A stretch of DNA of 64,000 bases, taken from NCBI GenBank assembly GCA_017461565.1, contig JAFTXQ010000010.1:62001-126000 (forward strand). The letters are read 5' to 3'. Below the pieces are notes generated by a model. It had not been told where the DNA came from, did not search any database, and saw only the letters and a list, made by a program, of their open reading frames with translations. Positions 1 through 64,000 of the stretch are shown piece by piece; position 1 is the stretch's first letter; the number at the start of each line of letters is the position of its first letter. A program made the translations under genes and the position numbers. The stretch comes from Oscillospiraceae bacterium. Lineage in GTDB: Bacteria > Bacillota > Clostridia > Oscillospirales > Ruminococcaceae.

Positions 1-2096
1 TTGGAGCGGGGAGTCCTGCCTATCGGCGACTGGTCTATCATTATAACCTTGTCAAGATGGCTTATGCCCTGCATATCTGCAAACTTGCCCGGACGTGTCC
101 TTGCACGGTTGAGCTTCGCTACAAGGTGCTTGTATACTATCTCATTGACAAGGGAGCTTTTACCGCTTCCCGAAACGCCCGTAACACAGGTGAACACGCC
201 GACAGGTATATCGACATCGATGTTTTTCAGATTGTTTTCCGCCGCTCCGATGACTCTGAGCCACTTATCTGTGGGCTGCCTGCGCTGATCGGGCACGGGT
301 ATCTTCATTTTACCGCTGAGGTACTGGCCTGTAAGGGAGTTCTCGCACTTCATAAGTCCCTCCACATCGCCGCTGTACAGCACCTCGCCGCCGTTTACGC
401 CTGCGGCAGGTCCGATATCCACGATATAGTCTGCGGCACGCATGGTGTCCTCGTCATGCTCAACGACGATAAGAGTGTTTCCAAGATCACGCAGCCTTTT
501 AAGCGTTGCGATGAGCTTGTCGTTATCACGCTGGTGCAGACCTATACTTGGCTCGTCAAGGATATACAGCACGCCCATGAGGGAGCTTCCTATCTGGGTT
601 GCAAGGCGGATACGCTGGCTCTCGCCACCCGAAAGCGTACCTGCCGAGCGGGTGAGGTTGAGGTACTCAAGACCCACGCTTCTGAGGAAGCCAAGGCGCT
701 CCTTTATCTCTTTTAGAAGCTGCTGGGCGATGAGCTTATCTCTGCCCGAAAGCTCCAGCGAGTTCACGAACTCCAGCGCGTCAACTACCGACATACAGCA
801 GAACTCGTGGATATTCTTGCCGCCTACCGTAACAGACAGCGCCGCCTTATTCAGTCGCTGGCCGTGGCACTCGGGACACTCGACATCGCTCATAAGCTCC
901 TCAAGCGTATCACGGGAGTAGTTGCTGCTGGTCTCATGATAGCGGCGCTCAAGGTTGTTGATAACGCCCTCGAAATCGGTGTAGAACTGACCGCCGCCCT
1001 GGGTCTTGGGGCGTTTTATCAGTATCTTCTCACCCTTTGTGCCGTACAAGATCTCGTCAATAGCCTTTTTGGGAAGCTTTTTTATCGGCTCCTCCACCGA
1101 GAAGCCGTGCTTTTCGGCAAGGGCGTCCATATACATAGCGGCTATGCTGCCCTCGGTATAGTTCCAGCCGAATGCCTTTACGGCGCCGTCCTTTATGGAA
1201 AGGCTGTCGTTAGGTATTATGAGATCGGGGTCTACCCTGCGGGATGCGCCGATACCCGTACATTTGGGGCACGCACCGTAGGGATTATTGAAAGAGAACA
1301 TACGGGGCACAAGCTCCTCTATACTGACGCCGTGCTCGGGGCAGGCGTAGCTCTGGGAGAAATGCAGCTCCTCCCCGTCGATGATATCAATGTAGACAAG
1401 TCCGCCCGTAAGGCTGCCTGCCGTTTCAACGCTGTCGGTAAGACGGGATTTTATGCCCTCCTTGATGACAAGGCGGTCAACGATTATCTCAATGCTGTGC
1501 TTCTTGTTCTTTTCAAGGCTTATCTTCTCGGAAAGGTCGTAGGTTATTCCATCAACACGGACTCTCGCAAAGCCCGACTTCCTTGCCGACTCGAACTCCT
1601 TCTGGTGCTCGCCCTTGCGCTGTCTTACAACAGGCGCAAGCACCTGAAACTTTGTCTTTTCGGGAAGCTCAAGCACCTTGTCAACTATCTCGTCCACTGT
1701 CTGCTGACGTATCTCCCTGCCGCACTCGGGACAATGGGGAATGCCTATCCTTGCGTACATCAGACGCAGGTAGTCGTATATCTCGGTTACGGTTCCCACC
1801 GTGGAACGTGGATTTTTGGATGTGGTCTTCTGGTCGATGGAGATGGCGGGTGAAAGCCCCTCGATGCTGTCCACATCGGGCTTTTCCATCTGACCGAGGA
1901 ACATCCTCGCATAGGAGGAAAGGCTCTCCATATATCTGCGCTGTCCGTCTGCATAGATGGTATCGAAAGCAAGGCTTGACTTGCCGCTGCCCGAAAGTCC
2001 CGTCATGACTATCAGCTTGTCACGGGGGATAGTGAGATCTATATTTTTAAGGTTGTGCTCTCTGGCACCCTTTATCACAATTTTATCGTTTGCCAC
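1..2096 (-). CDS. uvrA: UvrABC excinuclease subunit A (partial, 3' end beyond window)
   Basis: UvrA is the ABC-type damage-recognition ATPase of nucleotide excision repair; it loads UvrB on lesions. The reading frame begins at a GTG at 2096 (reads [11 protein letters not shown]) with AAAGGA about 9 bases upstream, and runs without a stop to the left edge: 698 residues of the usual ~940. Visible are the N-terminal Walker A ([10 protein letters not shown]), a zinc-binding CPEC pair, the ABC signature [12 protein letters not shown], a Walker B region [10 protein letters not shown], and the second Walker A ([10 protein letters not shown]) near the cut. The C-terminal signature and Walker B lie outside the window. 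It is the last visible gene of an operon with uvrB, 60 bases after a GNAT gene. Confidence 0.97.
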
Positions 2097-2156
2097 TTTC
2101 TTTGTCCTTTCGTTTTATCTGATGAGGAATTACAACGTCTGCTCCGCTCACTGCTC

Positions 2157-2720
2157 TTAATTCATGAGAATATAATAATCGCCGTACTCTGTACCGTCAT
2201 GTCCGACAAGCTTGTGCGTACACGGAACGAACCCCAGTCCATTCAAAGCGGAGATACGTTCTGTCGCCTGTGGCACTGCCTTTGTTGCTATCTTATCGCA
2301 ATAAAACAGCTTGGACGCAGGTACTATGAAAAGGGACAATATCTCTGTGATGCAGCAATTTGTTTCGTAATCGCTTCTGAGGTCCAGGCGAAGCACACCG
2401 CAGTTATCGAAAAAGTCATCGGAATCCCTGTGAAACAGCTCTATCGTGCCGATAGCTTCGTTGTTTTCTTTATCTGTTATCGTCCAGCGCACGAAATATC
2501 TGTTATCGTATGAGAACTTCCAGAAATCTATCGCCTGCTTCATGCGCTCCGCAGTGGTGTAATGAAAATCATCGCCGTTGCAGTTATCACTGTTGAACAG
2601 CGGCACTGCCCTTTCGTCCGAATATACCTTAAGCAGGTCGGAGCAGTCATCAGCCCGGATAAGCCGCAGTGAAAATCTTTCACACTCAAATCCGGGGCAG
2701 TGTTCGTATACGTCAGTCAT
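2157..2720 (-). CDS. GNAT family N-acetyltransferase (RimJ/RimL-like)
   Basis: A 187-residue protein of GNAT type: the N-terminal [12 protein letters not shown] segment is the usual beta1-alpha1 opening of RimJ/RimL-type acetyltransferases, followed by a region ([11 protein letters not shown]) matching the central beta4 strand that binds acetyl-CoA, then a divergent C-terminal half. Start ATG 2720 has AAGGAG 5 bases upstream. It lies between Ham1 (9-base gap) and uvrA (60 bases), so it is co-transcribed with DNA repair genes. The substrate is unknown; operon position does not prove a repair role. The family call rests mainly on the N-terminal half. Confidence 0.7.
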
Positions 2721-2729
2721 TGTATCTCC

Positions 2730-3329
2730 TTATTCGTGCTTACCCAGCACCTCTCCGAAAAACCTCGCAAAGCCGTTATTCTCCTCGTACTGCGGTCTTT
2801 CCGAGTCATAGCAGTACTCGCCGTTTTCGATGTATTTCGAGAGGCTGTCCAGCGGATAGCCCTGCACACGCTTCGGATGCGGTACAGCGGTTATCAGAAA
2901 CGGCTGCCAGCTTATATCATCCGAAAACTCGGTGTAGATATGCTCCTCATCAAGCACGAAGCATATTGCGTTGCGGTATCTCGCCACGATGTCGCCGTGC
3001 TTTGCGGCAAGACCGCCGTAGTACTCTATCATCTCGTCATCGGTGAGGCACTTTCCGCCTATATTCCGCACGTGCACCTTGGGCGAAAGCTCGGGCAGGC
3101 TGTCGAAATACAGCCCGCTGTCACAGGAGAAAACGGGAATCCCGAAAGCCTTGTAGTAGGCTCTTGCCTTTAACTCGGCGTTTTCAAGCGGGGTGTCGCC
3201 CGTTTCGGGGACATCAGGTATCTCCCCATCGATATCCCTGAGGGAGATAAGCTCTATATCCAGCTCCGAAAGCCATTTGCGCATACTATTCAGCTTTGCG
3301 GGGTTCGTTGTGCCGTAAAGTATCTTCAA
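2730..3329 (-). CDS. Ham1/RdgB-like non-canonical purine NTP pyrophosphatase
   Basis: A 199-residue Ham1-family protein. Family members hydrolyse dITP, XTP and ITP to monophosphates, keeping deaminated purines out of DNA. The N-terminal GTTNPAK is the family's T/SxxxxK nucleotide motif, and FSCDSGLYFDSLP corresponds to the conserved SGL-D-AL block; PKRVQGYPLDSLSKY is in place of the usual R-x-x-G-Y-DPIF-P region, so this is a divergent branch rather than typical RdgB. The start is TTG at 3329, with AAGGTGA overlapping the end of uvrB as ribosome binding site. Two bases separate it from the uvrB stop, so translation is probably coupled. Confidence 0.8.
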   Translation of the reverse strand: MKILYGTTNPAKLNSMRKWLSELDIELISLRDIDGEIPDVPETGDTPLENAELKARAYYKAFGIPVFSCDSGLYFDSLPELSPKVHVRNIGGKCLTDDEMIEYYGGLAAKHGDIVARYRNAICFVLDEEHIYTEFSDDISWQPFLITAVPHPKRVQGYPLDSLSKYIENGEYCYDSERPQYEENNGFARFFGEVLGKHE

Positions 3330-3331
3330 TA

Positions 3332-5305
3332 TCAGTCACCTTGCAATTCCTTTATCTTGTCACGCAGGAACGCAGCGTGCTCGAAATCCAGCAGCTTTGC
3401 CGCCTTTTTCATCTCGGCGGTGTACTGGGCGATAAGCTTCTCACGCTCTGCCTTGGGCAGCCACTTGCCGCCCTTCTTGCCATGGACGGAGCTTCCGTCA
3501 GACTTCTTTGTTATCTCAAGTACCTCTCGTATCTCCTTGACGATGGTCCTGGGTACGATGCCGTGCTCCTCGTTGTATTTCATCTGTATCTCACGGCGGC
3601 GGAGCGTTTCGGTTATCGCAAGCTCCATACTGCGTGTGACGCTGTCCGCATACATGATAACAACGCCCTGTGCATTTCGTGCGGCACGTCCTATCGTCTG
3701 CACCAGTGATGTCTCGCTCCTGAGGAAGCCCTCCTTGTCTGCGTCAAGGATAGCAACAAGAGAGACCTCGGGGATATCAAGTCCCTCACGCAGCAGGTTT
3801 ATGCCGACAAGCACATCAAACTCGCCTGCACGCAGGTCACGGATAAGCTCCATACGCTCGATAGTGTCAACATCGTGGTGCATATATCGCACCTTTATAT
3901 CGGCCCTCTCAAGATAAGCGGTAAGGTCCTCCGCCATCTTCTTGGTAAGAGTGGTGACAAGCACACGTTCCTTACGCTGCACACGGGTATTTATCTCAGA
4001 AATAAGATCCTCTATCTGACCCTCGGTGGGCTTTACGATGACCTCAGGATCGAGAAGTCCCGTGGGACGTATCACCTGCTCGACTATCTGTGTGGAGCAG
4101 GCCTTTTCAAAATCGCCGGGGGTGGCGGATACAAATACCGCCTGATCCACCTTCGCATAGAACTCGTCAAAATTAAGCGGACGGTTGTCATACGCCGACG
4201 GCAGACGGAAGCCATAGTCTATAAGATTCTTCTTTCGTGCGTGGTCGCCGCCGAACATTCCCCTTACCTGAGGCAGGGTAACGTGGCTCTCGTCCACGAA
4301 CAGAAGCCAGTCATCGGGGAAGTGATCTATCAGCGTCACGGGAGTGGAGCCTGCAGGTCTTCCCTGCAATACACGGGAATAGTTCTCAATACCTTTGCAC
4401 ATTCCGATCTCGCCAAGCATCTCCATATCATATCTTGTACGCTGCTCGATACGCTGTGCCTCGATAAGCTTGTTCTGCTCCGTGAAGAACTGCACCTGCT
4501 GCTCCATTTCGGCAGTGATATCCTCCAGCGCACGTCTGAGGTGATCACGCCCGACAATATAATGAGACGCAGGAAATATCATTACATGAAGCAGTGTGGA
4601 TCTTACATTGCCCGTCACCACCTCAAATTCGCTTATACGGTCTATCTCGTCACCGAAGAACTCCACACGGATGGCGGTCTCGTTCGTGGCACCTGCGGGA
4701 AAAATCTCCACCACATCACCCTTTACACGGAAACGGTTGCGCTGGAATGCGATCTCGTTGCGCTCGTACTGCATCTCAACAAGGCGGGCGATGACCTCGT
4801 CACGGTCTATCTCCTGCCCCTGACGGATGGAGAGCGTGTTTGAACGATAATCCTCGGGCGAGCCGAGAGAGTAGATACAGCTTACACTGGCAACGATTAT
4901 GACATCCCTGCGCTCTGCAAGCGCCGCTGTGGCGGAATGTCGCAGACGGTCTATCTCGTCGTTTATAGCACTGTCCTTTTCGATATACGCATCTGTGGAA
5001 GGAATATATGCCTCGGGCTGGTAATAGTCGTAATAGGACACGAAATATTCAACGGCATTGTTCGGGAAAAACTCCTTAAACTCCGTACACAGCTGTGCGG
5101 CAAGCGTCTTGTTGTGCGCCAGAACAAGCGTAGGCTTGTTTACATTGGCTATGATATTCGCCATGGTGAATGTCTTACCCGAGCCTGTAACGCCAAGCAG
5201 CGTCTGCTCCTTGTCACCACGAAGCACGCCCTCGGAAAGCGCTTTTATCGCCTCAGGCTGGTCTCCCGTCGGCTTATATGGGGAATGAAGCTCAAATCTA
5301 TCCAT
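3332..5305 (-). CDS. uvrB: UvrABC excinuclease subunit B
   Basis: UvrB, 657 residues (family norm about 660-680), is the DNA-loading helicase-like subunit that receives the lesion from UvrA and recruits UvrC. Walker A GVTGSGKT is near residue 40, the beta-hairpin region YYQPEAYIP near residue 95, the DESH box near residue 340, and helicase motif [11 protein letters not shown] near residue 545; the C-terminal UVR domain ([18 protein letters not shown]) that contacts UvrC is intact. Start ATG 5305 has AAGGAG upstream. It follows radC by 9 bases and precedes Ham1 by 2 bases. Confidence 0.98.
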
Positions 5306-5314
5306 AAAATCTCC

Positions 5315-6013
5315 TTAACTCCTGAACCATATATCAGGAAGTATACCCGCATGGCGCATGGAATACGCAAATTCCTCATTCACTATCACGTGGTCCACAA
5401 GCTCGATACCTATGGCGTTAAGGCTGTTTGCAACACGCCTTGTCACTGCTACATCCGCAGCAGAAGGAAGCAGCACTCCGTTAGGATGATTGTGCACAAG
5501 GATCACCTTGTTTGACTGATTTTTAAGCGCCTTTGCCACGATCGTTTTGAGATCGAACTCAACGCTGGTGGTAACTCCACGTGACAGCCTGCTCTCGCTT
5601 ATCAGCGTGTAAGAATCGTCCAGCAGCAAAACGTGAGCGACCTCAACAGTACAGTCCTTAAGCAGCTTGTAGCAGAATTCCATAGCCTGCATTCTGGTCA
5701 GAAGCACTACTCCACTGTTATCCTCGTGCGCATGACGCATAGCAAAATCCTTGAAGAACTTTATCATTGAAGCAGCAGACGGACCCACATTTTCAACATC
5801 ACAAAGGTCCTCATAGCTTGCGTTAAGTACGCCCTTAAGGCTTCCGAAGCGGCGTATCAGATCATGTGCGATATCATTTGTGTTACGTCTGGGATAGCAG
5901 GAGAAAAGCAATACCTCAAGCACCTCATGCTCTTCAAAGCAATCAATACCATGCTCAAGATACTTTTTGATCATTCTCTGTCTGTGACCCTTGTGAATAT
6001 TCTCTTCAGCCAA
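5315..6013 (-). CDS. radC: RadC family protein (JAB/MPN domain)
   Basis: A 232-residue RadC-family protein. The N-terminal part carries a helix-hairpin-helix-like segment (DLCDVENVGPSAASMIK) and the C-terminal MPN/JAB domain contains the metal motif H-N-H-P-N-G followed by S and D (VHNHPNGVLLPSAAD), typical of RadC. The biochemical role of RadC remains unsettled, and a direct repair function is doubtful in several bacteria. The start is TTG 6013; AGGAGG lies 9 bases upstream, while the nearby ATG and GTG run straight into stops. It is the first gene of the radC-uvrB-Ham1-GNAT-uvrA operon, behind a good promoter at 6054-6083. Confidence 0.93.
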   Translation of the reverse strand: MAEENIHKGHRQRMIKKYLEHGIDCFEEHEVLEVLLFSCYPRRNTNDIAHDLIRRFGSLKGVLNASYEDLCDVENVGPSAASMIKFFKDFAMRHAHEDNSGVVLLTRMQAMEFCYKLLKDCTVEVAHVLLLDDSYTLISESRLSRGVTTSVEFDLKTIVAKALKNQSNKVILVHNHPNGVLLPSAADVAVTRRVANSLNAIGIELVDHVIVNEEFAYSMRHAGILPDIWFRS

Positions 6014-6053
6014 TCACATCGACCTCCTGCCGCAAAAGTTTACACATACATCA

Positions 6054-6083
6054 ATTATATTGCATTTTCAATATATTTGTCAA
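6054..6083 (-). promoter_or_regulatory. Sigma-A type promoter of the radC-uvrB-uvrA operon
   Basis: On the minus strand a perfect -35 TTGACA (6078-6083) and -10 TATAAT (6054-6059) are separated by 18 bases. Transcription would begin near 6047, about 34 bases before the radC TTG start. No SOS (LexA) box was recognised around it. Confidence 0.75.
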
Positions 6084-6183
6084 GGGTATTGAAGTATAAA
6101 TAGAAGACCAATACAGGTGAAACAATGTACACATTTAACAAAAACATGAACAGTGCCTACTGACAAAAGAATATTTACAGTAG

Positions 6184-6212
6184 TTGACATTCAACAAAAA
6201 ATAAGCTATAAT
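6184..6212 (+). promoter_or_regulatory. Sigma-A type promoter of mscL
   Basis: Perfect TTGACA (6184-6189) and TATAAT (6207-6212) with an optimal 17-base spacer, 39 bases before the mscL ATG. It is divergent from the radC promoter. Confidence 0.85.
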
Positions 6213-6250
6213 ATCCTTGCAACTCCATATTAAGAAAGGATATGTCAAAA

Positions 6251-6727
6251 ATGGCTGAAAAGAAAAAATCAATCTTCACCGAATTTAAAGAGTTCATTTC
6301 TAAAGGCAATGTGCTCGACATGGCTGTCGGCGTTATTATCGGCGGTGCTTTCACAAAGATCGTAAACAGCGTCGTTTCCGACCTGATAATGCCTGCAATG
6401 GGTTTGCTGACCGGAAATATCGATTTTGCGGATCTCAAGATCGTTCTCTCCGAGGCTGTTATGGACGGCGAAACCGTTGTAAAGGAAGAGCTTGCCATAA
6501 GATACGGCGTCTTTCTTGACGCCCTCATCAACTTCCTGCTGATCGCTATCTGCGTATTTATTATCGTCAAGGTCATCGGCAGCATGAGAGCAAAGGCTGA
6601 AAAGCTCAAGAAAAAGAAGGAAGAAGAAGCACCTGCAGCTCCCCCCGCTCCCGATCCCCAGATCGTGCTTCTCACCGAGATACGTGATCTGCTCAAGGAA
6701 AACGACACTGCAAAGGCATCTGAATGA
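6251..6727 (+). CDS. mscL: Large-conductance mechanosensitive channel MscL
   Basis: MscL forms a homopentameric emergency valve in the inner membrane that opens under osmotic downshock. The protein shows the N-terminal amphipathic helix (FTEFKEFISKGNVLDMAVGVIIG) leading into TM1 with the conserved VGVIIGGAF, a periplasmic loop, TM2 (FLDALINFLLIAICVFIIVK) and a basic-acidic C-terminal helix after a Pro/Ala linker. I chose ATG 6251 (158 residues) because AAAGGA ends at 6240, giving normal spacing; the upstream ATG at 6242 sits one base after it. The gene is monocistronic, with promoter at 6184-6212 and terminator at 6754-6782. Confidence 0.95.
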   Translation: MAEKKKSIFTEFKEFISKGNVLDMAVGVIIGGAFTKIVNSVVSDLIMPAMGLLTGNIDFADLKIVLSEAVMDGETVVKEELAIRYGVFLDALINFLLIAICVFIIVKVIGSMRAKAEKLKKKKEEEAPAAPPAPDPQIVLLTEIRDLLKENDTAKASE

Positions 6728-6753
6728 TCCTTACATAAAAAAACATACTACCT

Positions 6754-6782
6754 GCTCCCCGTAGATGATTTCTGCGGGGAGC
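6754..6782 (+). terminator. Intrinsic terminator after mscL
   Basis: An 8-bp GC-rich stem GCTCCCCG / CGGGGAGC (6754-6761 with 6775-6782) with a 13-base loop, 26 bases past the mscL stop. The T-tract is short (TTTA), so termination may be partial. Confidence 0.65.
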
Positions 6783-7023
6783 TTTACAGATGCACAATAT
6801 TTCTCAAAAACTTTGCTGTTCATCTATTTGACAGAAAACTAACAAGGACATCCTCACTGATAAGCTGTATTTTGTGCATTGTGTATATTTTTCGTATATA
6901 ATGTTAGTCCTATTATACGAAAATGCTCAAAAACTATTGTTTTTTTCTTGGAAATGATGTATACTTTTATTGTACAATTTTTAACATACCGACAAGCATG
7001 TCGGAAACGAAAGGAAAATCAAA
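6783..7023. other. AT-rich intergenic region before the CheY-like gene
   Basis: About 240 bases without a gene. I see no strong TTGACA/TATAAT pair; a weak candidate is TTGGAA at 6948-6953 with TGTACAAT ending at 6978 (19-base spacer). AAAGGA precedes the ATG at 7024. There is no obvious structured leader. Confidence 0.4.
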
Positions 7024-7395
7024 ATGAATATCTCAGAGCTTAAGGTACTTATCTGCGACGACTCTATCCTCGTAAGAAAAAAGATGACAGACGTACTTAA
7101 AAAAGCCGGCATCACAGAGATCTACGAAGCAAAGGACGGCGTGCAGGCAGTTGATACTTATAAAGAAAAGAATCCCGACATCGTTTTTATGGATATCGTA
7201 ATGCCTGTCAAGACGGGTCTCGACGCACTTATTGAGATCAAAGGATTTGACAATGACGCTAAGGTCGTCATGGCTTCCACAATCGGCACACAGAGCCATC
7301 TTGTCAGCGCTATCAAGGCAGGCGCTTATGACTTCCTTCAGAAGCCTGTAAAGGAAGACGACATCAACAAGATCCTGGCAAAGCTCACAAACTGA
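7024..7395 (+). CDS. Single-domain response regulator, CheY-like
   Basis: A 123-residue stand-alone receiver domain. The acidic pocket residues D12 and D13, phospho-acceptor D57 (FMDIVMP), switch residue S85/T86 (MAST) and K107 (LQKPV) are all present, so it should be phosphorylatable. There is no output domain; it must act through protein contacts as CheY does. No histidine kinase, flagellar or methyl-accepting gene is in the window. It is followed 25 bases later by a CheX-like protein that could be its phosphatase. Confidence 0.93.
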   Translation: MNISELKVLICDDSILVRKKMTDVLKKAGITEIYEAKDGVQAVDTYKEKNPDIVFMDIVMPVKTGLDALIEIKGFDNDAKVVMASTIGTQSHLVSAIKAGAYDFLQKPVKEDDINKILAKLTN

Positions 7396-7420
7396 TCAAA
7401 ATTCGAAAGGGATTAACACA

Positions 7421-8332
7421 ATGTTTACACAGTTATTCGGACATTTTCTTCTTAATAAGAATATCATCTCAGCTGAACAGCTCAAAGCTGCCCTTGAGGA
7501 AAAGAACAATATCCGCGTAAGGATCGGTGCAATGGCTATCGATGCGGGTTATATGACCGCTGAGCAGGTTGACGCAGTCCATGAAGAGCAGAAGCGTGTA
7601 GATAAGCGTATCGGCGATATTGCTGTCGATATGGGTTATCTTACGAAAGCACAGGTGGAAGAGCTACTATCCAGGCAGAAGACCGCAAATATCGTTCTCG
7701 GACAGGCATTGATAGACCTGGGATACCTCACAAACAAGCAGTTTGAGGATGCTCTTGCAGAGTACAAGGCTGCAGCTTCCTTTAACGGTGAAGAACCCAA
7801 TGACGAGGCGCTTGCAAAGGATCTTATCTCTATTTTCGATCTCGAAAACGATGCGGATAAGGATTTCTATGTTGACTACATAATGCTGCTTACAAAGAAT
7901 GCTATCCGTTTCATCGGCGACGACTTTGTGCTTGCAGGAAGCATTAAAAATACCGATCTTCCCTGCTCTCACCTTTGCTCTCAGGAGCTTTCAGGCGCAG
8001 ACAACAAGTTCTACACCGCTATCGCAGGTGACGACAAGGCGTTCATCTCCCTTGCTTCCAGATATGCTATCGACTCGGGCGAAGAGGACGAATCCATCGA
8101 AGAATTCGGTCTGTTTGAGCAGGTGGACGAGTTTGTAGAGGCTTGCGTGGGCGAATTCCTCAATCTGCAGAACGGTCTGTTTGCAGTTAATATGTCCAAC
8201 AAGAAAAATCTTGAGCTTGATCTTACTCCTCAGATCGCAGAGACTGACAAGAGGGTGCTGCTCGACAATGGTCTTGCTGTCACACTTGAGTACACATTCG
8301 GCAAGATCACATTCATAATCTGCAGAAAGTAA
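7421..8332 (+). CDS. MshEN-like repeat protein with C-terminal CheX/CheC-like domain
   Basis: A 303-residue protein. Residues 5-116 hold four copies of a motif spaced exactly 29 residues apart (positions 5, 34, 63, 92), of form R-I-G-x4-D-x-G-Y-hydrophobic-T-x2-Q-x6-Q, resembling the MshEN/GspE-N motif that in some ATPases binds cyclic di-GMP. Residues ~145-303 look like CheX/CheC phosphatases, with the ExxN signature as E245-F-L-N248 and a proline at 270. In that family E and N dephosphorylate CheY-P. Being 25 bases after a lone CheY-like receiver, it is plausibly that receiver's phosphatase or partner. The c-di-GMP link is an inference. Confidence 0.72.
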   Translation: MFTQLFGHFLLNKNIISAEQLKAALEEKNNIRVRIGAMAIDAGYMTAEQVDAVHEEQKRVDKRIGDIAVDMGYLTKAQVEELLSRQKTANIVLGQALIDLGYLTNKQFEDALAEYKAAASFNGEEPNDEALAKDLISIFDLENDADKDFYVDYIMLLTKNAIRFIGDDFVLAGSIKNTDLPCSHLCSQELSGADNKFYTAIAGDDKAFISLASRYAIDSGEEDESIEEFGLFEQVDEFVEACVGEFLNLQNGLFAVNMSNKKNLELDLTPQIAETDKRVLLDNGLAVTLEYTFGKITFIICRK

Positions 8333-8388
8333 GTCTCAGCACTTGATATGAAAATCTGAGAGATTTGCCAATAACTTATAAGTATTAC

Positions 8389-8424
8389 AAAGGCACTTTT
8401 GATTTCAATGTCAGAAGTGCCTTT
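8389..8424 (+). terminator. Intrinsic terminator after the CheY/CheX-like pair
   Basis: A 10-bp perfect stem AAAGGCACTT / AAGTGCCTTT (8389-8398 with 8415-8424), beginning 57 bases after the stop. The 3' arm ends in TTT followed by C, so its T-tract is modest. Confidence 0.65.
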
Positions 8425-8492
8425 CTTGTGACATTCACTTTTTTAAAAAATAGCTTGCGATAAACAGATCAGTGCCATTAAGGAGAATTCAA

Positions 8493-8942
8493 ATGAGAAA
8501 CAGAAGTGTTGTATTTGTAGTACGTAACGGAAAAATACTTATGGAGAAACTGTTTTACGATGGCAGGAGCTTTTTTTCGATCCCCGGAGGTGGCATTGAG
8601 CCGGGAGAAACGCCCGAACAAGCTGCAATCAGGGAATTAAAGGAAGAATGTGGTCTTGACGGAACTATAATCAGGAAGCTGGCCGAGATCTATAACAACG
8701 GTAGAACGGAGCATGTGTTTGAAGTCAGCGTTCCCGAAGATCAAAATGCGATCACGGGATATGACCCCGAAGAGCCAATGGATAGCCAGCTGATCAAAGA
8801 GGTACTTTGGATGGAATTATGCGAGATACCTGAGAAAGACAGGGCATTTATGTGGAGATATGGCTTACTCGAAATTGAAGGCTTTTTCGATGAGGTTTTG
8901 TCATGGGGAGACGAAATCAGCTATCCGAAGAATAAAAGTTAA
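8493..8942 (+). CDS. NUDIX hydrolase
   Basis: A 149-residue NUDIX protein; the family cleaves nucleoside diphosphates linked to another moiety using Mg2+. The Nudix box is complete: G-x5-E-x7-RELKEECGL starting at GGGIEPGE. I chose ATG 8493 because AAGGAG (8480-8485) lies 7 bases upstream; the frame extends to a GTG at 8472 with no binding site. The substrate cannot be told. It sits alone between two terminators. Confidence 0.9.
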   Translation: MRNRSVVFVVRNGKILMEKLFYDGRSFFSIPGGGIEPGETPEQAAIRELKEECGLDGTIIRKLAEIYNNGRTEHVFEVSVPEDQNAITGYDPEEPMDSQLIKEVLWMELCEIPEKDRAFMWRYGLLEIEGFFDEVLSWGDEISYPKNKS

Positions 8943-8990
8943 GCATCGGATTTTCTTACCAATAAACTGTAATTCAACAATTACATAAAA

Positions 8991-9025
8991 AGATCCAGAG
9001 AAGAAATTAAATCTTCTCTGGATCT
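8991..9025. terminator. Bidirectional terminator between NUDIX gene and zinc-ribbon gene
   Basis: A perfect 14-bp stem AGATCCAGAGAAGA / TCTTCTCTGGATCT (8991-9004 with 9012-9025), loop of 7, flanked by A-rich bases on the left and T-rich bases on the right, so it can work for both convergent genes. Confidence 0.88.
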
Positions 9026-9071
9026 GCTTTTTTGTGACTAACCTGTTTTATTTCTCAGATATTGTTTTGTA

Positions 9072-10490
9072 TCATTCTTTTCTAACGCCGCAGTTCATGC
9101 ACTCAGTACTGGAAGCGTAGTTCATCTGTCCGCATTTCGGACACTGCCACGGTCCTGACGCACGGTTTACGATAGATGCCTGTCTTTCCTCCTCGGCAAC
9201 CTGTTCTGCTGTCTTTTTCGGCGCAGCAGGCTTTACCTCGGGACGGATGACCATCGGTCTTATCGGCTCGGGTTTCTTGGTCTCTACCGCAGGAGCAGCA
9301 GGCTTTGCAGGCTCAGGCTGCTTCGGCTGAACCGCAGGAGCAACAGGCTTTGCAGACTCGGGCTGCTTTGGCTCGGCTACAGGAGCAACAGGCTTTGCAG
9401 GCTCGGGCTGCTTCGGCTGAGCTACAGGAGCAACAGGCTTTGCAGGCTCGGGCTGCTTCGGCTGAGCTACGGGAGCAACAGGCTTTGCAGGCTCAGGCTG
9501 CTTCGGCTGAACCGCAGGAGCAACAGGCTTTGCAGGCTCAGGCTGCTTCGGCTGAACCGCAGGATCAACAGGCTTTGCAGGCTCAGGCTGCTTCGGCTGA
9601 GCTACGGGATCAGCTGAATTTCCGCCCATCTCATCAACCAGATCGGAAGCGTTTTTCATTAACTCCTCGTATGCAGTGCCTTCATCCTTTTTGAACGGCA
9701 CAACAGCTGACATTTCATCGTCCTTACCCTGAACGATAACAGGTGCCTGTTGGTCGAACTTATTTGTTGATGGCCGCTGTGTGTAGAATATAAACTCTCC
9801 ATCAGCAGGGCCGCTCGGGACATTATCGCCGTCTTTCCCTGAGGTTGTCGTTTTGCCTGCCTTTTTATAGCTTATCCTCTCCGACCTTGCGATGGAAGCA
9901 TATTTGCCGAAGGGCGCTATCATTATTATCCTCAGCGCCAACGCCACTGCACCGCTTATGAGGAATGTATAAACTCCCAGGAATGAACAAAGACCTGCAT
10001 CGGCTATAAGTACAAATATTCCTATTAAATTCAATACCGCCATTGGTCTGAAAGAAAATCTTAACCGCAAAAATCCCATCAGCGCAAAAAAAGCCGAAAG
10101 AACACTGAACACCATCATAAACGGTGCCATTACAAGATAGAAAGTATTAAGCGCCTCAAAACGCTGATAATCCTTGAACACCTCAAGATCCATTGCATAG
10201 GAGCCACTGTCAATAAGCTCCTTGGCTGCAAGATAATTACTCTCTATCCCCGACACATATCCTACCCTCTGTGATGTGAGGTATAACCCATAAAATGCAA
10301 GAAGTATGGTAAGCAGCGAAAATATCACCGCTCCGACCTTGTTTCGCCGTGTCATACTGTAACAGAATACAGAATTCTTTCTTTTTTTTGAAAGCAGTGT
10401 TGCTCCACAATGCGGACAAAACCCCGTGGTATTGTTTTCGACAGAGCGTTCACAGTGAGGACACTGTGCATTTATGTTGGCTTTACTCAT
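9072..10490 (-). CDS. Membrane protein with two zinc ribbons and Pro-Lys-Glu repeat linker
   Basis: A 472-residue protein of unknown function. It starts with a zinc ribbon (CPHC-x12-CPHC), then about four hydrophobic segments between residues ~50 and 200, a cytoplasmic region, seven full 15-residue units of type PVAPAVQPKQPEPAK (with degenerate copies at the ends), and a C-terminal RanBP2-like zinc finger (CPKC-x10-CMNC). The start is ATG 10490; the GTG three codons upstream is adjacent to the GAGGGGG binding site and too close. The two ribbons flanking membrane segments and a stiff proline-rich spacer suggest a scaffold or sensor. It has its own promoter (10527-10555). Confidence 0.8.
   Translation of the reverse strand: MSKANINAQCPHCERSVENNTTGFCPHCGATLLSKKRKNSVFCYSMTRRNKVGAVIFSLLTILLAFYGLYLTSQRVGYVSGIESNYLAAKELIDSGSYAMDLEVFKDYQRFEALNTFYLVMAPFMMVFSVLSAFFALMGFLRLRFSFRPMAVLNLIGIFVLIADAGLCSFLGVYTFLISGAVALALRIIMIAPFGKYASIARSERISYKKAGKTTTSGKDGDNVPSGPADGEFIFYTQRPSTNKFDQQAPVIVQGKDDEMSAVVPFKKDEGTAYEELMKNASDLVDEMGGNSADPVAQPKQPEPAKPVDPAVQPKQPEPAKPVAPAVQPKQPEPAKPVAPVAQPKQPEPAKPVAPVAQPKQPEPAKPVAPVAEPKQPESAKPVAPAVQPKQPEPAKPAAPAVETKKPEPIRPMVIRPEVKPAAPKKTAEQVAEEERQASIVNRASGPWQCPKCGQMNYASSTECMNCGVRKE
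9256..9615. repeat. 45-bp in-frame tandem repeat inside the zinc-ribbon gene
   Basis: The block GGCTTTGCAG recurs at 9301, 9346, 9391, 9436, 9481, 9526 and 9571, exactly 45 bases apart, and a degenerate eighth unit lies at 9256-9300. Each unit encodes one 15-residue Pro/Lys/Glu/Ala module. Near-identity at DNA level suggests recent expansion, so copy number is likely to vary between strains. Confidence 0.93.
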
Positions 10491-10526
10491 CGGCAGCACC
10501 CCCTCAGATCATAGTTTTCCAAATAA

Positions 10527-10555
10527 ATTATATCGCAAAGTATAGTAAATGTCAA
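10527..10555 (-). promoter_or_regulatory. Sigma-A type promoter of the zinc-ribbon membrane protein
   Basis: Minus-strand TTGACA (10550-10555) and TATAAT (10527-10532) with a 17-base spacer, in the gap after recO and about 37 bases before the ATG at 10490. This separates the gene from the recO-era operon. Confidence 0.85.
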
Positions 10556-10571
10556 TACGATTTTATTAATA

Positions 10572-11330
10572 TCATGAGCAATTTATCCGTATACCCTTAT
10601 AGTATTCAAGCGCAGGAAATGTCCGTTCGGTACGGGACATAAAATAGCTTTCAGTCACCCGTGAAAGCACCGCCGCACCGTCACCCTCTATCGTAAAACG
10701 AAACGCTCTGTCAAGAGGCGCATACAAGATGTTTCTGAGCGCTGCAAGCGTATCGGCAGGAAGTACGAACCATCGTCCTCCATAATCCCTGTCAAAGCAA
10801 TCGCCGCATACTATTTCTCCCCTGTCCGGAAGGAAGAACATATCATGGTGCTCATAGCAGCCACAGTTGAAGCAGGCCCTCAGGTCAGGGCGATATCCAA
10901 GCATTGCTGAATACCTGAACTCGAATGCGGAGCGGACAGTTTCAAGTCGCTGAGCTTTCTTTATCTCAAACAGAGCGATCGCAAAAAAGCGCACAATACT
11001 GTCCTGAGTCTGCTCCTGCGGCGTGCAGAATTTCACTGCCTGTGCAAAATACGAGGCAAGCGCTAGCTTCTCGATATCTGCGCCTATCTCATGGAAGCTG
11101 TATATCGGCTTCGCACTGTTTACGGAATATCGGAGCTTCGACTTGTTAAGGCAGAATTTAGAGTAAGAAAACAACGCTGCTGAGCTTAGAAGCGGGCTGT
11201 TTATCTTCTTAGCACCGTGGGCGGTAGCCTCTATGATACCCTGCTCCTCAGTGAGTATATCGATAAAGCAGCTGTTGTCGCCTATCTCACGGCGGCCTAC
11301 AACTATACCGTCGTATGTGAAGAGCATCAT
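10572..11330 (-). CDS. recO: DNA repair protein RecO
   Basis: RecO (252 residues, normal length) works with RecF and RecR to load RecA on SSB-coated gaps. It has the N-terminal OB-fold opening (TYDGIVVGRREIGDNSCFIDILTEEQG is split by the usual RecO pattern) and a C-terminal four-cysteine zinc site CFNC-x20-CGDC. There are tandem ATGs at 11330 and 11327 behind GGAGGTGAT; the second has the better spacing, so the protein may be one residue shorter. It follows era with a 217-base gap filled by an inverted-repeat element. Confidence 0.93.
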   Translation of the reverse strand: MMLFTYDGIVVGRREIGDNSCFIDILTEEQGIIEATAHGAKKINSPLLSSAALFSYSKFCLNKSKLRYSVNSAKPIYSFHEIGADIEKLALASYFAQAVKFCTPQEQTQDSIVRFFAIALFEIKKAQRLETVRSAFEFRYSAMLGYRPDLRACFNCGCYEHHDMFFLPDRGEIVCGDCFDRDYGGRWFVLPADTLAALRNILYAPLDRAFRFTIEGDGAAVLSRVTESYFMSRTERTFPALEYYKGIRINCS

Positions 11331-11374
11331 ATCACCTCCGCTGATAGATCGGAATTGAAAGTGAAGTACGGTTC

Positions 11375-11520
11375 AAATTCAGTTAGGAGTGAGGAGTTTT
11401 GCTGCGTAGTTTAAAAAACTCGCTTTGCGTCTTAATGAAACGGTACGGCGCAGCCGTCATTTGATCTACCCGACTAAGGCGGATACCATAACTCCCCATT
11501 CCTCACTCCTCATTCCTAAT
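11375..11520. repeat. Possible MITE-like element with imperfect terminal inverted repeats
   Basis: The gap between era and recO has a left end containing TTAGGAGTGAGGAGTT (from 11383) and a right end whose reverse complement begins TTAGGAATGAGGAGTGAG and ends GGGGAGTT. The roughly 145-base body has no reading frame. The arms are imperfect and purine-rich, resembling dispersed GGAGTGAGGA-type repeats. Being the only copy in the window, its mobility cannot be shown. It lies within a co-directional operon and may only be a mRNA hairpin. Confidence 0.45.
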
Positions 11521-11547
11521 TAGTTTGAAATGCTCTGCGTTTCAAAT

Positions 11548-12447
11548 TTACTCATCCGCAAGACCCATATCGTTGATAAATCTCTCACGGTTGCGCCAGT
11601 CCTCCTTGACCTTTACAAAGCACTGGAGGTTTACCTTTGCCTGAAGCAGCTCCTCAATGTCCTTACGTGCCATGGAGCCTATCTGCTTCAGCTTTTCGCC
11701 GCCTTTGCCGATTATCATGCCCTTGTGCGAGTCTTTCTCGCAGATTATCACAACGCCTATATCGATAAGCTCCCTGCCGTTCTTCTCACGTGTCTTGAAG
11801 CTCTCTATATCTACCGCAACTCCGTGGGGTATCTCCTCCTGCATGGTCCACAGCACCTTTTCACGCACTATCTCAGCGCACATAAAGCGCTCAGTACGGT
11901 CAGTCGCAATATCGTCGGGGAAGAAATGCTCGCCCTCTACTGCATATTTTTCAAGTATCGGCATTATCTTATCGGTGTTTATGCGGTTCTTTACGCTTAT
12001 CGGGATGATCTCAGCGAAATCGTACAGCTCGCTGTACTGCTGAATGATGCCAAGCACATCGCTCTTGGATTTCAGCAGATCTATCTTATTGAGAAGCAGT
12101 ATGACCTCTGTGCCATGGCTTGCAAAGCTGCGGATAAGATCCTGCTCGATAGCGGAAAGCTTCTTGGTCACATCCACCATAAGGATAGCGCAGTCAACAT
12201 CGTCCACGCTTGTGCGGATGGACTTCACCATGTGCTCGGAAAGCTTGGTCTTTGCCTTGTGCATACCCGGAGTGTCGATGAAAACATACTGGATGTCGCC
12301 CTCGGTCAGTACACCGTTGATCCTGTTACGAGTAGTCTGCGGCTTTTCGCTGACGATAGACACCTTTTCTCCAACCAGAAGATTTGTAAGAGAGGATTTT
12401 CCGGCGTTTGCCCTGCCTGTTATTGCTATAAATGCGTTTTTTGTCAT
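11548..12447 (-). CDS. era: GTPase Era
   Basis: Era (299 residues) is the GTPase that binds the 3' end of 16S rRNA and helps assemble the 30S subunit. G1 GRANAGKS is at residues 11-18, G3 DTPG at 58-61, G4 NKID at 120-123, and the C-terminal KH domain shows IIGKGGEKLKQIG. The start ATG 12447 has AAAGGT upstream. G1 has alanine where most Era proteins have proline (GRPNVGKS), a tolerated variation. It is 5 bases after a NimA-like gene, in the hisS-rimM-trmD-era-recO operon. Confidence 0.97.
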   Translation of the reverse strand: MTKNAFIAITGRANAGKSSLTNLLVGEKVSIVSEKPQTTRNRINGVLTEGDIQYVFIDTPGMHKAKTKLSEHMVKSIRTSVDDVDCAILMVDVTKKLSAIEQDLIRSFASHGTEVILLLNKIDLLKSKSDVLGIIQQYSELYDFAEIIPISVKNRINTDKIMPILEKYAVEGEHFFPDDIATDRTERFMCAEIVREKVLWTMQEEIPHGVAVDIESFKTREKNGRELIDIGVVIICEKDSHKGMIIGKGGEKLKQIGSMARKDIEELLQAKVNLQCFVKVKEDWRNRERFINDMGLADE

Positions 12448-12452
12448 TGATA

Positions 12453-12950
12453 TTACCTTTCCTCACTGCGTTTCACAAGCTCTATAGCCTGCTTGCCGCT
12501 GATATGACGGATATCCATTCTGAGCATACAAAGCGGCGCATATTCTCGGTCTATCGCCGCATTTCTGTGCTGTTCGCTGTCCTCGGGGAAATACTTTTTA
12601 GCAAGCGCCTCGATCGCACTGCGCTTTTCAGGCTCATCCGACACTATGCTGACATCTCCGAACACTATAACACTGCGGAAATAGGTGGTGTATTCCTGAG
12701 GGACAAGCTCATCGCTGTCCACCACACAGAACGAAGCCTTAGGCTCATTCCTCACTGCGTCTATCTTATGGCCCTGCTTTGCACTGTGAAAATAAAGCTT
12801 TCCCTGCCACAGAACATAATTCAACGGCACTGCATAGGGATATCCGTTATCACCAAGTAACGCAAGCATACCGTATTTTCCACGATCCAATACAGCAAGG
12901 CTGTCCTTTTCGGAAAGCTGCTGCCTGCTTCTGCGCATTTCTCTGAACAT
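12453..12950 (-). CDS. Pyridoxamine 5'-phosphate oxidase-fold protein, NimA-like
   Basis: A 165-residue flavin-binding split-barrel protein. The opening FREMRRSRQQL and the strand YAVPLNYVLWQGKLYFHSAKQGHK-type pattern (conserved PLNY...YFHSA...GHK) are those of the NimA/5-nitroimidazole reductase-like branch of the PNPOx family. Such proteins bind FMN; only some confer nitroimidazole resistance, and a resistance role should not be assumed. Start ATG 12950 follows AGAGGT. It is 9 bases after trmD. Confidence 0.85.
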   Translation of the reverse strand: MFREMRRSRQQLSEKDSLAVLDRGKYGMLALLGDNGYPYAVPLNYVLWQGKLYFHSAKQGHKIDAVRNEPKASFCVVDSDELVPQEYTTYFRSVIVFGDVSIVSDEPEKRSAIEALAKKYFPEDSEQHRNAAIDREYAPLCMLRMDIRHISGKQAIELVKRSEER

Positions 12951-12959
12951 GATTACCTC

Positions 12960-14099
12960 TTATCTCTTGTATTCCAGATGGAACTCCTCGTATACCACGG
13001 GCATATCCTCGGTAAATCTGTAACCGATCATACTGCCGTGCATCTGAAAGAAATCCCTGTGTCTTTCCTGCCACTCCTCAAGCGATTTATCCTCACCCTC
13101 TCTGAGTGCCTGCTCCTGCGTTATCTCGCAAAATGGTATGACTTTTACTTTTGTCACCCTGACAACACAGCGTGGTATACCATCCCAGTCTGTGATGATA
13201 CTGTAACTGCCCTTTTCGGGGAGGGCGTCGTCCTCTGCCTCGTAAGCGAGATAGCTGCTTGTAGAGGCACGCTTCTTTCCACGAAGCACAAGCTTCAGCA
13301 GCCGCTGCGACTCATCCTCTGATCTGCCGAAACGGAACACCTCAGAACATTCCGTATCATCGTCAAGCCCCTTTTCTTCAAGAAAGCCCTGCCAGAACTC
13401 ACCGAGGAGCCTGTCCATATAAACTTCATGCATATCTGGACGCTTCTCCGCTGTGACTCTCAGTGCAGCCTTATGCTGCCATTCGGATATAAGCCTGTGG
13501 TCGCCTGTTGTAAGCACCTCGGGCACTTCCCTGCCATGCCATTCTCTCGGCATAGTGTACTGCGGATGCTCCAGAAGCCCGTTATAGTGGCTCTCGATGC
13601 TGTAAGCGTCCTCGTTGGGAAGCACGCCCTTCTGTAATCTCGCAACTGCGTCCGCTACGATAAGCGCAGGAAGCTCGCCGCCTGTCAGCACATAATCGCC
13701 GACCGAAAGCTCCTCGCACTGAAGCTCGTCAAGCACACGCTGGTCTACGCCCTCATAATGACCGCACAGCAGGATAAGCCCATCCTCTTTTGCAAGCTCC
13801 TTGACCTTATCCTGTGTGAGCGTTTCGCCCTGCGGTGACATATATATGATGCGTGGACGCTTCTCGTGCTTTGAGATGATGTCCATGATACAATCATATA
13901 TCGGCTGTGCCTGCATGACCATGCCTGTGCCGCCGCCGTAGGGCTTGTCATCAACACGGCGGTGCTTGTTCTCGGTATATTTTCTGATGTCGTGGGTGTA
14001 TATCTCGATAAAGCCGTTCTTGATACCACGTCCCACTATACTCTCATTAAGAACGCTGTCACACATCTCTGTGAACAGCGTTGCAATATCAATCCTCAT
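12960..14099 (-). CDS. trmD: TrmD tRNA (guanine37-N1)-methyltransferase fused to an ASCH domain
   Basis: A single 379-residue frame carries two complete domains. Residues 1-~225 are TrmD, the SPOUT methyltransferase making m1G37: DKPYGGGTGMV, GHYEGVDQRV, SVGDYVLTGGELPA (the trefoil-knot SAM site) and the catalytic D164 region EDAYS...HPQYTMP are intact. Residues ~230-379 are a full ASCH domain (EVFRFG..., LVLRGKKRAS, LPEKGSYSI, PFCEITQEQA, EGEDKSLEEW), a PUA-like fold thought to bind RNA. TrmD is normally ~230-250 residues, so the C-terminal third is an addition. The frame is continuous with no slip site seen. The gene is flanked by rimM (84-base gap) and the NimA-like gene. Confidence 0.93.
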   Translation of the reverse strand: MRIDIATLFTEMCDSVLNESIVGRGIKNGFIEIYTHDIRKYTENKHRRVDDKPYGGGTGMVMQAQPIYDCIMDIISKHEKRPRIIYMSPQGETLTQDKVKELAKEDGLILLCGHYEGVDQRVLDELQCEELSVGDYVLTGGELPALIVADAVARLQKGVLPNEDAYSIESHYNGLLEHPQYTMPREWHGREVPEVLTTGDHRLISEWQHKAALRVTAEKRPDMHEVYMDRLLGEFWQGFLEEKGLDDDTECSEVFRFGRSEDESQRLLKLVLRGKKRASTSSYLAYEAEDDALPEKGSYSIITDWDGIPRCVVRVTKVKVIPFCEITQEQALREGEDKSLEEWQERHRDFFQMHGSMIGYRFTEDMPVVYEEFHLEYKR

Positions 14100-14183
14100 G
14101 TTGCTCTCCGTTGCGGCGCATCCAGCGTTTTGCCGAAGGCATAATGCGACCGCACCTTTTGCGCAAGTCGCTCTGTTCTGTAA

Positions 14184-14720
14184 TTAACCATCGTTCTCAT
14201 TGTCGTCGCTTTCACCATCATCAAACAGACCGGGGAGCGGGCGGATAAGCATCTCGCCGCCGTCGATATCCGTCTTGATAACCACCTCGTCGATACAGGG
14301 GAACATAAGCTCTTTTCCGTCTTTTTTGATGGAGTACACGTCGCTTGCACCGTTCTGATAGACATCGGTTATCTTTCCGTAGACAACGCCTGTGTCAACG
14401 TCCTTTACAGTGAGTCCGATGATGTCCCGAATGAAGTACAGACCCTCTTCAAGCTCTGCGTCCTCTCTGTCCATGTACAGTATCTTGCCGATTATGGGCT
14501 GAGCCTGCTCGATGGTATCGATGCCCTCTATCTTCATCACCACGATATTCTTGTGAGGATACGCACGGGTAACGTGTATCTGAGTTTTGCCCTTGTCGAA
14601 GTACAGGGTGTCAAAATCGCACAGCACCTCGGCACTGTCGCAGTAGTACTGCGCTCTTACCTCGCCACGGATGCCCTGTGTTGCTACTATCTTGCCTATT
14701 TCAAGAAATTGTTTTTTCAT
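14184..14720 (-). CDS. rimM: Ribosome maturation factor RimM
   Basis: RimM (178 residues) assists assembly of the 30S head near S19. The N-terminal barrel opens FLEIGKIVATQGIRGEVRA, the family hallmark, and the PRC barrel follows (GLYFIRDIIGLTVKD ... GASDVYSIK). The acidic tail DDGESDDNENDG is extra. Start ATG 14720 was chosen because AGAGGT lies just upstream; the in-frame ATG five codons earlier lacks a binding site. rimM-trmD order is standard, but rpsP, usually next to it, is absent here. Confidence 0.95.
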   Translation of the reverse strand: MKKQFLEIGKIVATQGIRGEVRAQYYCDSAEVLCDFDTLYFDKGKTQIHVTRAYPHKNIVVMKIEGIDTIEQAQPIIGKILYMDREDAELEEGLYFIRDIIGLTVKDVDTGVVYGKITDVYQNGASDVYSIKKDGKELMFPCIDEVVIKTDIDGGEMLIRPLPGLFDDGESDDNENDG

Positions 14721-14767
14721 GTTTACCTCTTGCATTGTATGTTAATTCAACAGGAATTTGTCTTCTA

Positions 14768-15022
14768 TTACTTTGTTATAATATTTTCGATCTTCTTGAT
14801 CTGTTCTTCTAAATCTTTTATCTTCTTTTCGTGCGTTGTTATTACTTCATTGATTATGAATATAAATACAGATAAAACAAGCGCCACACCGATTTCAATC
14901 AGTATGGGGTCTCCGCTTTCAAAAAGCTTCCAACCTCCGAAAAAAACGATCAAATATATTACCAAAAAGCACAAGAGAAAAACGCAAAGCCATCGCAATA
15001 ACTTTTTAGCTTTATTTTTCAT
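14768..15022 (-). CDS. Small two-TM membrane protein with C-terminal coiled coil
   Basis: An 84-residue protein of unknown function in the 300 bases between hisS and rimM. Two hydrophobic segments (LLRWLCVFLLCFLVIYLIVFF and ILIEIGVALVLSVFIFIIN regions) are followed by a charged heptad-like tail (EKKIKDLEEQIKKIENII). I chose ATG 15022; the frame extends to a TTG at 15043 directly after the hisS stop, also possible. Being inserted into a conserved translation operon it is probably lineage-specific. Confidence 0.6.
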   Translation of the reverse strand: MKNKAKKLLRWLCVFLLCFLVIYLIVFFGGWKLFESGDPILIEIGVALVLSVFIFIINEVITTHEKKIKDLEEQIKKIENIITK

Positions 15023-15045
15023 TTTGTACCCCGCTCCGATCAACC

Positions 15046-16272
15046 TTACAAATTAACCTTGATTATCTCATCGAATCCCTGCTGCTTAACCCTGCTGTAT
15101 ACCTTGTCAATCTTCTTGGGATTGGGAACAAGCACGAGAGTAACATCGCTCTCATTTTCAAGCTCTGCCTGCTTCGCAATAGCATCCAGAACATCCTCGC
15201 TCTTATAAAGAACAGCGGTCTTCTTGCGTGTGCCTGCAAGCTGGATGTTGTTCTCCTGAACGATGGAGAAGATACGCTCAAAGCCGATGGAGAAGCCAAC
15301 TGCAGGAACAGTATCGCCTGTAAATCTGCCGATGAGGTTGTCATAACGTCCGCCGCCTGCAACAGTGCCGCCGAACTGCTTGCTTGCAACCTCGAACACA
15401 GTACCTGTGTAGTAGCCCTGACCCCTTACAAGAGAGGGGTCGAACTCAACGGAATAGCCGTCGGAAAGCTTGTCAGCTGTTGTAATAACAGTGCGGAGCT
15501 GCTCAAGTATCTCCTTTGCGTCCTCGGAGCAGTATTCAGCCATATCATCAAGGGTAAGCTTGCCCTTTTCCAACAGACCTGTCAGTGCCTTGATCGCATT
15601 TTCGGGCATTCCCTTTTCGGTAAGCTCCGCCGCAACGCCCTCTGCACCGATCTTGTCAAGCTTGTCGAAGCTTACGGATACAGTGTCAAGGCTCTCCTCG
15701 GGGAAGCCCATAGTCATCAGGGAGTTTCTCAGCACTCTGCGGTCGTTCACACGCACAGTGAACTCACCAATACCTATCTTGGAAAGCGCCTTAGCAGTTA
15801 CGGAGATAAGCTCGATCTCGCAGCAGTAGCTGTCAGAGCCGAGAATATCGATATCGCACTGAACGAACTCACGGAGTCTGCCACGCTGGGGTCTTTCTGC
15901 ACGATATACCTTGTCGATCTGGATAACCTTAAAGGGATTGGGCAGGCTGTTGCGGTTATTTGCGTAGTAACGGGACAGCGGCAGTGTGAGGTCATAACGC
16001 AGACCGAGGTCGCAAAGCTCCTTTTCGTCAACGGGAGTCTTTAAAAGCGCAGAAGCAAGCTTATCGCCACGCTTCATGATACGGAAGATAAGATTGAGGT
16101 TGTCGCCGCCGTCGCTTTTGTCGAGATTCTCCGCACTCTCAACAGCGGGAGTGTAGATGCGGGTAAAGCCGCTTTTTGTGTAAGTATCGAGAATAATGTT
16201 CATCAGGCGGTCACGCTGTGCGGCTGCCTCGGGCAGGTACTCCTGCATACCTTTCTGGGGTTTTACGTTCAT
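15046..16272 (-). CDS. hisS: Histidyl-tRNA synthetase
   Basis: A 408-residue class II synthetase charging tRNA-His. Motif 2 region (RAERPQRGRLREFVQCDIDILG), the histidine-binding VRGQGYYTGTVFE and GGGRYDNLIG, and the C-terminal anticodon-binding domain are present. The histidine A motif reads RGQGYYTG instead of the bacterial RGLDYYxR, closer to eukaryote-type wording, so it is a divergent branch; the shape and length also resemble HisZ, but the retained C-terminal domain favours HisRS. It begins the operon; no T-box leader is visible in the roughly 100-base leader. Confidence 0.88.
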   Translation of the reverse strand: MNVKPQKGMQEYLPEAAAQRDRLMNIILDTYTKSGFTRIYTPAVESAENLDKSDGGDNLNLIFRIMKRGDKLASALLKTPVDEKELCDLGLRYDLTLPLSRYYANNRNSLPNPFKVIQIDKVYRAERPQRGRLREFVQCDIDILGSDSYCCEIELISVTAKALSKIGIGEFTVRVNDRRVLRNSLMTMGFPEESLDTVSVSFDKLDKIGAEGVAAELTEKGMPENAIKALTGLLEKGKLTLDDMAEYCSEDAKEILEQLRTVITTADKLSDGYSVEFDPSLVRGQGYYTGTVFEVASKQFGGTVAGGGRYDNLIGRFTGDTVPAVGFSIGFERIFSIVQENNIQLAGTRKKTAVLYKSEDVLDAIAKQAELENESDVTLVLVPNPKKIDKVYSRVKQQGFDEIIKVNL

Positions 16273-16377
16273 GATTATTTATTTCCTTTCTTTTGACATT
16301 GATTTTGATAAAAACATACTTAATTAAAACAGGTACGATGTGAGTTTAACTGATATTCCACTTCACATAACATTACT

Positions 16378-16386
16378 ATTATATCA
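16378..16386 (-). promoter_or_regulatory. Extended -10 promoter of the hisS operon
   Basis: Minus-strand TATAAT (16378-16383) preceded by TG one base upstream, an extended -10 element; no good -35 is visible. It would give a leader of about 100 bases before the hisS ATG. Confidence 0.55.
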
Positions 16387-16421
16387 TACCATATCGCAGC
16401 AAAAAAAGCAACCCAAAACAC

Positions 16422-16449
16422 AAAAAAGCGCACCCGAAAACAGGTGCGC
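16422..16449 (-). terminator. Intrinsic terminator after mgsA
   Basis: Read on the minus strand, the stem GCGCACC / GGTGCGC (16443-16449 with 16428-16434) has an 8-base loop and is followed by TTTTTT. It lies 18 bases past the mgsA stop. Confidence 0.88.
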
Positions 16450-16467
16450 ATATTTCCTATAATAGCC

Positions 16468-16863
16468 TCAGCGCATATACTCACGCCAGTCAAGGTCTCC
16501 TCTCTCAAGAGCATGGATAAGTGCCTCCGCAGTAGCGATGTTTGTCGCAACAGGAATGTTGTGTACATCGCAAAGACGCAGGATATTGATATCGTTAGGC
16601 TCGTGAGATTTAGCGTGCATTGGGTCACGGAAGAAGATCAGCAGGTCGATCTCGTTGCAGGAGATACTGGAAGCAAGCTGCTGGTCGCCGCCCTGTGAGC
16701 CACTCAGAAACCTCTGAATATGCAGACCTGTGGCCTCGGAAACAAGCTTGCCTGTTGTTCCGGTAGCACAGATATTATGTCGGCTCAGAACGCCACAGTA
16801 TGCAATACAGAACTGAACCATCAGTTCTTTCTTGGAATCATGTGCTATGAGTGCTATCTTCAT
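16468..16863 (-). CDS. mgsA: Methylglyoxal synthase
   Basis: MgsA (131 residues) converts dihydroxyacetone phosphate to methylglyoxal and phosphate, a bypass of lower glycolysis when phosphate is short. The family pattern [12 protein letters not shown] at the start, [17 protein letters not shown], the catalytic-site region [10 protein letters not shown] and the end [13 protein letters not shown] are all present. Start ATG 16863 with GGGAGG 10 bases upstream; a TTG three codons earlier is less likely. It follows minD by 26 bases, a common Clostridia arrangement. Confidence 0.96.
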
Positions 16864-16889
16864 ACGGAGCAACCTCCCAATAATAATTT

Positions 16890-17627
16890 TTAGTTAATAT
16901 TGATCGTCAGCGGAACATCGTCGCCGAGAATTCTTCTTGCAATAGCAGCATAAGCCTTTGCACCACCACAGTTGGGAGGCAACGGCTCACCCTTTGCACC
17001 GCAGATCTTGATGTTCATATCCTCGGGAACAACACCGATAAGCGGGATACCTACGTTATCCATAACCTCGTCCAGATCGTAAAGGATATCCTCATCCTTG
17101 AAGTTGGGACTTACCTTGTTGATAACAAGACGCTGGTTTGTACAATTCTTAACATAAAGGAAGTCGGACAGGATCGCACCGTCACGTACGCATACTGTAT
17201 CAGGAGTAGTTACCATCAGGATAAGCTCAGCCGCTCTGATAACGCTGAACACGGAGCTTCCGATACCTGCGGTATCCATGATTATGTAGTCGAAGTGCTT
17301 ACGCATCTCCTCGCACACTTCCATGATCTTTTCGGGATTGATCTCAATAAAGGGGTTACGGGTAGCACACACAAGATAGAGATTATCCACACGGTCTACC
17401 TTTGTGGTCGCTGTAAGGATATCGATCTTACCCTCAAGATATTCACCGATATCGTGCTTTACCTTATCCTTGATACCCAACATGATATCCTGACATCTAA
17501 GGCCAAAGTCAAGCTCCACTACAAGAGTTTTTTTGCCAAGCGAAGCAAGTGCAGTAGCAACATTTGCGGATGTTGTAGACTTACCTGTGCCGCCCTTACC
17601 GGCAGTAACTGCAATTATCTGTGACAT
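16890..17627 (-). CDS. minD: MinD-like septum-site ATPase (ParA/MinD family)
   Basis: A 245-residue deviant-Walker ATPase: KGGTGKS at residues 11-17, the [14 protein letters not shown] switch segment and [10 protein letters not shown] Walker B follow MinD wording. MinD places division-site inhibitors at the membrane. Two oddities: no minC or minE lies nearby, and the C-terminus ends [13 protein letters not shown], without the basic amphipathic helix that anchors typical MinD. So it may not act as a classical Min protein. Start ATG 17627 follows GAGGGG. Confidence 0.85.
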
Positions 17628-17713
17628 AATTTTCCCCTCTCTGCATGTGTATCACTCAATACATAATAAGTATCAATGAACATAGCTTCTTAATATAAAA
17701 TACCTTACTGTAT

Positions 17714-17742
17714 ATTGTATCACAAAAAAACAATTCTGAAAA
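17714..17742 (-). promoter_or_regulatory. Candidate promoter of minD-mgsA
   Basis: Within the 233-base AT-rich gap after the PBP2 gene, minus-strand TACAAT (17714-17719) has an upstream TG (extended -10) and a poor -35 TTTTCA (17737-17742) at 17 bases. It would give minD-mgsA its own transcript. Confidence 0.35.
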
Positions 17743-17860
17743 GGTCTTTTTTAAAATATTGCAGTTTTTTGTGAAATCTCGGTAATATCAACAGTACAAT
17801 TTTGTTTATCTTGCATAAATTTTGTCGAAATGCAGTATTTCAGCACACAACAAATGTCAA

Positions 17861-19918
17861 CTATAACGGTAGTACCGCATAACCTTCCTCGTCGTAGACA
17901 GGGTCAAACTCGCCGGTGATCCATGCTGAAACGATATTTGCGGCAATATGACGGCTGAACTCACCCTTTTCAAGATAAACACCGAAAGCTATTTCAGGAT
18001 CATCCGCAGGATAAAAGCCGATGATAGCCGAATTAAACACCGTCATAGCAACCACCTCGGGAGTACCCGTCTTTGTTGCAACAGGCTCAGGTATCTCCTT
18101 GTACTCGTAAATGTTGACCCATCTTTTTCCGACAAGGAAATTTGCATTGTCGGATACCTTTTTCATACCCTCGGTCACCGTATCAAATATCTCAGCTTTT
18201 TCCGACATATCCTCTACAACAACAGGCTGTGTCTCATACAAAAGCTCGGAATAATCGTAATTATACACCGCCTTTATGATATGCGGCTGATAGCGCACAC
18301 CATTGTTTGCAATCGTCATAGCCTGTGTTGCAAGATGCAAGGGTGTGACCAGTGTCTCGCTCTGACCGATACCTGCCTGGATAACGTCGCCCGCATTCCA
18401 CTCAAGGCCAAGCTGATCGTACACTGCATGCGATGTCATTCTGCCGGTATCTCCGCCAAGCTCAAAGCCGAGGTCGGTTCCGATTCCGAAGCGTGCCGCC
18501 CATGAAGAGAGCCTGTCAATTCCCAGCCTGCGTGCTGTCTCATAGAAAAACACGTTACAGGAATATTTGAGACCGTATTCTACATTTATCGAATTATGAT
18601 AACCTGTACACGTAGGGCAATACGGAGCATAGTAGGTATAAACCTTATTGCAGGTAATGGTCTCGGAAGGGGTAAGCTCACCCTCCATGAGACCTGCGGT
18701 AGCAGTTATCGTCTTAAATGTGGAGCCGGGACGATAAGCCGCATCCAATGCACGGTTAAACACAGGTGAATACTCCCTGTTCAGCACTTCCGAATAATTC
18801 TCAACAAGATCGTTTATGTCGTAATCAGGGAGACTCACCATAGCAAGCGTGCCGCCTGTCTTTACGTCAAGCACTACTGCCGCTCCCGAATAGCAGTCAC
18901 GGCCTCTTGTAGTACGGTCATGCGCCTCTGTATAGTAAGGAGAATGGAGAAAATCCATGTGATACTGTACGATATCCCGAACCTGACGCTGGAATTTGCT
19001 GTCGATGGTAAGCTGTACGCTGTTTCCTGCCATCGGCTCCAACGTTACTTCATCGGACAGCTCAACGCCGTCTGCACTACGGGTAATAGTACGCACGCCT
19101 CGTTCGCCTCGCAGCTCCTCCTCAAGTGCCTCTTCAACTCCGTATGTGCCGATGATATCGTTCATTGTATAGCCTGCGTCCTTGAGCTCAGCATACTTAT
19201 CAGCCGAAATGGCTCCTACTGTTCCTCTTATATGTGGCGCAACATCGCCGTCAAGATATAACCTGCGCCAGCCCTCTGTGATATCCAGACCACCCAAAAG
19301 CGAGCTGAGTTCTTTAAGCTCAATTACCGTTTCTTCAGAGATACCCGAAGTCAGCACAAACTGGTTTTTATATGAAAAATCCTTTATCTGCATCTCATAA
19401 CGGACGCCTGCGATATATCGGCGCATCTGCTCATCATATTCGTCAGATATTTCAAATGCTGTATAAAGGGCGTTCATGCAGTTATCTACGGTTGCGTATA
19501 CACCCAGCTCCATCTCTTTCTTAAGCTTATCAATTTCAGCGTCCTTGCCTTTTTCAAAGGCGTAAGGTGCTGTCTTGCTGATCGGAAGCGAGTCATTCCA
19601 CTCCTCACCGTTTTTGATAAGCACTGTCAGCACACGGTATATCATCTCATTCTCAGTGCCTTCCTCCATGGAAGCAAGCTGAAAGTTCACACTGTAACTA
19701 AGCTCATTCGTGTTGAGGATCACACCGTTACAGTCGGATATCTTGCCACGTGCCGCCTCGATAGGCTGCTCTGCGGTATAGGTACTCCTTGTCATTGCAA
19801 GGTATTTTTCACCGTCTGCTATCTGTATCTGAAGCAGGCGAAGTCCGCATATAAACGCCGCCACTATGACCACCGCCGCCAGAACAGCAGAGCGTATAAA
19901 ACCAGAAATCTTTGACAT
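17861..19918 (-). CDS. mrdA: Class B penicillin-binding protein 2 (elongasome transpeptidase)
   Basis: A 685-residue class B PBP that cross-links peptidoglycan during rod elongation. One N-terminal membrane anchor (residues ~10-28), a dimerisation/pedestal region, and a transpeptidase domain with SxxK at S399-T-F-K402, SxN at S453-C-N455 and KTG at K616-T-G618. Position after mreBCD supports PBP2. Start ATG 19918 follows GGAGGACAA. There is no rodA in the cluster. Confidence 0.95.
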   Translation of the reverse strand: MSKISGFIRSAVLAAVVIVAAFICGLRLLQIQIADGEKYLAMTRSTYTAEQPIEAARGKISDCNGVILNTNELSYSVNFQLASMEEGTENEMIYRVLTVLIKNGEEWNDSLPISKTAPYAFEKGKDAEIDKLKKEMELGVYATVDNCMNALYTAFEISDEYDEQMRRYIAGVRYEMQIKDFSYKNQFVLTSGISEETVIELKELSSLLGGLDITEGWRRLYLDGDVAPHIRGTVGAISADKYAELKDAGYTMNDIIGTYGVEEALEEELRGERGVRTITRSADGVELSDEVTLEPMAGNSVQLTIDSKFQRQVRDIVQYHMDFLHSPYYTEAHDRTTRGRDCYSGAAVVLDVKTGGTLAMVSLPDYDINDLVENYSEVLNREYSPVFNRALDAAYRPGSTFKTITATAGLMEGELTPSETITCNKVYTYYAPYCPTCTGYHNSINVEYGLKYSCNVFFYETARRLGIDRLSSWAARFGIGTDLGFELGGDTGRMTSHAVYDQLGLEWNAGDVIQAGIGQSETLVTPLHLATQAMTIANNGVRYQPHIIKAVYNYDYSELLYETQPVVVEDMSEKAEIFDTVTEGMKKVSDNANFLVGKRWVNIYEYKEIPEPVATKTGTPEVVAMTVFNSAIIGFYPADDPEIAFGVYLEKGEFSRHIAANIVSAWITGEFDPVYDEEGYAVLPL

Positions 19919-19953
19919 TTGTCCTCCTGATAGATAATAGACCGAAAAGCGCC

Positions 19954-20553
19954 TTATTCCCTCACTACGTCCTTAGCTTCCTCGGCAGCAAGCGAGGATT
20001 CCTCGGGACGACGTTCCCTGTGGATACGCATTTTATTCGAGATCAGGGTCACGATAAAGTATACAGGTATCGCACCTGCCACGGCACCGAGGTAAGCAGG
20101 AAGCACTGTATTTCCGAATGTTATTGCGGAATCTCCACCCTCCCAGACCCAATGCAGGAACAGGAAATCCATAGCCGCCATTATAGTGCTCACTGCAAGG
20201 TTCAACACAAAATGACTGATGAAATTGATCTTTATCCAGAACTGCGACAGCAACGATATAACAGGACAGCAAACGAGCAGCCACAGTGCCGAAAAGCCTA
20301 CGATAGTTCCGCTTGCCATATCCAGCATTATACCGCAGAAGGCGCCAAAAACACCTGCCGCAAGTTCGCCCTCTCTCAGCGCCACAGATGTGGCAAGCGG
20401 TATCAGAAGCAATGGGCAGAACCCTTTTATCATCGGGTTAGTCTCCCATAGATAAAACAAAAGCAAGAGCATCGCATAAAACAACCAGCGCAGAAAACCA
20501 CGCAGCATTATCCTGTGCGAGTGCGCCTTGCTTACGGAAATTTTTCTTTTCAT
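19954..20553 (-). CDS. mreD: Rod shape-determining protein MreD
   Basis: A 199-residue integral membrane protein with about five to six hydrophobic segments, and basic N- and charged C-terminal ends. MreD links the cell wall enzymes to MreB filaments. Sequence conservation is low in this family, so the assignment rests on topology plus position between mreC and PBP2. Start ATG 20553 was chosen with AAGGA 6 bases upstream; the frame opens at a TTG two codons earlier. Confidence 0.9.
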   Translation of the reverse strand: MKRKISVSKAHSHRIMLRGFLRWLFYAMLLLLFYLWETNPMIKGFCPLLLIPLATSVALREGELAAGVFGAFCGIMLDMASGTIVGFSALWLLVCCPVISLLSQFWIKINFISHFVLNLAVSTIMAAMDFLFLHWVWEGGDSAITFGNTVLPAYLGAVAGAIPVYFIVTLISNKMRIHRERRPEESSLAAEEAKDVVRE

Positions 20554-20576
20554 AGACAATCCTTATAATAAAAGCA

Positions 20577-21440
20577 TTATTCCTCTGTGTCAAAGGAAAG
20601 ACCCTTGCCGTCAAAATCGATCGCCGCAAAGACAGTAGTGACATCAAAGCAATCTACGGCAGGCTTTATAACAGCGTGCTTTGAAAGTCCGTTGGGGTCG
20701 TCGTAGACCTCTACCACGGTGCCGACAACAACACCCTCAGGAAAAAGACCGCTGTGTCCTGCTGTCATAACAACATCACCTGCTTTTATCTCAGCGTCCT
20801 TAAGGATATTACTCATAAGACAGGTACCGCTCTCGGCACTTTTCACGTCATTCTCAAGCACACCCGTCGTCTTATTCTCCATTGTATAGACGCCGACGCT
20901 GACCTGCGGCGAAAGCAAGGTAGACACCTTGGCATAGCTGGGGGCTATTTCCGTGACCCTGCCAACAAGACCAACAGGTGTAAGTATCGGATCATAAAGC
21001 GAAAGACCATCGTTGCTGCCACGGTTTACGGTAAATCCTCCGTACATATCGTTTGCATTTCGTGCAACCACATCGCAGGGATCGGAGAATACGAAGCTGT
21101 CGTTATCTTCCTTAAGCCCAAGCATCTCCCGTAGCATACGGTTCTCCTCTTTCAGCTCCTCATAGTCCATGATATCCTTGTACATCTCGCTGAGCTGCGC
21201 ATTAAGCTGTTCGTTCTGAGCTTTATAGGAGTCTGCGTTGACAAGCTTATCGATAAAGCCTCCCACACCGTCCGAAATAGCATTTGCGGCAGTGACAAAG
21301 GGGTAGGTGACTGAATTTATGATCTGCTCGGGTACGGTCTCAAAGCCGCCGGAAACCGCAATATAAGTCATAAATCCAAGCAGAAGGGCAGCAACGCATA
21401 TCAGGATCTTAAATTTTATGCTTTGGAAAAATTCCTTCAT
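20577..21440 (-). CDS. mreC: Rod shape-determining protein MreC
   Basis: MreC (287 residues) is a single-pass membrane protein organising the elongasome outside the membrane. One TM at the N-terminus (FKILICVAALLLGFMTYIAV), a coiled coil (residues ~70-110: NEQLNAQLSEMYKDI...), then the beta-rich domain with PVGLVGRVTEI, TGVLEN and AGDVVMTAGHSGLFPEGVVVG, all family hallmarks. ATG 21440 is used (GGGGGA upstream); the longest frame would add 19 residues without a binding site. Confidence 0.96.
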   Translation of the reverse strand: MKEFFQSIKFKILICVAALLLGFMTYIAVSGGFETVPEQIINSVTYPFVTAANAISDGVGGFIDKLVNADSYKAQNEQLNAQLSEMYKDIMDYEELKEENRMLREMLGLKEDNDSFVFSDPCDVVARNANDMYGGFTVNRGSNDGLSLYDPILTPVGLVGRVTEIAPSYAKVSTLLSPQVSVGVYTMENKTTGVLENDVKSAESGTCLMSNILKDAEIKAGDVVMTAGHSGLFPEGVVVGTVVEVYDDPNGLSKHAVIKPAVDCFDVTTVFAAIDFDGKGLSFDTEE

Positions 21441-21527
21441 TTCAATCCCCCATATCGCTGTGTTCCGTAAAACACGCAAGGCGCAGAGGTCTCCCACCGC
21501 GCATTACGTCTGTTATTTTTTTGTTCA

Positions 21528-22547
21528 TCAATACATAGTATCGTCAACGCTGAGGACATCCTCAAGCTTATCGATATTCTCAAGCACCTTGCCTGTACCG
21601 TCTGCAACGCAGTCAAGAGGACGCTCTGCGATCTTTACAGGCATACCTGTTTCCTCGTGGATGAGCATATCCAGACCTCTCAGCAGCGCACCGCCGCCTG
21701 CAAGCATGATACCGCTCTCAATGATATCGGCAGCAAGCTCGGGAGGAGTCTTTTCGAGAGTTGTCTTGATAGCCTCGATAACGTGAGAAAGAGGCTCGGA
21801 GATCGCCTCGCGGATCTCCTCACTGGTAACAGTGATGTTCTCGGGCAGACCGTTAAGCAGGTTACGGCCCTTTATGTCCATTACAGGCTCGTTATCGCTG
21901 GTCTTATAAGCGGAGCCGATGCCTGTCTTGATGTTCTCGGCTGTCCTCTCACCGATGAGCAGGTTGTACTTCTTCTTGATGTAGTTGATGATAGCCGCAT
22001 CGAAATCGTCGCCTGCAACTCTTTCGGAGCGTGCGGTTACAATACCGCCGAGGGAGATGATAGCGACCTCGCTGGTACCGCCGCCGATATCAACGATCAT
22101 GCTGCCGACAGGTTCTGCAACAGGCAGACCAGCACCGATAGCAGATGCCATAGGCTCCTCGATAATGGAAACACGCTTTGCACCTGCATTCTGTGCCGCT
22201 TCCTTTACGGCACGGCGCTCTACCTCTGTGACGCCCGAGGGGATGCATATAATGACTCTTGCCTTGCCTCTGCCCTTAAGCGCCTTTCTGATGAACTGCT
22301 CCAGCATACTGGAAGTCATGTCAAAGTCAGCGATAACGCCGTCCTTAAGGGGTCTTACAGCAACGATAGAGCCTGGTGTACGGCCGATAACATCCTTAGC
22401 CTCCTGACCGACGTAGCGAACGCACTGCAGCTTCTTGTCAACAGCGACAACGGAGGGCTCACGGATGATGATGCCCTTTCCTCTCATGTATACCAGTGTA
22501 TTTGCGGTACCGAGATCGATACCGATATCCTTGCAAATTCCAAACAT
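21528..22547 (-). CDS. mreB: Rod shape-determining protein MreB (bacterial actin)
   Basis: MreB (339 residues) is the actin homologue that guides lateral wall synthesis. Phosphate 1 [10 protein letters not shown], connect regions, phosphate 2 [21 protein letters not shown], and the adenosine motif [15 protein letters not shown] are all intact. Start ATG 22547 with AAGGAG. It is the first gene of the mreBCD-PBP2 operon, with a promoter at 22597-22625. Confidence 0.98.
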
Positions 22548-22596
22548 AGCTAAATCTCCTTAATATATAATTATGGTCATTATAATCTATCGATTA

Positions 22597-22625
22597 ATTA
22601 TAACATTATTTTGCACCGAGGGCAA
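22597..22625 (-). promoter_or_regulatory. Promoter of the mreBCD-PBP2 operon
   Basis: Minus-strand -35 TTGCCC (22620-22625) and -10 TATAAT (22597-22602), 17-base spacer, giving a leader of about 45 bases before mreB. Confidence 0.75.
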
Positions 22626-22717
22626 TATATTATTTACATCAAAATTTCCGACATAATAAGTTTTTTTTGGTGTTTTAGCATAATAAAGCAACACAAACAT
22701 CCGATCAATGTCAGAAA

Positions 22718-24745
22718 TCACTCTGCGCCACGGAAATAAAGTCCCCTTGTAAGGCTTCCCGATGGCTTTTTGTCATGCAGATACATATCCAATACAGGGG
22801 CAAGCTCTGTTTCGTCTGTGAATTTAAGCACAGCAAAATCGAACTGCGAAAGCGAGCGCTGTCTGTCGCTCATGATAAGCAGGTCGGGGTTGAGCAGCTC
22901 CACATAATTTCCTCCGCACAGCACGGGCATTTCATTACCTCGTCTGTCCTTTATACTGCGGTTACAGGGAGTTTTCGCACCGCAGGTCTTTCCGCCCGAA
23001 ACAGGACATCTGCGCATCGCCATAAGCGGAAGTCTGCCATAAGCAAGGATTCCCCTCGGGATACTGCATTTGATATCCGCAAGCTGCTGTACAGTTCCTT
23101 CAAAGGATAGTGTGAGGTCGCAAAGGCCGAACTCCTCGTAAAACTGTGCAGCATAGCTGTTTATTATATTCAGACGATAGCCTCCGCATACCTCAAAGCC
23201 TGCGTCTCTCAGAAGCTTCGCATGACCGAGCGTCTGCGCAAGCCCCTTTGTGAAGCCAACTGCTTTCAGCGTTTCAAGCTGCTCCCTCACCTGCTCCTCA
23301 CAATCCGCAAGAAACAGCGGTGGCACAACAACTACCCGTGCCTTTTCAGGAGTGCTTTCACTGAGCAGCTTTATCGGTACATAAACAAGCTCAAACGGGA
23401 GCGAGAGTGCTTGTGAGAGCTGCTCCCCTGTCGATACCTCTGCACGGAATTTAAGCGGACGTGTTTCCCGTTTTTTCATTGTAGCAGCGTCATGCTCCCG
23501 AATCTCGTATTTCGGGGTATTTTTCTGCAGTACAAGACGGTCAAGCTGCTCACACAGGCTCCTGCGCAGCGAATTAAGCTCCGCGGCAGGTATGAATAAT
23601 CCATCCTCCACATCGGCTGTGATATCGCCTGCAAAGAACTGCGTTCCACCAAGCTTCGACATTCGCGAGCAAACACTTTCCTCTGTTGCGGGTGCGCTTT
23701 GCGCCTCCTGCGGAACTGCACCTGTGACCGAAGCGTAGACATTTCCGCACTTTGCGCTCGCCTCAAGTGGCTGTCCCTTTTCGGCAGTGATATGGATATC
23801 GACAGACAGCCTCGGAAGCTCGTCTTTATACAGCGCTTTTATGCCATTCAGCGCCTTTGCGGAATTCTCTACATCCTCTTTACTGCGTATTCCCTGCATA
23901 TCCGATATCGTACCGGTGAAATAGCTGTCGGTAAGTCCGCCACGGGAAAAGATACCGCCCAGGCGCTCCGCATCGTATTCCATGCCGTGCAACGATTTAT
24001 AGCAGGCGTCTGTGGCGCAGGCTACATATTCGGGGCGCTTCATCCTGCCCTCTATCTTGTAAGAGGAAATTCCCATATTCTCAAACTCAGGGAGATGCGG
24101 AATAAGCGAGCTATCCTTAAGCGAGATGACATTATGCCTGTCATCACAGGTGAAATCAAGTCGGCAGGGCTGGGCACATAGTCCCCTGTTTCCGCTTCTG
24201 CCGCCGAAGATGCTGCTCATATAGCACTGTCCGCTTATCGAAACGCACAGCGCACCATGCACGAACACCTCAAGCTCTGCCGAAGTGTTATCCGAGATAT
24301 GCTTTATCTCGTCCTTCGAAAGCTCACGTCCCAGTACCACACGTGAAAATCCGCACTGCTCCGCAGCCTTGACACCGCTTACGCTGTTCAGCGTCATCTG
24401 GGTGGAAGCGTGAAGCGGCATTCCGGGACAGACCTGTCTTGCGACCTGCGCCGCACCGAGATCCTGTATTATCAGGCCATCGACGCCGCAGTCTGCCGCA
24501 GTTCTGACGCAATCTGCGAAATCTCCCATCTCACTGTCGTAAACGATAGTATTCAGGGCTGCGTACAGCTTTACTCCGCGCCTGTGACATTCTTCACAGG
24601 CTGTCTTCAATTCATCAACAGAAAAATTTTCGGCGTTTTTACGCGCCGAAAACTGTTTCATTCCAATATATACCGCATCTGCGCCCGAATTGAGTGCAGC
24701 GGCTAAACTCTCTATGCTCCCGCAGGGAGCCAGTATCTCACTCAT
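22718..24745 (-). CDS. Peptidase U32 family protein with C-terminal DUF3656-like region
   Basis: A 675-residue U32 protein: LAPCGSIESLAAALNSGADAVY at the N-terminus, HASTQMTLNS, the U32 signature ELEVFVHGALCVSISGQCYMSS and the Cys-rich SGNRGLCAQPCR. Long U32 proteins of this architecture are often annotated as collagenase-like; several relatives (RlhA, TrhP) in fact hydroxylate rRNA or tRNA, and the cysteine set fits an iron-sulfur RNA-modification enzyme equally. It overlaps the upstream coiled-coil gene by 4 bases (ATGA), so translation is coupled. Confidence 0.9.
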   Translation of the reverse strand: MSEILAPCGSIESLAAALNSGADAVYIGMKQFSARKNAENFSVDELKTACEECHRRGVKLYAALNTIVYDSEMGDFADCVRTAADCGVDGLIIQDLGAAQVARQVCPGMPLHASTQMTLNSVSGVKAAEQCGFSRVVLGRELSKDEIKHISDNTSAELEVFVHGALCVSISGQCYMSSIFGGRSGNRGLCAQPCRLDFTCDDRHNVISLKDSSLIPHLPEFENMGISSYKIEGRMKRPEYVACATDACYKSLHGMEYDAERLGGIFSRGGLTDSYFTGTISDMQGIRSKEDVENSAKALNGIKALYKDELPRLSVDIHITAEKGQPLEASAKCGNVYASVTGAVPQEAQSAPATEESVCSRMSKLGGTQFFAGDITADVEDGLFIPAAELNSLRRSLCEQLDRLVLQKNTPKYEIREHDAATMKKRETRPLKFRAEVSTGEQLSQALSLPFELVYVPIKLLSESTPEKARVVVVPPLFLADCEEQVREQLETLKAVGFTKGLAQTLGHAKLLRDAGFEVCGGYRLNIINSYAAQFYEEFGLCDLTLSFEGTVQQLADIKCSIPRGILAYGRLPLMAMRRCPVSGGKTCGAKTPCNRSIKDRRGNEMPVLCGGNYVELLNPDLLIMSDRQRSLSQFDFAVLKFTDETELAPVLDMYLHDKKPSGSLTRGLYFRGAE

Positions 24746-25947
24746 AATGTAAGCTGTCCATCCTCCAGCATCTCATTAAGCTGCTTGTTGAGCGAAGCGT
24801 TGGTACGCTTAAGCTCCTTGCTCTCCCGCTCGGATTTCTCCGCTCTTGTGCGAAGCTCCTCGCACTCCTTTTCGAGTGTGGCAAGTTTCTCCGACATCTC
24901 ACGGGCACTGTCGCCGAACGCCTTAAGCGCAGCGTTTTCGCTCTCGGTCTGGGAGAACTTGACCATAAGCTCTTCATACTTGTCTGATTTGCCGCTCAGC
25001 TCGGATATCTTATCAGCACTGCTGCGGAGCTGCTGCTTAAGGGATGTTTCGCTGCTTTCAAGCTCGCTTATCTTCGCCTTAAGCTCACCGTTTTCCTTTT
25101 CCATTGCAGAAGCACGATTGGCCGCATCTGCGCAGGCCTCCTCATAGTTATTGATAGTGGCATTAAGATCTGCCATCTGCTTATTAACAGCCTGGGTGCC
25201 CACAGCGGACTTTTCAGCCTCAGCCTTAAGTTCCTCATTCTGCTTTTCAAGCTCTGAGATACGCTTCTGAAGCGCCTTGTACTCATCGGAATCGGTTCCC
25301 GACTTTTTAAGCTCCTCAGTAAGACGAGCATTTTCGGCGACAAGCTTTTCTGCACTCTCTGCATCCTTTTTAAGCTTTGTATTCTCCTTGGAAAGGTCGT
25401 TCAGCTTCTTGTCCTTTTCACTGAGCTTTACAGCCGCATCCTTAGCCTCGTTCACAAGGCGGTTGTTACGCTCCTCTAATATATGCAGCTCCTTTTTAAG
25501 GTTTTCTGTTTCCTTTGCGGAACGCTCTGCTATCTGCTCCTTAGCCTTTTTGATCTCCTCTGTATAATTGCCCTTCTCCTGCTCAAGCTTTGCATAGCGC
25601 TTTTTCAGCTCGGCAAGCTCTGTGCTTTCCCTTTTGAGCTCCTCGCTGGCAGCCTTGAGAGCCTTGTTCTCCTCGATCGATACCGCTGCACGCTCCAACG
25701 ATTCCTTAAGCTGTGCGTTGCTGCTTTCAAGCTCACCGCACTCTGCACGGAGCGTATGTATCTCTGTCATAAGGTCAAGACAGGTAAACACAGCAGCGTC
25801 TGTCTTTTCCATAGACTCGTTGGCATGACAATAATCGGTAATGCGCTTTTCTATCTCACCGCTGATGGCAATAAGCTGCTTTGCGTTATCAGTTCTGAGG
25901 CGATAGCTGGAGCCGCATACGGTGATGGTAACTTTTTCGTTGAGCAT
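24742..25947 (-). CDS. ZapA-domain protein with long C-terminal coiled coil
   Basis: A 401-residue protein. Residues ~2-75 match ZapA, a small FtsZ-bundling division protein (MLNEKVTITVCGSSYRLRTDN, then ISGEIEKRI and AAVFTCLDLMTE). The remaining ~320 residues are almost pure Lys/Glu/Ala/Leu coiled coil, with several heptad blocks. Ordinary ZapA is ~100 residues. Start ATG 25947 has AAAGGA at good spacing; the ATG three codons before touches it. It could be a cytoskeletal/division scaffold; the role of the tail is unknown. It is the first gene before the U32 gene. Confidence 0.75.
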   Translation of the reverse strand: MLNEKVTITVCGSSYRLRTDNAKQLIAISGEIEKRITDYCHANESMEKTDAAVFTCLDLMTEIHTLRAECGELESSNAQLKESLERAAVSIEENKALKAASEELKRESTELAELKKRYAKLEQEKGNYTEEIKKAKEQIAERSAKETENLKKELHILEERNNRLVNEAKDAAVKLSEKDKKLNDLSKENTKLKKDAESAEKLVAENARLTEELKKSGTDSDEYKALQKRISELEKQNEELKAEAEKSAVGTQAVNKQMADLNATINNYEEACADAANRASAMEKENGELKAKISELESSETSLKQQLRSSADKISELSGKSDKYEELMVKFSQTESENAALKAFGDSAREMSEKLATLEKECEELRTRAEKSERESKELKRTNASLNKQLNEMLEDGQLTL

Positions 25948-26038
25948 TTTACACATTCCTTTCGATTCATTTGATTTTTGATCCTGAATATGTTAAACTT
26001 ATGGCATATATGATGCCGGGTATAATAGTCCACTTAAT

Positions 26039-26067
26039 ATTATATATCACTTTTCAATGGTTTTCAA
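26039..26067 (-). promoter_or_regulatory. Promoter of the ZapA-like/U32 operon
   Basis: Minus-strand TTGAAA (26062-26067) and TATAAT (26039-26044) with a 17-base spacer, leader of about 85 bases. Confidence 0.75.
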
Positions 26068-26132
26068 GTGTTTTAGAAAATTTTTAAGACAAACCAATAA
26101 AATCTGTGTTTTCCCAGTTATAGCTTATGAAG

Positions 26133-26168
26133 GACGGAGCAGCCGCTCCGTCGTGAAAGGAGCGCTCC
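26133..26168 (+). promoter_or_regulatory. Alternative-pairing leader at the ECF sigma ribosome binding site
   Basis: A perfect hairpin GACGGAGC / GCTCCGTC (26133-26140 with 26145-26152, loop AGCC) ends 3 to 4 bases before the AAAGGAG binding site. The same GCTCC (26145-26149) can instead pair with GGAGC at 26159-26163, which contains the Shine-Dalgarno bases. A second palindrome GGAGCGCTCC spans 26159-26168. So the site could be open or closed depending on folding. Regulation is inferred only. Confidence 0.45.
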
Positions 26169-26169
26169 C

Positions 26170-26682
26170 ATGACAAACGATCAACTAAACGAACGGCTTG
26201 CACGCCTTAAAAGCGGTGACAAGTCAGCACTGGAAGATATCTACAACGAGCTAAGCACGCCTATATTCACCATAGCACTGCGCATCACACAGAACCGTCC
26301 CCTTGCAGAGGAAGCAACTCAGGATGTATTTGTGAAGCTTTTCAGGTCTCCGCCCGAAAAGACGCTTTCAAATCCCCGTGCATACATATTCAAGGTGGCA
26401 CGCAACGCTGCACTGGACGCACTGAAAAACAATCCCTCACACGAGAACACTGACGACCACACTGAGATACCTGCGCCGCAAAGCGGAGATCACTCAGAGG
26501 TGGCAGAGGCTCTCGCCTCACTTCCCGAGGAACAGCGCAGCATCGTTACGCTGCACATCAACGCAGGGCTTAAATTCCGTGAGATCGCCGAGATAACGGG
26601 CACTCCCCTCGGCACGGTGCTATGGAGATACAACAAGGCAATATCAAAGCTCAGAGATATCCTGAACGGAGGTACTTTATGA
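26170..26682 (+). CDS. ECF-type RNA polymerase sigma factor (sigma-70 family)
   Basis: A 170-residue sigma factor with region 2 (FTIALRITQNRPLAEEATQDVFVKLF, -10 recognition and core binding) and region 4 (LPEEQRSIVTLHINAGLKFREIAEI, a helix-turn-helix reading -35), without regions 1 and 3: the ECF layout. Start ATG 26170 with AAAGGAG. Its stop overlaps the start of the next gene (ATGA), a membrane-anchored secreted protein that may control it. No autoregulatory -35 AAC motif stands out upstream. Confidence 0.93.
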   Translation: MTNDQLNERLARLKSGDKSALEDIYNELSTPIFTIALRITQNRPLAEEATQDVFVKLFRSPPEKTLSNPRAYIFKVARNAALDALKNNPSHENTDDHTEIPAPQSGDHSEVAEALASLPEEQRSIVTLHINAGLKFREIAEITGTPLGTVLWRYNKAISKLRDILNGGTL

Positions 26683-27638
26683 AAAAGATGATAATTACAG
26701 CAGCAGCGCTGGTATTTGCACTCAGCGGCACAGCAGCCTATGCTGCAACGGAATCTCAGACTGCAACCTATATCGTGGCTTCAACATCTGCGGCAAACGA
26801 AGAGGCGCAGACCGACCCTGCCGAGAACAGCGCTGCAACTTCATCGGCAGGTGACACCAATATATTCTACGGTGCAGAAACAGGAAACAATGACGTAATA
26901 CACCTCGAAAAACATTACGGAAAGAACGGCTATCCCGATTACATTTCCTATATCATCTGCACAGGTGTTTCCTCATCGGGTTTTGATCCCACACAAGGTG
27001 AACCCGACGGTGGCTTCGCCGAGACCTACTTCTACGACATCGGTCTTACCGAAAAAACACAGGAAAACATGGACGCAGTGCTCGCTGTTGCAAGCGACAA
27101 CTGCAATATCACTTTCTATGAGTGTGATTTCAGCTATAACGAGCGTGAAGCTGCCTTCAACGAACTGGGCGCCAAGGACTACAAGGGTGCTCACATCATG
27201 ATGAGCCAGGAAAGCCAGTATATACTGATCTACATTCCCGACGACGCAGACTATAAGAATGATATCCCCCTCTATGACGGAATGGTGAAGATACTCTCCA
27301 CAAACGAGCTGGAGTATGACACAGGCATCGGCACAACGGGAACTACAGGCGCAACAACAGGTTTCGGACAGCCCGAAATCGGATATGAAAGCTACAGCTA
27401 TGCTGATGGAGTGACAGCACAGGACAACACATGGGTATGGTTTGCAGTTGCAGGCATCGCAGTTTTTGCGGTCGTCGGAGCCGTGTTCATCATCCGCAGG
27501 AACAATGTCCGTATAAACTCCGACGGCAGTGCCGAGGCTGTTTCGGTCGCAACAAAAGCCGATGTTGAAAAAGCTGTTTCCGACAGTGCCGAAGCTCCCT
27601 CAGCCGAGCTCAAAAACAAGATCATGAAGAATATCTGA
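26679..27638 (+). CDS. Secreted, C-terminally membrane-anchored protein coupled to the ECF sigma gene
   Basis: A 319-residue protein without recognised family. It has a signal peptide (residues 1-22, cleavage after AYA), a Ser/Thr/Ala-rich stalk, a ~180-residue extracellular domain, a Gly/Thr linker (TGIGTTGTTGATTG), one TM (~250-272) and a 47-residue cytoplasmic tail ending PSAELKNKIMKNI. Start ATG 26679 overlaps the sigma stop and has CGGAGG upstream; the longer upstream frame is an overlap artefact. Tight coupling suggests it senses an external state and controls the sigma factor via its tail, but there is no known anti-sigma fold; it could equally be a target. Confidence 0.8.
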   Translation: MKKMIITAAALVFALSGTAAYAATESQTATYIVASTSAANEEAQTDPAENSAATSSAGDTNIFYGAETGNNDVIHLEKHYGKNGYPDYISYIICTGVSSSGFDPTQGEPDGGFAETYFYDIGLTEKTQENMDAVLAVASDNCNITFYECDFSYNEREAAFNELGAKDYKGAHIMMSQESQYILIYIPDDADYKNDIPLYDGMVKILSTNELEYDTGIGTTGTTGATTGFGQPEIGYESYSYADGVTAQDNTWVWFAVAGIAVFAVVGAVFIIRRNNVRINSDGSAEAVSVATKADVEKAVSDSAEAPSAELKNKIMKNI

Positions 27639-27943
27639 AGCGCAGGATATCTGCGCAACAGGTCACCCGTTACCGTTAAATCTTGATTTGTACAGCAAGA
27701 CCCCGAGATCACTCTCGGGGTCTGAGACCGTCGAAAAAGTCCCTTTGGGACTTTTCCGCCGAAACATCCGCACTGCCCGCACTCATTGACGGCGATGCCG
27801 TCAACTCGCACAGTTGTACGGATAGAAGTTATTTTTCCGACGCACATGTCGTCGGAAAAATTTATTTAAAAAAGCCTGCTTCGCACGCAAAACCACAGTT
27901 TTTGACAAGCTGAGACCCCGAGATCACTCTCGGGGTCTTGTTA
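27639..27943. other. 305-base intergenic region rich in hairpins
   Basis: No gene. Between the sigma-partner gene and the convergent kinase gene lie five hairpins: the duplicated 26-mer at 27698-27723 and 27913-27938, AAAAGTCCC-TTT-GGGACTTTT near 27735, TTGACGGC-GATGCCGTCAA near 27786, and TTTTTCCGAC...GTCGGAAAAA near 27832-27860. None has a classic T-tract except the last, which may end both transcripts. Confidence 0.7.
27698..27938. repeat. Duplicated 26-bp palindromic hairpin flanking a 189-bp segment
   Basis: The 26-mer beginning AGACCCCGAGATCACTCT occurs identically at 27698-27723 and 27913-27938, direct repeats 215 bases apart. Each copy is itself a hairpin (AGACCCCGAG / CTCGGGGTCT). 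The arrangement resembles a terminator duplicated by insertion or recombination around the intervening sequence. Confidence 0.9.
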
Positions 27944-29524
27944 TCAGTTATTTCCTGCCGCCCTCTGTGCAGCAAGACCTCTCTTATAGTTCACCATGAA
28001 GCGTGCAAAGCCATCTGCGCCATCCTTATCGGGAGATACAGTGCTGCTTTCCATCGTAGAGAACACCTCTCGCTCAAGAAACTCCGGCAGGGGCATTTCC
28101 GAGCCGACGTTCATGTACGCCGCAAGCAGTGCCATACCCCAGGCGCCGCCCTCGCCTGCTGTCTTCATCACCGAAACATCAGCACCGAGCGCATCAGCAA
28201 GGAACTGCTGTGCAACTCCCTGCACCTTGAAAAGTCCGCCGTGACCTGTTATCTTTTCAACAGGCACCTGCTCGTACTCGGTAAGGATATCCATACCCAT
28301 TTTAAGCGTGGCCATAGAGGAATAAAGCTGCGCCCTCATAAAATTGGCAAGGCCGAAGCTGCCCTCCGCTGTGCGGAAATACATAGGTCTGCCCTCGTCC
28401 ACTCCTGCAACAGGCTCGCCCGAAAGGAAGTTGTACGCCACAACGCCTCCGCAGTCCGCATCGGCATTCAGTGCGTTTCTATACAGCATCGTATACAGCT
28501 CTGACTTATCGGGTGTATTTCCCGAAAGCGCCGCAAACTCACCGAAGAGCTTCACCCAAGCGTCAAGCTCGGAGCAGCAGTTGTTGCAATGCACCATCGC
28601 AACAGGCATACCATCTGGAGTTGCCACCATATCTATCTCGGTATACACGTTTTCAAGCGGCTTTTCAAGCACCAGCATAGAAAATATCGAGGTTCCTGCG
28701 GATACGTTGCCTGTCCTCGGAAGAACGCTGTTTGTTGCCACCATTCCAGTGCCTGCATCACCCTCGGGAGGGCACATCGGGATACCTGCACGGAGCTTTC
28801 CGCTATCGTCAAGAAGCCTTGCTCCTGCCTCAGTAAGAGCTGCGCCCTTTGTACCAGCAGGCCTGCACTCGGGAAGCACGGAGCGGATGCTCCAGTCATA
28901 GCCGTAGGGGTTCATGAGTGCATCGAATTTATCGAGCATTTCCGTATTGTAGCTGCGGCTGTCGCTGATGGGGAACATTCCCGCAGCCTCGCCTGCGCCT
29001 ACCACACGTTCGCCTGTCAGCAGATAGTGGACATAGCCTGCAAGCGTTGTGATGTGCGCTATCGCGGAAACGTGCTCCTCTTTGTTCAGCACAGCCTGAT
29101 ACAGATGAGATATGCTCCATCTCTGAGGGATATTGAAGCCGAAAAGCTCTGTAAGCTGCTCCGCAGCCTGCGCTGTTGTAGTGTTTCTCCATGTGCGGAA
29201 CGGAACAAGCAGGTTATCCTCCTTGTCGAATGCAAGATATCCGTGCATCATTGCCGAGATACCAAACGCCCCTACCGTTTCAAGCTCAATGCCGTATTTC
29301 GACTTCACATCAGCCGCAAGAGAAGCGTAGCAGCCCTTGAGACCGTTGATGATCTCATCCTGTGAATACGTCCAATAGCCGTTTTCAAGCCTGTTTTCCC
29401 AGTCATAAGCACCCGAAGCGACAGGAGCGTAGCAGTCGTCAATAAGAACTGCCTTTATTCTTGTGGAGCCAAATTCTATTCCGAGAGACGTCTTGCCGCT
29501 CTTTATCTTTTCAACTGTTGTCAT
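27944..29524 (-). CDS. FGGY-family carbohydrate kinase
   Basis: A 526-residue sugar kinase of the actin/hexokinase fold. Phosphate 1 reads GIEFGSTRIKA (glutamate in place of the common aspartate), adenosine-site GEGGAWGMALLAAY and the FGGY C-terminal half (ITGHGGLFKVQGVAQQFLADALG) are clear. Length fits xylulokinase/ribulokinase relatives. The exact sugar cannot be read from sequence, and no isomerase or transporter lies beside it. It follows the SGNH lipoprotein gene by 12 bases. Confidence 0.9.
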   Translation of the reverse strand: MTTVEKIKSGKTSLGIEFGSTRIKAVLIDDCYAPVASGAYDWENRLENGYWTYSQDEIINGLKGCYASLAADVKSKYGIELETVGAFGISAMMHGYLAFDKEDNLLVPFRTWRNTTTAQAAEQLTELFGFNIPQRWSISHLYQAVLNKEEHVSAIAHITTLAGYVHYLLTGERVVGAGEAAGMFPISDSRSYNTEMLDKFDALMNPYGYDWSIRSVLPECRPAGTKGAALTEAGARLLDDSGKLRAGIPMCPPEGDAGTGMVATNSVLPRTGNVSAGTSIFSMLVLEKPLENVYTEIDMVATPDGMPVAMVHCNNCCSELDAWVKLFGEFAALSGNTPDKSELYTMLYRNALNADADCGGVVAYNFLSGEPVAGVDEGRPMYFRTAEGSFGLANFMRAQLYSSMATLKMGMDILTEYEQVPVEKITGHGGLFKVQGVAQQFLADALGADVSVMKTAGEGGAWGMALLAAYMNVGSEMPLPEFLEREVFSTMESSTVSPDKDGADGFARFMVNYKRGLAAQRAAGNN

Positions 29525-29536
29525 AAAGCCTCCGTA

Positions 29537-30874
29537 TCAGTTACAGTAAGCAAAGCCCATGATGAAGAAGCAGCAAGCCTTGTCCGCCTCCACCCTGATC
29601 TCGACCTCGTGCTGAGCGCTTTCAGCGTCGTCGATTATGTATTTCTGCTCGGGGTTGTTCCAGCCGCTTGCCATGTTGGAGGAAACAGTCATGACCTGCT
29701 CACCGTCAACAATGATCTGTGCGTCGCCGTAAAGATGGCTGTTGTTTGCCTTGAACACCATACCAAGCTTCTTACAATCAACGGTAAACTTCAGCGAAGC
29801 GCCTGTATCACCCTTGTAGAACCAACCGTTTTTGAACCAGTGGTAGGTCTCGTTATTGACAAAGCCCTCCACTTCAACATCCATATTAGTGCTTTCGAGG
29901 AAATGCATATTCATATAGTCGCCGCTGTTGAGAGGCTCGGGAAGTGTATTGTCAACATCGCCTGTGTTTTCGGAAACAGTGGGAATTACATTCTCGTAAT
30001 AATTTATGATAAGGTCACGCACGAGCTGACTTCCCTCAACATGGGGATGTGACTGGTCGCCTGAATAGTCGTCCCATGTCATTCTGCCCTCCTGGATCTC
30101 TACCCACATAGAGTCGGGGAGACTTATCATAGGAAGCCCGTAATGCTCGCCGATCTTGCTCATGTGAGGCTGGCAGGTATGACCGCTTTCTACGATAGTG
30201 AAAAGAAGCACCACTGCGATGTCTCTTTCATCTGCAAGCAGTGTACGCACAAGGGACTCATAAGCGTTCTTATATATCGTCTCGCCGCCGTCGTTTACAG
30301 CGAATTCCACGAAAACGATATCGGGATCGTGCGAAAGGACATCACGCTCAAGACGCATATTACCAAGCACCGATGGTGTTCCGCTGAGACCTGCATTCAC
30401 ATAATTCACAGTAGATTCGGGATACTGCTCACCAAGCCATGTTGTGACCATCTTTGCCCACTTCTGGTCCTCGGTAAGAGTAAGTCCGTCGTGGTAGCCC
30501 TCTGTGATCGAACCGCCGATGTATGCAGCTGTGATCTCCTCGCCGTTTGCAGCCTTGTTAAGCACATTTGCCATACGGGTCATGTCACCGGTTGTGATAA
30601 GCGAACGCTCCACCATAAGCTTGTAGATCTCGTCGTCACTAAGCTTTGAATAGTCGATCTCCTCGGTCTCGGGAGCGCTGCTGTCAGGTGCAGAGGATGT
30701 ATCGTCTGCCTCAGCCGACTCCTTATCAGCAGCATCAGAGGTATTCTGCTCAACAACAGAGCTTGAATCATCGGGAGCCGAGCTTCCGATATCAGAGGAG
30801 CTGCCCGTATTTCCACCGCAGCCTGCCGCAAGCAGCATAGATGCTGCAAGTAATACTGTCAAAAACTTTTTCAT
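29537..30874 (-). CDS. SGNH/GDSL hydrolase lipoprotein
   Basis: A 445-residue lipoprotein: signal with lipobox LAAGC near residue 20, a Ser/Asp/Glu-rich linker to ~70, then an SGNH hydrolase domain with the nucleophile block YIGGSITEG, the asparagine block FVEFAVNDGG and the catalytic D-x2-H block DQSHPH. The C-terminal ~120 residues look like a beta-sandwich accessory domain. These enzymes often deacetylate plant polysaccharides. Start ATG 30874 has AAGGAG 8 bases upstream; the longer frame was rejected. It precedes the sugar kinase. Confidence 0.88.
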   Translation of the reverse strand: MKKFLTVLLAASMLLAAGCGGNTGSSSDIGSSAPDDSSSVVEQNTSDAADKESAEADDTSSAPDSSAPETEEIDYSKLSDDEIYKLMVERSLITTGDMTRMANVLNKAANGEEITAAYIGGSITEGYHDGLTLTEDQKWAKMVTTWLGEQYPESTVNYVNAGLSGTPSVLGNMRLERDVLSHDPDIVFVEFAVNDGGETIYKNAYESLVRTLLADERDIAVVLLFTIVESGHTCQPHMSKIGEHYGLPMISLPDSMWVEIQEGRMTWDDYSGDQSHPHVEGSQLVRDLIINYYENVIPTVSENTGDVDNTLPEPLNSGDYMNMHFLESTNMDVEVEGFVNNETYHWFKNGWFYKGDTGASLKFTVDCKKLGMVFKANNSHLYGDAQIIVDGEQVMTVSSNMASGWNNPEQKYIIDDAESAQHEVEIRVEADKACCFFIMGFAYCN

Positions 30875-30922
30875 GTCCAATTCTCCTTCACAGAATTTAT
30901 AATATGATTTTAGCATAAATAA

Positions 30923-30939
30923 GTGCTGAAAACCAGCAC
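30923..30939 (-). terminator. Weak hairpin after the TraB/GumN gene
   Basis: Minus strand GTGCTG / CAGCAC stem with a 5-base loop followed by TTATTT, between the TraB/GumN stop and the SGNH start. Short stem, so probably an attenuator or partial terminator. Confidence 0.45.
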
Positions 30940-30953
30940 AATATTACTATCTT

Positions 30954-31919
30954 TCAAGCCGCCTGCACATCAGCGTCGACACGAACAGGCACAGGAACAT
31001 ATCCTGCCCTTTCAAGCAGCGTCAGGATATCATCCTCGATATAGAAATGTGCCGCTCCCACCAGCATGAATACATCCTCTCCACCTTGCAGGAATTCAAC
31101 AGCGGCCTCAGCCATCTTTTCCTGCCGCCCAAGATACATCATGTCCAGAAACTTCAGATGGTCGGAATAAACATCAGACGGGATATCCTCATAAACGGAA
31201 TAATCAAGTCCACCAAGCCGCTCCTCATCAAAGCAGCTCCACATATCGTACAGCTGCTTGGTTTCTGATACAGCCGTATCGTAATTCTCATCGCCGACAC
31301 ACTCGGTAACGGAAAGCACCTGTACAGCCATCGGTATCTCAGCCATCATCTGATACTGCTGTGCGACGCTCTCGATCTCACAGATCGTTTTTCCATCCTC
31401 GTGCGCCATCGACAAAAAATATTCCTCGGTACCGTATTCAGATGACAATCCGCATTCCTGTGCAGCCTCAACCGAAAGGACTGACGACCAGTAATACGGG
31501 ATATATCTGTCCAAAGCCTTTGAATATAGCCCCTTTGCAGACATAAAATCCACCGTTTCATCATAGCTGTCGCCAAAGCACGCCTGTGCTGTGACGCCTT
31601 CAGGAAGAAGCAGGTACTGCGCTGCTTCATTGATGATGTCTGTATTTTCGTTCAAAGCTGCCGTATCTATCTCCGCAGCAACTGTATCGCACTGCTCATA
31701 GGCTCTCAGAATGTAGTCGGGATACACGACACCCTCCTGCCCTACATGCATAGAGCCAAGAAGAAACAGTGTAGCGCCGCTCTCCTTATCCGTGACAGTC
31801 CAGAACGGCGGAGTGATCTCAACTGTCTCAGCCGCAGAAGACCCGCCGCCCGTACAGCCTGTCAGTATACATACACAAAGCAATACAGAAGAAAATCTTT
31901 TTATAATACCTGTCAGCAT
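30954..31919 (-). CDS. TraB/GumN family lipoprotein
   Basis: A 321-residue lipoprotein (lipobox ILTGC near residue 22) of the TraB/GumN fold, related to Tiki proteases. The family hallmarks are LFLLGSMHVG at the start of the domain, AAEID, and the closing MLVGAAHFYIEDDILTLLERAGY. Tiki relatives are metalloproteases using the two GxxH-type motifs; the bacterial function is not settled. It lies 12 bases after the histidine phosphatase gene. Confidence 0.88.
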   Translation of the reverse strand: MLTGIIKRFSSVLLCVCILTGCTGGGSSAAETVEITPPFWTVTDKESGATLFLLGSMHVGQEGVVYPDYILRAYEQCDTVAAEIDTAALNENTDIINEAAQYLLLPEGVTAQACFGDSYDETVDFMSAKGLYSKALDRYIPYYWSSVLSVEAAQECGLSSEYGTEEYFLSMAHEDGKTICEIESVAQQYQMMAEIPMAVQVLSVTECVGDENYDTAVSETKQLYDMWSCFDEERLGGLDYSVYEDIPSDVYSDHLKFLDMMYLGRQEKMAEAAVEFLQGGEDVFMLVGAAHFYIEDDILTLLERAGYVPVPVRVDADVQAA

Positions 31920-31931
31920 TTTCGCTTTTCC

Positions 31932-32540
31932 TTATACGATACGTCCGCTTATCTCAAAAGTAGGACCCTTCTGCCACAGGAATGTGGACAGGATTATCTC
32001 AAAGCCCTCACCGGGACCGCACATAAAATCCGCAGGCTTTCCTTTAGGAAGCCCATAGCCTGCAAGCAGGTTTGTGATAACTCCGCCGTGAGTTACCACT
32101 GCGGCACGTGTGACATCCTTTGCCATCATATCACTGAACACCACATCAAGTCCGCTTATACAGCGCAACGTAAAATCACCGAACTTTTCACCATTGGGAG
32201 GGCAGGCGTCAACACCGCCCTTAATCCACTGCACATATTCGGGAAGCTGTGCGATATCTGACTGCTTCTTATTCTCAAAATCGCCGAAATCCATTTCGGA
32301 AAGCTCGTCTACGATCATCAGCTGCCTGTCGGGATAGATGATATCCGCCGTCTCAAGACAACGTGTCAGTGGTGAGGAATACACCTTCTGTACCGAAGGA
32401 TATACCTCCATATCAGTAAGCGAGCGTATGGTATCAGCACCCTCAGAGCAAAGCGGAAGATCAGTCTGCCCGATGTACTTTCCATCCAGATTTCCCTGCG
32501 TAATGCCGTGACGGATGAGATAAATGTAATAGTTTTTCAT
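31932..32540 (-). CDS. Histidine phosphatase family protein
   Basis: A 202-residue phosphoglycerate mutase-like phosphatase. The catalytic LIRHGITQGN near the N-terminus, SSPLTRCLETA and the second histidine VVTHGGV are present, so it should be active. Similar proteins are annotated CobC/GpmB-like, but the substrate is not predictable. ATG 32540 is chosen: GAGGAGG lies 6 bases upstream; the long frame adds 17 residues without support. It heads the phosphatase-TraB-SGNH-kinase cluster. Confidence 0.9.
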   Translation of the reverse strand: MKNYYIYLIRHGITQGNLDGKYIGQTDLPLCSEGADTIRSLTDMEVYPSVQKVYSSPLTRCLETADIIYPDRQLMIVDELSEMDFGDFENKKQSDIAQLPEYVQWIKGGVDACPPNGEKFGDFTLRCISGLDVVFSDMMAKDVTRAAVVTHGGVITNLLAGYGLPKGKPADFMCGPGEGFEIILSTFLWQKGPTFEISGRIV

Positions 32541-32667
32541 TTTATGCCTCCTCTCAGCCCTCGCTAAACCGTCATAAATGCGCATTATCAAGCCAAAAAG
32601 ACAGTTTTTAAATGCGAATTATGAATAATATCCTAGAGAGCTGTCGTTTTTTTGTATAATATGACTC

Positions 32668-32696
32668 TTTACAAATCGGAATATTAAAGATATAAT
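32668..32696 (+). promoter_or_regulatory. Promoter of the XRE regulator gene
   Basis: TTTACA (32668-32673), 17-base spacer, TATAAT (32691-32696). The ~105-base leader contains a small hairpin GTCTGC/GCAGAC at 32772-32787 that ends 24 bases before the start codon. Confidence 0.75.
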
Positions 32697-32810
32697 ATAC
32701 AGTATGAAATTATGTTGGATAATTGTCTGATCTTATGCTATCTCAGGCTGAATTCCCATTCAATAAAAGCTGTCTGCCTATGCAGACGATGACAAAACAG
32801 GAGAAAATAT

Positions 32811-33473
32811 ATGAACAAGGACTTCCCCCGCATCATGACCCTGCTGCGCAAGGAACGCAAGCTTAGTCAGAAGCAGGTTGCAGCCGATCTTGAAGTAACA
32901 CAGGCGCTTCTTTCTCACTATGAGAATGGAAAGCGTGAATGCGGACTGGATTTTTTGGTACGTGCCGCTGACTACTATAACGTTTCGGTAGATTATCTTC
33001 TCGGACGCTCGCCGTCCGTAAACGGCATGACCGTTACAGAACAGGATCTCCCTGAAAGCAACATCTACGAAAAGTACGACGGAGAAATGTCAGGCGCATC
33101 TACATTCTTCCAGAAGAAGCTGCTGACAAACTCAATAGAGATCATATACTCGCTGCTCATAAAAGCCAAGAACTCCGATCTGACAAAGGCTGTAAACTCC
33201 TTTATGTCGCTTGCGGTATACAGAAGCTTCAGAATGGTATACAGCGCAGGAAAGAACAATGATGAAAACTCATTCGGGATCCCTGCCGAAAAGGTATCGG
33301 GACTTACAAGCGCCGCAATGTCTATCGAGGATGTTAAGGCCCGCAGCGCCGCTGTCTCGGGAAGCGAGGACGACCGCATAACCACCGCACGCCTTGAGCA
33401 TGACTACTCCGCTCAGGCGACTGCGCTTCTCTCTATCGTAAAGAACACGGAAAAAACACTCGGAAAGTTCTGA
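32811..33473 (+). CDS. XRE-family transcriptional regulator
   Basis: A 220-residue protein: residues ~5-62 are an HTH of Cro/CI type (LLRKERKLSQKQVAADLEVTQALLSHYENGKRECGL split by the turn), and the rest is a helical domain of unknown ligand. Start ATG 32811 with AGGAGA. It is transcribed divergently from the phosphatase operon and ends at a shared terminator, so it may regulate that operon or itself; targets are unknown. Confidence 0.9.
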   Translation: MNKDFPRIMTLLRKERKLSQKQVAADLEVTQALLSHYENGKRECGLDFLVRAADYYNVSVDYLLGRSPSVNGMTVTEQDLPESNIYEKYDGEMSGASTFFQKKLLTNSIEIIYSLLIKAKNSDLTKAVNSFMSLAVYRSFRMVYSAGKNNDENSFGIPAEKVSGLTSAAMSIEDVKARSAAVSGSEDDRITTARLEHDYSAQATALLSIVKNTEKTLGKF

Positions 33474-33492
33474 TATCACATATCACATCTGC

Positions 33493-33516
33493 AAAAGACG
33501 GCTTCGGCCGTCTTTT
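33493..33516. terminator. Bidirectional terminator between XRE and flippase genes
   Basis: Perfect 10-bp stem AAAAGACGGC / GCCGTCTTTT (33493-33502 with 33507-33516) capped by a stable TTCG tetraloop, with T-tracts on both strands; it serves the two convergent genes. Confidence 0.95.
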
Positions 33517-34950
33517 TTATTTGCTTTCAGGCGCTTCATTGGGATTGTTTGAACGTTTGTTCAGGAACAGCTTTACCGCTTCTATCGCAGAGCGGAAGTT
33601 TATCGCAACAATGACCACGAATATCACACAGTTGAGTACATTCTGTACAAGCCCATATTCAAGGAACATAACAGAAGCTCCCATCGCAACAAACAGAACG
33701 AAATTCACAAGCACCTTGCGGTAGTTTATCTTCATGTAAAGGTACTTTTTCGTATCGATAACACGATAGATGAAAACCACCATATAGCTTATCATAGTGG
33801 CTATTGCAGCGCCGATAACACCGATGGTGTGCAACAGGATAAGATTAAGCACAACATTAGTCGCAGCACCGATAAAAGAGGACACAAAGCTATGGCTTGT
33901 CTTGTTGCTTGCCTCGTATATAGTGCTCATGAAGTTTGATCCGCACTGGAACAGCACCGCACCAAGCAGACAAGGAACATAAAAATATGCGAACTCAAAG
34001 CCCTCGCTGCCGAAGAACGGCATTATTATAGGTCTGAGTATAAGCATTATACCCGCCACTGCCACAAACATTATGGTCTGCATCATATTGAACACATTGG
34101 AATAAAAGTTAGAGATAGTACGGGAATTTCTTTCGGTTATCGCTGACATGTGCCACGCCTGAAGAAATATACCCACAACTATCGCAGCAAGGTTCGGGAA
34201 TTTATAAGCAAACGAATACACACCGTTTTCGCCGCTGCCGAATATAGCAGTCACCATAAAGGTATCTGATACATTTACAATCCACCACATAACTGTGGTG
34301 GGCATAAGCGGTATGCTGTATCTCAGCATGGAGTTACGCAGCGTCTTGTCGTTTCCGAGAGGACGATACTGCTTATAAAGCTTTGCATTAGCGCTTACAA
34401 AGATGATCGAGACCAGATCGCCCAGCGATACCGACAGCACATAGCCCAGAACGCCCATATTAAACACACCGAGGAACAGCAGATTGAACAGTATCATCGA
34501 CACGGTGGTTATAATACCGTCTATCGCAAACAGCTTGACATGGCCTCGGGCACGCACATATATGCTGCATATTCCCTTTATGCTGCCCGTGCAGACATAC
34601 ATATACATCAGCCACTCGTATCCCTTCAGCATCTCTATCATGCCCACCAGAGGAACGAATGCGGCGAATATCACCAGACCTATAACAGCAACATTTATGC
34701 CGATGGAAAACACGTGCTTTCCGCTGTTTCCCTTATCCAGGCCATAGCGAAGCACGCCCTCACTGATAGAGAGCGTTACCACTGATATAAGCAATGCGGA
34801 CGCATTGATGATGTTGTTGACATCACCAAAGCCATCTGTGCCAAGCATGCTTGTGTAGAATTTCAGCATCACATACACAAGCAGCTTTGAGCCAAACTGA
34901 CCCAGAGCCAATACTATCGTATTGCTCGCCAGCTTCTGGTATTTGTTCAT
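33517..34950 (-). CDS. Polysaccharide flippase (MOP/Wzx-like)
   Basis: A 477-residue integral membrane protein with about 14 hydrophobic segments, beginning with the typical N-terminal pattern ASNTIVLALGQFGSKLLVYVM and an early TDGFGDVN loop, as in lipid-linked oligosaccharide exporters (RfbX/Wzx, MurJ-related MOP superfamily). It probably flips a polysaccharide or peptidoglycan precursor; the donor glycan is unknown. No glycosyltransferase lies nearby. It follows tadA by 18 bases, the last gene of the rlmB operon. Confidence 0.9.
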   Translation of the reverse strand: MNKYQKLASNTIVLALGQFGSKLLVYVMLKFYTSMLGTDGFGDVNNIINASALLISVVTLSISEGVLRYGLDKGNSGKHVFSIGINVAVIGLVIFAAFVPLVGMIEMLKGYEWLMYMYVCTGSIKGICSIYVRARGHVKLFAIDGIITTVSMILFNLLFLGVFNMGVLGYVLSVSLGDLVSIIFVSANAKLYKQYRPLGNDKTLRNSMLRYSIPLMPTTVMWWIVNVSDTFMVTAIFGSGENGVYSFAYKFPNLAAIVVGIFLQAWHMSAITERNSRTISNFYSNVFNMMQTIMFVAVAGIMLILRPIIMPFFGSEGFEFAYFYVPCLLGAVLFQCGSNFMSTIYEASNKTSHSFVSSFIGAATNVVLNLILLHTIGVIGAAIATMISYMVVFIYRVIDTKKYLYMKINYRKVLVNFVLFVAMGASVMFLEYGLVQNVLNCVIFVVIVAINFRSAIEAVKLFLNKRSNNPNEAPESK

Positions 34951-34968
34951 ATCTAACCTGTTGTCTCT

Positions 34969-35430
34969 TTATATTTTATTTTCTCTGAGTTCTCTGAAAA
35001 AGCGTGTAAGCACCTCGCCGCATCTGTCCTTCAGGACACGGCTGCGCACATAAGGTATATGCGTGAACTTCTCCTCAAAAAGGCATACTACCGAGGCACA
35101 GGCGCCGTTCTTGTCGTCAAAAGCTCCGTAGACCACACGCTTAAGGCGGCTGTTCATCACAGCACCGGCACACATCGGACACGGCTCCAACGTAACATAG
35201 AGCGTGCAATCCGTAAGTCTCCAGCTTCCCAGGCGCTTTGCAGCCTGTTCTATCGCAATTATCTCAGCGTGGGCGATGGGAGAATTCAGCTGCTCACGCA
35301 GATTATATCCCTCGCCTATCACCTCTCCATCGGGCGACACAACGATCGCACCGACGGGTATTTCGCCAAGAGCGTAAGCCTTTTCGGCAAGCTCCAGCGC
35401 TTTCAGCATATATTCCTCGTCCTGCGTCAC
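34969..35430 (-). CDS. tadA: tRNA adenosine(34) deaminase TadA
   Basis: TadA (153 residues) makes inosine at the wobble base of tRNA-Arg(ACG). Zinc ligands are the HAE motif (AHAEIIAI) and PCPMCAG, both intact. I chose GTG 35430 because it overlaps the upstream stop (GTGA) and gives the family's usual N-terminus (TQDEEYMLKALELAEKA); an alternative ATG lies at 35409. Shorter than the longest frame by 16 residues. It sits between the P-type ATPase-like gene and the flippase. Confidence 0.95.
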   Translation of the reverse strand: MTQDEEYMLKALELAEKAYALGEIPVGAIVVSPDGEVIGEGYNLREQLNSPIAHAEIIAIEQAAKRLGSWRLTDCTLYVTLEPCPMCAGAVMNSRLKRVVYGAFDDKNGACASVVCLFEEKFTHIPYVRSRVLKDRCGEVLTRFFRELRENKI

Positions 35431-38400
35431 GGCTTTATGCGCTTGAACGCCTGCGCTACCACAACCAGCACCATCCATGCAAGATTATACATACAAAGAT
35501 AGAAGCTGTTGAGCATATCAAAGAAATTGAATCCGTCGTTTCTGAAATAAGGGGATACGGAAGAACCCTCCTGCACTGTATCAGCGATGCTGTAATTTCC
35601 GAAGAATGCAAAAATGAACACCAGCAGGATACCAAGCGCAACACCGGCGATCTGCACAGCGCAGCCTATCTTTATCTTTTTATAAAGGTTCTTTGCTCCG
35701 TTGATAGCCGAAGCGAACGAGGAGAACGTACCGTCGCAGGAAACTGCGGCACTGCCCTTGGAAACATACTTTGTGCGCTCTTCAAACTCATCATGCGCCT
35801 CATAAGGAATAACACGGACGCTCTCTGCGCCGATATCAAAAAGCTCTGCGATAACGCCCTCGGTTATCATACCATCTACTGTCTTGATGATAAGGCTCAC
35901 TCCGTTGGCTGCAAGCTTTTCAACGTGCTGCTTCACCTGTGAATTCGCATTAAGCTCCACAAAGAACAGCATACACACCTCGCCGCCGACAGCAAGATAA
36001 ACCACCTCATCGTGATTCTTGTTTACAGCGGACTCTTTCTTCGCATCGGGAACTGCTACGCCGTGGGATTTCATGTGGTCACGGTTGCCAAGCAGCACTC
36101 GTCTGCTGCCTATCCAGCCCATAACGCCGAGATTGCTCTCGTAAACACAATTACTTACCTTTTTGAGCAGCGCAGATTTATAGTTGAGCATATTGAAGAA
36201 CGCATCGGCAAGAACGCTGTCTGCGCTTACTGCAAGGCTTGCGGCATAGATGATCGCATCGTCGATCTGGATGTGCTGCGTGCCCTTTGAGCCGTTCTTA
36301 TTGTAATCCCAGATATTATTAACCTTGACTGAATTAACGGGGAACAGGGATTTTGCCTCTACCAGCACAGCACTCGTGTCGCTGACGTCCTCAACGGCGC
36401 TGTAGCCAAGAACGGATGCGTTCTTTCCTGTCAGCACCCTGGAAGCGGTGAGCATAGGAAGCATTACCGTCAGCGTACCGCTGAAGGTCGCACCCAAAGC
36501 AAGCACAGCCGTTGCGGTGGTAGCTCCGAGGGCAACATTTTCCATAAGATAGGAGCTTACAGACATGAAATACGTCATAAGTCCGCCGATAAGAGCTGCT
36601 ACGATAATAGCAGGCGTCATGATACGGGATATTCTGTCGGAGATATCCTCGCAATAAGTTGATATAATGAAATCGCACAGAAGCTCGGTCTTTCTCATGG
36701 ACGCAACCACGGGTATACCTGTGCCTGTACCACGTGCCAGCTTATCGGCACCCTCATCGCTGAGGCACTCGATGAAATATTTTCCACGGTCTCCCGAGAT
36801 GAACGCAAAGTTGTTCTGCGCAGCCTTTACGGTACACAGCTTTGCAACCGTGTTGAAGCACAGCGAGCCAAGCGACACCATAAGATAAACGTGTGCGTTA
36901 TTTGTAACCAGCATGGACGGCTGTGCAAGATAAGCGATTATTGCGACTATCGCACCGACATGAGCGAATGCACAAAGCGTATCTCCGTCGGGCTTGAGCT
37001 TTACAAGGCGTGAAAATCCGTTAGTAACGACGCTGGAGCACGCAGCAAAGCTGAGTATTCCGATAGTGAGATTTGTATAAAGGAAGTTCTGTACATTGAA
37101 CTTGTTGCACAGATCGGAAAGAAGCGGAATACCCTCTATATTAAGACGGAAGATAAGACTTGCGCCGATAGTTGCAAGCAGAAGCAATACAAGTATCACA
37201 AGCCTGCCCATAAGACCCTTTGAAGCACGGTTAAGACGTTCTGTTATAACGGCCTCATCGTCAAGGTCGATCACCTCGGCCTCATCGTCGTAATCGTCAT
37301 CATCCTCTTCTTCATAGTCGGTCTCATCATCGATATCCTCAAGCATAAAGCTTGCTATCCTGCGCTTTTTACGTGCAGCAAGATCATCTGCTTCACGGAT
37401 AGCAGCGACAGGGTCGCTCTTATTGAGGATGCCTGTATCTATAAGCTGCTTTTCATAGTCTATATTCAAAGCGTGCGACGGCATCCTGCCCGGCTCCGAC
37501 AGGTCTGTCAGAGTGACTGTGCGCTCCGCTTCTATATTTTTTTCACGCTGCTCCTTGAGCTTCTTGTTGAGCGAAGCCACAAGCGCCTCGTTGCTGCGGC
37601 GCTGCTTTGCGGTAGCAAACTCTACAACATCTTCATCGTGCGAAGTGTCCACAGGTGTTATCAGCACCTGCTCGACCTTGCGCTCGCTGTCGCTCTTTCT
37701 GCGTGAAGTCACAGGGGAATATTCCTTGACGTGCTCCTCAGCTCCCGAAAGGCGCTTGAGATCGTTTCCTGCAACGGCAAGCGTATCGCCGGATACTGTT
37801 TCGGCGTTTCTGACCTCCACCTCTGCCTTTGCACGTGAATCCATCGGATTTATGGAGTCAAGCAGATCGTCATTGGACTCTGCGGACATATCAGCCTCAA
37901 GCAGTGCACGGTTTATCTCCTCGATACGCTGCTGCTTTCTTATCTGCTGTGTAGCGGTAGTGACAAGATCGCTCCTTGTATGAAAGATTATATCATCATC
38001 TTCGCCTGAAACAGCAGGCTTTACATAAGGCTGAACATACTCACTCTCAGGGATAACGACATCCTGCTCCTCGGTATCAGCGAACAGCTTTGAAGCCTCC
38101 TCGGGAGAGGATATCTCGGCAGTGAAGCCTGTATGATCCTCGACAGTATCTTCAGACTCAGGCACCTCAAATTCCTCAGTAACGGAAGCCAGATCCTCCT
38201 CGGCGCTCTTCGCTGCAAGCTCCAGCTTACGCAGACGCTCTTCCTCCGCTGCACGCTCCGCCTCTATGCGACGCTTTTCCTCTGCCTCGGCTGCAAGACG
38301 TGCTTCCTTTTCACGGCGGCGTGCCTCCGCTTCTGCCTTTGCACGCTCCTGCTCCTCACGGCGCCGCTGAGCCTCCGCCTGTTTGAGTGCCTTCTTTTCC

Positions 38401-38648
38401 TTTGCACGCTCGGCAGCACGTGCGATCTCCTCTGCACGCTTCTGTGCTTCAAGATGCTCTGCGTTCTCCTCTGCCTCAACATCGGCAGCTGTGCGGCGCT
38501 TTTTGCCCGAGCCCCGGATCGCCTCCTCAAGCTCATTTCCGCCGATTATCTCGGTCACGCTTGCGGAATACTCTGCCGCAGGCTTGTCACCCGTGTCACG
38601 CTTTCGGTCTATTTCTGCCAGAATATCGTCAATATTATAATCGGACAT
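35427..38648 (-). CDS. Degenerate P-type ATPase-like membrane protein with long coiled-coil N-terminus
   Basis: A 1073-residue protein. Residues ~40-160 are Lys/Glu/Arg/Ala coiled coil, then ~270 acidic, low-complexity residues. From ~470 it follows a heavy-metal P-type ATPase: two TM pairs, an A-like region, a third TM pair (GATFSGTLTVMLPML), P and N-like parts (RVLLGNRDHMKSHGVAVPD; AANGVSLIIKTVDG) and a final TM pair. Catalytic motifs are gone: the DKTGTLT position (764-770) reads EAKSLFP, TGD is KTVD and GDGxND is lost (SCDGTFSS). It should therefore not hydrolyse ATP by the phospho-Asp route. ATG 38648 has AGGAG at 8 bases. It is coupled to tadA. Confidence 0.75.
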   Translation of the reverse strand: MSDYNIDDILAEIDRKRDTGDKPAAEYSASVTEIIGGNELEEAIRGSGKKRRTAADVEAEENAEHLEAQKRAEEIARAAERAKEKKALKQAEAQRRREEQERAKAEAEARRREKEARLAAEAEEKRRIEAERAAEEERLRKLELAAKSAEEDLASVTEEFEVPESEDTVEDHTGFTAEISSPEEASKLFADTEEQDVVIPESEYVQPYVKPAVSGEDDDIIFHTRSDLVTTATQQIRKQQRIEEINRALLEADMSAESNDDLLDSINPMDSRAKAEVEVRNAETVSGDTLAVAGNDLKRLSGAEEHVKEYSPVTSRRKSDSERKVEQVLITPVDTSHDEDVVEFATAKQRRSNEALVASLNKKLKEQREKNIEAERTVTLTDLSEPGRMPSHALNIDYEKQLIDTGILNKSDPVAAIREADDLAARKKRRIASFMLEDIDDETDYEEEDDDDYDDEAEVIDLDDEAVITERLNRASKGLMGRLVILVLLLLATIGASLIFRLNIEGIPLLSDLCNKFNVQNFLYTNLTIGILSFAACSSVVTNGFSRLVKLKPDGDTLCAFAHVGAIVAIIAYLAQPSMLVTNNAHVYLMVSLGSLCFNTVAKLCTVKAAQNNFAFISGDRGKYFIECLSDEGADKLARGTGTGIPVVASMRKTELLCDFIISTYCEDISDRISRIMTPAIIVAALIGGLMTYFMSVSSYLMENVALGATTATAVLALGATFSGTLTVMLPMLTASRVLTGKNASVLGYSAVEDVSDTSAVLVEAKSLFPVNSVKVNNIWDYNKNGSKGTQHIQIDDAIIYAASLAVSADSVLADAFFNMLNYKSALLKKVSNCVYESNLGVMGWIGSRRVLLGNRDHMKSHGVAVPDAKKESAVNKNHDEVVYLAVGGEVCMLFFVELNANSQVKQHVEKLAANGVSLIIKTVDGMITEGVIAELFDIGAESVRVIPYEAHDEFEERTKYVSKGSAAVSCDGTFSSFASAINGAKNLYKKIKIGCAVQIAGVALGILLVFIFAFFGNYSIADTVQEGSSVSPYFRNDGFNFFDMLNSFYLCMYNLAWMVLVVVAQAFKRIKP

Positions 38649-38671
38649 TTTACACACTCCTGCAAATCAAA

Positions 38672-39403
38672 TCAACGGTGCTTTACAACTTCATACATCA
38701 GTATTCCCGCCGAAACCGAAGCGTTCAGCGAGTTTATCTTTCCATTCATAGGAAGCGACAGTATCATGTCGCAGTTCTCACGGACCAGTCTGCCAAGTCC
38801 GAAGCCCTCCGAACCTATCACAAGCGCAACGCCGCCTGTGAGATCTGCCTTATCATAAGGTGTTCCGTCAGCCTCCATGCCGAACACCCAGATATTTTCC
38901 TTTTTCAGCTGCTTTATAGTATCAACAAGGTTTGCTACCCTTGCGACCTTCATCCACGCCGCCGCACCTGCCGAGGTCTTATAGACCGTAGCATTGAGCG
39001 TTGCGCTCCTGCGCTTGGGGATGATCACTCCATCAGCGCCCGCCGCCTCTGCGGTACGGATTATCGCACCGAGGTTATGGGGATCCTCTATCTCGTCAGC
39101 TATGATGATAAAAGGCGGTTTTCCCTTTTCCTTTGAGACAGCAAGTATCTCCTCAACGGTCGAATAGGACGCAGCGGCAAGATAAGCTGCCGTGCCGCCA
39201 TGCTTCTGTGTGCCTGTCATAGCTGTGAGCTTTTCATCACTCACCTCTTTTATCACTATGCCTTTCTGCTTAGCCAGAGGAATGATCTTTCCGAGAGATA
39301 TCCCTTTCTGCACGTACAGGATATCAAGCTCTGCACCTGAGGTAAGTGACTCTATAACGGAATTTTTACCGTATATTATCTTAACTTCTGTTTCCTTTTC
39401 CAT
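38672..39403 (-). CDS. rlmB: 23S rRNA (guanosine2251-2'-O)-methyltransferase RlmB (SpoU family)
   Basis: A 243-residue SPOUT methyltransferase with an N-terminal substrate-binding part (IYGKNSVIESL) and the three SpoU motifs: DPHNLGAIIRTAEAAG, VIGSEGFGLGRLV and LPMNGKINSLNASVSAGI. Such enzymes 2'-O-methylate rRNA; RlmB acts at G2251 and the length and opening fit RlmB more than TrmH. It is the first gene of the operon, behind a promoter at 39458-39486. Confidence 0.92.
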   Translation of the reverse strand: MEKETEVKIIYGKNSVIESLTSGAELDILYVQKGISLGKIIPLAKQKGIVIKEVSDEKLTAMTGTQKHGGTAAYLAAASYSTVEEILAVSKEKGKPPFIIIADEIEDPHNLGAIIRTAEAAGADGVIIPKRRSATLNATVYKTSAGAAAWMKVARVANLVDTIKQLKKENIWVFGMEADGTPYDKADLTGGVALVIGSEGFGLGRLVRENCDMILSLPMNGKINSLNASVSAGILMYEVVKHR

Positions 39404-39457
39404 AATTATTCCTTTTCTGTTGGTCTTTACTGTATATAGCTACTCATATTCCATTAT

Positions 39458-39486
39458 ATTATATCATATCCGCTCAATTAATGCAA
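39458..39486 (-). promoter_or_regulatory. Promoter of the rlmB operon
   Basis: Minus-strand TTGCAT (39481-39486), 17-base spacer, TATAAT (39458-39463), with TG one base upstream of the -10 (extended). Leader about 50 bases. Confidence 0.8.
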
Positions 39487-39577
39487 TACTTTATATAAAA
39501 TATAATCTTATTTCAAGGAATAAAAAACGTTTTTTCCAAATATCCTGTAATAAAAATCTTACATACGGAGCCAGGAT

Positions 39578-39835
39578 ATGAAGAACTTATTCAAAAAGCA
39601 CCTTACCCCTACCGAGCTTCAGCACAGGCGTCTCGCCATGGAATATACGGAGCTTACCGAAAGACTTCAGCAGATACGGGACAACTTCGACTTTGTAACC
39701 GACCACGATTCCATTGATGCGCTTATCTACGAAGAAAACGCTGTACTATCACGGCTGGCATATTTATATAAGCAAGCAAAGCTGTCAGGAACCAGCCTTG
39801 AAATATACGAAATAAAAAAATCTAAAATTTTTTAA
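39578..39835 (+). CDS. DUF2508 (YaaL-like) family protein
   Basis: An 85-residue cytoplasmic protein matching DUF2508: the block FDFVTDHDSIDALIYEENA is the conserved FD-x-V-T-DPDLIDAAIYE pattern, followed by an amphipathic helix. The family is common beside recR/pro-sigma-K loci in Firmicutes and has no assigned function. Start ATG 39578 with GGAGCCAGGAT upstream. It lies alone between rlmB and the tRNA-Leu gene. Confidence 0.78.
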   Translation: MKNLFKKHLTPTELQHRRLAMEYTELTERLQQIRDNFDFVTDHDSIDALIYEENAVLSRLAYLYKQAKLSGTSLEIYEIKKSKIF

Positions 39836-39854
39836 AAAATTTTTCAAAAAACAC

Positions 39855-39883
39855 TTGACAAACCAAAACTCTTGTGGTATAAT
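39855..39883 (+). promoter_or_regulatory. Promoter of tRNA-Leu
   Basis: Perfect TTGACA (39855-39860) and TATAAT (39878-39883), 17-base spacer. Transcription starts near 39890, 45 bases before the mature tRNA 5' end. Confidence 0.9.
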
Positions 39884-39934
39884 AAACAAGTCGTTAAGAC
39901 AAGGCCACAAAAAAGGTCGAAAACTTAATACTTT

Positions 39935-40021
39935 GCGAGTGTGCTGGAATAGGCAGACAGGCTAGCTTGAGGTGCTAGTGTCCGTATAGACGTGTGGGTT
40001 CAAGTCCCGTCACTCGCACCA
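39935..40021 (+). tRNA. tRNA-Leu (anticodon GAG)
   Basis: An 87-base class II tRNA. Acceptor stem GCGAGTG pairs with CACTCGC (40011-40017), discriminator A and encoded CCA (40019-40021). The anticodon loop CTTGAGG has anticodon GAG at 39969-39971, reading CUU/CUC leucine codons. A long variable arm TGTCCGTATAGACG and the T-loop GGTTCAAGTCC are present. Its 3' end is followed immediately by a strong terminator. Confidence 0.96.
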
Positions 40022-40022
40022 A

Positions 40023-40056
40023 AAAGAGCGTTCCAAAAGGAACGCTCTTTTTATTT
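40023..40056 (+). terminator. Intrinsic terminator of tRNA-Leu
   Basis: 12-bp stem AAAGAGCGTTCC / GGAACGCTCTTT (40023-40034 with 40039-40050), AAAA loop, then TTATTT. It starts 1 base after the tRNA CCA. Confidence 0.95.
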
Positions 40057-40369
40057 ACAAACGCTCGACTCGCAGTACACTAAAGGCACTGCATTTTTTG
40101 TTTTGCAAAAACGCTCGCCGTCGCAGGTTGCCACAGGATTATAGTGCGAGTTTTTTTCGCTCAGCATAGACAAAATCGTCCGATCGGGCGTTTTTTATTA
40201 CCTAAAATAAAGTACACATCGAGTTTTTTACCCATACTAATTATAAAATATCCATACTAGCTTATAAAACAATTATTTAATCCAACACATTCAAACGATC
40301 TTGTCGTTCCGTTTTCCGATTTTTTGCAGTATAATCATATCAACAAATCAAAAAGGAGGTTCATATAAC
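40057..40369 (+). other. Intergenic region between tRNA-Leu and the TetR locus
   Basis: About 310 bases without a gene. Contains two copies of AAACGCTCG (near 40060 and 40109), a possible hairpin CGTCC-GATC-GGGCG followed by TTTTTT (near 40171-40190), the 20-base tandem repeat described separately, and a weak promoter (TTCCGT 40307-40312, TATAAT 40330-40335) that would drive the gene at 40370. Confidence 0.6.
40232..40271. repeat. Two 20-bp tandem near-repeats upstream of the TetR locus
   Basis: CCATACTAATTATAAAATAT at 40232 is followed directly by CCATACTAGCTTATAAAACA at 40252: a 20-base period, about two helical turns. Such paired sites often bind a dimeric regulator; the TetR protein at 40744 is a candidate. 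No protein evidence exists here. Confidence 0.5.
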
Positions 40370-40723
40370 ATGAACACAGACAAGATCTATGCAGAATCTA
40401 TCGCCAAGGAATATGCCCCGAAGGACAATTCAAAAATAATCGCACTTCGCAAGCTTGATGCAAAAGCCAAAAACCCCGCTTCTATTTTCGCTTATACATT
40501 TGGTATAGTCATGTCGCTGGTCGCAGGACTTGGAATGAGCCTTTCGATGCAGGTGATCGGCGGTACGCTCCCACTTACGATTCTCGGCATTGTTATCGGA
40601 ATAATCGGGTTTATTGGAATGAGCATAAACTATCCCATATATAAAAAGATCCTGGAAAACGGAAAAAAGAAGTACGCATTTGAGATAGTGGAGCTTGCCA
40701 GACAGATAAGCGAAGAAAAATAA
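40370..40723 (+). CDS. Small two-TM membrane protein of unknown function
   Basis: A 117-residue protein: a hydrophilic N-terminal ~45 residues, two TM segments (IFAYTFGIVMSLVAGLGMSLSM and GTLPLTILGIVIGIIGFIGMSI regions), and a basic C-terminus. ATG 40370 has AAAAAGGAGG upstream; the longer frame would add 23 residues. Homologues are sometimes labelled dihydropteridine reductase in databases, which the sequence does not support. It is 20 bases before the TetR gene, forming a three-gene unit. Confidence 0.75.
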   Translation: MNTDKIYAESIAKEYAPKDNSKIIALRKLDAKAKNPASIFAYTFGIVMSLVAGLGMSLSMQVIGGTLPLTILGIVIGIIGFIGMSINYPIYKKILENGKKKYAFEIVELARQISEEK

Positions 40724-40743
40724 CCGTTAAAGGGTCACATACT

Positions 40744-41349
40744 ATGAACAAGAATGAAAGCAGATATTTCAACACTGCTGTCAGAATGGATAATGCACTG
40801 ATTTCCATCCTTGAAAAGAAAGACTTTGAATACATAACCATTAAGGAAATATGCGATGCGGCAGGCGTCAATCGCTCTACCTTTTATCTGCATTACGAAA
40901 ACACATCCGACCTTCTGAACGAAGCAACGCAATATATCCTTGACAGATTTTTCTCATATTTTTCAGATGATACCGGAAAAGTAACAGAACGCCTTAAATC
41001 ATGCAGCCTGCACGAACTAATATTCATAACCCCTGAATATATCACACCATACCTCACTTTTATCAAAGAAAACCAGCGCTTATTCATCACCTCTATCCGG
41101 AAATTCGGTTCTATGGGTTTCGGGGATGTATACAATGAATTGTTCATCAACATCTTTGATCCTATCTTGTCAAGGTTTTCTTTATCAGAGACAGAACGAA
41201 TATACATCATCAAATTCTATCTCATGGGCATAACCGCCGTAGTAATGGAATGGCTGGAAAACAGCTGCGAAGAAAGCATAGAGCAAATTTGCAGGATCAT
41301 CATCGATTGCATAATAGGGAAACGTGATGCCTATGTCCAAAATGTATAA
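40744..41349 (+). CDS. TetR-family transcriptional regulator
   Basis: A 201-residue TetR regulator: residues ~10-55 hold the HTH (ALISILEKKDFEYITIKEICDAAGVNRSTFYLHYEN is split by the turn), with a C-terminal helical ligand domain. The HTH wording is typical. It overlaps the next gene and follows a membrane protein, so it probably controls these membrane proteins; the 20-base tandem site upstream is a candidate operator. Confidence 0.9.
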   Translation: MNKNESRYFNTAVRMDNALISILEKKDFEYITIKEICDAAGVNRSTFYLHYENTSDLLNEATQYILDRFFSYFSDDTGKVTERLKSCSLHELIFITPEYITPYLTFIKENQRLFITSIRKFGSMGFGDVYNELFINIFDPILSRFSLSETERIYIIKFYLMGITAVVMEWLENSCEESIEQICRIIIDCIIGKRDAYVQNV

Positions 41350-41914
41350 ATCGGCCTTTTGGGGGCTGTTGGTCAATATGATGTTCAGCGCATACAACAT
41401 TGTGATCGGCGCCTTTTCACATTCATGGTGGTTTCTGACAATCGGAGTCTATTACACCGTACTAAGCATAGTCAGATTTATCATATTAGCTTCAAAGCAC
41501 GAAAACAGCGTTCTTATAAAACGTATGACAGGTATAATGCTGATGATCCTGTCTGTTCCGCTGACGGGGATTGTAATACTGGCGTCGATCAAAGACCGTG
41601 GAATAGTGTTCAACGAGATCATTATGATAACCATAGCTGTATATACTTTCAGCAAGATAGCTTTGGCAACGTATAATTTTATAAGATCAAAACGCCTATC
41701 CTCTGTACGACAAAAAGCATTGAGAAACCTCTCCTTTGCAGATGCCTTTGTTTCAATCTCCTCTTTGCAACGCTCCATGCTTGTATCATTCGGCGATATG
41801 CAGGAAAGTACCGCAAGAGCAATGAATATCGCAACAGGAGCCGCCGTAAGCATTATCGTATTTATTCTTGGTGCCAACCTGTTAAGGAAGAGTAAACAGC
41901 CATCAGACAAATAA
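41327..41914 (+). CDS. Multi-pass membrane protein downstream of TetR
   Basis: A 195-residue protein with about five hydrophobic segments and no recognised family. It overlaps the last 23 bases of the TetR gene. ATG 41327 is preferred since AGGGA (41316-41320) is 6 bases upstream; GTG 41324 and ATG 41333 are alternatives. Its place after TetR suggests it is the regulated output (perhaps a transport or stress membrane protein). A strong terminator follows. Confidence 0.75.
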   Translation: MPMSKMYKSAFWGLLVNMMFSAYNIVIGAFSHSWWFLTIGVYYTVLSIVRFIILASKHENSVLIKRMTGIMLMILSVPLTGIVILASIKDRGIVFNEIIMITIAVYTFSKIALATYNFIRSKRLSSVRQKALRNLSFADAFVSISSLQRSMLVSFGDMQESTARAMNIATGAAVSIIVFILGANLLRKSKQPSDK

Positions 41915-41917
41915 GAC

Positions 41918-41950
41918 AACAGCAGCATCGATGAGCCCGATGCTGCTGTT
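41918..41950 (+). terminator. Intrinsic terminator after the TetR locus
   Basis: 13-bp stem AACAGCAGCATCG / CGATGCTGCTGTT (41918-41930 with 41938-41950), 7-base loop, then TTTTA. Confidence 0.93.
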
Positions 41951-42030
41951 TTTTATGCGCATGCAAATACTTGTTCGCTCGCACTGATAATAACACATTG
42001 AAATCTTTTACAAGCCATAACAATTTACGA

Positions 42031-42059
42031 TTGACTAAGCCATGCTTTTATGATATGAT
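42031..42059 (+). promoter_or_regulatory. Promoter of the GH3 beta-glucosidase
   Basis: TTGACT (42031-42036), 17-base spacer, TATGAT (42054-42059) with a TG one base upstream of the -10. No cre-like or palindromic operator was recognised near it. Confidence 0.75.
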
Positions 42060-42109
42060 ATTATTCAACAGACATCCATTTTAAATCAATGTTGAACGGA
42101 GAGCATATC

Positions 42110-44860
42110 ATGGAAAAACGTACACTTGACTGGAACAAATATTGCGAGACCTCTGCCCGCGCGGTGTCCGAGGGCATAGTAATGCTCAGGAACGAAGATG
42201 TACTCCCTCTTGCAAAGGACAAGGAGATCGCCGTTTTCGGACGCATACAGCTCCACTACTACAAGAGCGGCACAGGCTCTGGCGGCATGGTGAACGTATC
42301 CCACGTCATCGGCATAACCGAGGGACTCGAAAACGCAGGAATAAAGATAAACAAGGAGCTTTACAACATATACGACGAGTGGGACTCCTGCCATCCGTTC
42401 AATTACGGCGAGGGCTGGGGCACAGAACCGTGGTGTCAGGAGGAGATGCCGCTCACCGATGAGATAGTAAGCAACGCCGCCTCCGCATCAGACACTGCGA
42501 TCGTTATAATAGGCAGAACTGCGGGCGAGGAGATGGACAACAAGCAGAAGCAGGGGGCTTTCCTGCTGACCGACCTTGAAGAGGATATGCTACGCAAGGT
42601 CCGTGCCCACTTCAAGAAGATGGTGGTGCTTCTCAATGTCCCTGCCCTGTTCGATATGGGCTTTATGGACAGATACTCCCCCGAGGGCGTGCTTTATGTA
42701 TGGCAGGGCGGTATGGTAGGTGGCACTGGCACAGCTATGGTGCTCACAGGCGAAGTCAGCCCCAGCGGAAAGCTTCCCGACACTATCGCTTACAATATCG
42801 AAGACTACCCGTCACACCCATATTTCGGCGAGGACAAGCGTGATTTTTACACCGAGGACATCTATGTAGGCTATCGCTATTTCGAGACCTTTGCAAAGGA
42901 AAAGGTACGTTATCCTTTCGGCTTCGGAATGAGCTACACCACATTCAGGATAAAGGCTCACACCTATACCGCACATACGGGCGAAGTCTCCAATATAGTG
43001 GATCTTGGAATTACTGTGAAGAACACAGGCAGCTTTGCAGGAAAGGAAGTCGTACAGGTATATCTTGAAGCGCCTCAGGGAAAGCTCGGCAAGCCTGCGA
43101 GAGTCCTCTGCGGCTACGAGAAAACAAAGGAGCTCGCTCCGAACGAGGAACAGGAGCTTAAGATAACCGTTGATCTGCGGGATTTCGCAAGCTACGACGA
43201 CAGTGGTGTGACAGGTCACCGCTTCTGCCGTATTTTAGAAGCAGGCGAATACAATTTCTACGTAGGCAGCGATGTCCGCAGCGCTAAAAGTATATGGCGC
43301 AAAACGCTCTCCGAAGATGTCGTTGTGGAGCAGCTTGCTCAGGCACTCGCTCCCGTAATCCCCTTCAAGCGTATGAAGAACGATAACGGCTCGCTCATTT
43401 TCGAGGATACTCCGCTTTCCATGCAGGAGGAGTTCGACCGCCGTGCCACAGATATTCCTGAGGAAATACCGCAGACAGGCGACCGTGGCATAAAGCTTGC
43501 GGATGTATACAACGGCAAAAACACAATAACAGAATTTATTGCGCAGCTTTCTGACGAGGATCTTTCCTGCATCATCCGTGGCGAGGGCATGGGAAGCCCT
43601 AAGGTGACCCCAGGCACTGCCTCGGCTTTCGGAGGTGTTTCCGAGGGGCTTCAGCACTACGGTATCCCCTGCGGCTGCTGCTCCGACGGTCCCTCGGGTA
43701 TGAGAATGGACTGCGGCACAAAAGCTTTCAGCCTGCCGGGAGGAACGCTCCTTGCCGCAACATTCAACCGTCCTCTTCTGACAGAGCTTTTCACACTGAT
43801 GGGACTTGAGATGACCGCAAACAACGTGGATTGCCTGCTTGGCCCCGGTATGAACATCCACCGCCATCCCTTGAACGGAAGAAACTTTGAATATTTCTCC
43901 GAGGACCCCTACCTCACAGGTACCATCGCCTGCGCACAGCTTGACGGTCTGCACTCCGTGGGAGTAACAGGCACCATCAAGCATTTCTGCGGTAATAACC
44001 GTGAAACTCATCGCCATTGGCTGGATTCAGTTATCTCCGAAAGAGCACTGCGCGAGATCTATCTGCGTGGCTTTGAGATAGCAATAAAGCAGGGCAAGGC
44101 GCCTACTGTAATGACAACTTACGGCTCGGTAAACGGCGTATGGACGGCAGGCAGCTATGATCTCAACACCACTATTCTGAGAAAGCAGTGGGGCTTCAAG
44201 GGCTTCACTATGACCGACTGGTGGGCAAACATCAACCGCCGTGGTCAGCAGCCCGACAAGCGTGACTTCGCTATCATGGCGATGGCACAGAACGACGTTT
44301 ATATGGTGTGCGCTGACGGCGGAAACCACGACGACAACACCCTTGAAAGTCTTGAAAAGGGCGAGCTCAAACGAAGCGAGCTTCAGAGAAACGCCGCAAA
44401 TATCCTCGGCTTCCTGCTCACAACAAATGCGCTCAGGCGTGAGATGGGACTGGATACAGCCGCAGAGATAATCAACCGTCCTGCCGAATCAAACGGCGAG
44501 GACGGAGACGTACCCTACTATTATGTAGATGACGCCTTCGATCTCGACCTCAACGGCATGACTACCAAAAAGGGTGAAAATTACAGCTTTGCACTGGATT
44601 TCAAGCGTGAGGGCAGATACAAGGTAACCATCACAGCCTCCTCTGAGCTTTCCGAGCTTGCACAGACAGCAGTAACGCTGTTCAGCGTGGGCAGTGCCTG
44701 CGGAAGCTACATCTGGAACGGCACAGGCGGAAAGCCTGTTTCCATCGCAAAGGAGATAAATGTATTCTCACGATTCACAAGCGTTCGCCTGCACTTTGCC
44801 GCTAACGGTCTTAAGCTGCACAGTATCGCTTATGAGAGGATAGGCGAGCCGAAAAGATAA
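42110..44860 (+). CDS. Glycoside hydrolase family 3 beta-glucosidase, circularly permuted type
   Basis: A 916-residue GH3 enzyme with the domains in reversed order: the alpha/beta C-domain comes first (SEGIVMLRNEDVLPL near residue 25), then a fibronectin-like domain (~300-390, VKNTGSFAGKEVVQVYLEAP), then the catalytic TIM-barrel (~470-790) with GPGMNIHRHPLNGRNFEY, IKHFCGNNRE and the nucleophile D703 in FTMTDWW. This order is known from Ruminococcus albus beta-glucosidase. It cleaves cello-oligosaccharides, probably intracellularly as no signal peptide is seen. ATG 42110 has CGGAGA upstream. Confidence 0.93.
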   Translation: MEKRTLDWNKYCETSARAVSEGIVMLRNEDVLPLAKDKEIAVFGRIQLHYYKSGTGSGGMVNVSHVIGITEGLENAGIKINKELYNIYDEWDSCHPFNYGEGWGTEPWCQEEMPLTDEIVSNAASASDTAIVIIGRTAGEEMDNKQKQGAFLLTDLEEDMLRKVRAHFKKMVVLLNVPALFDMGFMDRYSPEGVLYVWQGGMVGGTGTAMVLTGEVSPSGKLPDTIAYNIEDYPSHPYFGEDKRDFYTEDIYVGYRYFETFAKEKVRYPFGFGMSYTTFRIKAHTYTAHTGEVSNIVDLGITVKNTGSFAGKEVVQVYLEAPQGKLGKPARVLCGYEKTKELAPNEEQELKITVDLRDFASYDDSGVTGHRFCRILEAGEYNFYVGSDVRSAKSIWRKTLSEDVVVEQLAQALAPVIPFKRMKNDNGSLIFEDTPLSMQEEFDRRATDIPEEIPQTGDRGIKLADVYNGKNTITEFIAQLSDEDLSCIIRGEGMGSPKVTPGTASAFGGVSEGLQHYGIPCGCCSDGPSGMRMDCGTKAFSLPGGTLLAATFNRPLLTELFTLMGLEMTANNVDCLLGPGMNIHRHPLNGRNFEYFSEDPYLTGTIACAQLDGLHSVGVTGTIKHFCGNNRETHRHWLDSVISERALREIYLRGFEIAIKQGKAPTVMTTYGSVNGVWTAGSYDLNTTILRKQWGFKGFTMTDWWANINRRGQQPDKRDFAIMAMAQNDVYMVCADGGNHDDNTLESLEKGELKRSELQRNAANILGFLLTTNALRREMGLDTAAEIINRPAESNGEDGDVPYYYVDDAFDLDLNGMTTKKGENYSFALDFKREGRYKVTITASSELSELAQTAVTLFSVGSACGSYIWNGTGGKPVSIAKEINVFSRFTSVRLHFAANGLKLHSIAYERIGEPKR

Positions 44861-44901
44861 TCTGTCGCAGATAATTATTAATAAATTAAGGTATCGATAA
44901 C

Positions 44902-45378
44902 ATGGATATATCATTCAGATCAGAAAACGAGAAATTCAATTACAGGGTGTGCGCTATATTGATATCAGACGGACATATTTTAGCGATGCACGATGAACGT
45001 TCTCCGTATTTTTATTTACCCGGCGGAAGAGTTAAAATGGGAGAGACAGCAGAAGCTGCCGTTATCAGAGAAGTACAAGAAGAATTAGGCGTTACTGCGA
45101 AGATAACTCGCCCATTATGGTTGAACCAGGCTTTTTTCACAGAAGAAGTAGATGAGCTGAATTATCATGAACTATGTATATATTTCTTAATGGATATTAC
45201 AGATACAGACCTGTTGACAAGGGGCAGAAAATTCACTTCAAACGAGGGTTCACGCACACATACATTTGAATGGTTAGAATTTGATAAACTGAAAGATGAA
45301 TATTTTTATCCGCTATTCTTGAAAAAGGATATTTTTAACCTTCCTGATGAGTTTACGATCCGCACCGAAATTGAATAA
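44902..45378 (+). CDS. NUDIX hydrolase
   Basis: A 158-residue NUDIX protein with complete box GGRVKMGETAEAAVIREVQ-EELGV pattern (G-x5-E-x7-REVQEELGV). The following EFTIRTEIE end and FEWLEFDKL region are common in MutT-like sugar-nucleotide or NTP pyrophosphatases. Substrate unknown. Start ATG 44902 with AAGG about 10 bases upstream; 41 bases after the GH3 gene, so it may share its transcript. Confidence 0.9.
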   Translation: MDISFRSENEKFNYRVCAILISDGHILAMHDERSPYFYLPGGRVKMGETAEAAVIREVQEELGVTAKITRPLWLNQAFFTEEVDELNYHELCIYFLMDITDTDLLTRGRKFTSNEGSRTHTFEWLEFDKLKDEYFYPLFLKKDIFNLPDEFTIRTEIE

Positions 45379-45425
45379 TATGACAAATATTAATCAGTAA
45401 ATCAACAGCAAAACCCAAAAACACA

Positions 45426-45453
45426 AAAGAGCAGATGAAAACATCTGCTCTTT
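45426..45453. terminator. Bidirectional terminator between NUDIX and ABC exporter genes
   Basis: 12-bp stem AAAGAGCAGATG / CATCTGCTCTTT (45426-45437 with 45442-45453), AAAA loop, T-tract TTATT on the plus strand and A-rich flank giving a T-tract on the minus strand. Confidence 0.93.
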
Positions 45454-45456
45454 TTA

Positions 45457-47316
45457 TTATGTAGCAATTCCTGCGAACTGGCTCTGGTACAGGTCGTAAT
45501 ATGCACCACGCTGTGCGAGAAGCTCCTCGTGGTCGCCTGCCTCCACTACCCTGCCGCCTGCAAGCACAACTATCTTGTCAGCGTCACGGATGGTGGAAAG
45601 GCGGTGCGCTATGATAAGACTCGTTCTGCCCTTCATCAGCGCTATCATTGCCTGCTGAATGTGCATTTCGGTTCTTGTATCGATACTGGATGTTGCCTCG
45701 TCAAGTATCAGTATCTTCGGATCGGCAAGCACTGCCCTTGCAATCGCAATAAGCTGGCGCTGTCCCTGTGACAGATTGCTGCCGCCCTCGGTAAGCTGAG
45801 TATCGTAGCCATCCGCAAGCTTTGAAGCGAAATCGTCCACCCTTGCAAGCTTCGCTGCCGCTACTACCTCCTCGTCCGTTGCTTCAATACGTCCGTAACG
45901 GATGTTCTGTGCAATAGTATCGGAGAAGATAACAGTATCCTGAAGCACCATGCCAATACTTCCACGCAGCTTTTCCTTAGGAATGCTGCGTATATCCTGC
46001 CCGTCAAGCGTTATAACGCCGCCATCAACATCATAGAAGCGTGTCAGCAGATTTATTACGGTGGTTTTACCGCTGCCCGTAGCACCTACAATAGCGATCT
46101 TCTGTCCGCTCTTTACCCACAGGTCGAAGTCTGTAAGCACAGGCTCGCCCTCAACATAGGAGAACTGTACATCCTTGAAGTTGATATCACCCTTGACATC
46201 CTCTATCTCGAACGGCTCGTTGCCGCCCTCGTCCTCAGGTTCGCTGTCCATTATCTCAAACACACGCTCCGCACCCGCAAGTGCCGACTGGAGCTGCGCA
46301 TACTGGTTTGCGATCTCATTGATAGGTCTTGTGAACTGCTTGGAGTATGTGATGAACGCCTGGATAGTACCGATGGAGATGATACCCTCTATCGCAAACC
46401 ATCCGCCGAATGCTGCGATCAGCAGGAAGCCGATGTTTCCGATACAGTTCATACAGGGCCCCATCGAGCCGCCCAGTATCTGCGCTTTTATTCCGATGCG
46501 GCGAAGCTCGTCGCTGGTGGCGTTGAACTCCTCGCAGACACGTGCCTCACGGGTAAACGCCTTTACGGTCTTGTAGCCGCTGACGGTCTCCTCAATCTGT
46601 CCGTTGAGCTGTCCGAGCTTTCTCTGCTGCATGGGGAAATACTTTCTCATGAGCTTTGAAAGATTTTTCGAAACGAACAGCGTAAGCACTATGGTTATCA
46701 TGCTGACGAGGGTAAGCTGCCATGAGTATATCATCATCATTGTAAAGCATCCGACCAGCATGATAACGCCCGACACAAGGGAGCCAAGAGACTGGGAAAC
46801 GGAGTTTGAAACATTCTCAACGTCATTGGTCATGCGGCTCATGATATCGCCGTGTTTGTGGGTGTCGATATACTTTATGGGGAGTCTCGAGATGCGTGCG
46901 AACAGATCCTTTCTCATTATCCTTACGGTGTACTGAGAGAGCTTCGCAGCAAAGATATTCTGGAAATAGGTCAGCAGCGCAGAGGTAAGATACACTACGC
47001 CCAGCACTATCATCCAGTTAAGAAGCTCGTTAAGGTCAACAGCGGGATGCTCCTCGGTGACAGTGATACTGTCGATAGCGTTCGCCTGGATAGATGGAGC
47101 TATGATATTCAGCAGCGTTGCCACAAGCATCACGCCAAGCATAGCAAAAAGCAGGTTCTTGTTCTTTCCGATATAGGAGATGATACGTTTAAGCGAGCCT
47201 TTGACGTTTTTCGCCTTCTCATGCGGTATTCCCATCGCCCCGGGACCTCTGCCGCCCCCGGGACGGAGATTGATGACGGGCTGCTTGTTGTTATTGTTAT
47301 CAGCCAACCTTCTCAT
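45457..47316 (-). CDS. ABC exporter half-transporter (TM + ATPase)
   Basis: A 619-residue half-transporter: six-TM exporter domain then ATPase with Walker A GATGSGKTTV, signature NLSQGQRQL, Walker B KILILDEATSSID and the H-loop IIAHRLSTI. Pairs with the upstream gene to form a heterodimeric multidrug/lipid exporter of the BmrCD/TmrAB type; with intact signature and catalytic Glu it is the consensus partner. ATG 47316 overlaps the preceding gene by 17 bases. N-terminal NNNNKQ and GGGRGPGAMG low complexity is unusual. Confidence 0.93.
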   Translation of the reverse strand: MRRLADNNNNKQPVINLRPGGGRGPGAMGIPHEKAKNVKGSLKRIISYIGKNKNLLFAMLGVMLVATLLNIIAPSIQANAIDSITVTEEHPAVDLNELLNWMIVLGVVYLTSALLTYFQNIFAAKLSQYTVRIMRKDLFARISRLPIKYIDTHKHGDIMSRMTNDVENVSNSVSQSLGSLVSGVIMLVGCFTMMMIYSWQLTLVSMITIVLTLFVSKNLSKLMRKYFPMQQRKLGQLNGQIEETVSGYKTVKAFTREARVCEEFNATSDELRRIGIKAQILGGSMGPCMNCIGNIGFLLIAAFGGWFAIEGIISIGTIQAFITYSKQFTRPINEIANQYAQLQSALAGAERVFEIMDSEPEDEGGNEPFEIEDVKGDINFKDVQFSYVEGEPVLTDFDLWVKSGQKIAIVGATGSGKTTVINLLTRFYDVDGGVITLDGQDIRSIPKEKLRGSIGMVLQDTVIFSDTIAQNIRYGRIEATDEEVVAAAKLARVDDFASKLADGYDTQLTEGGSNLSQGQRQLIAIARAVLADPKILILDEATSSIDTRTEMHIQQAMIALMKGRTSLIIAHRLSTIRDADKIVVLAGGRVVEAGDHEELLAQRGAYYDLYQSQFAGIAT

Positions 47317-49033
47317 CCCCCTCTCTCATCTGGGAGTTGTAGATATCCTGATAAACATCACAGCTCTTCATCAGATTTTCATGGTTATCAAATGCGGCAA
47401 GTCTACCGTTTTCGATTACCGCTATCTTGTCGGCACCCATAACGCTCGCTACACGCTGAGCGATCATTATAACGGTGGTATCACCGAGGTTTTCACGGAG
47501 TGCTCTCTGCAATTTTGCATCGGTGGTGAGATCAAGCGCCGACATACTGTCGTCAAATATAAGTATCTCGGGCTTTTTGACGATCGCCCTTGCGATCGAA
47601 AGACGCTGCTTCTGTCCGCCCGACAGTGATGAGCCCTTTTCTGTGACGATATCCTTATATCCGTCAGTAAAGCCCTGAATGAATCCGTCCGCCTGGGCTA
47701 TCATAGCCGCCTCACGCACTTCCTCGTCGGTTGCATCGGGATTGCCCCAGCGGATGTTGTTCTCGATAGTGTCGGAGAAAAGCTCGCTCTTCTGCAGCAC
47801 GAAGCCTATCTTCTTTCTGAGCGCATCAAGATCGTATTCCTTTACATCTACGCCGTCAACAAGCACCTGACCCTCGGTTGCGTCATAGAAACGTGCGATA
47901 AGATTTACAAGCGATGTCTTTCCGCAGCCTGTTGCACCGAGGATAGCGACAGTTTCGCCCTTGTTTACAGTGAAGCTGATATCCTCCAGCACATTATTCG
48001 CCTGCACGCCCGGATAGCGGAACGAGATATTACGGAACTCAACAGTGCCCTTTATCTCAGTGTTTCCGTCGAAGCTGCCGCTGCCGATAACAGGATCGGC
48101 GTCCAGCACCTCTCTTATACGCTTTGCGGAAGCGGAAGCACGGGTCACCTGCTGGAACATCATACCGATCATCATGACCGACATCAGTATCTGTGTGATA
48201 TATGTAATAGCCGCCATTATCCTGCCGACCTCAAGCTCCTGTGCCTGCACCTGAAGCCCACCGAGGTAGATAACAGCCAGCACCGAAGCATTCATGAGTA
48301 TCGAAAGCACAGGAACCAGCAGTGCCATCAGCTTCTGAACACGCAGATTTGTATTGCAAAGCTCGTCATTCGCTGTGCCGAAGCGGTCGATCTCGTACTG
48401 CTCTCGGGTGTACGCCTTTACCACTCTTGCACCCGATACATTCTCCTGAACCACAGAGTTCACTCGGTCAAGCTTACTCTGTACAACGCCGAAAAGCGGC
48501 GCGCCCTTTTTGAGCACTACCGCTACGATAATAAGCTGAACAGGTAACGTTACAAGCAGGATGAGTCCGAATCTTGCATCGATATTAAGCACCATATAGA
48601 TACCGCCGACAAACTGCATCGTGGTCCTTACCATCATACGCAGCGCCATGCCTACGAAATCCTGGCAGGCCGTGATGTCGTTGGTAAGGCGAGTTACCAG
48701 CGAGCCCGTGGTGAACTTGTCCGTCTGCTGAAAGGACATCTTCATCACCTTTGAAAAGGCGTCCTTTCTGAGATCGTTTGCAAAGCTCTGCGCCGCCATA
48801 TTTCCGAATACACCTGACAGTATTCCGCCGATACAGCCGATAAACGTGAATATTATCATCTGAATACCGAACTCGAATATCAGATCCATATTCTCTCCGA
48901 GGACACCCTGATCCACAATCTTCGACATAAGATCGGGCTGGATAAGATCCATGCTTACCTCAAGTATCATGAACAGCGGCGATAACGCCGCAATATACCA
49001 ATACTTTTTAAGATATTTCAGTACTTTAATCAA
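47300..49033 (-). CDS. ABC exporter half-transporter (TM + ATPase), first partner
   Basis: A 577-residue half-transporter with six TMs, Walker A GATGCGKTSL, signature SLSGGQKQRL, and Walker B region EILIFDDSMSALD where the catalytic glutamate is aspartate (FDD), a degenerate site typical of one half of a heterodimeric exporter; the H-loop reads MIAQRVAS (Gln for His). The start is TTG 49033 with GGAGG 8 bases upstream, overlapping the MarR stop. MarR control suggests export of a toxic compound or phenolic. Confidence 0.93.
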   Translation of the reverse strand: MIKVLKYLKKYWYIAALSPLFMILEVSMDLIQPDLMSKIVDQGVLGENMDLIFEFGIQMIIFTFIGCIGGILSGVFGNMAAQSFANDLRKDAFSKVMKMSFQQTDKFTTGSLVTRLTNDITACQDFVGMALRMMVRTTMQFVGGIYMVLNIDARFGLILLVTLPVQLIIVAVVLKKGAPLFGVVQSKLDRVNSVVQENVSGARVVKAYTREQYEIDRFGTANDELCNTNLRVQKLMALLVPVLSILMNASVLAVIYLGGLQVQAQELEVGRIMAAITYITQILMSVMMIGMMFQQVTRASASAKRIREVLDADPVIGSGSFDGNTEIKGTVEFRNISFRYPGVQANNVLEDISFTVNKGETVAILGATGCGKTSLVNLIARFYDATEGQVLVDGVDVKEYDLDALRKKIGFVLQKSELFSDTIENNIRWGNPDATDEEVREAAMIAQADGFIQGFTDGYKDIVTEKGSSLSGGQKQRLSIARAIVKKPEILIFDDSMSALDLTTDAKLQRALRENLGDTTVIMIAQRVASVMGADKIAVIENGRLAAFDNHENLMKSCDVYQDIYNSQMREGDEKVG

Positions 49034-49499
49034 CGAATTCGCCTCCGAGTCCGTTTTTAAGGTTCTCGGTCATTTTTTCCATGATCTTTCCGATAGACTC
49101 AAGCTCCTTAGCGGAAATACCGCTGAGCATAGTCTTTTCAGCCTTATCAAAAGCCTCAAGCACCTTTGCGTGCATCTCTCTGCCCTTATCTGTAATAAAA
49201 ACGTGCGTCTCACGGCGGTCGTTGTCATTCTTTTCACGGCGTACTATGCCCTCACGCTCCATGTTTCTCAGCGTGATACTGATAGTAGGCGCCTTTAGCT
49301 TTGTGATATTAACAAGCTCCAGCTGGGTAAGTCCGTCCTGCTCCATAAGCGGCTTCATCACATGGCGATATGAGGCACGCATACCGATATCCTGCAGCTC
49401 ATTAGCGACAAATCTTCCGAAAAGGAAGGACGCATCATTAACGCAGCGAAGCGTTTCATTTCCCTTGAACATATAAGTGTTATTGTTGCTGTTTTTCAT
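49026..49499 (-). CDS. MarR-family transcriptional regulator
   Basis: A 157-residue winged-helix regulator: GLTQLELVNITKLKAPTISITLRNMEREGIV is the recognition HTH (split at the turn), followed by the wing ENDNDRRETHVFITDKG. MarR proteins usually repress their own operon and a transporter until a ligand binds. It heads a three-gene operon with both ABC genes, overlapping the second. Promoter 49599-49626 and inverted-repeat operators at 49562-49616. Confidence 0.93.
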   Translation of the reverse strand: MKNSNNNTYMFKGNETLRCVNDASFLFGRFVANELQDIGMRASYRHVMKPLMEQDGLTQLELVNITKLKAPTISITLRNMEREGIVRREKNDNDRRETHVFITDKGREMHAKVLEAFDKAEKTMLSGISAKELESIGKIMEKMTENLKNGLGGEFVD

Positions 49500-49561
49500 A
49501 AGTTATCCCTTTCCGTGTGCAAGTTCAGCAAGCGTTTTGTAATCTTTTGTAATACTTTTTA

Positions 49562-49616
49562 CGAAAAATAAGCAGTGTTTATTATTTCGCCTAATTTAAT
49601 TATACCTTATTTTTCG
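49562..49616. promoter_or_regulatory. 11-bp inverted repeat pair at the MarR operon promoter
   Basis: CGAAAAATAAG (49562-49572) and CTTATTTTTCG (49606-49616) are perfect inverted copies, centres 44 bases apart (about four helical turns). One copy lies in the -35/-10 spacer of the minus-strand promoter and the other downstream of the -10, the layout for autorepression. MarR is the candidate binder. Confidence 0.6.
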
Positions 49617-49626
49617 TGATTGTCAA
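49599..49626 (-). promoter_or_regulatory. Promoter of the MarR-ABC exporter operon
   Basis: Minus-strand TTGACA (49621-49626), 16-base spacer, TATAAT (49599-49604); start near 49592, giving a leader of about 95 bases. Confidence 0.8.
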
Positions 49627-49748
49627 TAAATTTTTTGTGATAAAATGATGAAATCACCAAAGCTTATTTTTGTACATATTCCATAAAACCGCATAAATAT
49701 GCGGATGTACACGTTTTCAAGCCATTTTATGTAAAGCGCAATTTAATT

Positions 49749-49807
49749 GTAACCGTTTTGTAATCATTTGTAACCATCTTGACATTTTTTTGTAACCATT
49801 GTATAAT
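49749..49807 (+). promoter_or_regulatory. Promoter of the CAP-domain gene with phased GTAAY repeats
   Basis: Perfect TTGACA (49779-49784), 17-base spacer, TATAAT (49802-49807). GTAACC or GTAATC occurs at 49749, 49760, 49770 and 49792, a 10-11-base phase that would place a missing member where the -35 lies. The same motif set is found at 59124-59232. It may bind a regulator or only reflect phased T-tracts (DNA curvature). Confidence 0.7.
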
Positions 49808-49861
49808 AGAAAAAGATTTCAACAAAATACGACATTTCAACATAAAAACGGAGATATTTTC

Positions 49862-50803
49862 ATGAAGTGCAAAGCAATAGCAGTATTATGCGGTATATTT
49901 GCAGGTCTGGCGATCTCAGTCAGTGCACATGCCGCCGATACTCACACATATTCGATAAAAAGCGGCAGCTATGAAAGCACGCAGCTTGTCTGGATAACAC
50001 CCGACGAGAATACAGAGCTTTATTATACAACAGACGGCTCGCTTCCCTCATCGCAGGACAAGCTGTACGACAGCCGCATACCGATAATCGTGACCGATAA
50101 CACAAAGATACGCTGCGCCGCATATCAGGACGGCAGCCTTGTGGAAAACAGCTCTCTCACTGTAAGGATACGCACTGACAGCGCATCAGCCTCAAAGGAA
50201 AGCGGCTGCTACAAGGATACAATCAAGGTGAAGCTCACCTGCCCCGACAAGGACGCAAGCATCTATTACACCACTGACGGCAGCAAGCCGACTGAGAAGT
50301 CAAAGCTGTACAAGGGTGCGCTGACTATAAAAAAGGATACCGTACTTAAATTCGTCACGATAAAGGACGGTTATACTTACAGCAAGGTGGTCACGGAAGA
50401 ATATTTTATCGGCAGGGTCTACGAAGAAGCAGAACGCCAGACGCTCTTTGAGCTTGTAAACGAGGTGCGCAAGGAGTACGGACTCGACCCTCTCGAGGAA
50501 ATGAAGGAGCTGTCCGAGATCGCCCAGCAGCGTGCCGAGGAATGCTCGTATTACTTCTCACACTGGCGTCCCAACGGAACCAAATGGGACAGCCTGCTTT
50601 CAAAGCTTGATCTTAAACGAAACGACCGTGCCGAAAACATCGCCTATTATTACGCTACGCCAAAGCGTGTACTGAATAGCTGGATGAACAGCAACGGACA
50701 CAGAAAAAACATACTTGACCCGAACCTCAAATACATAGGCATAGGGTACTATGATAACGGATACTGTCCCTACTGGACTCAGATCTTTCTGGGAGATGAA
50801 TGA
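49862..50803 (+). CDS. Secreted CAP-domain protein with two chitobiase-like C-terminal repeats
   Basis: A 313-residue secreted protein: signal peptide (1-24, cleavage around AHA), two CHB_HEX_C_1-type beta repeats (~30-110 and ~120-200; each carries ITPDENTELYYTTDGSLPS-like or CPDKDASIYYTTDGSKPT-like core) and a C-terminal CAP/SCP domain (RAEECSYYFSHWRPNG, RAENIAYYYATPKRVLNSWMNSNGHRKNIL split by loops) with the CAP-family His and Glu. CAP proteins bind lipid or act in wall stress; the repeats may bind glycans. ATG 49862 with CGGAGA; the 21-residue longer frame was rejected. Confidence 0.85.
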   Translation: MKCKAIAVLCGIFAGLAISVSAHAADTHTYSIKSGSYESTQLVWITPDENTELYYTTDGSLPSSQDKLYDSRIPIIVTDNTKIRCAAYQDGSLVENSSLTVRIRTDSASASKESGCYKDTIKVKLTCPDKDASIYYTTDGSKPTEKSKLYKGALTIKKDTVLKFVTIKDGYTYSKVVTEEYFIGRVYEEAERQTLFELVNEVRKEYGLDPLEEMKELSEIAQQRAEECSYYFSHWRPNGTKWDSLLSKLDLKRNDRAENIAYYYATPKRVLNSWMNSNGHRKNILDPNLKYIGIGYYDNGYCPYWTQIFLGDE

Positions 50804-51417
50804 TGGGAATACTGTATTACACAAACGAGCATACCGGGCTTCTCGCACAGCGTGACGAGAGGCTCGGCGCTTTTATTTCACAAAAGGGCTTTGTAGAACG
50901 CAATATATCTGATGATTTTTTCAGTGGATTATGCTATAATATAGTTAATCAGCAGCTTTCCATGAAAGCCTGCGATACCTTATGGACAAAGCTTATCGGC
51001 AGACTTGGCGGGATCACTCCCGAAAACTGTACCGACGCTCCCCTGCTGAAAGAATGCGGCTTATCCCGCAGCAAGGCGGAGTGTATCGCAGAGTGTGCAA
51101 AACGGTTTATTTCCGGGGAAATATCCGCCGAAAGGCTCTCGGAAATGGCTGATGACGAGGTATGCGCAGCGCTCATGCAGATAAAAGGCATAGGCAGATG
51201 GACAGCCGAAATGACACTGATATTCTGTCTGGGACGAATGGATGTGCTAAGTCTTTCGGACTACGGCATACGCAAGGGGTTGTCGCTACTGCACGGAATA
51301 CCTGCAAACGACATAAAAGCCATGCAAAAGTACAAAACGCTGTATTCACCCTGCGGCACGGTAGCCTCAGTCTATCTGTGGGAAGCCGCAAGAGAACTCG
51401 ACAAAGGAGATCAATAA
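50800..51417 (+). CDS. DNA-3-methyladenine glycosylase (AlkA-like, HhH-GPD)
   Basis: A 205-residue HhH-GPD glycosylase that removes alkylated purines. The helix-hairpin-helix QIKGIGRWTAEM is followed by the catalytic aspartate D154 in LSLSDYGIRKG. Shorter than E. coli AlkA (282) since it lacks the N-terminal domain, like other minimal versions. ATG 50800 overlaps the CAP stop; ATG 50803 is an equally good start. It leads into the YkgJ-like gene by a 1-base overlap. Confidence 0.9.
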   Translation: MMGILYYTNEHTGLLAQRDERLGAFISQKGFVERNISDDFFSGLCYNIVNQQLSMKACDTLWTKLIGRLGGITPENCTDAPLLKECGLSRSKAECIAECAKRFISGEISAERLSEMADDEVCAALMQIKGIGRWTAEMTLIFCLGRMDVLSLSDYGIRKGLSLLHGIPANDIKAMQKYKTLYSPCGTVASVYLWEAARELDKGDQ

Positions 51418-51893
51418 TGTTAAAAAAGATACTACAGCCTGCCTCCTGCGGAAAATGCAGGATATGTTGCGGCTTCGATGAGAGCGACAAATGGGAGATA
51501 CCCCTCGTATTTTCGGAGCTGAAATCCTATATCCAGAAGAATTACCCCGAAGCAAAGCTTACGCCACGTGGGAACGAATACGTTTTCGATATGCAGTTCA
51601 ACGGAAAAGAAGTCATCTTCTGTCCCATGCTTACCGAAACAGGCTGTATGCTGGGCGACAACAAGCCTTTCGACTGCCGTATCTGGCCTTTCCGTGTGAA
51701 CGACTTCAACGGGACCAAGGTCATCACTGTATCACCTGTCTGCGAAACCGTTTCCGGGCTTTCGCTCAAGGTTCTTTCCGAATTCGTCAGTGCGGACGGC
51801 TTCGCCGACATGCTGTTCAGCGAGGCAAAAAAGCACCCCGATATGGTGAAGCCGTATATAAACGGATATCCTATCGTTGCGGCAGAGATCTGA
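51417..51893 (+). CDS. YkgJ family cysteine-cluster protein
   Basis: A 158-residue protein with the YkgJ cluster: CGKCRICC near residue 10, then CPML, GCMLG and the FDCRIWPF motif, i.e. CxxCxxCC...C...C...C. These probably bind a metal or Fe-S cluster, function unknown. ATG 51417 lies in TAATG with the glycosylase stop and has AAGGAG upstream; the longest frame starts 85 codons earlier within the previous gene and is wrong. Confidence 0.85.
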   Translation: MLKKILQPASCGKCRICCGFDESDKWEIPLVFSELKSYIQKNYPEAKLTPRGNEYVFDMQFNGKEVIFCPMLTETGCMLGDNKPFDCRIWPFRVNDFNGTKVITVSPVCETVSGLSLKVLSEFVSADGFADMLFSEAKKHPDMVKPYINGYPIVAAEI

Positions 51894-52048
51894 CGCTCCA
51901 AAAATGTATCAGATCGGATACTTATTCCGATTTTCACGCAATAACCATACTTTTTCCGAAAATGTTACGCAGAAATAACATAAAAGCAATCGCTGGTTGG
52001 TAGAAATAACAGAGCGACCGTGATAAAATAATATTGCGAGGTGAGAAA

Positions 52049-52441
52049 ATGACACTGCAATTTGACAATTTCAGAATATTCCGCAAGCAGTGCGGACTTA
52101 CTCAGGAAGAGGTCGCCGAGAAGCTGGGAGTATCCCGTCAGGCTGTGGCAAAATGGGAACGAGGCGAAACCGCCCCCGATATAGAGTTCTGTATAAAACT
52201 TGCAGAGCTGTACGGTACAACAGTTGACGCACTGGTAAGCAAAGCGTACACCCATGACGACGACCCCGACGGCAGAAAGCACGCCTTCGGCGTGGCAAAG
52301 GTCAACGACAAGGGACAGATAACTCTTCCGAAAAAAGCAAGGGATATCTTCAATATAAAATCAGGTGACTCTCTGCTGATACTCGGCGAGGAAGGCAGGG
52401 GCATCGCAATAATAAACCTCGGCAGTATGCCGACAGAATAA
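52049..52441 (+). CDS. XRE regulator fused to an AbrB/SpoVT-like domain
   Basis: A 130-residue protein combining an HTH (~5-65: GLTQEEVAEKLGVSRQAVAKWE) with a SpoVT/AbrB swapped-hairpin domain (~85-125: KVNDKGQITLPKKARDIF, then IKSGDSLLIL). Two DNA-binding modules in one small protein is uncommon. ATG 52049 with GAGGTG upstream; the longer frame begins 5 codons earlier. It heads an operon with the ABC-2 transporter and likely regulates it. Confidence 0.88.
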   Translation: MTLQFDNFRIFRKQCGLTQEEVAEKLGVSRQAVAKWERGETAPDIEFCIKLAELYGTTVDALVSKAYTHDDDPDGRKHAFGVAKVNDKGQITLPKKARDIFNIKSGDSLLILGEEGRGIAIINLGSMPTE

Positions 52442-52472
52442 ATAAAAGCGTAACATTTCGGAGGTAATTACA

Positions 52473-53210
52473 ATGAAAGCAGTCGAGGCTGTAAAGCTGA
52501 CTAAAAAATACAAGACCAAGACCGCCGTGGACGGCATCGACTTCCATGTGGAAAAAGGCGAGCTTTTCGCACTTCTCGGCGTAAACGGTGCGGGAAAGAC
52601 CACCACTATCCGTATGCTGACCTGCCTGTCAAAGCCCACGAGCGGCAGTGCAGAGGTGTGCGGTCACAACACTCTCACCGAAAGTGAGGATGTCAAGCGC
52701 ATCATCGGCATTTCGCCGCAGGACACCGCTATTGCGGAAAATCTTACAATAAAAGAAAATCTTCAGCTTGTATGCAGGATATACGGCTTCGACAAGGACA
52801 AAACGACCGCAAAGATCAACGAGATGACTGACATTTTCGGTCTTTCGGAGGTGCTGAACGACCGTGCCAAGACCCTTTCCGGCGGCTGGAAGCGCAAGCT
52901 TTCCATCGCTATGGCACTGATATCCGAGCCCGAGGTGCTGTTCCTTGACGAGCCTACCCTCGGTCTCGATGTGCTCGCACGCCGTGAGCTATGGAGAGCA
53001 ATTGAAGCCCTCAAGGGAAAGATCACTATTATACTCACCACCCACTACATGGAGGAGGCGGAGAGCCTCTCCGACAGGATAGCGATAATGCTGGGCGGCA
53101 GGATCGCCGCTATGGGCACACTCTCCGAGATCGAACAGATTGCAGGAGAAGAGGGACTTGAAGCGTCCTTTGTAAAGATCGCTGATATGGTAGGAAAGGG
53201 GGAGTTATAA
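52473..53210 (+). CDS. ABC-2 type transporter ATP-binding protein
   Basis: A 245-residue ABC ATPase: Walker A GVNGAGKTTT (~35), signature LSGGWKRKLS, Walker B VLFLDEPTLGLD and H-loop TTHYMEEAE. It is an exporter-type ATPase similar to daunorubicin/LnrL-like drug or lipid efflux proteins. ATG 52473 with CGGAGG. It overlaps the permease start by one base (TAATG). Confidence 0.95.
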   Translation: MKAVEAVKLTKKYKTKTAVDGIDFHVEKGELFALLGVNGAGKTTTIRMLTCLSKPTSGSAEVCGHNTLTESEDVKRIIGISPQDTAIAENLTIKENLQLVCRIYGFDKDKTTAKINEMTDIFGLSEVLNDRAKTLSGGWKRKLSIAMALISEPEVLFLDEPTLGLDVLARRELWRAIEALKGKITIILTTHYMEEAESLSDRIAIMLGGRIAAMGTLSEIEQIAGEEGLEASFVKIADMVGKGEL

Positions 53211-53977
53211 TGAACCGCTGTATGGCTTTTGCAATACGCAACCTTAAAGAACTGCTGCGTGACCCGCTCAGCTACATATTCTGTCTCGGATTTCCGCTGA
53301 TAATGCTGGTGGTCATGTCTGTTGTAAATTCCAGCATCCCTGAGGAAGCAGGCATGACGATATTCCGCATAGATAATCTGGGACCCGGCATTGCAGTATT
53401 CGGACTTTCCTTTGTTATGCTGTTCACCTGCCTTTCGGTATCAAAGGACCGTTCAGGCTCGTTTCTGGTAAGACTGTACGCTTCCCCCATGCGTTCCGCC
53501 GATTTTATTCTCGGATATCTGCTGCCCGTGTTCATTCTGGCAGTGGCACAGTCGCTCATTACAATGCTCTGCGCTCTGATAGTGGGGCTTGTGACGGATA
53601 TAAAGCTTGATATCCTCGGTGCGCTTGCGGTAGTACCCGCACTGGTTCCGCTCGGTATATTCTTTATCTCGACAGGTCTGCTGTTCGGTACGCTTTTCAG
53701 CGAAAAGGCGTCCCCGGGACTTTGCTCCATCATTATCTCGCTTTCAGCGTTCCTCGGTGGCGTATGGTTCGATGTGGAGGGCATCGACGGCGTGTTGGCC
53801 GATATATGCAACGTGCTTCCCTTCTATCACGGAACAAAGGCGGCAAGAGCCGCACTCGCACTGGACTTCAGCGGCGATTTCTGGATAAGCATAGCGATCT
53901 CCGCAGCTTACGCTCTTGTGATGACCGTACTCTCCATCCTGATATTCAAGAAAAAAATGAGAGCCGATCTTTCATAA
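53210..53977 (+). CDS. ABC-2 type transporter permease
   Basis: A 255-residue permease with six TM segments, beginning with FAIRNLKELLRDPLSYIFCLGFPLIMLVV-type topology of the ABC-2 (DrrB-like) family and the conserved LPFYHGTKAARA near TM6. Pairs with the upstream ATPase; substrate unknown. A strong terminator follows 1 to 40 bases after the stop. Confidence 0.92.
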   Translation: MNRCMAFAIRNLKELLRDPLSYIFCLGFPLIMLVVMSVVNSSIPEEAGMTIFRIDNLGPGIAVFGLSFVMLFTCLSVSKDRSGSFLVRLYASPMRSADFILGYLLPVFILAVAQSLITMLCALIVGLVTDIKLDILGALAVVPALVPLGIFFISTGLLFGTLFSEKASPGLCSIIISLSAFLGGVWFDVEGIDGVLADICNVLPFYHGTKAARAALALDFSGDFWISIAISAAYALVMTVLSILIFKKKMRADLS

Positions 53978-54019
53978 AAAACTGCCCCGATGCTGTTCGA
54001 TCGCATCGGGGCAGTTTTT
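53976..54019. terminator. Bidirectional terminator between ABC-2 permease and YbaK genes
   Basis: A long stem AAAAACTGCCCCGATGC / GCATCGGGGCAGTTTTT (53977-53993 with 54003-54019), 9-base loop, with T-tracts on both strands. Confidence 0.95.
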
Positions 54020-54025
54020 ATGCAA

Positions 54026-54508
54026 TTAAAATATGATGTCATCAAACACCGCCGAGCAGGCCTTTGCAAGGTCCTGCGGTGCAAGCTCAAGCTGAGTGCC
54101 AAGCTTACCGCCGCTGACGATGATCCTTTCAAAATCCTGAGCCGTGCTGTGTATGACCGTCCTGTAAAGCTTTTTCATACCTATCGGTGTGCATCCGCCA
54201 CGGATATAACCCGTTACTGCGTTGATATCCTTTACAGGGAGCATTTCAAGGGACTTCTCGCCCACCGTGCGGGCAGCTTTTTTCATATCAAGCTCTTTGT
54301 CAACGGGCAGTGCAAACACATAGTACTGCTTACTTTTTCCTACCGTGACCAGTGTCTTGAAGCTGCTGTCATAGCTCTGACCCAGCATATCTGCAATATG
54401 CACTCCATCTACAAACTCTTCACACTCATAGTAATTGACCTTATACTGTATCTTCAGCTTGTCCAGTATACGCATAGCGTTGGTCTTTACGTCCTTTTCC
54501 TTTGCCAT
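54026..54508 (-). CDS. ybaK: Cys-tRNA(Pro)/Cys-tRNA(Cys) deacylase, YbaK/EbsC family
   Basis: A 160-residue YbaK: the family's motif FKTLVTVGKSKQYYVFALPVDKELDMKK-type core with conserved K in KTL and KLGTQLELAP are visible. YbaK hydrolyses cysteine wrongly attached to tRNA-Pro. ATG 54508 with GGAGGAG; the long frame adds 5 residues. It is the last gene of the LMW-phosphatase operon. Confidence 0.93.
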   Translation of the reverse strand: MAKEKDVKTNAMRILDKLKIQYKVNYYECEEFVDGVHIADMLGQSYDSSFKTLVTVGKSKQYYVFALPVDKELDMKKAARTVGEKSLEMLPVKDINAVTGYIRGGCTPIGMKKLYRTVIHSTAQDFERIIVSGGKLGTQLELAPQDLAKACSAVFDDIIF

Positions 54509-54528
54509 ATCTCCTCCGTGCATAAGAC

Positions 54529-54556
54529 CGCCCCTTGAGCCGCAGCCAAAGGGGCG
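54529..54556 (-). terminator. Hairpin between the small membrane-protein gene and ybaK
   Basis: 8-bp stem CGCCCCTT / AAGGGGCG (54529-54536 with 54549-54556), 12-base loop. The minus-strand downstream is GTCTTAT, a weak T-tract, so it may only attenuate transcription. Confidence 0.5.
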
Positions 54557-54570
54557 TTACTTTTTAAAGA

Positions 54571-54738
54571 TCAGAAGCTGTAAACATCCTCGTCGTCGAT
54601 CTCGTCGAAATCGTCCAGCTCGGGCTCCTCGAGGCACTCTGCGATCTTCTTGTTTCTTAACAGGAAGAAAGCGACAAGTCCTGCGGCAAGCGCTGCAAGA
54701 GAAACGATACCTGCAATAATAACGAACTTTTTAGACAT
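54571..54738 (-). CDS. Small single-pass membrane protein, 55 residues
   Basis: A 55-residue frame with GGAGG at proper spacing: basic start MSKKF, one TM (VIIAGIVSLAALAAGLVAFFLL), then NKK and a strongly acidic tail (EEPELDDFDEIDDEDV). It lies between def (67 bases downstream of it in genome order) and ybaK in the same direction. The strong binding site and the clean topology support a real gene; function is unknown. Confidence 0.75.
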   Translation of the reverse strand: MSKKFVIIAGIVSLAALAAGLVAFFLLRNKKIAECLEEPELDDFDEIDDEDVYSF

Positions 54739-54804
54739 AATGAATACCTCCGTAATTTTCTTAGCTAGTCATATTTTAACATATATTATCGGAAAAATCA
54801 AGTA

Positions 54805-55218
54805 TCATATCAAAATTCCTTCAAGATGATCGCACTCATGCTGGATTATCTGCGCCGTAAAGCCGCTGTACCTGCTGCGGCGCTTCTTCATATCCATACC
54901 GAGATACTCAACTTCGATCGCTTCGTGACGGGTGACGGGCTTTGTACCAGTATGCGAAAGGCAGCCCTCCTCAGCATCGTAGGTTTTAGGAGAACGCCAG
55001 GTTATAACGGGATCAAGCATCGCCGTATACCTCGCTCCATCCTGAAACACGATGATTCGCTTAAGCACACCTATCATGTTTGCCGCCATTCCCACGCACT
55101 CATGGGAGTGTGCCTCCACGGTATCCAGAAGGTCCTGCGCCACAGGGAGATCCTCTGCCGTTGCAGGCGCAGACTTCATTCCGAGAAGAAACACATCTCT
55201 GCATATAGGTCTTTGCAT
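54805..55218 (-). CDS. def: Peptide deformylase-like protein
   Basis: A 137-residue peptide deformylase; it removes formyl from nascent N-termini. Metal ligands Cys86 (EGCLS) and H127-E-C-D-H131 are present, but motif 1 reads C41-V-G-M-A-A-N-M48 where the catalytic Gln of GxGxAAxQ is replaced by Met. Such variants recur in Clostridia; activity may be altered. ATG 55218 with AAGGAGGG; the longer frame adds 21 residues. It follows the GH25 gene by 10 bases. Confidence 0.85.
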   Translation of the reverse strand: MQRPICRDVFLLGMKSAPATAEDLPVAQDLLDTVEAHSHECVGMAANMIGVLKRIIVFQDGARYTAMLDPVITWRSPKTYDAEEGCLSHTGTKPVTRHEAIEVEYLGMDMKKRRSRYSGFTAQIIQHECDHLEGILI

Positions 55219-55228
55219 AATACCCTCC

Positions 55229-55975
55229 TTACTTATCAGCGAGGAGATCCGAAAACTCCTCTGCTGTGCCGTTAAATACATTCATATCAACAAATCTTAC
55301 GCCGCCCGAAAGCCCCTCCGCCTTACATCGGTTGGTGTACTGCCAGAACATCCATTCCCTGCCATCGGACAGGACAGGGCAAGTCGTCGGCGTGACCTCT
55401 CTTATCCATACGGGACATTCCAGAAATCCGCCTGCTATGTAAAGGTCATAGGACTTCTTTGTGGCATAGATGACGGGAGTCTTTCCGTAATGCGCTGAAA
55501 GAGCTTCTATCATATCGGAAAGCTGCGATACGACCTCTGCTTTTTCAGGCAGGTTTTTCTCCTTGTCGCCGTAAAACTCCACATCGATCACCGGCGGAAG
55601 CATATCATCACAAACAGGAACAGCGGATATAAAATTCTCCGCCTGCGAAGCCCCTGCGCTGTCATAGCTGAAAAAATGGTACGCACCGCAGGGGATCCCC
55701 TGCTTTCTTGCCTGTTCAAGATTGTACCTGAATCGTGCGTCGATATGACCACTTCCCTCAGTGGCTTTGATAAAAACAAAATCCATTCCCTCGCCGAATG
55801 TGCGCCAGTCTATCTCGCCCTGCCACACCGAAACATCCGCACCACGGACGGGATATTTCTCCTGTGAGGGAGAGTTCAGCAGTATCTCTCCCTCAAGAAA
55901 AAGCAAAGCTGTCACAGCCGCAGCAAGTGAGATCAGGCAGATATAAAACGTAGGATTCTTAACTATATTTCGCAT
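55229..55975 (-). CDS. Membrane-anchored GH25 lysozyme
   Basis: A 248-residue GH25 muramidase: N-terminal TM anchor (FYICLISLAAAVTALLFL), then the catalytic domain starting GADVSVWQGEIDW and DFVFIKATEG, with the active-site acids in VIDVEFYG (DxE). It hydrolyses the wall's MurNAc-GlcNAc bond. ATG 55975 with GGTGG; the longer frame begins at a TTG six codons earlier. It overlaps nothing but is one base after the EcfA stop. Confidence 0.93.
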   Translation of the reverse strand: MRNIVKNPTFYICLISLAAAVTALLFLEGEILLNSPSQEKYPVRGADVSVWQGEIDWRTFGEGMDFVFIKATEGSGHIDARFRYNLEQARKQGIPCGAYHFFSYDSAGASQAENFISAVPVCDDMLPPVIDVEFYGDKEKNLPEKAEVVSQLSDMIEALSAHYGKTPVIYATKKSYDLYIAGGFLECPVWIREVTPTTCPVLSDGREWMFWQYTNRCKAEGLSGGVRFVDMNVFNGTAEEFSDLLADK

Positions 55976-55976
55976 A

Positions 55977-57542
55977 TCAGCCACCGATATCAAGCGTAAT
56001 GATATTATCGTTTATTCCCTTTGCAAGCCTGCGGGCGGGCGTAGTGTAAAAGTAGTTCTCCGAGAAGAACCCGTAAGGTCTGCCCTCGCTTACTATCTCG
56101 CCGTTGAACAGCAAGCCGCATATATCCGCACAGCCTGCAGCAAGCTCCGTGTCGTGTGTGACGAGGACCACTGCCGCACCGCTGTCCGCTATGCTTTTAA
56201 GATATCCGCCCAGCTTTGTCTTTGCGCAGGCGTCTATACCCTTAGTCGGCTCATCCAGCAGCAGCACATCCGGATTTTTCAGCAGCAGCTTTGCCAGTGC
56301 GAGCCGCTGACGCTCGCCGCCCGAAAGGTCATACGGATGGCTGTCCAGAAGACCTGTAAGCGCAAAGCGCTCCGCCATATCCTCCCAGCCCGAAAAGCGG
56401 AAAAGCTCCTCTTTCACCGTATCCTCTGTAAATATCTCACAGGGGTTCTGAGGAAGATAAGCGCAGACGATATTTTTCTTCTGTTTCACACTGCCGCTGA
56501 GAGGCTTTATCATTCCTGCAAGGCATTTAAGCAGCGTAGTCTTGCCGCTTCCGTTGCCGCCCAGCACGGCATAGATCCTGCCACGCATAACCTCAAGCGA
56601 TGTATCCTTAAGCACATCGGGAGTATTTCTGCCATAGCTCACCCACAGACGGTGCGCGGAGATCAGCACCTCGCTAGTTTCGGGTAATCCGAGCGGATGA
56701 TCGGCTTTCATACCCTCGACTACTCTGCGGCACAGCTCATCCGTTCTGCCTTCACGCACAGACAGCGGACAATTACCATTGCCCCCGCCCATAGAATACA
56801 CCCTCACCGAAACAGGCATTGCCGACATCATTTCATGATCTTTCGGAAGCTTTGTACAGATTTCACGAGGAGAACAGTCCGCTATTATACGCCCATGCTC
56901 CATAACCATCACTCGGTCGGAGATGTACAGCAGCTCCTCAAGGCGGTGCTCCGCAATTATTATCGTCACACCAAAATCACGGTTCAGCCGTGATACAGCG
57001 TCAATAAAGGAATTGGCAGCTATCGGATCAAGCTGTGAGGTAGGCTCGTCCAGTAGCAGAAGCTTAGGATGAAGCGCCGCAGCAGAAGCAAGATTCAAAA
57101 GCTGCTTCTGACCTCCCGAAAGCGAAGCCACATCTCTCTCAAACACGTTTTCAAGTCCGAAATAGCTCGCCATCTCACCCACACGACGACGTATCTCATC
57201 CGACGGTAAGCCTACGCTTTCAAGCGAAAATGCAAGCTCGTGCCAGACCTTATCGGTGACGATCTGACTTTCGGGATCCTGCATAACAAAACCGATATCC
57301 CGTGCAGCATCCTCCAAAGGGACTAACGAGCTATCAGTTCCGCAGTACTGAAGCACGCCTGATATTTTCCCGTGCGGAGCTAGCCCCTGCTTCATCAGCC
57401 GTAACAGGGTGCTTTTGCCGCAGCCCGAAACGCCGCAGACCGTGACAAAGCTTCCCTCGGGAATATCAAAGCTTATTTTATCCAGTGCTTTCCTACCGTC
57501 GGGATAGGAAAACGACAGCTCTTTCGCTGAAACAATGCTCAT
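55977..57542 (-). CDS. Energy-coupling factor transporter ATPase, double ABC (EcfA-EcfA' fusion)
   Basis: A 521-residue protein with two complete ABC domains: first Walker A GVSGCGKSTL (~35), signature SLSGGQKQLL, Walker B LLLLDEPTSQLD; second Walker A GGNGSGKTTL (~310), signature DLSGGERQRL, LLLDEPTKGID. This fused form powers ECF transporters for vitamins or metals. It overlaps ecfT by 4 bases (ATGA). No S component (substrate-binding) lies in the window, so the substrate is unknown, and the module may serve several S proteins. Confidence 0.93.
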   Translation of the reverse strand: MSIVSAKELSFSYPDGRKALDKISFDIPEGSFVTVCGVSGCGKSTLLRLMKQGLAPHGKISGVLQYCGTDSSLVPLEDAARDIGFVMQDPESQIVTDKVWHELAFSLESVGLPSDEIRRRVGEMASYFGLENVFERDVASLSGGQKQLLNLASAAALHPKLLLLDEPTSQLDPIAANSFIDAVSRLNRDFGVTIIIAEHRLEELLYISDRVMVMEHGRIIADCSPREICTKLPKDHEMMSAMPVSVRVYSMGGGNGNCPLSVREGRTDELCRRVVEGMKADHPLGLPETSEVLISAHRLWVSYGRNTPDVLKDTSLEVMRGRIYAVLGGNGSGKTTLLKCLAGMIKPLSGSVKQKKNIVCAYLPQNPCEIFTEDTVKEELFRFSGWEDMAERFALTGLLDSHPYDLSGGERQRLALAKLLLKNPDVLLLDEPTKGIDACAKTKLGGYLKSIADSGAAVVLVTHDTELAAGCADICGLLFNGEIVSEGRPYGFFSENYFYTTPARRLAKGINDNIITLDIGG

Positions 57543-58393
57543 TTCAACGCTCCTTGATCGTAGCAGCCAATGCGGCTACGTTTGATATTTTCATGCAATA
57601 TAACGCAGGACGGCATGACGCACATGATCCCAAAAGCGATATACAGCAGCATATCCGCAGCGGACAGACCCACGCCCGATACGGCAGGATAGAACTCAAA
57701 AGCACCGCCGCCGCATATCATAGCCGATACTGCACTGACTGACACAAGCACCACCGCTAAAAGCTGCACCGTTTCTCTGCCACCCAGGCGGTAGAGAGAA
57801 TAACTTGTCCTGCGTGCAGTTCCGTAGCCTCTCGCTCTCATGGAATCGGCGGAGGTCATCGCCTCCTCGGCGGAATACCCGACCGAAGCAGAGAACGCCT
57901 TTAACGTATCCCTGATACCGACAGCTCCCTGCGACGCCGAGAAATCCCTTGTTCTGCGAATGAATAAAGGGACTAACCTCAGCCCACAACTAAGCACCAG
58001 ACCGCTTACAGGAAGCATACGTCCGAAAAGCCAGATGTATTTATCGGTCGTGATATACTTCACGGCATTTATACTCCAACCTGCCGCTGCCGAAATCATC
58101 AGCCCGAACACCGCACCGTACAGCACAGCCTCGGCTGTAACGGGGAGATCTCCCGCAAAGAAAAGCACCGTATCTCCCCTGTGAACGAATACGGGATTAG
58201 TCACTGCCGATACAACTGTAACAACAGGCAGCCAGATGACGATACGTATATTCCCTGAAAGGATCAGCAAAAGCGCCGCACCGACAGCGGACTCCGCAAG
58301 CGCTATCGGATCACGGGTGAATATCGTGATACCCAGTACCGCAGCAAGATAAACAAAGCAGCATAGCGGATGGGCACGTTCAAGGCTTCTCAT
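57539..58393 (-). CDS. ecfT: Energy-coupling factor transporter transmembrane protein EcfT
   Basis: A 284-residue CbiQ-family T component: about five to six TM segments and the coupling-helix motif SADSMRARGYG, matching EcfT's A-R-G signature that docks on the ATPases. It starts in an ATGA overlap with the LMW phosphatase gene and itself overlaps EcfA, a tight operon. Confidence 0.9.
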   Translation of the reverse strand: MRSLERAHPLCCFVYLAAVLGITIFTRDPIALAESAVGAALLLILSGNIRIVIWLPVVTVVSAVTNPVFVHRGDTVLFFAGDLPVTAEAVLYGAVFGLMISAAAGWSINAVKYITTDKYIWLFGRMLPVSGLVLSCGLRLVPLFIRRTRDFSASQGAVGIRDTLKAFSASVGYSAEEAMTSADSMRARGYGTARRTSYSLYRLGGRETVQLLAVVLVSVSAVSAMICGGGAFEFYPAVSGVGLSAADMLLYIAFGIMCVMPSCVILHENIKRSRIGCYDQGALK

Positions 58394-58854
58394 GAAATAA
58401 TGCCCTTCTCTGCGAGATAAGCTATCAGCGCCTCACAGCCCTCTTTAACCTCAGAGTATGTGGTATCGAAATCCCCCGTATACCACGGATCGTATATATC
58501 ACGTGGACGTTCAGTTAAATCCAGCAGACGGAGTATCTTCCCATCGGGATCTGCGCCTGCAATGCGTTTCATGTTGACTATATTGCGGCTGTCAGCACCA
58601 AGCAGCAGATCATATTCGCTGTAATCTGCCCTCGTCATCTGTCGTGCACGCTTAAAAGAGCAGTCGATGCCCAGCGAATGAAGTATCCTAACCGTGCCAC
58701 GATGCACGCCGTTCCCGATCTCCTCGGTTGAGGTTGCGGCAGAGGCGACCTCAACGCCTTCAATGCCACGCTTTTTCAGCATATCTCTCAATATAAATTC
58801 CGCCATTGGCGAGCGGCAGATGTTGCCGTGGCAGACCATCAGAATTTTGTACAT
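58390..58854 (-). CDS. Low molecular weight protein tyrosine phosphatase
   Basis: A 154-residue LMW-PTP: the loop C8-H-G-N-I-C-R14-S gives the nucleophile Cys and Arg, and DPWYTGDF holds the general acid Asp. It may dephosphorylate tyrosine kinases of wall/capsule synthesis or arsenate-reducing relatives; the wording is PTP-like. ATG 58854 has GGAGGG upstream; the longer frame adds 4 residues. First gene of the operon, promoter at 58957-58985. Confidence 0.93.
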   Translation of the reverse strand: MYKILMVCHGNICRSPMAEFILRDMLKKRGIEGVEVASAATSTEEIGNGVHRGTVRILHSLGIDCSFKRARQMTRADYSEYDLLLGADSRNIVNMKRIAGADPDGKILRLLDLTERPRDIYDPWYTGDFDTTYSEVKEGCEALIAYLAEKGIIS

Positions 58855-58956
58855 TATACCCTCCAAAGCAACGATAAGTTAGCAAAACCAATACAACTTT
58901 GCAACCTTATCGTATCAAAATCCGTTTTATTATATATAAGACGTACTTACATTGGA

Positions 58957-58985
58957 ATTATACAACATCCCATCAGAAACGTCAA
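58957..58985 (-). promoter_or_regulatory. Promoter of the LMW-phosphatase/Ecf operon
   Basis: Minus-strand TTGACG (58980-58985), 17-base spacer, TATAAT (58957-58962); leader about 95 bases. Confidence 0.85.
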
Positions 58986-59336
58986 GTCGCAGGAACCTAA
59001 AACGCCCCCGATCAGCATCGGAGGCGTTCCAGGAATTTTTGGAGGATCTGTTATCATTTCATTTTTGTCTCTGTTCATATTGTAGCAGACACGCCGAAAA
59101 AAATCAATATATATGACAAAACTGTAATCAAATCCGTGAAATTGTAATTTTTGAGTAACCTTTTTCACTCATTTTGTAATCCTTTTGTAACCTTTTGTAA
59201 TCTTACTGTAATAACAGTGAAATAACCGTGAAAAATTTCAAAAAACACTGTTCAAATAACATAAAGTATGCTATACTATATTATGTGGAGTTATGCAACA
59301 GAAAAGCCACACAAAAAGAACAAACAGGAGAACAAA
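58986..59336. other. Intergenic region between the divergent operons at 58.9 and 59.3 kb
   Basis: About 350 bases without a gene: a hairpin AACGCC..GGCGTT (59001-59028, inner stem CCGAT/ATCGG), the phased GTAAY array (59124-59232), and a -10-like TATACT (59272-59277). The hairpin belongs to no obvious transcript. Confidence 0.6.
59124..59232. repeat. Helically phased GTAAY array upstream of the cysteine desulfurase gene
   Basis: GTAATC, GTAATT or GTAACC motifs begin at 59124, 59144, 59155, 59176, 59187, 59197 and 59208, and GTGAA variants at 59218 and 59228: spacings of 10, 11, 20 or 21 bases, close to one or two helical turns. Each motif is preceded by a T-tract, so intrinsic bending is a possible explanation. 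Similar motifs lie at 49749-49797. Confidence 0.7.
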
Positions 59337-60428
59337 ATGATATATCTCGACAACGCCGCCACGACCAGACCCTGTGCTGAGGCTGTGGCTGCCGTCACTG
59401 ATACCATGCAGAGCTGCTTTGGAAACGCAAGCTCCCTGCACAGGCTGGGTCTTAACTCGGAAAAGGTGATAAGCTCGGCAAGAAAAACACTGCTCGCAAA
59501 GCTGGGAGAGGGTGAGATATACTTCACCTCGGGTGCGACTGAGAGCAACAACACCGCTATTTTCGGTGCAGTGGAGACATACCGCAGAAACGGCGACAAG
59601 ATCGTCACCACCGCAATGGAGCATCCCGCAGCTGCTAACCCAATAGCAAAGCTTGAGGAACGTGGCATGAGAGTTGTAAGGCTCTCGCCAAAGGATCACG
59701 AGGACTTTGAACAGGCTGTCGCAGATGCCGTGGATGACAGAACACTGCTTGTAAGCTGTATGGCAGTCAACAACGAAACAGGCTACGCAGTTGACGTAAA
59801 ACGTCTGTACAGGCTTGTAAAACGAAAGAACGAAAAGACTATCGTACATATCGACGCTGTGCAGGGCTTTCTGAAGGTCCCTCTGGACGGCGATTTCATA
59901 AGCATATCGGGACACAAGATACACGGCCCTAAGGGCATAGGTGCATTGTATGTAAAAAAAGGCGTGCGCTTTGCGCCGTTGCTTCTGGGTGGCGGACAGC
60001 AGAAAAAGCTTCGCAGCGGCACCGAGCCTGTGGAACTTATCGCAGGTCTTGAAGCGGCGGTAAAGAACTACCGTGGCAAGACTGAGCGCTTTTCGCAGCT
60101 TAAGTCTCATCTCGTTTCGGCGCTGTCGGAGCTTGATGGTATCAAATTCAACTCCACAGATAAATGCGTGCCGAACATAGTGAATTTCAGCATAAAAGGA
60201 GTACGCTCCGAGATAATGCTTCACTCGCTTGAACAGCAGGAGATCTACGTTTCCAGCGGATCCGCCTGCTCAAAGGGAAAGACCAGCGGTGTGCTTGCGG
60301 CTTTCGGTGTACCCGACAGCGACGCTGACAGCGCAATAAGAGTAAGCATGTGCGCTGACACCACCGAGGAGGAGTTGGATATCCTCGTTGATAATATAAG
60401 AAAAGGTATTGAAAGGTTCAGAAGATAA
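59337..60428 (+). CDS. Cysteine desulfurase (NifS/IscS family)
   Basis: A 363-residue PLP enzyme that pulls sulfur from cysteine. YLDNAATTRPC near the N-terminus, the PLP-lysine block ISGHKIHGPKGIGALYV and the persulfide cysteine loop SSGSACSKGKTSG are intact. ATG 59337 has CAGGAG upstream; the longest frame adds 23 residues before it. The stop is adjacent to thiI, so it likely feeds ThiI for 4-thiouridine, like B. subtilis NifZ. Confidence 0.95.
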   Translation: MIYLDNAATTRPCAEAVAAVTDTMQSCFGNASSLHRLGLNSEKVISSARKTLLAKLGEGEIYFTSGATESNNTAIFGAVETYRRNGDKIVTTAMEHPAAANPIAKLEERGMRVVRLSPKDHEDFEQAVADAVDDRTLLVSCMAVNNETGYAVDVKRLYRLVKRKNEKTIVHIDAVQGFLKVPLDGDFISISGHKIHGPKGIGALYVKKGVRFAPLLLGGGQQKKLRSGTEPVELIAGLEAAVKNYRGKTERFSQLKSHLVSALSELDGIKFNSTDKCVPNIVNFSIKGVRSEIMLHSLEQQEIYVSSGSACSKGKTSGVLAAFGVPDSDADSAIRVSMCADTTEEELDILVDNIRKGIERFRR

Positions 60429-61625
60429 ATGAAAGAGATAGTAATGGTAAAATACGGAGAGATCGCACTCAAGGGTCTCAATAAATCCACCTTTGAGGAT
60501 ATCCTCCAGAAAAACATAAAGCGCCGCCTCAAGGATCTCGGCGAGTTCAGCTATTTCCGCAGACAGTCCACAATATACGTTACTCCTGAGGAGGACATAG
60601 ACATCAGCGTTGTTGTAAAGCGCCTGAGCTATATCTTCGGTATCGGCGCTATCCAGCGCTGTGCGGTATTCCCCAAGGACTTTGCAGTGGTTGCCGAAAA
60701 CGCAAAGGAATATCTGCGTGACGCCCTGGAATGCGCAAAGACCTTTAAAGTAGAAGCTAAGCGTGCCGACAAGAAATTCCCCATGGAGACTCCGCAGATA
60801 CAGCAGGAGCTTGGAGGCGTGGTATTAAGCGCTTTCCCCTACCTTAAAGTAGACGTGCATGACCCGGATGTTACAGTGCGCCTTGAGATACGTGACAACG
60901 GCGCTTATCTCAGCGCAGAAAGAATAGTCGGCGCAGGCGGTATGCCCGTAGGCAGCAGCGGAAAGGCGCTGCTGATGCTCTCGGGAGGTATCGACAGTCC
61001 TGTTGCAGGTTACATGATGGCGAAGCGTGGACTGGTCGTGGACTGCATACACTACGTAAGCCCGCCCTACACATCCGAAAGGGCAAGACTGAAGGTCGAA
61101 GCACTTGCTGAAAAAATGACAAACTACTGCGGCGATATCAAGTTCTACTGCGTGCCTTTTACCGAGATACAGGAGGCGCTGCGTGACAACTGTCCCGAGG
61201 AGTATTTCACTGTTCTTATGAGAAGAATAATGGTAAAGATCGCCAATAAGATATGCGACCGTGAAGGCTACGGTGCGATCATCACAGGCGAAAGCGTTGC
61301 ACAGGTGGCAAGCCAGACCCTGACAGCACTGTACTGCACCAACGAAGCAGCTGAATACCCCGTATTCCGTCCTGTTATCGGCATGGACAAGAAGGAGATA
61401 ATCGAGATCTCAAGAAAAATAGAGACCTACGAGACCTCCACCCTGCCCTACGAGGACTGCTGCACTGTATTCTCGCCAAAGCACCCAAAGACAAAACCAC
61501 GCATCGAAGATATCAAGGCTGCCGAGGCTTCTTACGATTTTGACAGCATGATAGAAAAGGCTGTTGCAGAAACAGAAATAAAACGCTTTAAATGCGGAGA
61601 ACAGACAATAGACCTCTTTGACTGA
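60429..61625 (+). CDS. thiI: tRNA 4-thiouridine synthetase ThiI
   Basis: A 398-residue ThiI: N-terminal ferredoxin-like and THUMP domains (YGEIALKGLNKSTFE, IQQELGG), and the PP-loop LMLSGGIDSPVAGYMMAKRG. It has no C-terminal rhodanese domain, like the B. subtilis type that takes sulfur from a dedicated desulfurase. The start ATG 60429 follows the desulfurase stop directly. Confidence 0.95.
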   Translation: MKEIVMVKYGEIALKGLNKSTFEDILQKNIKRRLKDLGEFSYFRRQSTIYVTPEEDIDISVVVKRLSYIFGIGAIQRCAVFPKDFAVVAENAKEYLRDALECAKTFKVEAKRADKKFPMETPQIQQELGGVVLSAFPYLKVDVHDPDVTVRLEIRDNGAYLSAERIVGAGGMPVGSSGKALLMLSGGIDSPVAGYMMAKRGLVVDCIHYVSPPYTSERARLKVEALAEKMTNYCGDIKFYCVPFTEIQEALRDNCPEEYFTVLMRRIMVKIANKICDREGYGAIITGESVAQVASQTLTALYCTNEAAEYPVFRPVIGMDKKEIIEISRKIETYETSTLPYEDCCTVFSPKHPKTKPRIEDIKAAEASYDFDSMIEKAVAETEIKRFKCGEQTIDLFD

Positions 61626-61626
61626 T

Positions 61627-62163
61627 ATGAACGATACAGAGTACACAAAAATACAGATCGAGATATCACAGCTTGCACAGCATATCGTAAAGGTATGCGC
61701 TGAGCGAAGAAAGACGATATCTTCTGCGGAAAGCTGCACAGGCGGTCTTATCTCCGCTGCGGTAACTGCGATATCGGGCAGCAGCGCTGTGACAGAACTA
61801 AACGTCTGCAGCTACTCAAACAGGATAAAGGAACAGACCTTAGGCGTCAGTGCCTCCACCCTGAAGCAACACACCGAATACAGCGTACAATGCGCCGAGG
61901 AGATGGCACGTGGCGTGATGAAGCTTGCAGGGGCTGATTTCGGAGTATCCACCACGGGGGTTGCAGGTCCGACAGGCGGCACCGAAGAGCATCCCATTGG
62001 TGAAGTGTGCATAGCTGTATGCAGCAGAGACCGCACTCACTCGAAAAGATATATATTTGAGCAGAAAAGCGGAAGCAGTTTTACAGCACGTGACTATATC
62101 CGTGCCTGTGCTGTGAGAAAGGCGCTTATGCTGCTTGATCTGATAATAATGACTGAGCAATGA
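61627..62163 (+). CDS. CinA C-terminal domain protein (nicotinamide-nucleotide amidase, PncC-like)
   Basis: A 178-residue stand-alone CinA C-terminal domain: SSAESCTGGLISAAVTAISGSS, the nucleophile serine region, then GVSTTGVAGPTGGTEEHPIG. This domain deamidates NMN in the pyridine-nucleotide salvage cycle. No N-terminal CinA domain is attached. ATG 61627 overlaps the end of thiI by none (TGATATG); the longest frame starts at a TTG in the thiI end. Confidence 0.9.
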   Translation: MNDTEYTKIQIEISQLAQHIVKVCAERRKTISSAESCTGGLISAAVTAISGSSAVTELNVCSYSNRIKEQTLGVSASTLKQHTEYSVQCAEEMARGVMKLAGADFGVSTTGVAGPTGGTEEHPIGEVCIAVCSRDRTHSKRYIFEQKSGSSFTARDYIRACAVRKALMLLDLIIMTEQ

Positions 62164-62194
62164 TTTTTCATTAACTGAAAGGTGATGATACCAA

Positions 62195-63451
62195 ATGGCA
62201 AACTACACAGAAAAGCCCAAAAAGAAAAAGACTACTTCCCGTGACATAGCATTAGATAAGCTGGACTTTTACAATGCGCCGACAACAAAAAGCCCTCAAA
62301 AACAGGACAAAATAAAGGGCAGGCCAAAGAATGTTTTTGCACGCTTCTGCGAGTCGGCATTCCCTCAAAAAGGCGACAGCAGCACTGAAAAGATCAGAAA
62401 GATCGTGCTGCTTGCAGCGATAGTAGTTTTCGCTGTTACGATAGCGATCCTGCTGTTCCAGCTGATAAGCATTGACGACGGTGACAGGATAACCAGCAGC
62501 ACGCAGAGCCTTGCAGGCGTACACATGGGCACGCTGGATATGGACGATTTTGACGATCCCACTGTCGTGACACCCATCCCCGGCACCACAACAGGCACTT
62601 CGGGCAGCGAGGGCGATTCTGTTCCTGTCGAAGAGGAGACAGAAGAGATAAACGTTACTCCCGTTGTAAACAAGCCTCTTAATGTAAACTTTGACGCACT
62701 CAAGGCAGAAAACCCCGATACCGTAGCATGGATAAAGATCACAAGCACTTACCTCAACGAAGTTGTAGTAAAGGGCGAGGATAACGACGAATACCTGCAT
62801 ACAGGCTTTGACGGAAGCGAATCCGTTTCGGGAACGATATTCGCACACCACAAGAACAAAATGGACGGCACCGACCAGAACATCATACTGTTTGGTCATA
62901 ATATGCTTAACGGCGACAGATTTGCAAGTGTAAAATATTATCTTCCCAACGACGCCAGCCGTGAGCCTATCGCATTCTATAAGGTGCACCCGACAGTCAT
63001 GCTCGCAACACCTAACGGCGGCAGCGAGACCTACAAGATATTCGCAGGCGTGCTTGCAAACACCCAGAGTCAGTACGGCGAGGTGTTCAAATATACAAAC
63101 AAAACCAAATTCAAGAGTCAGGATGACTTTTACAACTTTATCCTCGAGGTAATGGACAGAAGCTGGTTCTATACAGATGTTGACCTGCGCTACGGCGACC
63201 AGCTGCTCACACTTTCCACCTGTATATGGCCTCTCGGCGAGGAGATCGAAACACGCTGGGTAGTATTCGCAAGAAAGGTACGCCCCGGCGAGAGCGAGTA
63301 TGTCGACACCTCTGTTGCAACAAGAAACTACAACGCAAAGCTGTTCGACTATTACTACAATATGATCGGCGGTCAGTGGTACGGCAGGAACTGGGACACC
63401 TCCAAGCTGATAGGCTACAAAAAAGAGGATGACGATATCGTTCTCAGCTAA
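62195..63451 (+). CDS. Class B sortase
   Basis: A 418-residue sortase B: a charged N-terminus, TM ~69-90, an acidic Ser/Thr linker (~95-155), then the sortase domain with His235 (LFGHNM), Cys343 (LSTCIW) and Arg354 (ETRWVVFAR). Sortases covalently attach proteins to the wall or assemble pili. It is longer than many SrtB (~250) because of the N-terminal cytoplasmic part and linker. A second sortase begins 26 bases downstream. Confidence 0.95.
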   Translation: MANYTEKPKKKKTTSRDIALDKLDFYNAPTTKSPQKQDKIKGRPKNVFARFCESAFPQKGDSSTEKIRKIVLLAAIVVFAVTIAILLFQLISIDDGDRITSSTQSLAGVHMGTLDMDDFDDPTVVTPIPGTTTGTSGSEGDSVPVEEETEEINVTPVVNKPLNVNFDALKAENPDTVAWIKITSTYLNEVVVKGEDNDEYLHTGFDGSESVSGTIFAHHKNKMDGTDQNIILFGHNMLNGDRFASVKYYLPNDASREPIAFYKVHPTVMLATPNGGSETYKIFAGVLANTQSQYGEVFKYTNKTKFKSQDDFYNFILEVMDRSWFYTDVDLRYGDQLLTLSTCIWPLGEEIETRWVVFARKVRPGESEYVDTSVATRNYNAKLFDYYYNMIGGQWYGRNWDTSKLIGYKKEDDDIVLS

Positions 63452-63477
63452 GCACAGCGACCGAAAGGAATGACCCT

Positions 63478-64000
63478 ATGGCAAATACCGAAAAAGAAAA
63501 CATTTTCCTGCGGATACTGAAAGTGATATTCCCGTGGAAGGGCGACAAGTGGACCGAAGTGCTGAGAAAGCTGATATTTATGGTATCAGCAATCGTACTC
63601 ATCGTATCGGTCTGGACGCTTATTGCAAACGAAGCGGGACGTTTAGAAGACCATCACAACAACAACGAGCTGAGCGACCTATATCACGGCTCGGGATCAA
63701 AACCAGGCACCGACAGCTCTGAGACGGTATCCGAAGAGCCCGACACAGCCGAAAGCATTACCCCGGAGACCGAAGCCCCTCAGACTGAGGAGAGCGCTCC
63801 GACGGAAGACGCTCCGCCCGAGATACGTGAGGAATTTCTTCCGCTGCTGGAGATAAACGAGGATATCGTCGGCTGGATCACGATAGGCGACAAGGACGAT
63901 CCCCTGATCGACTATGTAGTGGTACAGGGCGAGGATAACGACTACTATCTGGAGCACAACTACAAAAAAGAAAAAAGCAGAAGCGGCTCTATCTTTGCAG
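63478..64000 (+). CDS. Second class B sortase (partial, cut by right window edge)
   Basis: The frame starts at ATG 63478 with AAAGGA upstream and runs to the edge without a stop (174 residues visible): cytoplasmic N-terminus, TM ~32-50 (LIFMVSAIVLIVSVWTLIA), a Ser/Thr/Glu/Pro linker, then the start of the sortase B domain (NEDIVGWITIGD, YVVVQGEDNDYYLEHNY, SGSIFA). The catalytic His, Cys and Arg lie beyond the window. It is a paralogue of the previous gene. Confidence 0.9.
   Translation, partial: MANTEKENIFLRILKVIFPWKGDKWTEVLRKLIFMVSAIVLIVSVWTLIANEAGRLEDHHNNNELSDLYHGSGSKPGTDSSETVSEEPDTAESITPETEAPQTEESAPTEDAPPEIREEFLPLLEINEDIVGWITIGDKDDPLIDYVVVQGEDNDYYLEHNYKKEKSRSGSIFA

Follow-up and report, generated by a model that had tools for sequence, protein, structure and literature searches.

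A pseudo-P1B-ATPase encoded beside rlmB across an order of Clostridia and its possible role as a membrane scaffold or receptor

P-type ATPases are textbook pumps, the cycle of which needs a phosphorylated aspartate as well as the TGES and GDGxND motifs. In FUPA24/CtpH-CtpI, an inactive type I unit makes up the N-terminal half, and the chain retains a P-type-like part that has no working motifs. Herein, we compare such systems with PPA, a pseudo-P1B-ATPase gene found in the window (the whole stretch of 64,000 nucleotides of Oscillospiraceae DNA that was analysed; Table 1). PPA likewise retains a motif-less P-type-like part; however, the functional motifs of the mycobacterial FUPA24/CtpH-CtpI P-type ATPases lie C-terminally (PMC3573892), whereas no catalytic part was found in PPA. 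Screening for an active P-type unit elsewhere in the chain covered the last 640 residues in each of 75 members and detected neither DKTGT nor GDGxND there; among the frames listed these motifs occurred only in the CopA control (L054). The closest described pump is CopA (LpCopA, PDB 3rfu), whose helix order and A, P, N domain order are matched by PPA by alignment over 550 columns; unlike CopA, PPA lacks CPC, TGES, DKTGT, [ST]EHP and GDGxND, has a shortened P domain and carries a long tail instead. The chromosomal position of PPA recalls another known system. rlmB and rae1 (yacP) form a gene pair in Bacillus, and rlmB adjoins five of the seven stand-alone rae1 loci that we examined in other Clostridia, where rae1 holds the rlmB-adjacent slot, as PPA does. 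Nevertheless, PPA is another kind of protein than Rae1, which is a ribosome-associated A-site endoribonuclease (PMC8266666). A search of 59 genomes from the window's order turned up no stand-alone rae1.

Table 1. Parts of PPA and its neighbouring genes in the window (residues are those of PPA).
Feature	Position	Strand	Basis
Pseudo-P1B-ATPase gene (PPA), 1073 aa	35427..38648	(-)	
N-terminal tail, charged, residues 1-466; 27% D+E, 15% K+R	37251..38648	(-)	
N-terminal motif YNIDDILAEI, residues 4-13; related motifs open many members of other families	38610..38639	(-)	
Acidic stretch, residues 437-466, immediately ahead of the membrane part	37251..37340	(-)	
First four helices, residues 482-608 (P1B MA, MB, M1, M2 by alignment); fourth weak by hydropathy	36825..37205	(-)	
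A-domain remnant, shortened, without TGES, residues 609-670	36639..36824	(-)	alignment
M3-M4 helix pair, residues 680-733	36450..36611	(-)	alignment and hydropathy
Position of the CPC metal site, A720-T721-F722	36483..36491	(-)	profile alignment
P/N-domain remnant, residues 740-985; dN/dS lowest or tied lowest among the parts	35694..36431	(-)	
Position of DKTGTLT, EAKSLFP (764-770); family consensus x[DA]x[DE][LIV]FP	36339..36359	(-)	
Position of TGD, T923-V924-D925; D retained in 74/75 members	35874..35882	(-)	
Junction without the GDGxND half of the P domain, residues about 949-972	35733..35804	(-)	
Last helix pair M5-M6, residues 991-1069	35442..35678	(-)	
rlmB, 23S rRNA Gm2251 methyltransferase, upstream of PPA; order-wide partner	38672..39403	(-)	
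tadA, GTG start overlapping the PPA stop (GTGA); behind PPA in own genus only	34969..35430	(-)	
Polysaccharide-type flippase; behind PPA in own genus only	33517..34950	(-)	

The reading frame, placed here as in an earlier note on this DNA, starts with ATG at 38648, preceded by AGGAG 8 bases ahead, and stops with TGA at 35427-35429. A profile of the PPA family aligned with a profile of 11 canonical pumps (hhalign) at 99.9% and E 5.6e-37 across 550 columns covering the membrane and P/N parts, and 3rfu was its top match among solved structures (1.2e-33); the single PPA sequence matched NCBIfam CopA at 2.3e-11 and the 3rfu structure at 5.8e-6. Judged by these matches, the homology of PPA to P1B ATPases is well beyond chance, and its ancestor was a P1B ATPase, most likely of Cu+ type. 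Hydropathy analysis (19-residue window, threshold 1.5) revealed hydrophobic stretches at residues 482-500, 523-545, 557-582, 680-698, 712-733, 998-1016 and 1049-1067, and a helix near 590-608 was placed from alignment alone; an extra stretch at 881-899 lies within the P/N remnant and was interpreted as a buried strand. PPA thereby shows the eight-helix topology of P1B ATPases with their A, P, N domain order, the fourth helix by alignment, and the heavy-metal P-ATPase fold and helix order that the earlier note had recognised are borne out. Two AlphaFold2 predictions, each with three close sequences, reached pLDDT values of 34 and 42 and were not usable. No Pfam family covers PPA, nor did Pfam recognise a heavy-metal-binding domain in it, and the weak CopA similarity could make automatic annotation name a copper exporter.

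The catalytic motifs are missing from the whole family. The PPA of the window lacks TGES, CPC, DKTGT and the GDGxND segment; the strings that the earlier note had read in their place, EAKSLFP and KTVD (residues 922-925), are indeed present. DKTGT and GDGxND were found in none of the 75 aligned members, as opposed to 11/11 canonical pumps of the same order. All 75 have empty GDGxND columns in the joint alignment, the segment and its surroundings being missing rather than mutated, in agreement with the loss noted earlier. Within the TGES loop, the E column is empty in 73/75 members and the S column in 75/75, and TGE[SAP] strings occur anywhere in the chain in only two (L052, L167). The CPC columns hold Cys in 3/75 and 2/75 members and Pro in 45/75, while 16 of the 75 have a loose [CST]P[CHS] string anywhere in the chain. 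A better alignment that would restore the motifs is ruled out by the profile alignment and by the joint alignment with canonical pumps. By known P-type chemistry, pump cycling is impossible for PPA, which has neither the phosphorylated Asp nor TGES nor GDGxND. An active enzyme of other chemistry that employs a D-x-[DE] loop as HAD phosphatases do would fit the family loop, in which D takes the second place in 40/75 members (A in 25/75) and D or E the fourth in 55/75; however, the nucleophile column of the joint alignment holds D in only 18/75, the window itself reads E-A-K-S, none of the 75 has residues in the motif IV columns and the motif III Lys is not conserved, so we consider this very improbable. 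D-x-D as an intact HAD nucleophile was rejected, since in the joint alignment its D is shifted by one column from the catalytic Asp and motif IV is absent.

Among 197 genomes from the window's order, 192 have a member of the PPA family by score (E 1e-50 or better); in G062 the start of PPA stands behind rlmB and the gene is cut by the contig end, and four of the 197 genomes yielded no family member. Outside the order, no match was obtained at 1e-40 in 231 other genomes of the class draw or in 295 genomes of the phylum draw, and the 26 best-scoring non-order loci, from a search of 118 class genomes, encode P1B-like pumps of the ordinary kind in which all five motifs are present. In the tree, the family lies on one side of a branch of length 1.41 with 100/100 support. 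On this sequence evidence, the PPA family is one clade and an order-restricted pseudoenzyme, which supports the pseudo-ATPase proposed in the earlier note; homologues of the same architecture with normal motifs were looked for and none were found. Pump chemistry was given up no later than the spread of the order. Titles and abstract openings of the papers listed contained no description of a PPA-like protein.

Selection acts on what is left. In the comparison of the window with L090, dN/dS was 0.033 for the P/N remnant, 0.109 for residues 467-750, 0.15 for the tail and 0.023 for rlmB, values to be read with synonymous sites near saturation and the last helix pair unscored in three of the four comparisons made. 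The P/N remnant was lowest or tied lowest in all four; its advantage shrinks with distance (L004, 0.134 vs 0.134-0.145 in other parts). A hitch-hiking relic or recent pseudogene could account for the missing motifs and for the few members interrupted in their assemblies (L027, L029, L032, L051), but open frames across 24 families, the spread of the family and dN/dS far below 1 leave it hardly credible, and a recent pseudogene is ruled out. Catalytic residues lost clade-wide, together with this dN/dS and a conserved context, are those of a pseudoenzyme under selection, and the clade offers a clean case of a pump becoming something else. One such function would be that of a ligand sensor, in which nucleotide or ion binding by the remnant, with no hydrolysis, is signalled conformationally to a tail-bound partner. 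The D of TGD and the second Gly of the nucleotide-loop GxG, each kept in 74/75 members, would allow leftover nucleotide binding, and the constraint on the P/N remnant fits as well; nonetheless, [ST]EHP is absent from all 75 (2/11 canonical pumps also lack that pattern) and the LPxxK Lys is outside the common residues, and we regard a sensor as unlikely. A role via the eight helices, as a passive channel, as a scramblase or as a regulatory subunit for a normal P-type pump, seems still less probable: the helix pattern is retained and the own genome still has normal P-type pumps, but CPC is lost and, against L090, the strongest constraint falls on the cytosolic part, not on the helices. Moreover, the best matches to a CopA query were 2.5e-69 in G037 and 1.7e-85 in G041, whereas 21 of the 25 genomes searched reached 3.4e-109 or better; G037 and G041 both have PPA, so on this indirect evidence a CopA partner looks unneeded.

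At 62 of 63 loci from 24 families in other genera, rlmB lies upstream of PPA on the same strand, with obgE in its place at the single exception. The operon with rlmB, tadA and a flippase described in the earlier note therefore persists in its rlmB part, while tadA and the flippase follow PPA only in its own genus (33/35 loci, the other two stopping at the contig end) and at none of the 63 other loci, some of which extend no further than 0.3-1.5 kb downstream; the cell-envelope role suggested from the flippase is accordingly not supported. A search for a conserved downstream partner (42 frames from 22 loci) returned 38 singletons and a single EF-G-like group with four frames, and in a wider set an EF-G-like gene lies downstream on the same strand at 18/63 loci. 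The PPA-rlmB gene order can reflect shared expression only.

With a probability of about 0.6, we postulate that PPA is an order-wide pseudo-P1B-ATPase that acts as a membrane scaffold or receptor and is expressed with ribosome-maturation genes. Its retention beside the same ribosome-modifying gene despite the loss of ATP and metal chemistry suggests that it has a different job now. The metal site and the phosphorylation site have been lost, as have TGES and the half of the P domain that binds Mg, leaving a membrane-anchored protein whose P/N remnant and motif at the tip of the flexible tail may dock soluble partners at the membrane. A scaffold, receptor or regulator role is consistent with the constraint on the dead domain and with the docking-like motif. 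The partners might perhaps belong to ribosome maturation or translation, because the cluster includes rlmB and, at some loci, also obgE, era, tadA or a gene for an EF-G-like factor. As a tentative and rather doubtful extension, PPA could be a membrane platform that ties these processes to the membrane, with a partner recruited via the DDILAE motif, in the chromosomal slot taken by rae1 in other Clostridia.

The N-terminus of about 450 residues reported in the earlier note is present here, but its length is a trait of the genus: in other families the tail ahead of the membrane part ranges from about none (L037) to 823 residues (L140). Divergent as it is, the tail often opens with a DDILAE-like motif, the strict pattern occurring in 27 of 61 starts vs 0.37 expected from shuffles, and in 1/41 vs 0.41 expected in the remainder of the tail; the pattern misses 34/61 starts, in some of which variants are visible by eye. 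In the own genome the pattern gave 9 matches, the one at the start of a long frame being PPA itself, and a stricter pattern in five other genomes gave 6, of which 3 are PPA and the other 3 are never N-terminal in a frame. Near-universal in its order, outside Pfam and with a fixed genomic partner, PPA offers a short motif usable as bait. Two close relatives are NCBI 'Oscillospiraceae bacterium' MAGs from deer gut.

The pseudo-P1B-ATPase gene (PPA) that the earlier note had read in the window proved to be a real open reading frame with AGGAG in front of its ATG, which lies 23 bases after the rlmB stop, while its TGA overlaps the GTG start of tadA, as GTGA. The window protein on its own matched CopA models (2.3e-11) and the Legionella CopA structure (5.8e-6), and scored 45 bits against the NCBIfam CopA model, whose cut-off is 1316; this model matched 18 of 25 PPA members at 0.01. 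The window protein reached no Pfam family at its cut-off, and at 0.01 only one of the 25 members had any Pfam match, to an unrelated model. Comparison of an alignment of 25 PPA C-terminal parts with one of 11 P-type pumps of the order gave 99.9% probability (E 5.6e-37); the 550 aligned columns span everything between the initial and the final helices. The top solved structure for the PPA profile was LpCopA (3rfu; 1.2e-33), and since it outscores a zinc pump (1.1e-12), the sequence comparisons suggest a Cu+-type pump as the likelier ancestor. In the tree, a long 100/100 branch (stem 1.41) sets all 75 PPA members apart, the branching order inside being unsure owing to long branches within.

Genes in the window: coordinates and remarks
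Feature	Coordinates	Strand	Remarks
PPA	35427-38648	-	1073 aa; ATG at 38648, TGA at 35427-35429
TraB/PrgY/GumN family protein	30954-31919	-	no NCBIfam match up to E 1
Glycoside hydrolase family 3 protein	42089-44860	+	reversed domain order

The loss of catalytic motifs was counted in a joint alignment of the 11 pumps with 75 PPA members, comprising 14 chosen own-genus loci and 61 of 63 order loci from other genera; the remaining two (L032 and L051) have interrupted frames that do not span the profile. The strings DKTGT and GDGxND are present in 11/11 pumps vs 0/75 PPA members. The GDGxND columns are empty in all 75 members, as is the S column of TGES, the E column being empty in 73; cysteines of CPC occur in three and two members, and at the catalytic Asp column 18 members have D, 17 E and 10 T. 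The Asp of TGD and one N-domain Gly are each retained in 74/75. The loop in place of DKTGTLT has a PPA consensus of its own, ending in F (64 of 75) and P (63 of 75). Known P-type chemistry would exclude pumping by PPA.

A search with the whole protein gave a match in 59 of 61 relatives; completeness is 69% and 55% in the two others. At 1e-15, the family profile matched 197/197 order genomes, but this threshold also lets in normal pumps; because normal pumps passing 1e-30 scored 3.5e-31 to 8.2e-40, we set the family-level cut-off at E 1e-50 or better, at which 192 of the 197 carry PPA. It looks single-copy, since no genome occurs twice among the matches listed in the order search. In genome G062, a PPA start that includes EFSVEDILAEF lies behind rlmB and is cut by the contig end. 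The other four (G092, G150, G115 and G127; 95-99% complete) show neither PPA nor rlmB at 1e-20. G092 and G150 make up the whole sample of one genus, so joint loss of both genes is possible there, while assembly gaps are likelier in G115 and G127, because other members of their genera have PPA. At 1e-40, the profile found no match in 231 of 243 genomes drawn from the class and 295 of 299 from the phylum, and the 12 and 4 matching genomes all belong to the order. Outside it, the 26 best loci (118 class genomes, 1e-25) all have DKTGT, a CPx-like string, TGE[SPA], TGD and GDGxND.

Gene order was compared in 63 order loci outside the window's genus (23 and 40 in two fetches; 24 families). In 62 of these, rlmB lies upstream of PPA on the same strand, overlapping it or separated, frame to frame, by at most 147 bases, except in L032, where the PPA frame is split; the sole locus without it (L045) has obgE instead, and in L135 obgE directly precedes rlmB. 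Downstream, tadA and the flippase gene follow PPA in 33/35 own-genus loci; at 1e-8 they were found behind it in 0/63 loci of other genera, some of which cover no more than 0.3-1.5 kb beyond PPA. Co-directional with PPA, an EF-G-like gene lies downstream in 18 of the 63, in one case at 898 bases, and the four scanned all pass NCBIfam NF009381; in L047, the downstream gene (era) encodes a GTPase with the Era domain pair. Gene order hints at a possible link of PPA to ribosomes. In other Clostridia, stand-alone rae1/yacP adjoins rlmB in 5/7 fetched loci. Of 76 class genomes not belonging to the order, 23 have, by our reading of the matches, a stand-alone rae1 (frame below 220 aa). Within the order, the Rae1-type NYN_YacP domain occurs in 18 of 59 genomes, every time in a frame of at least 861 aa. 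Replacement of rae1 by PPA beside rlmB is suggestive only, as many other Clostridia also lack stand-alone rae1. In eight fetched order loci (L177-L184), the NYN_YacP domains sit in frames that also match EF-G and not in a gene of their own.

The catalytically dead P/N domain is constrained at least as much as the rest of PPA. Against L090, whose PPA is 79% identical to that of the window over the protein, dN/dS was 0.108 overall, 0.033 for P/N (751-970), 0.109 for residues 467-750 and 0.15 for the tail, with 0.023 for rlmB; P/N and residues 467-750 gave 0.082 and 0.124 against L003, 0.109 and 0.151 against L006, and 0.134 and 0.144 against L004, where the last helices tie with P/N at 0.134, all values being rough because synonymous sites are close to saturated and the final two helices are unscored against L090, L003 and L006.

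The tail is charged and divergent. Within its first 100 residues, the pattern [ILVMF][DENS][DENA][IL][LM]x[EDK] occurs in 27 of 61 members (0.37 expected from shuffles), vs 1 of 41 in the rest of the tail (0.41 expected); starts were picked by a rule that favours closeness to the end of rlmB and gives extra weight to a ribosome site, and some are uncertain, while L045 (no rlmB anchor) and L032 (no start found) were left out of the 63 loci. Variants such as FSVDDIINEYS and FSLESILAEFS were seen by eye in further members, and the window's genus has a second, similar block, SVT[DEQ][IV]I. The N-terminal motif looks like a putative docking motif. A 531-aa frame, DnaK-like by eye (L171, genome G048), holds DEILREF in an acidic tail near its C-terminal end; the resemblance to the PPA motif may be due to chance.

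Given the constrained cytosolic remnant, the flexible tail with a motif that recurs at its tip, and the eight-helix anchor, the most economical reading is that PPA would act as a scaffold or receptor, held in the membrane by its eight helices.

Elsewhere in the window, the glycoside hydrolase family 3 protein carries its C-terminal and Fn3-like domains first (30-395) and the N-terminal domain after them (524-773).
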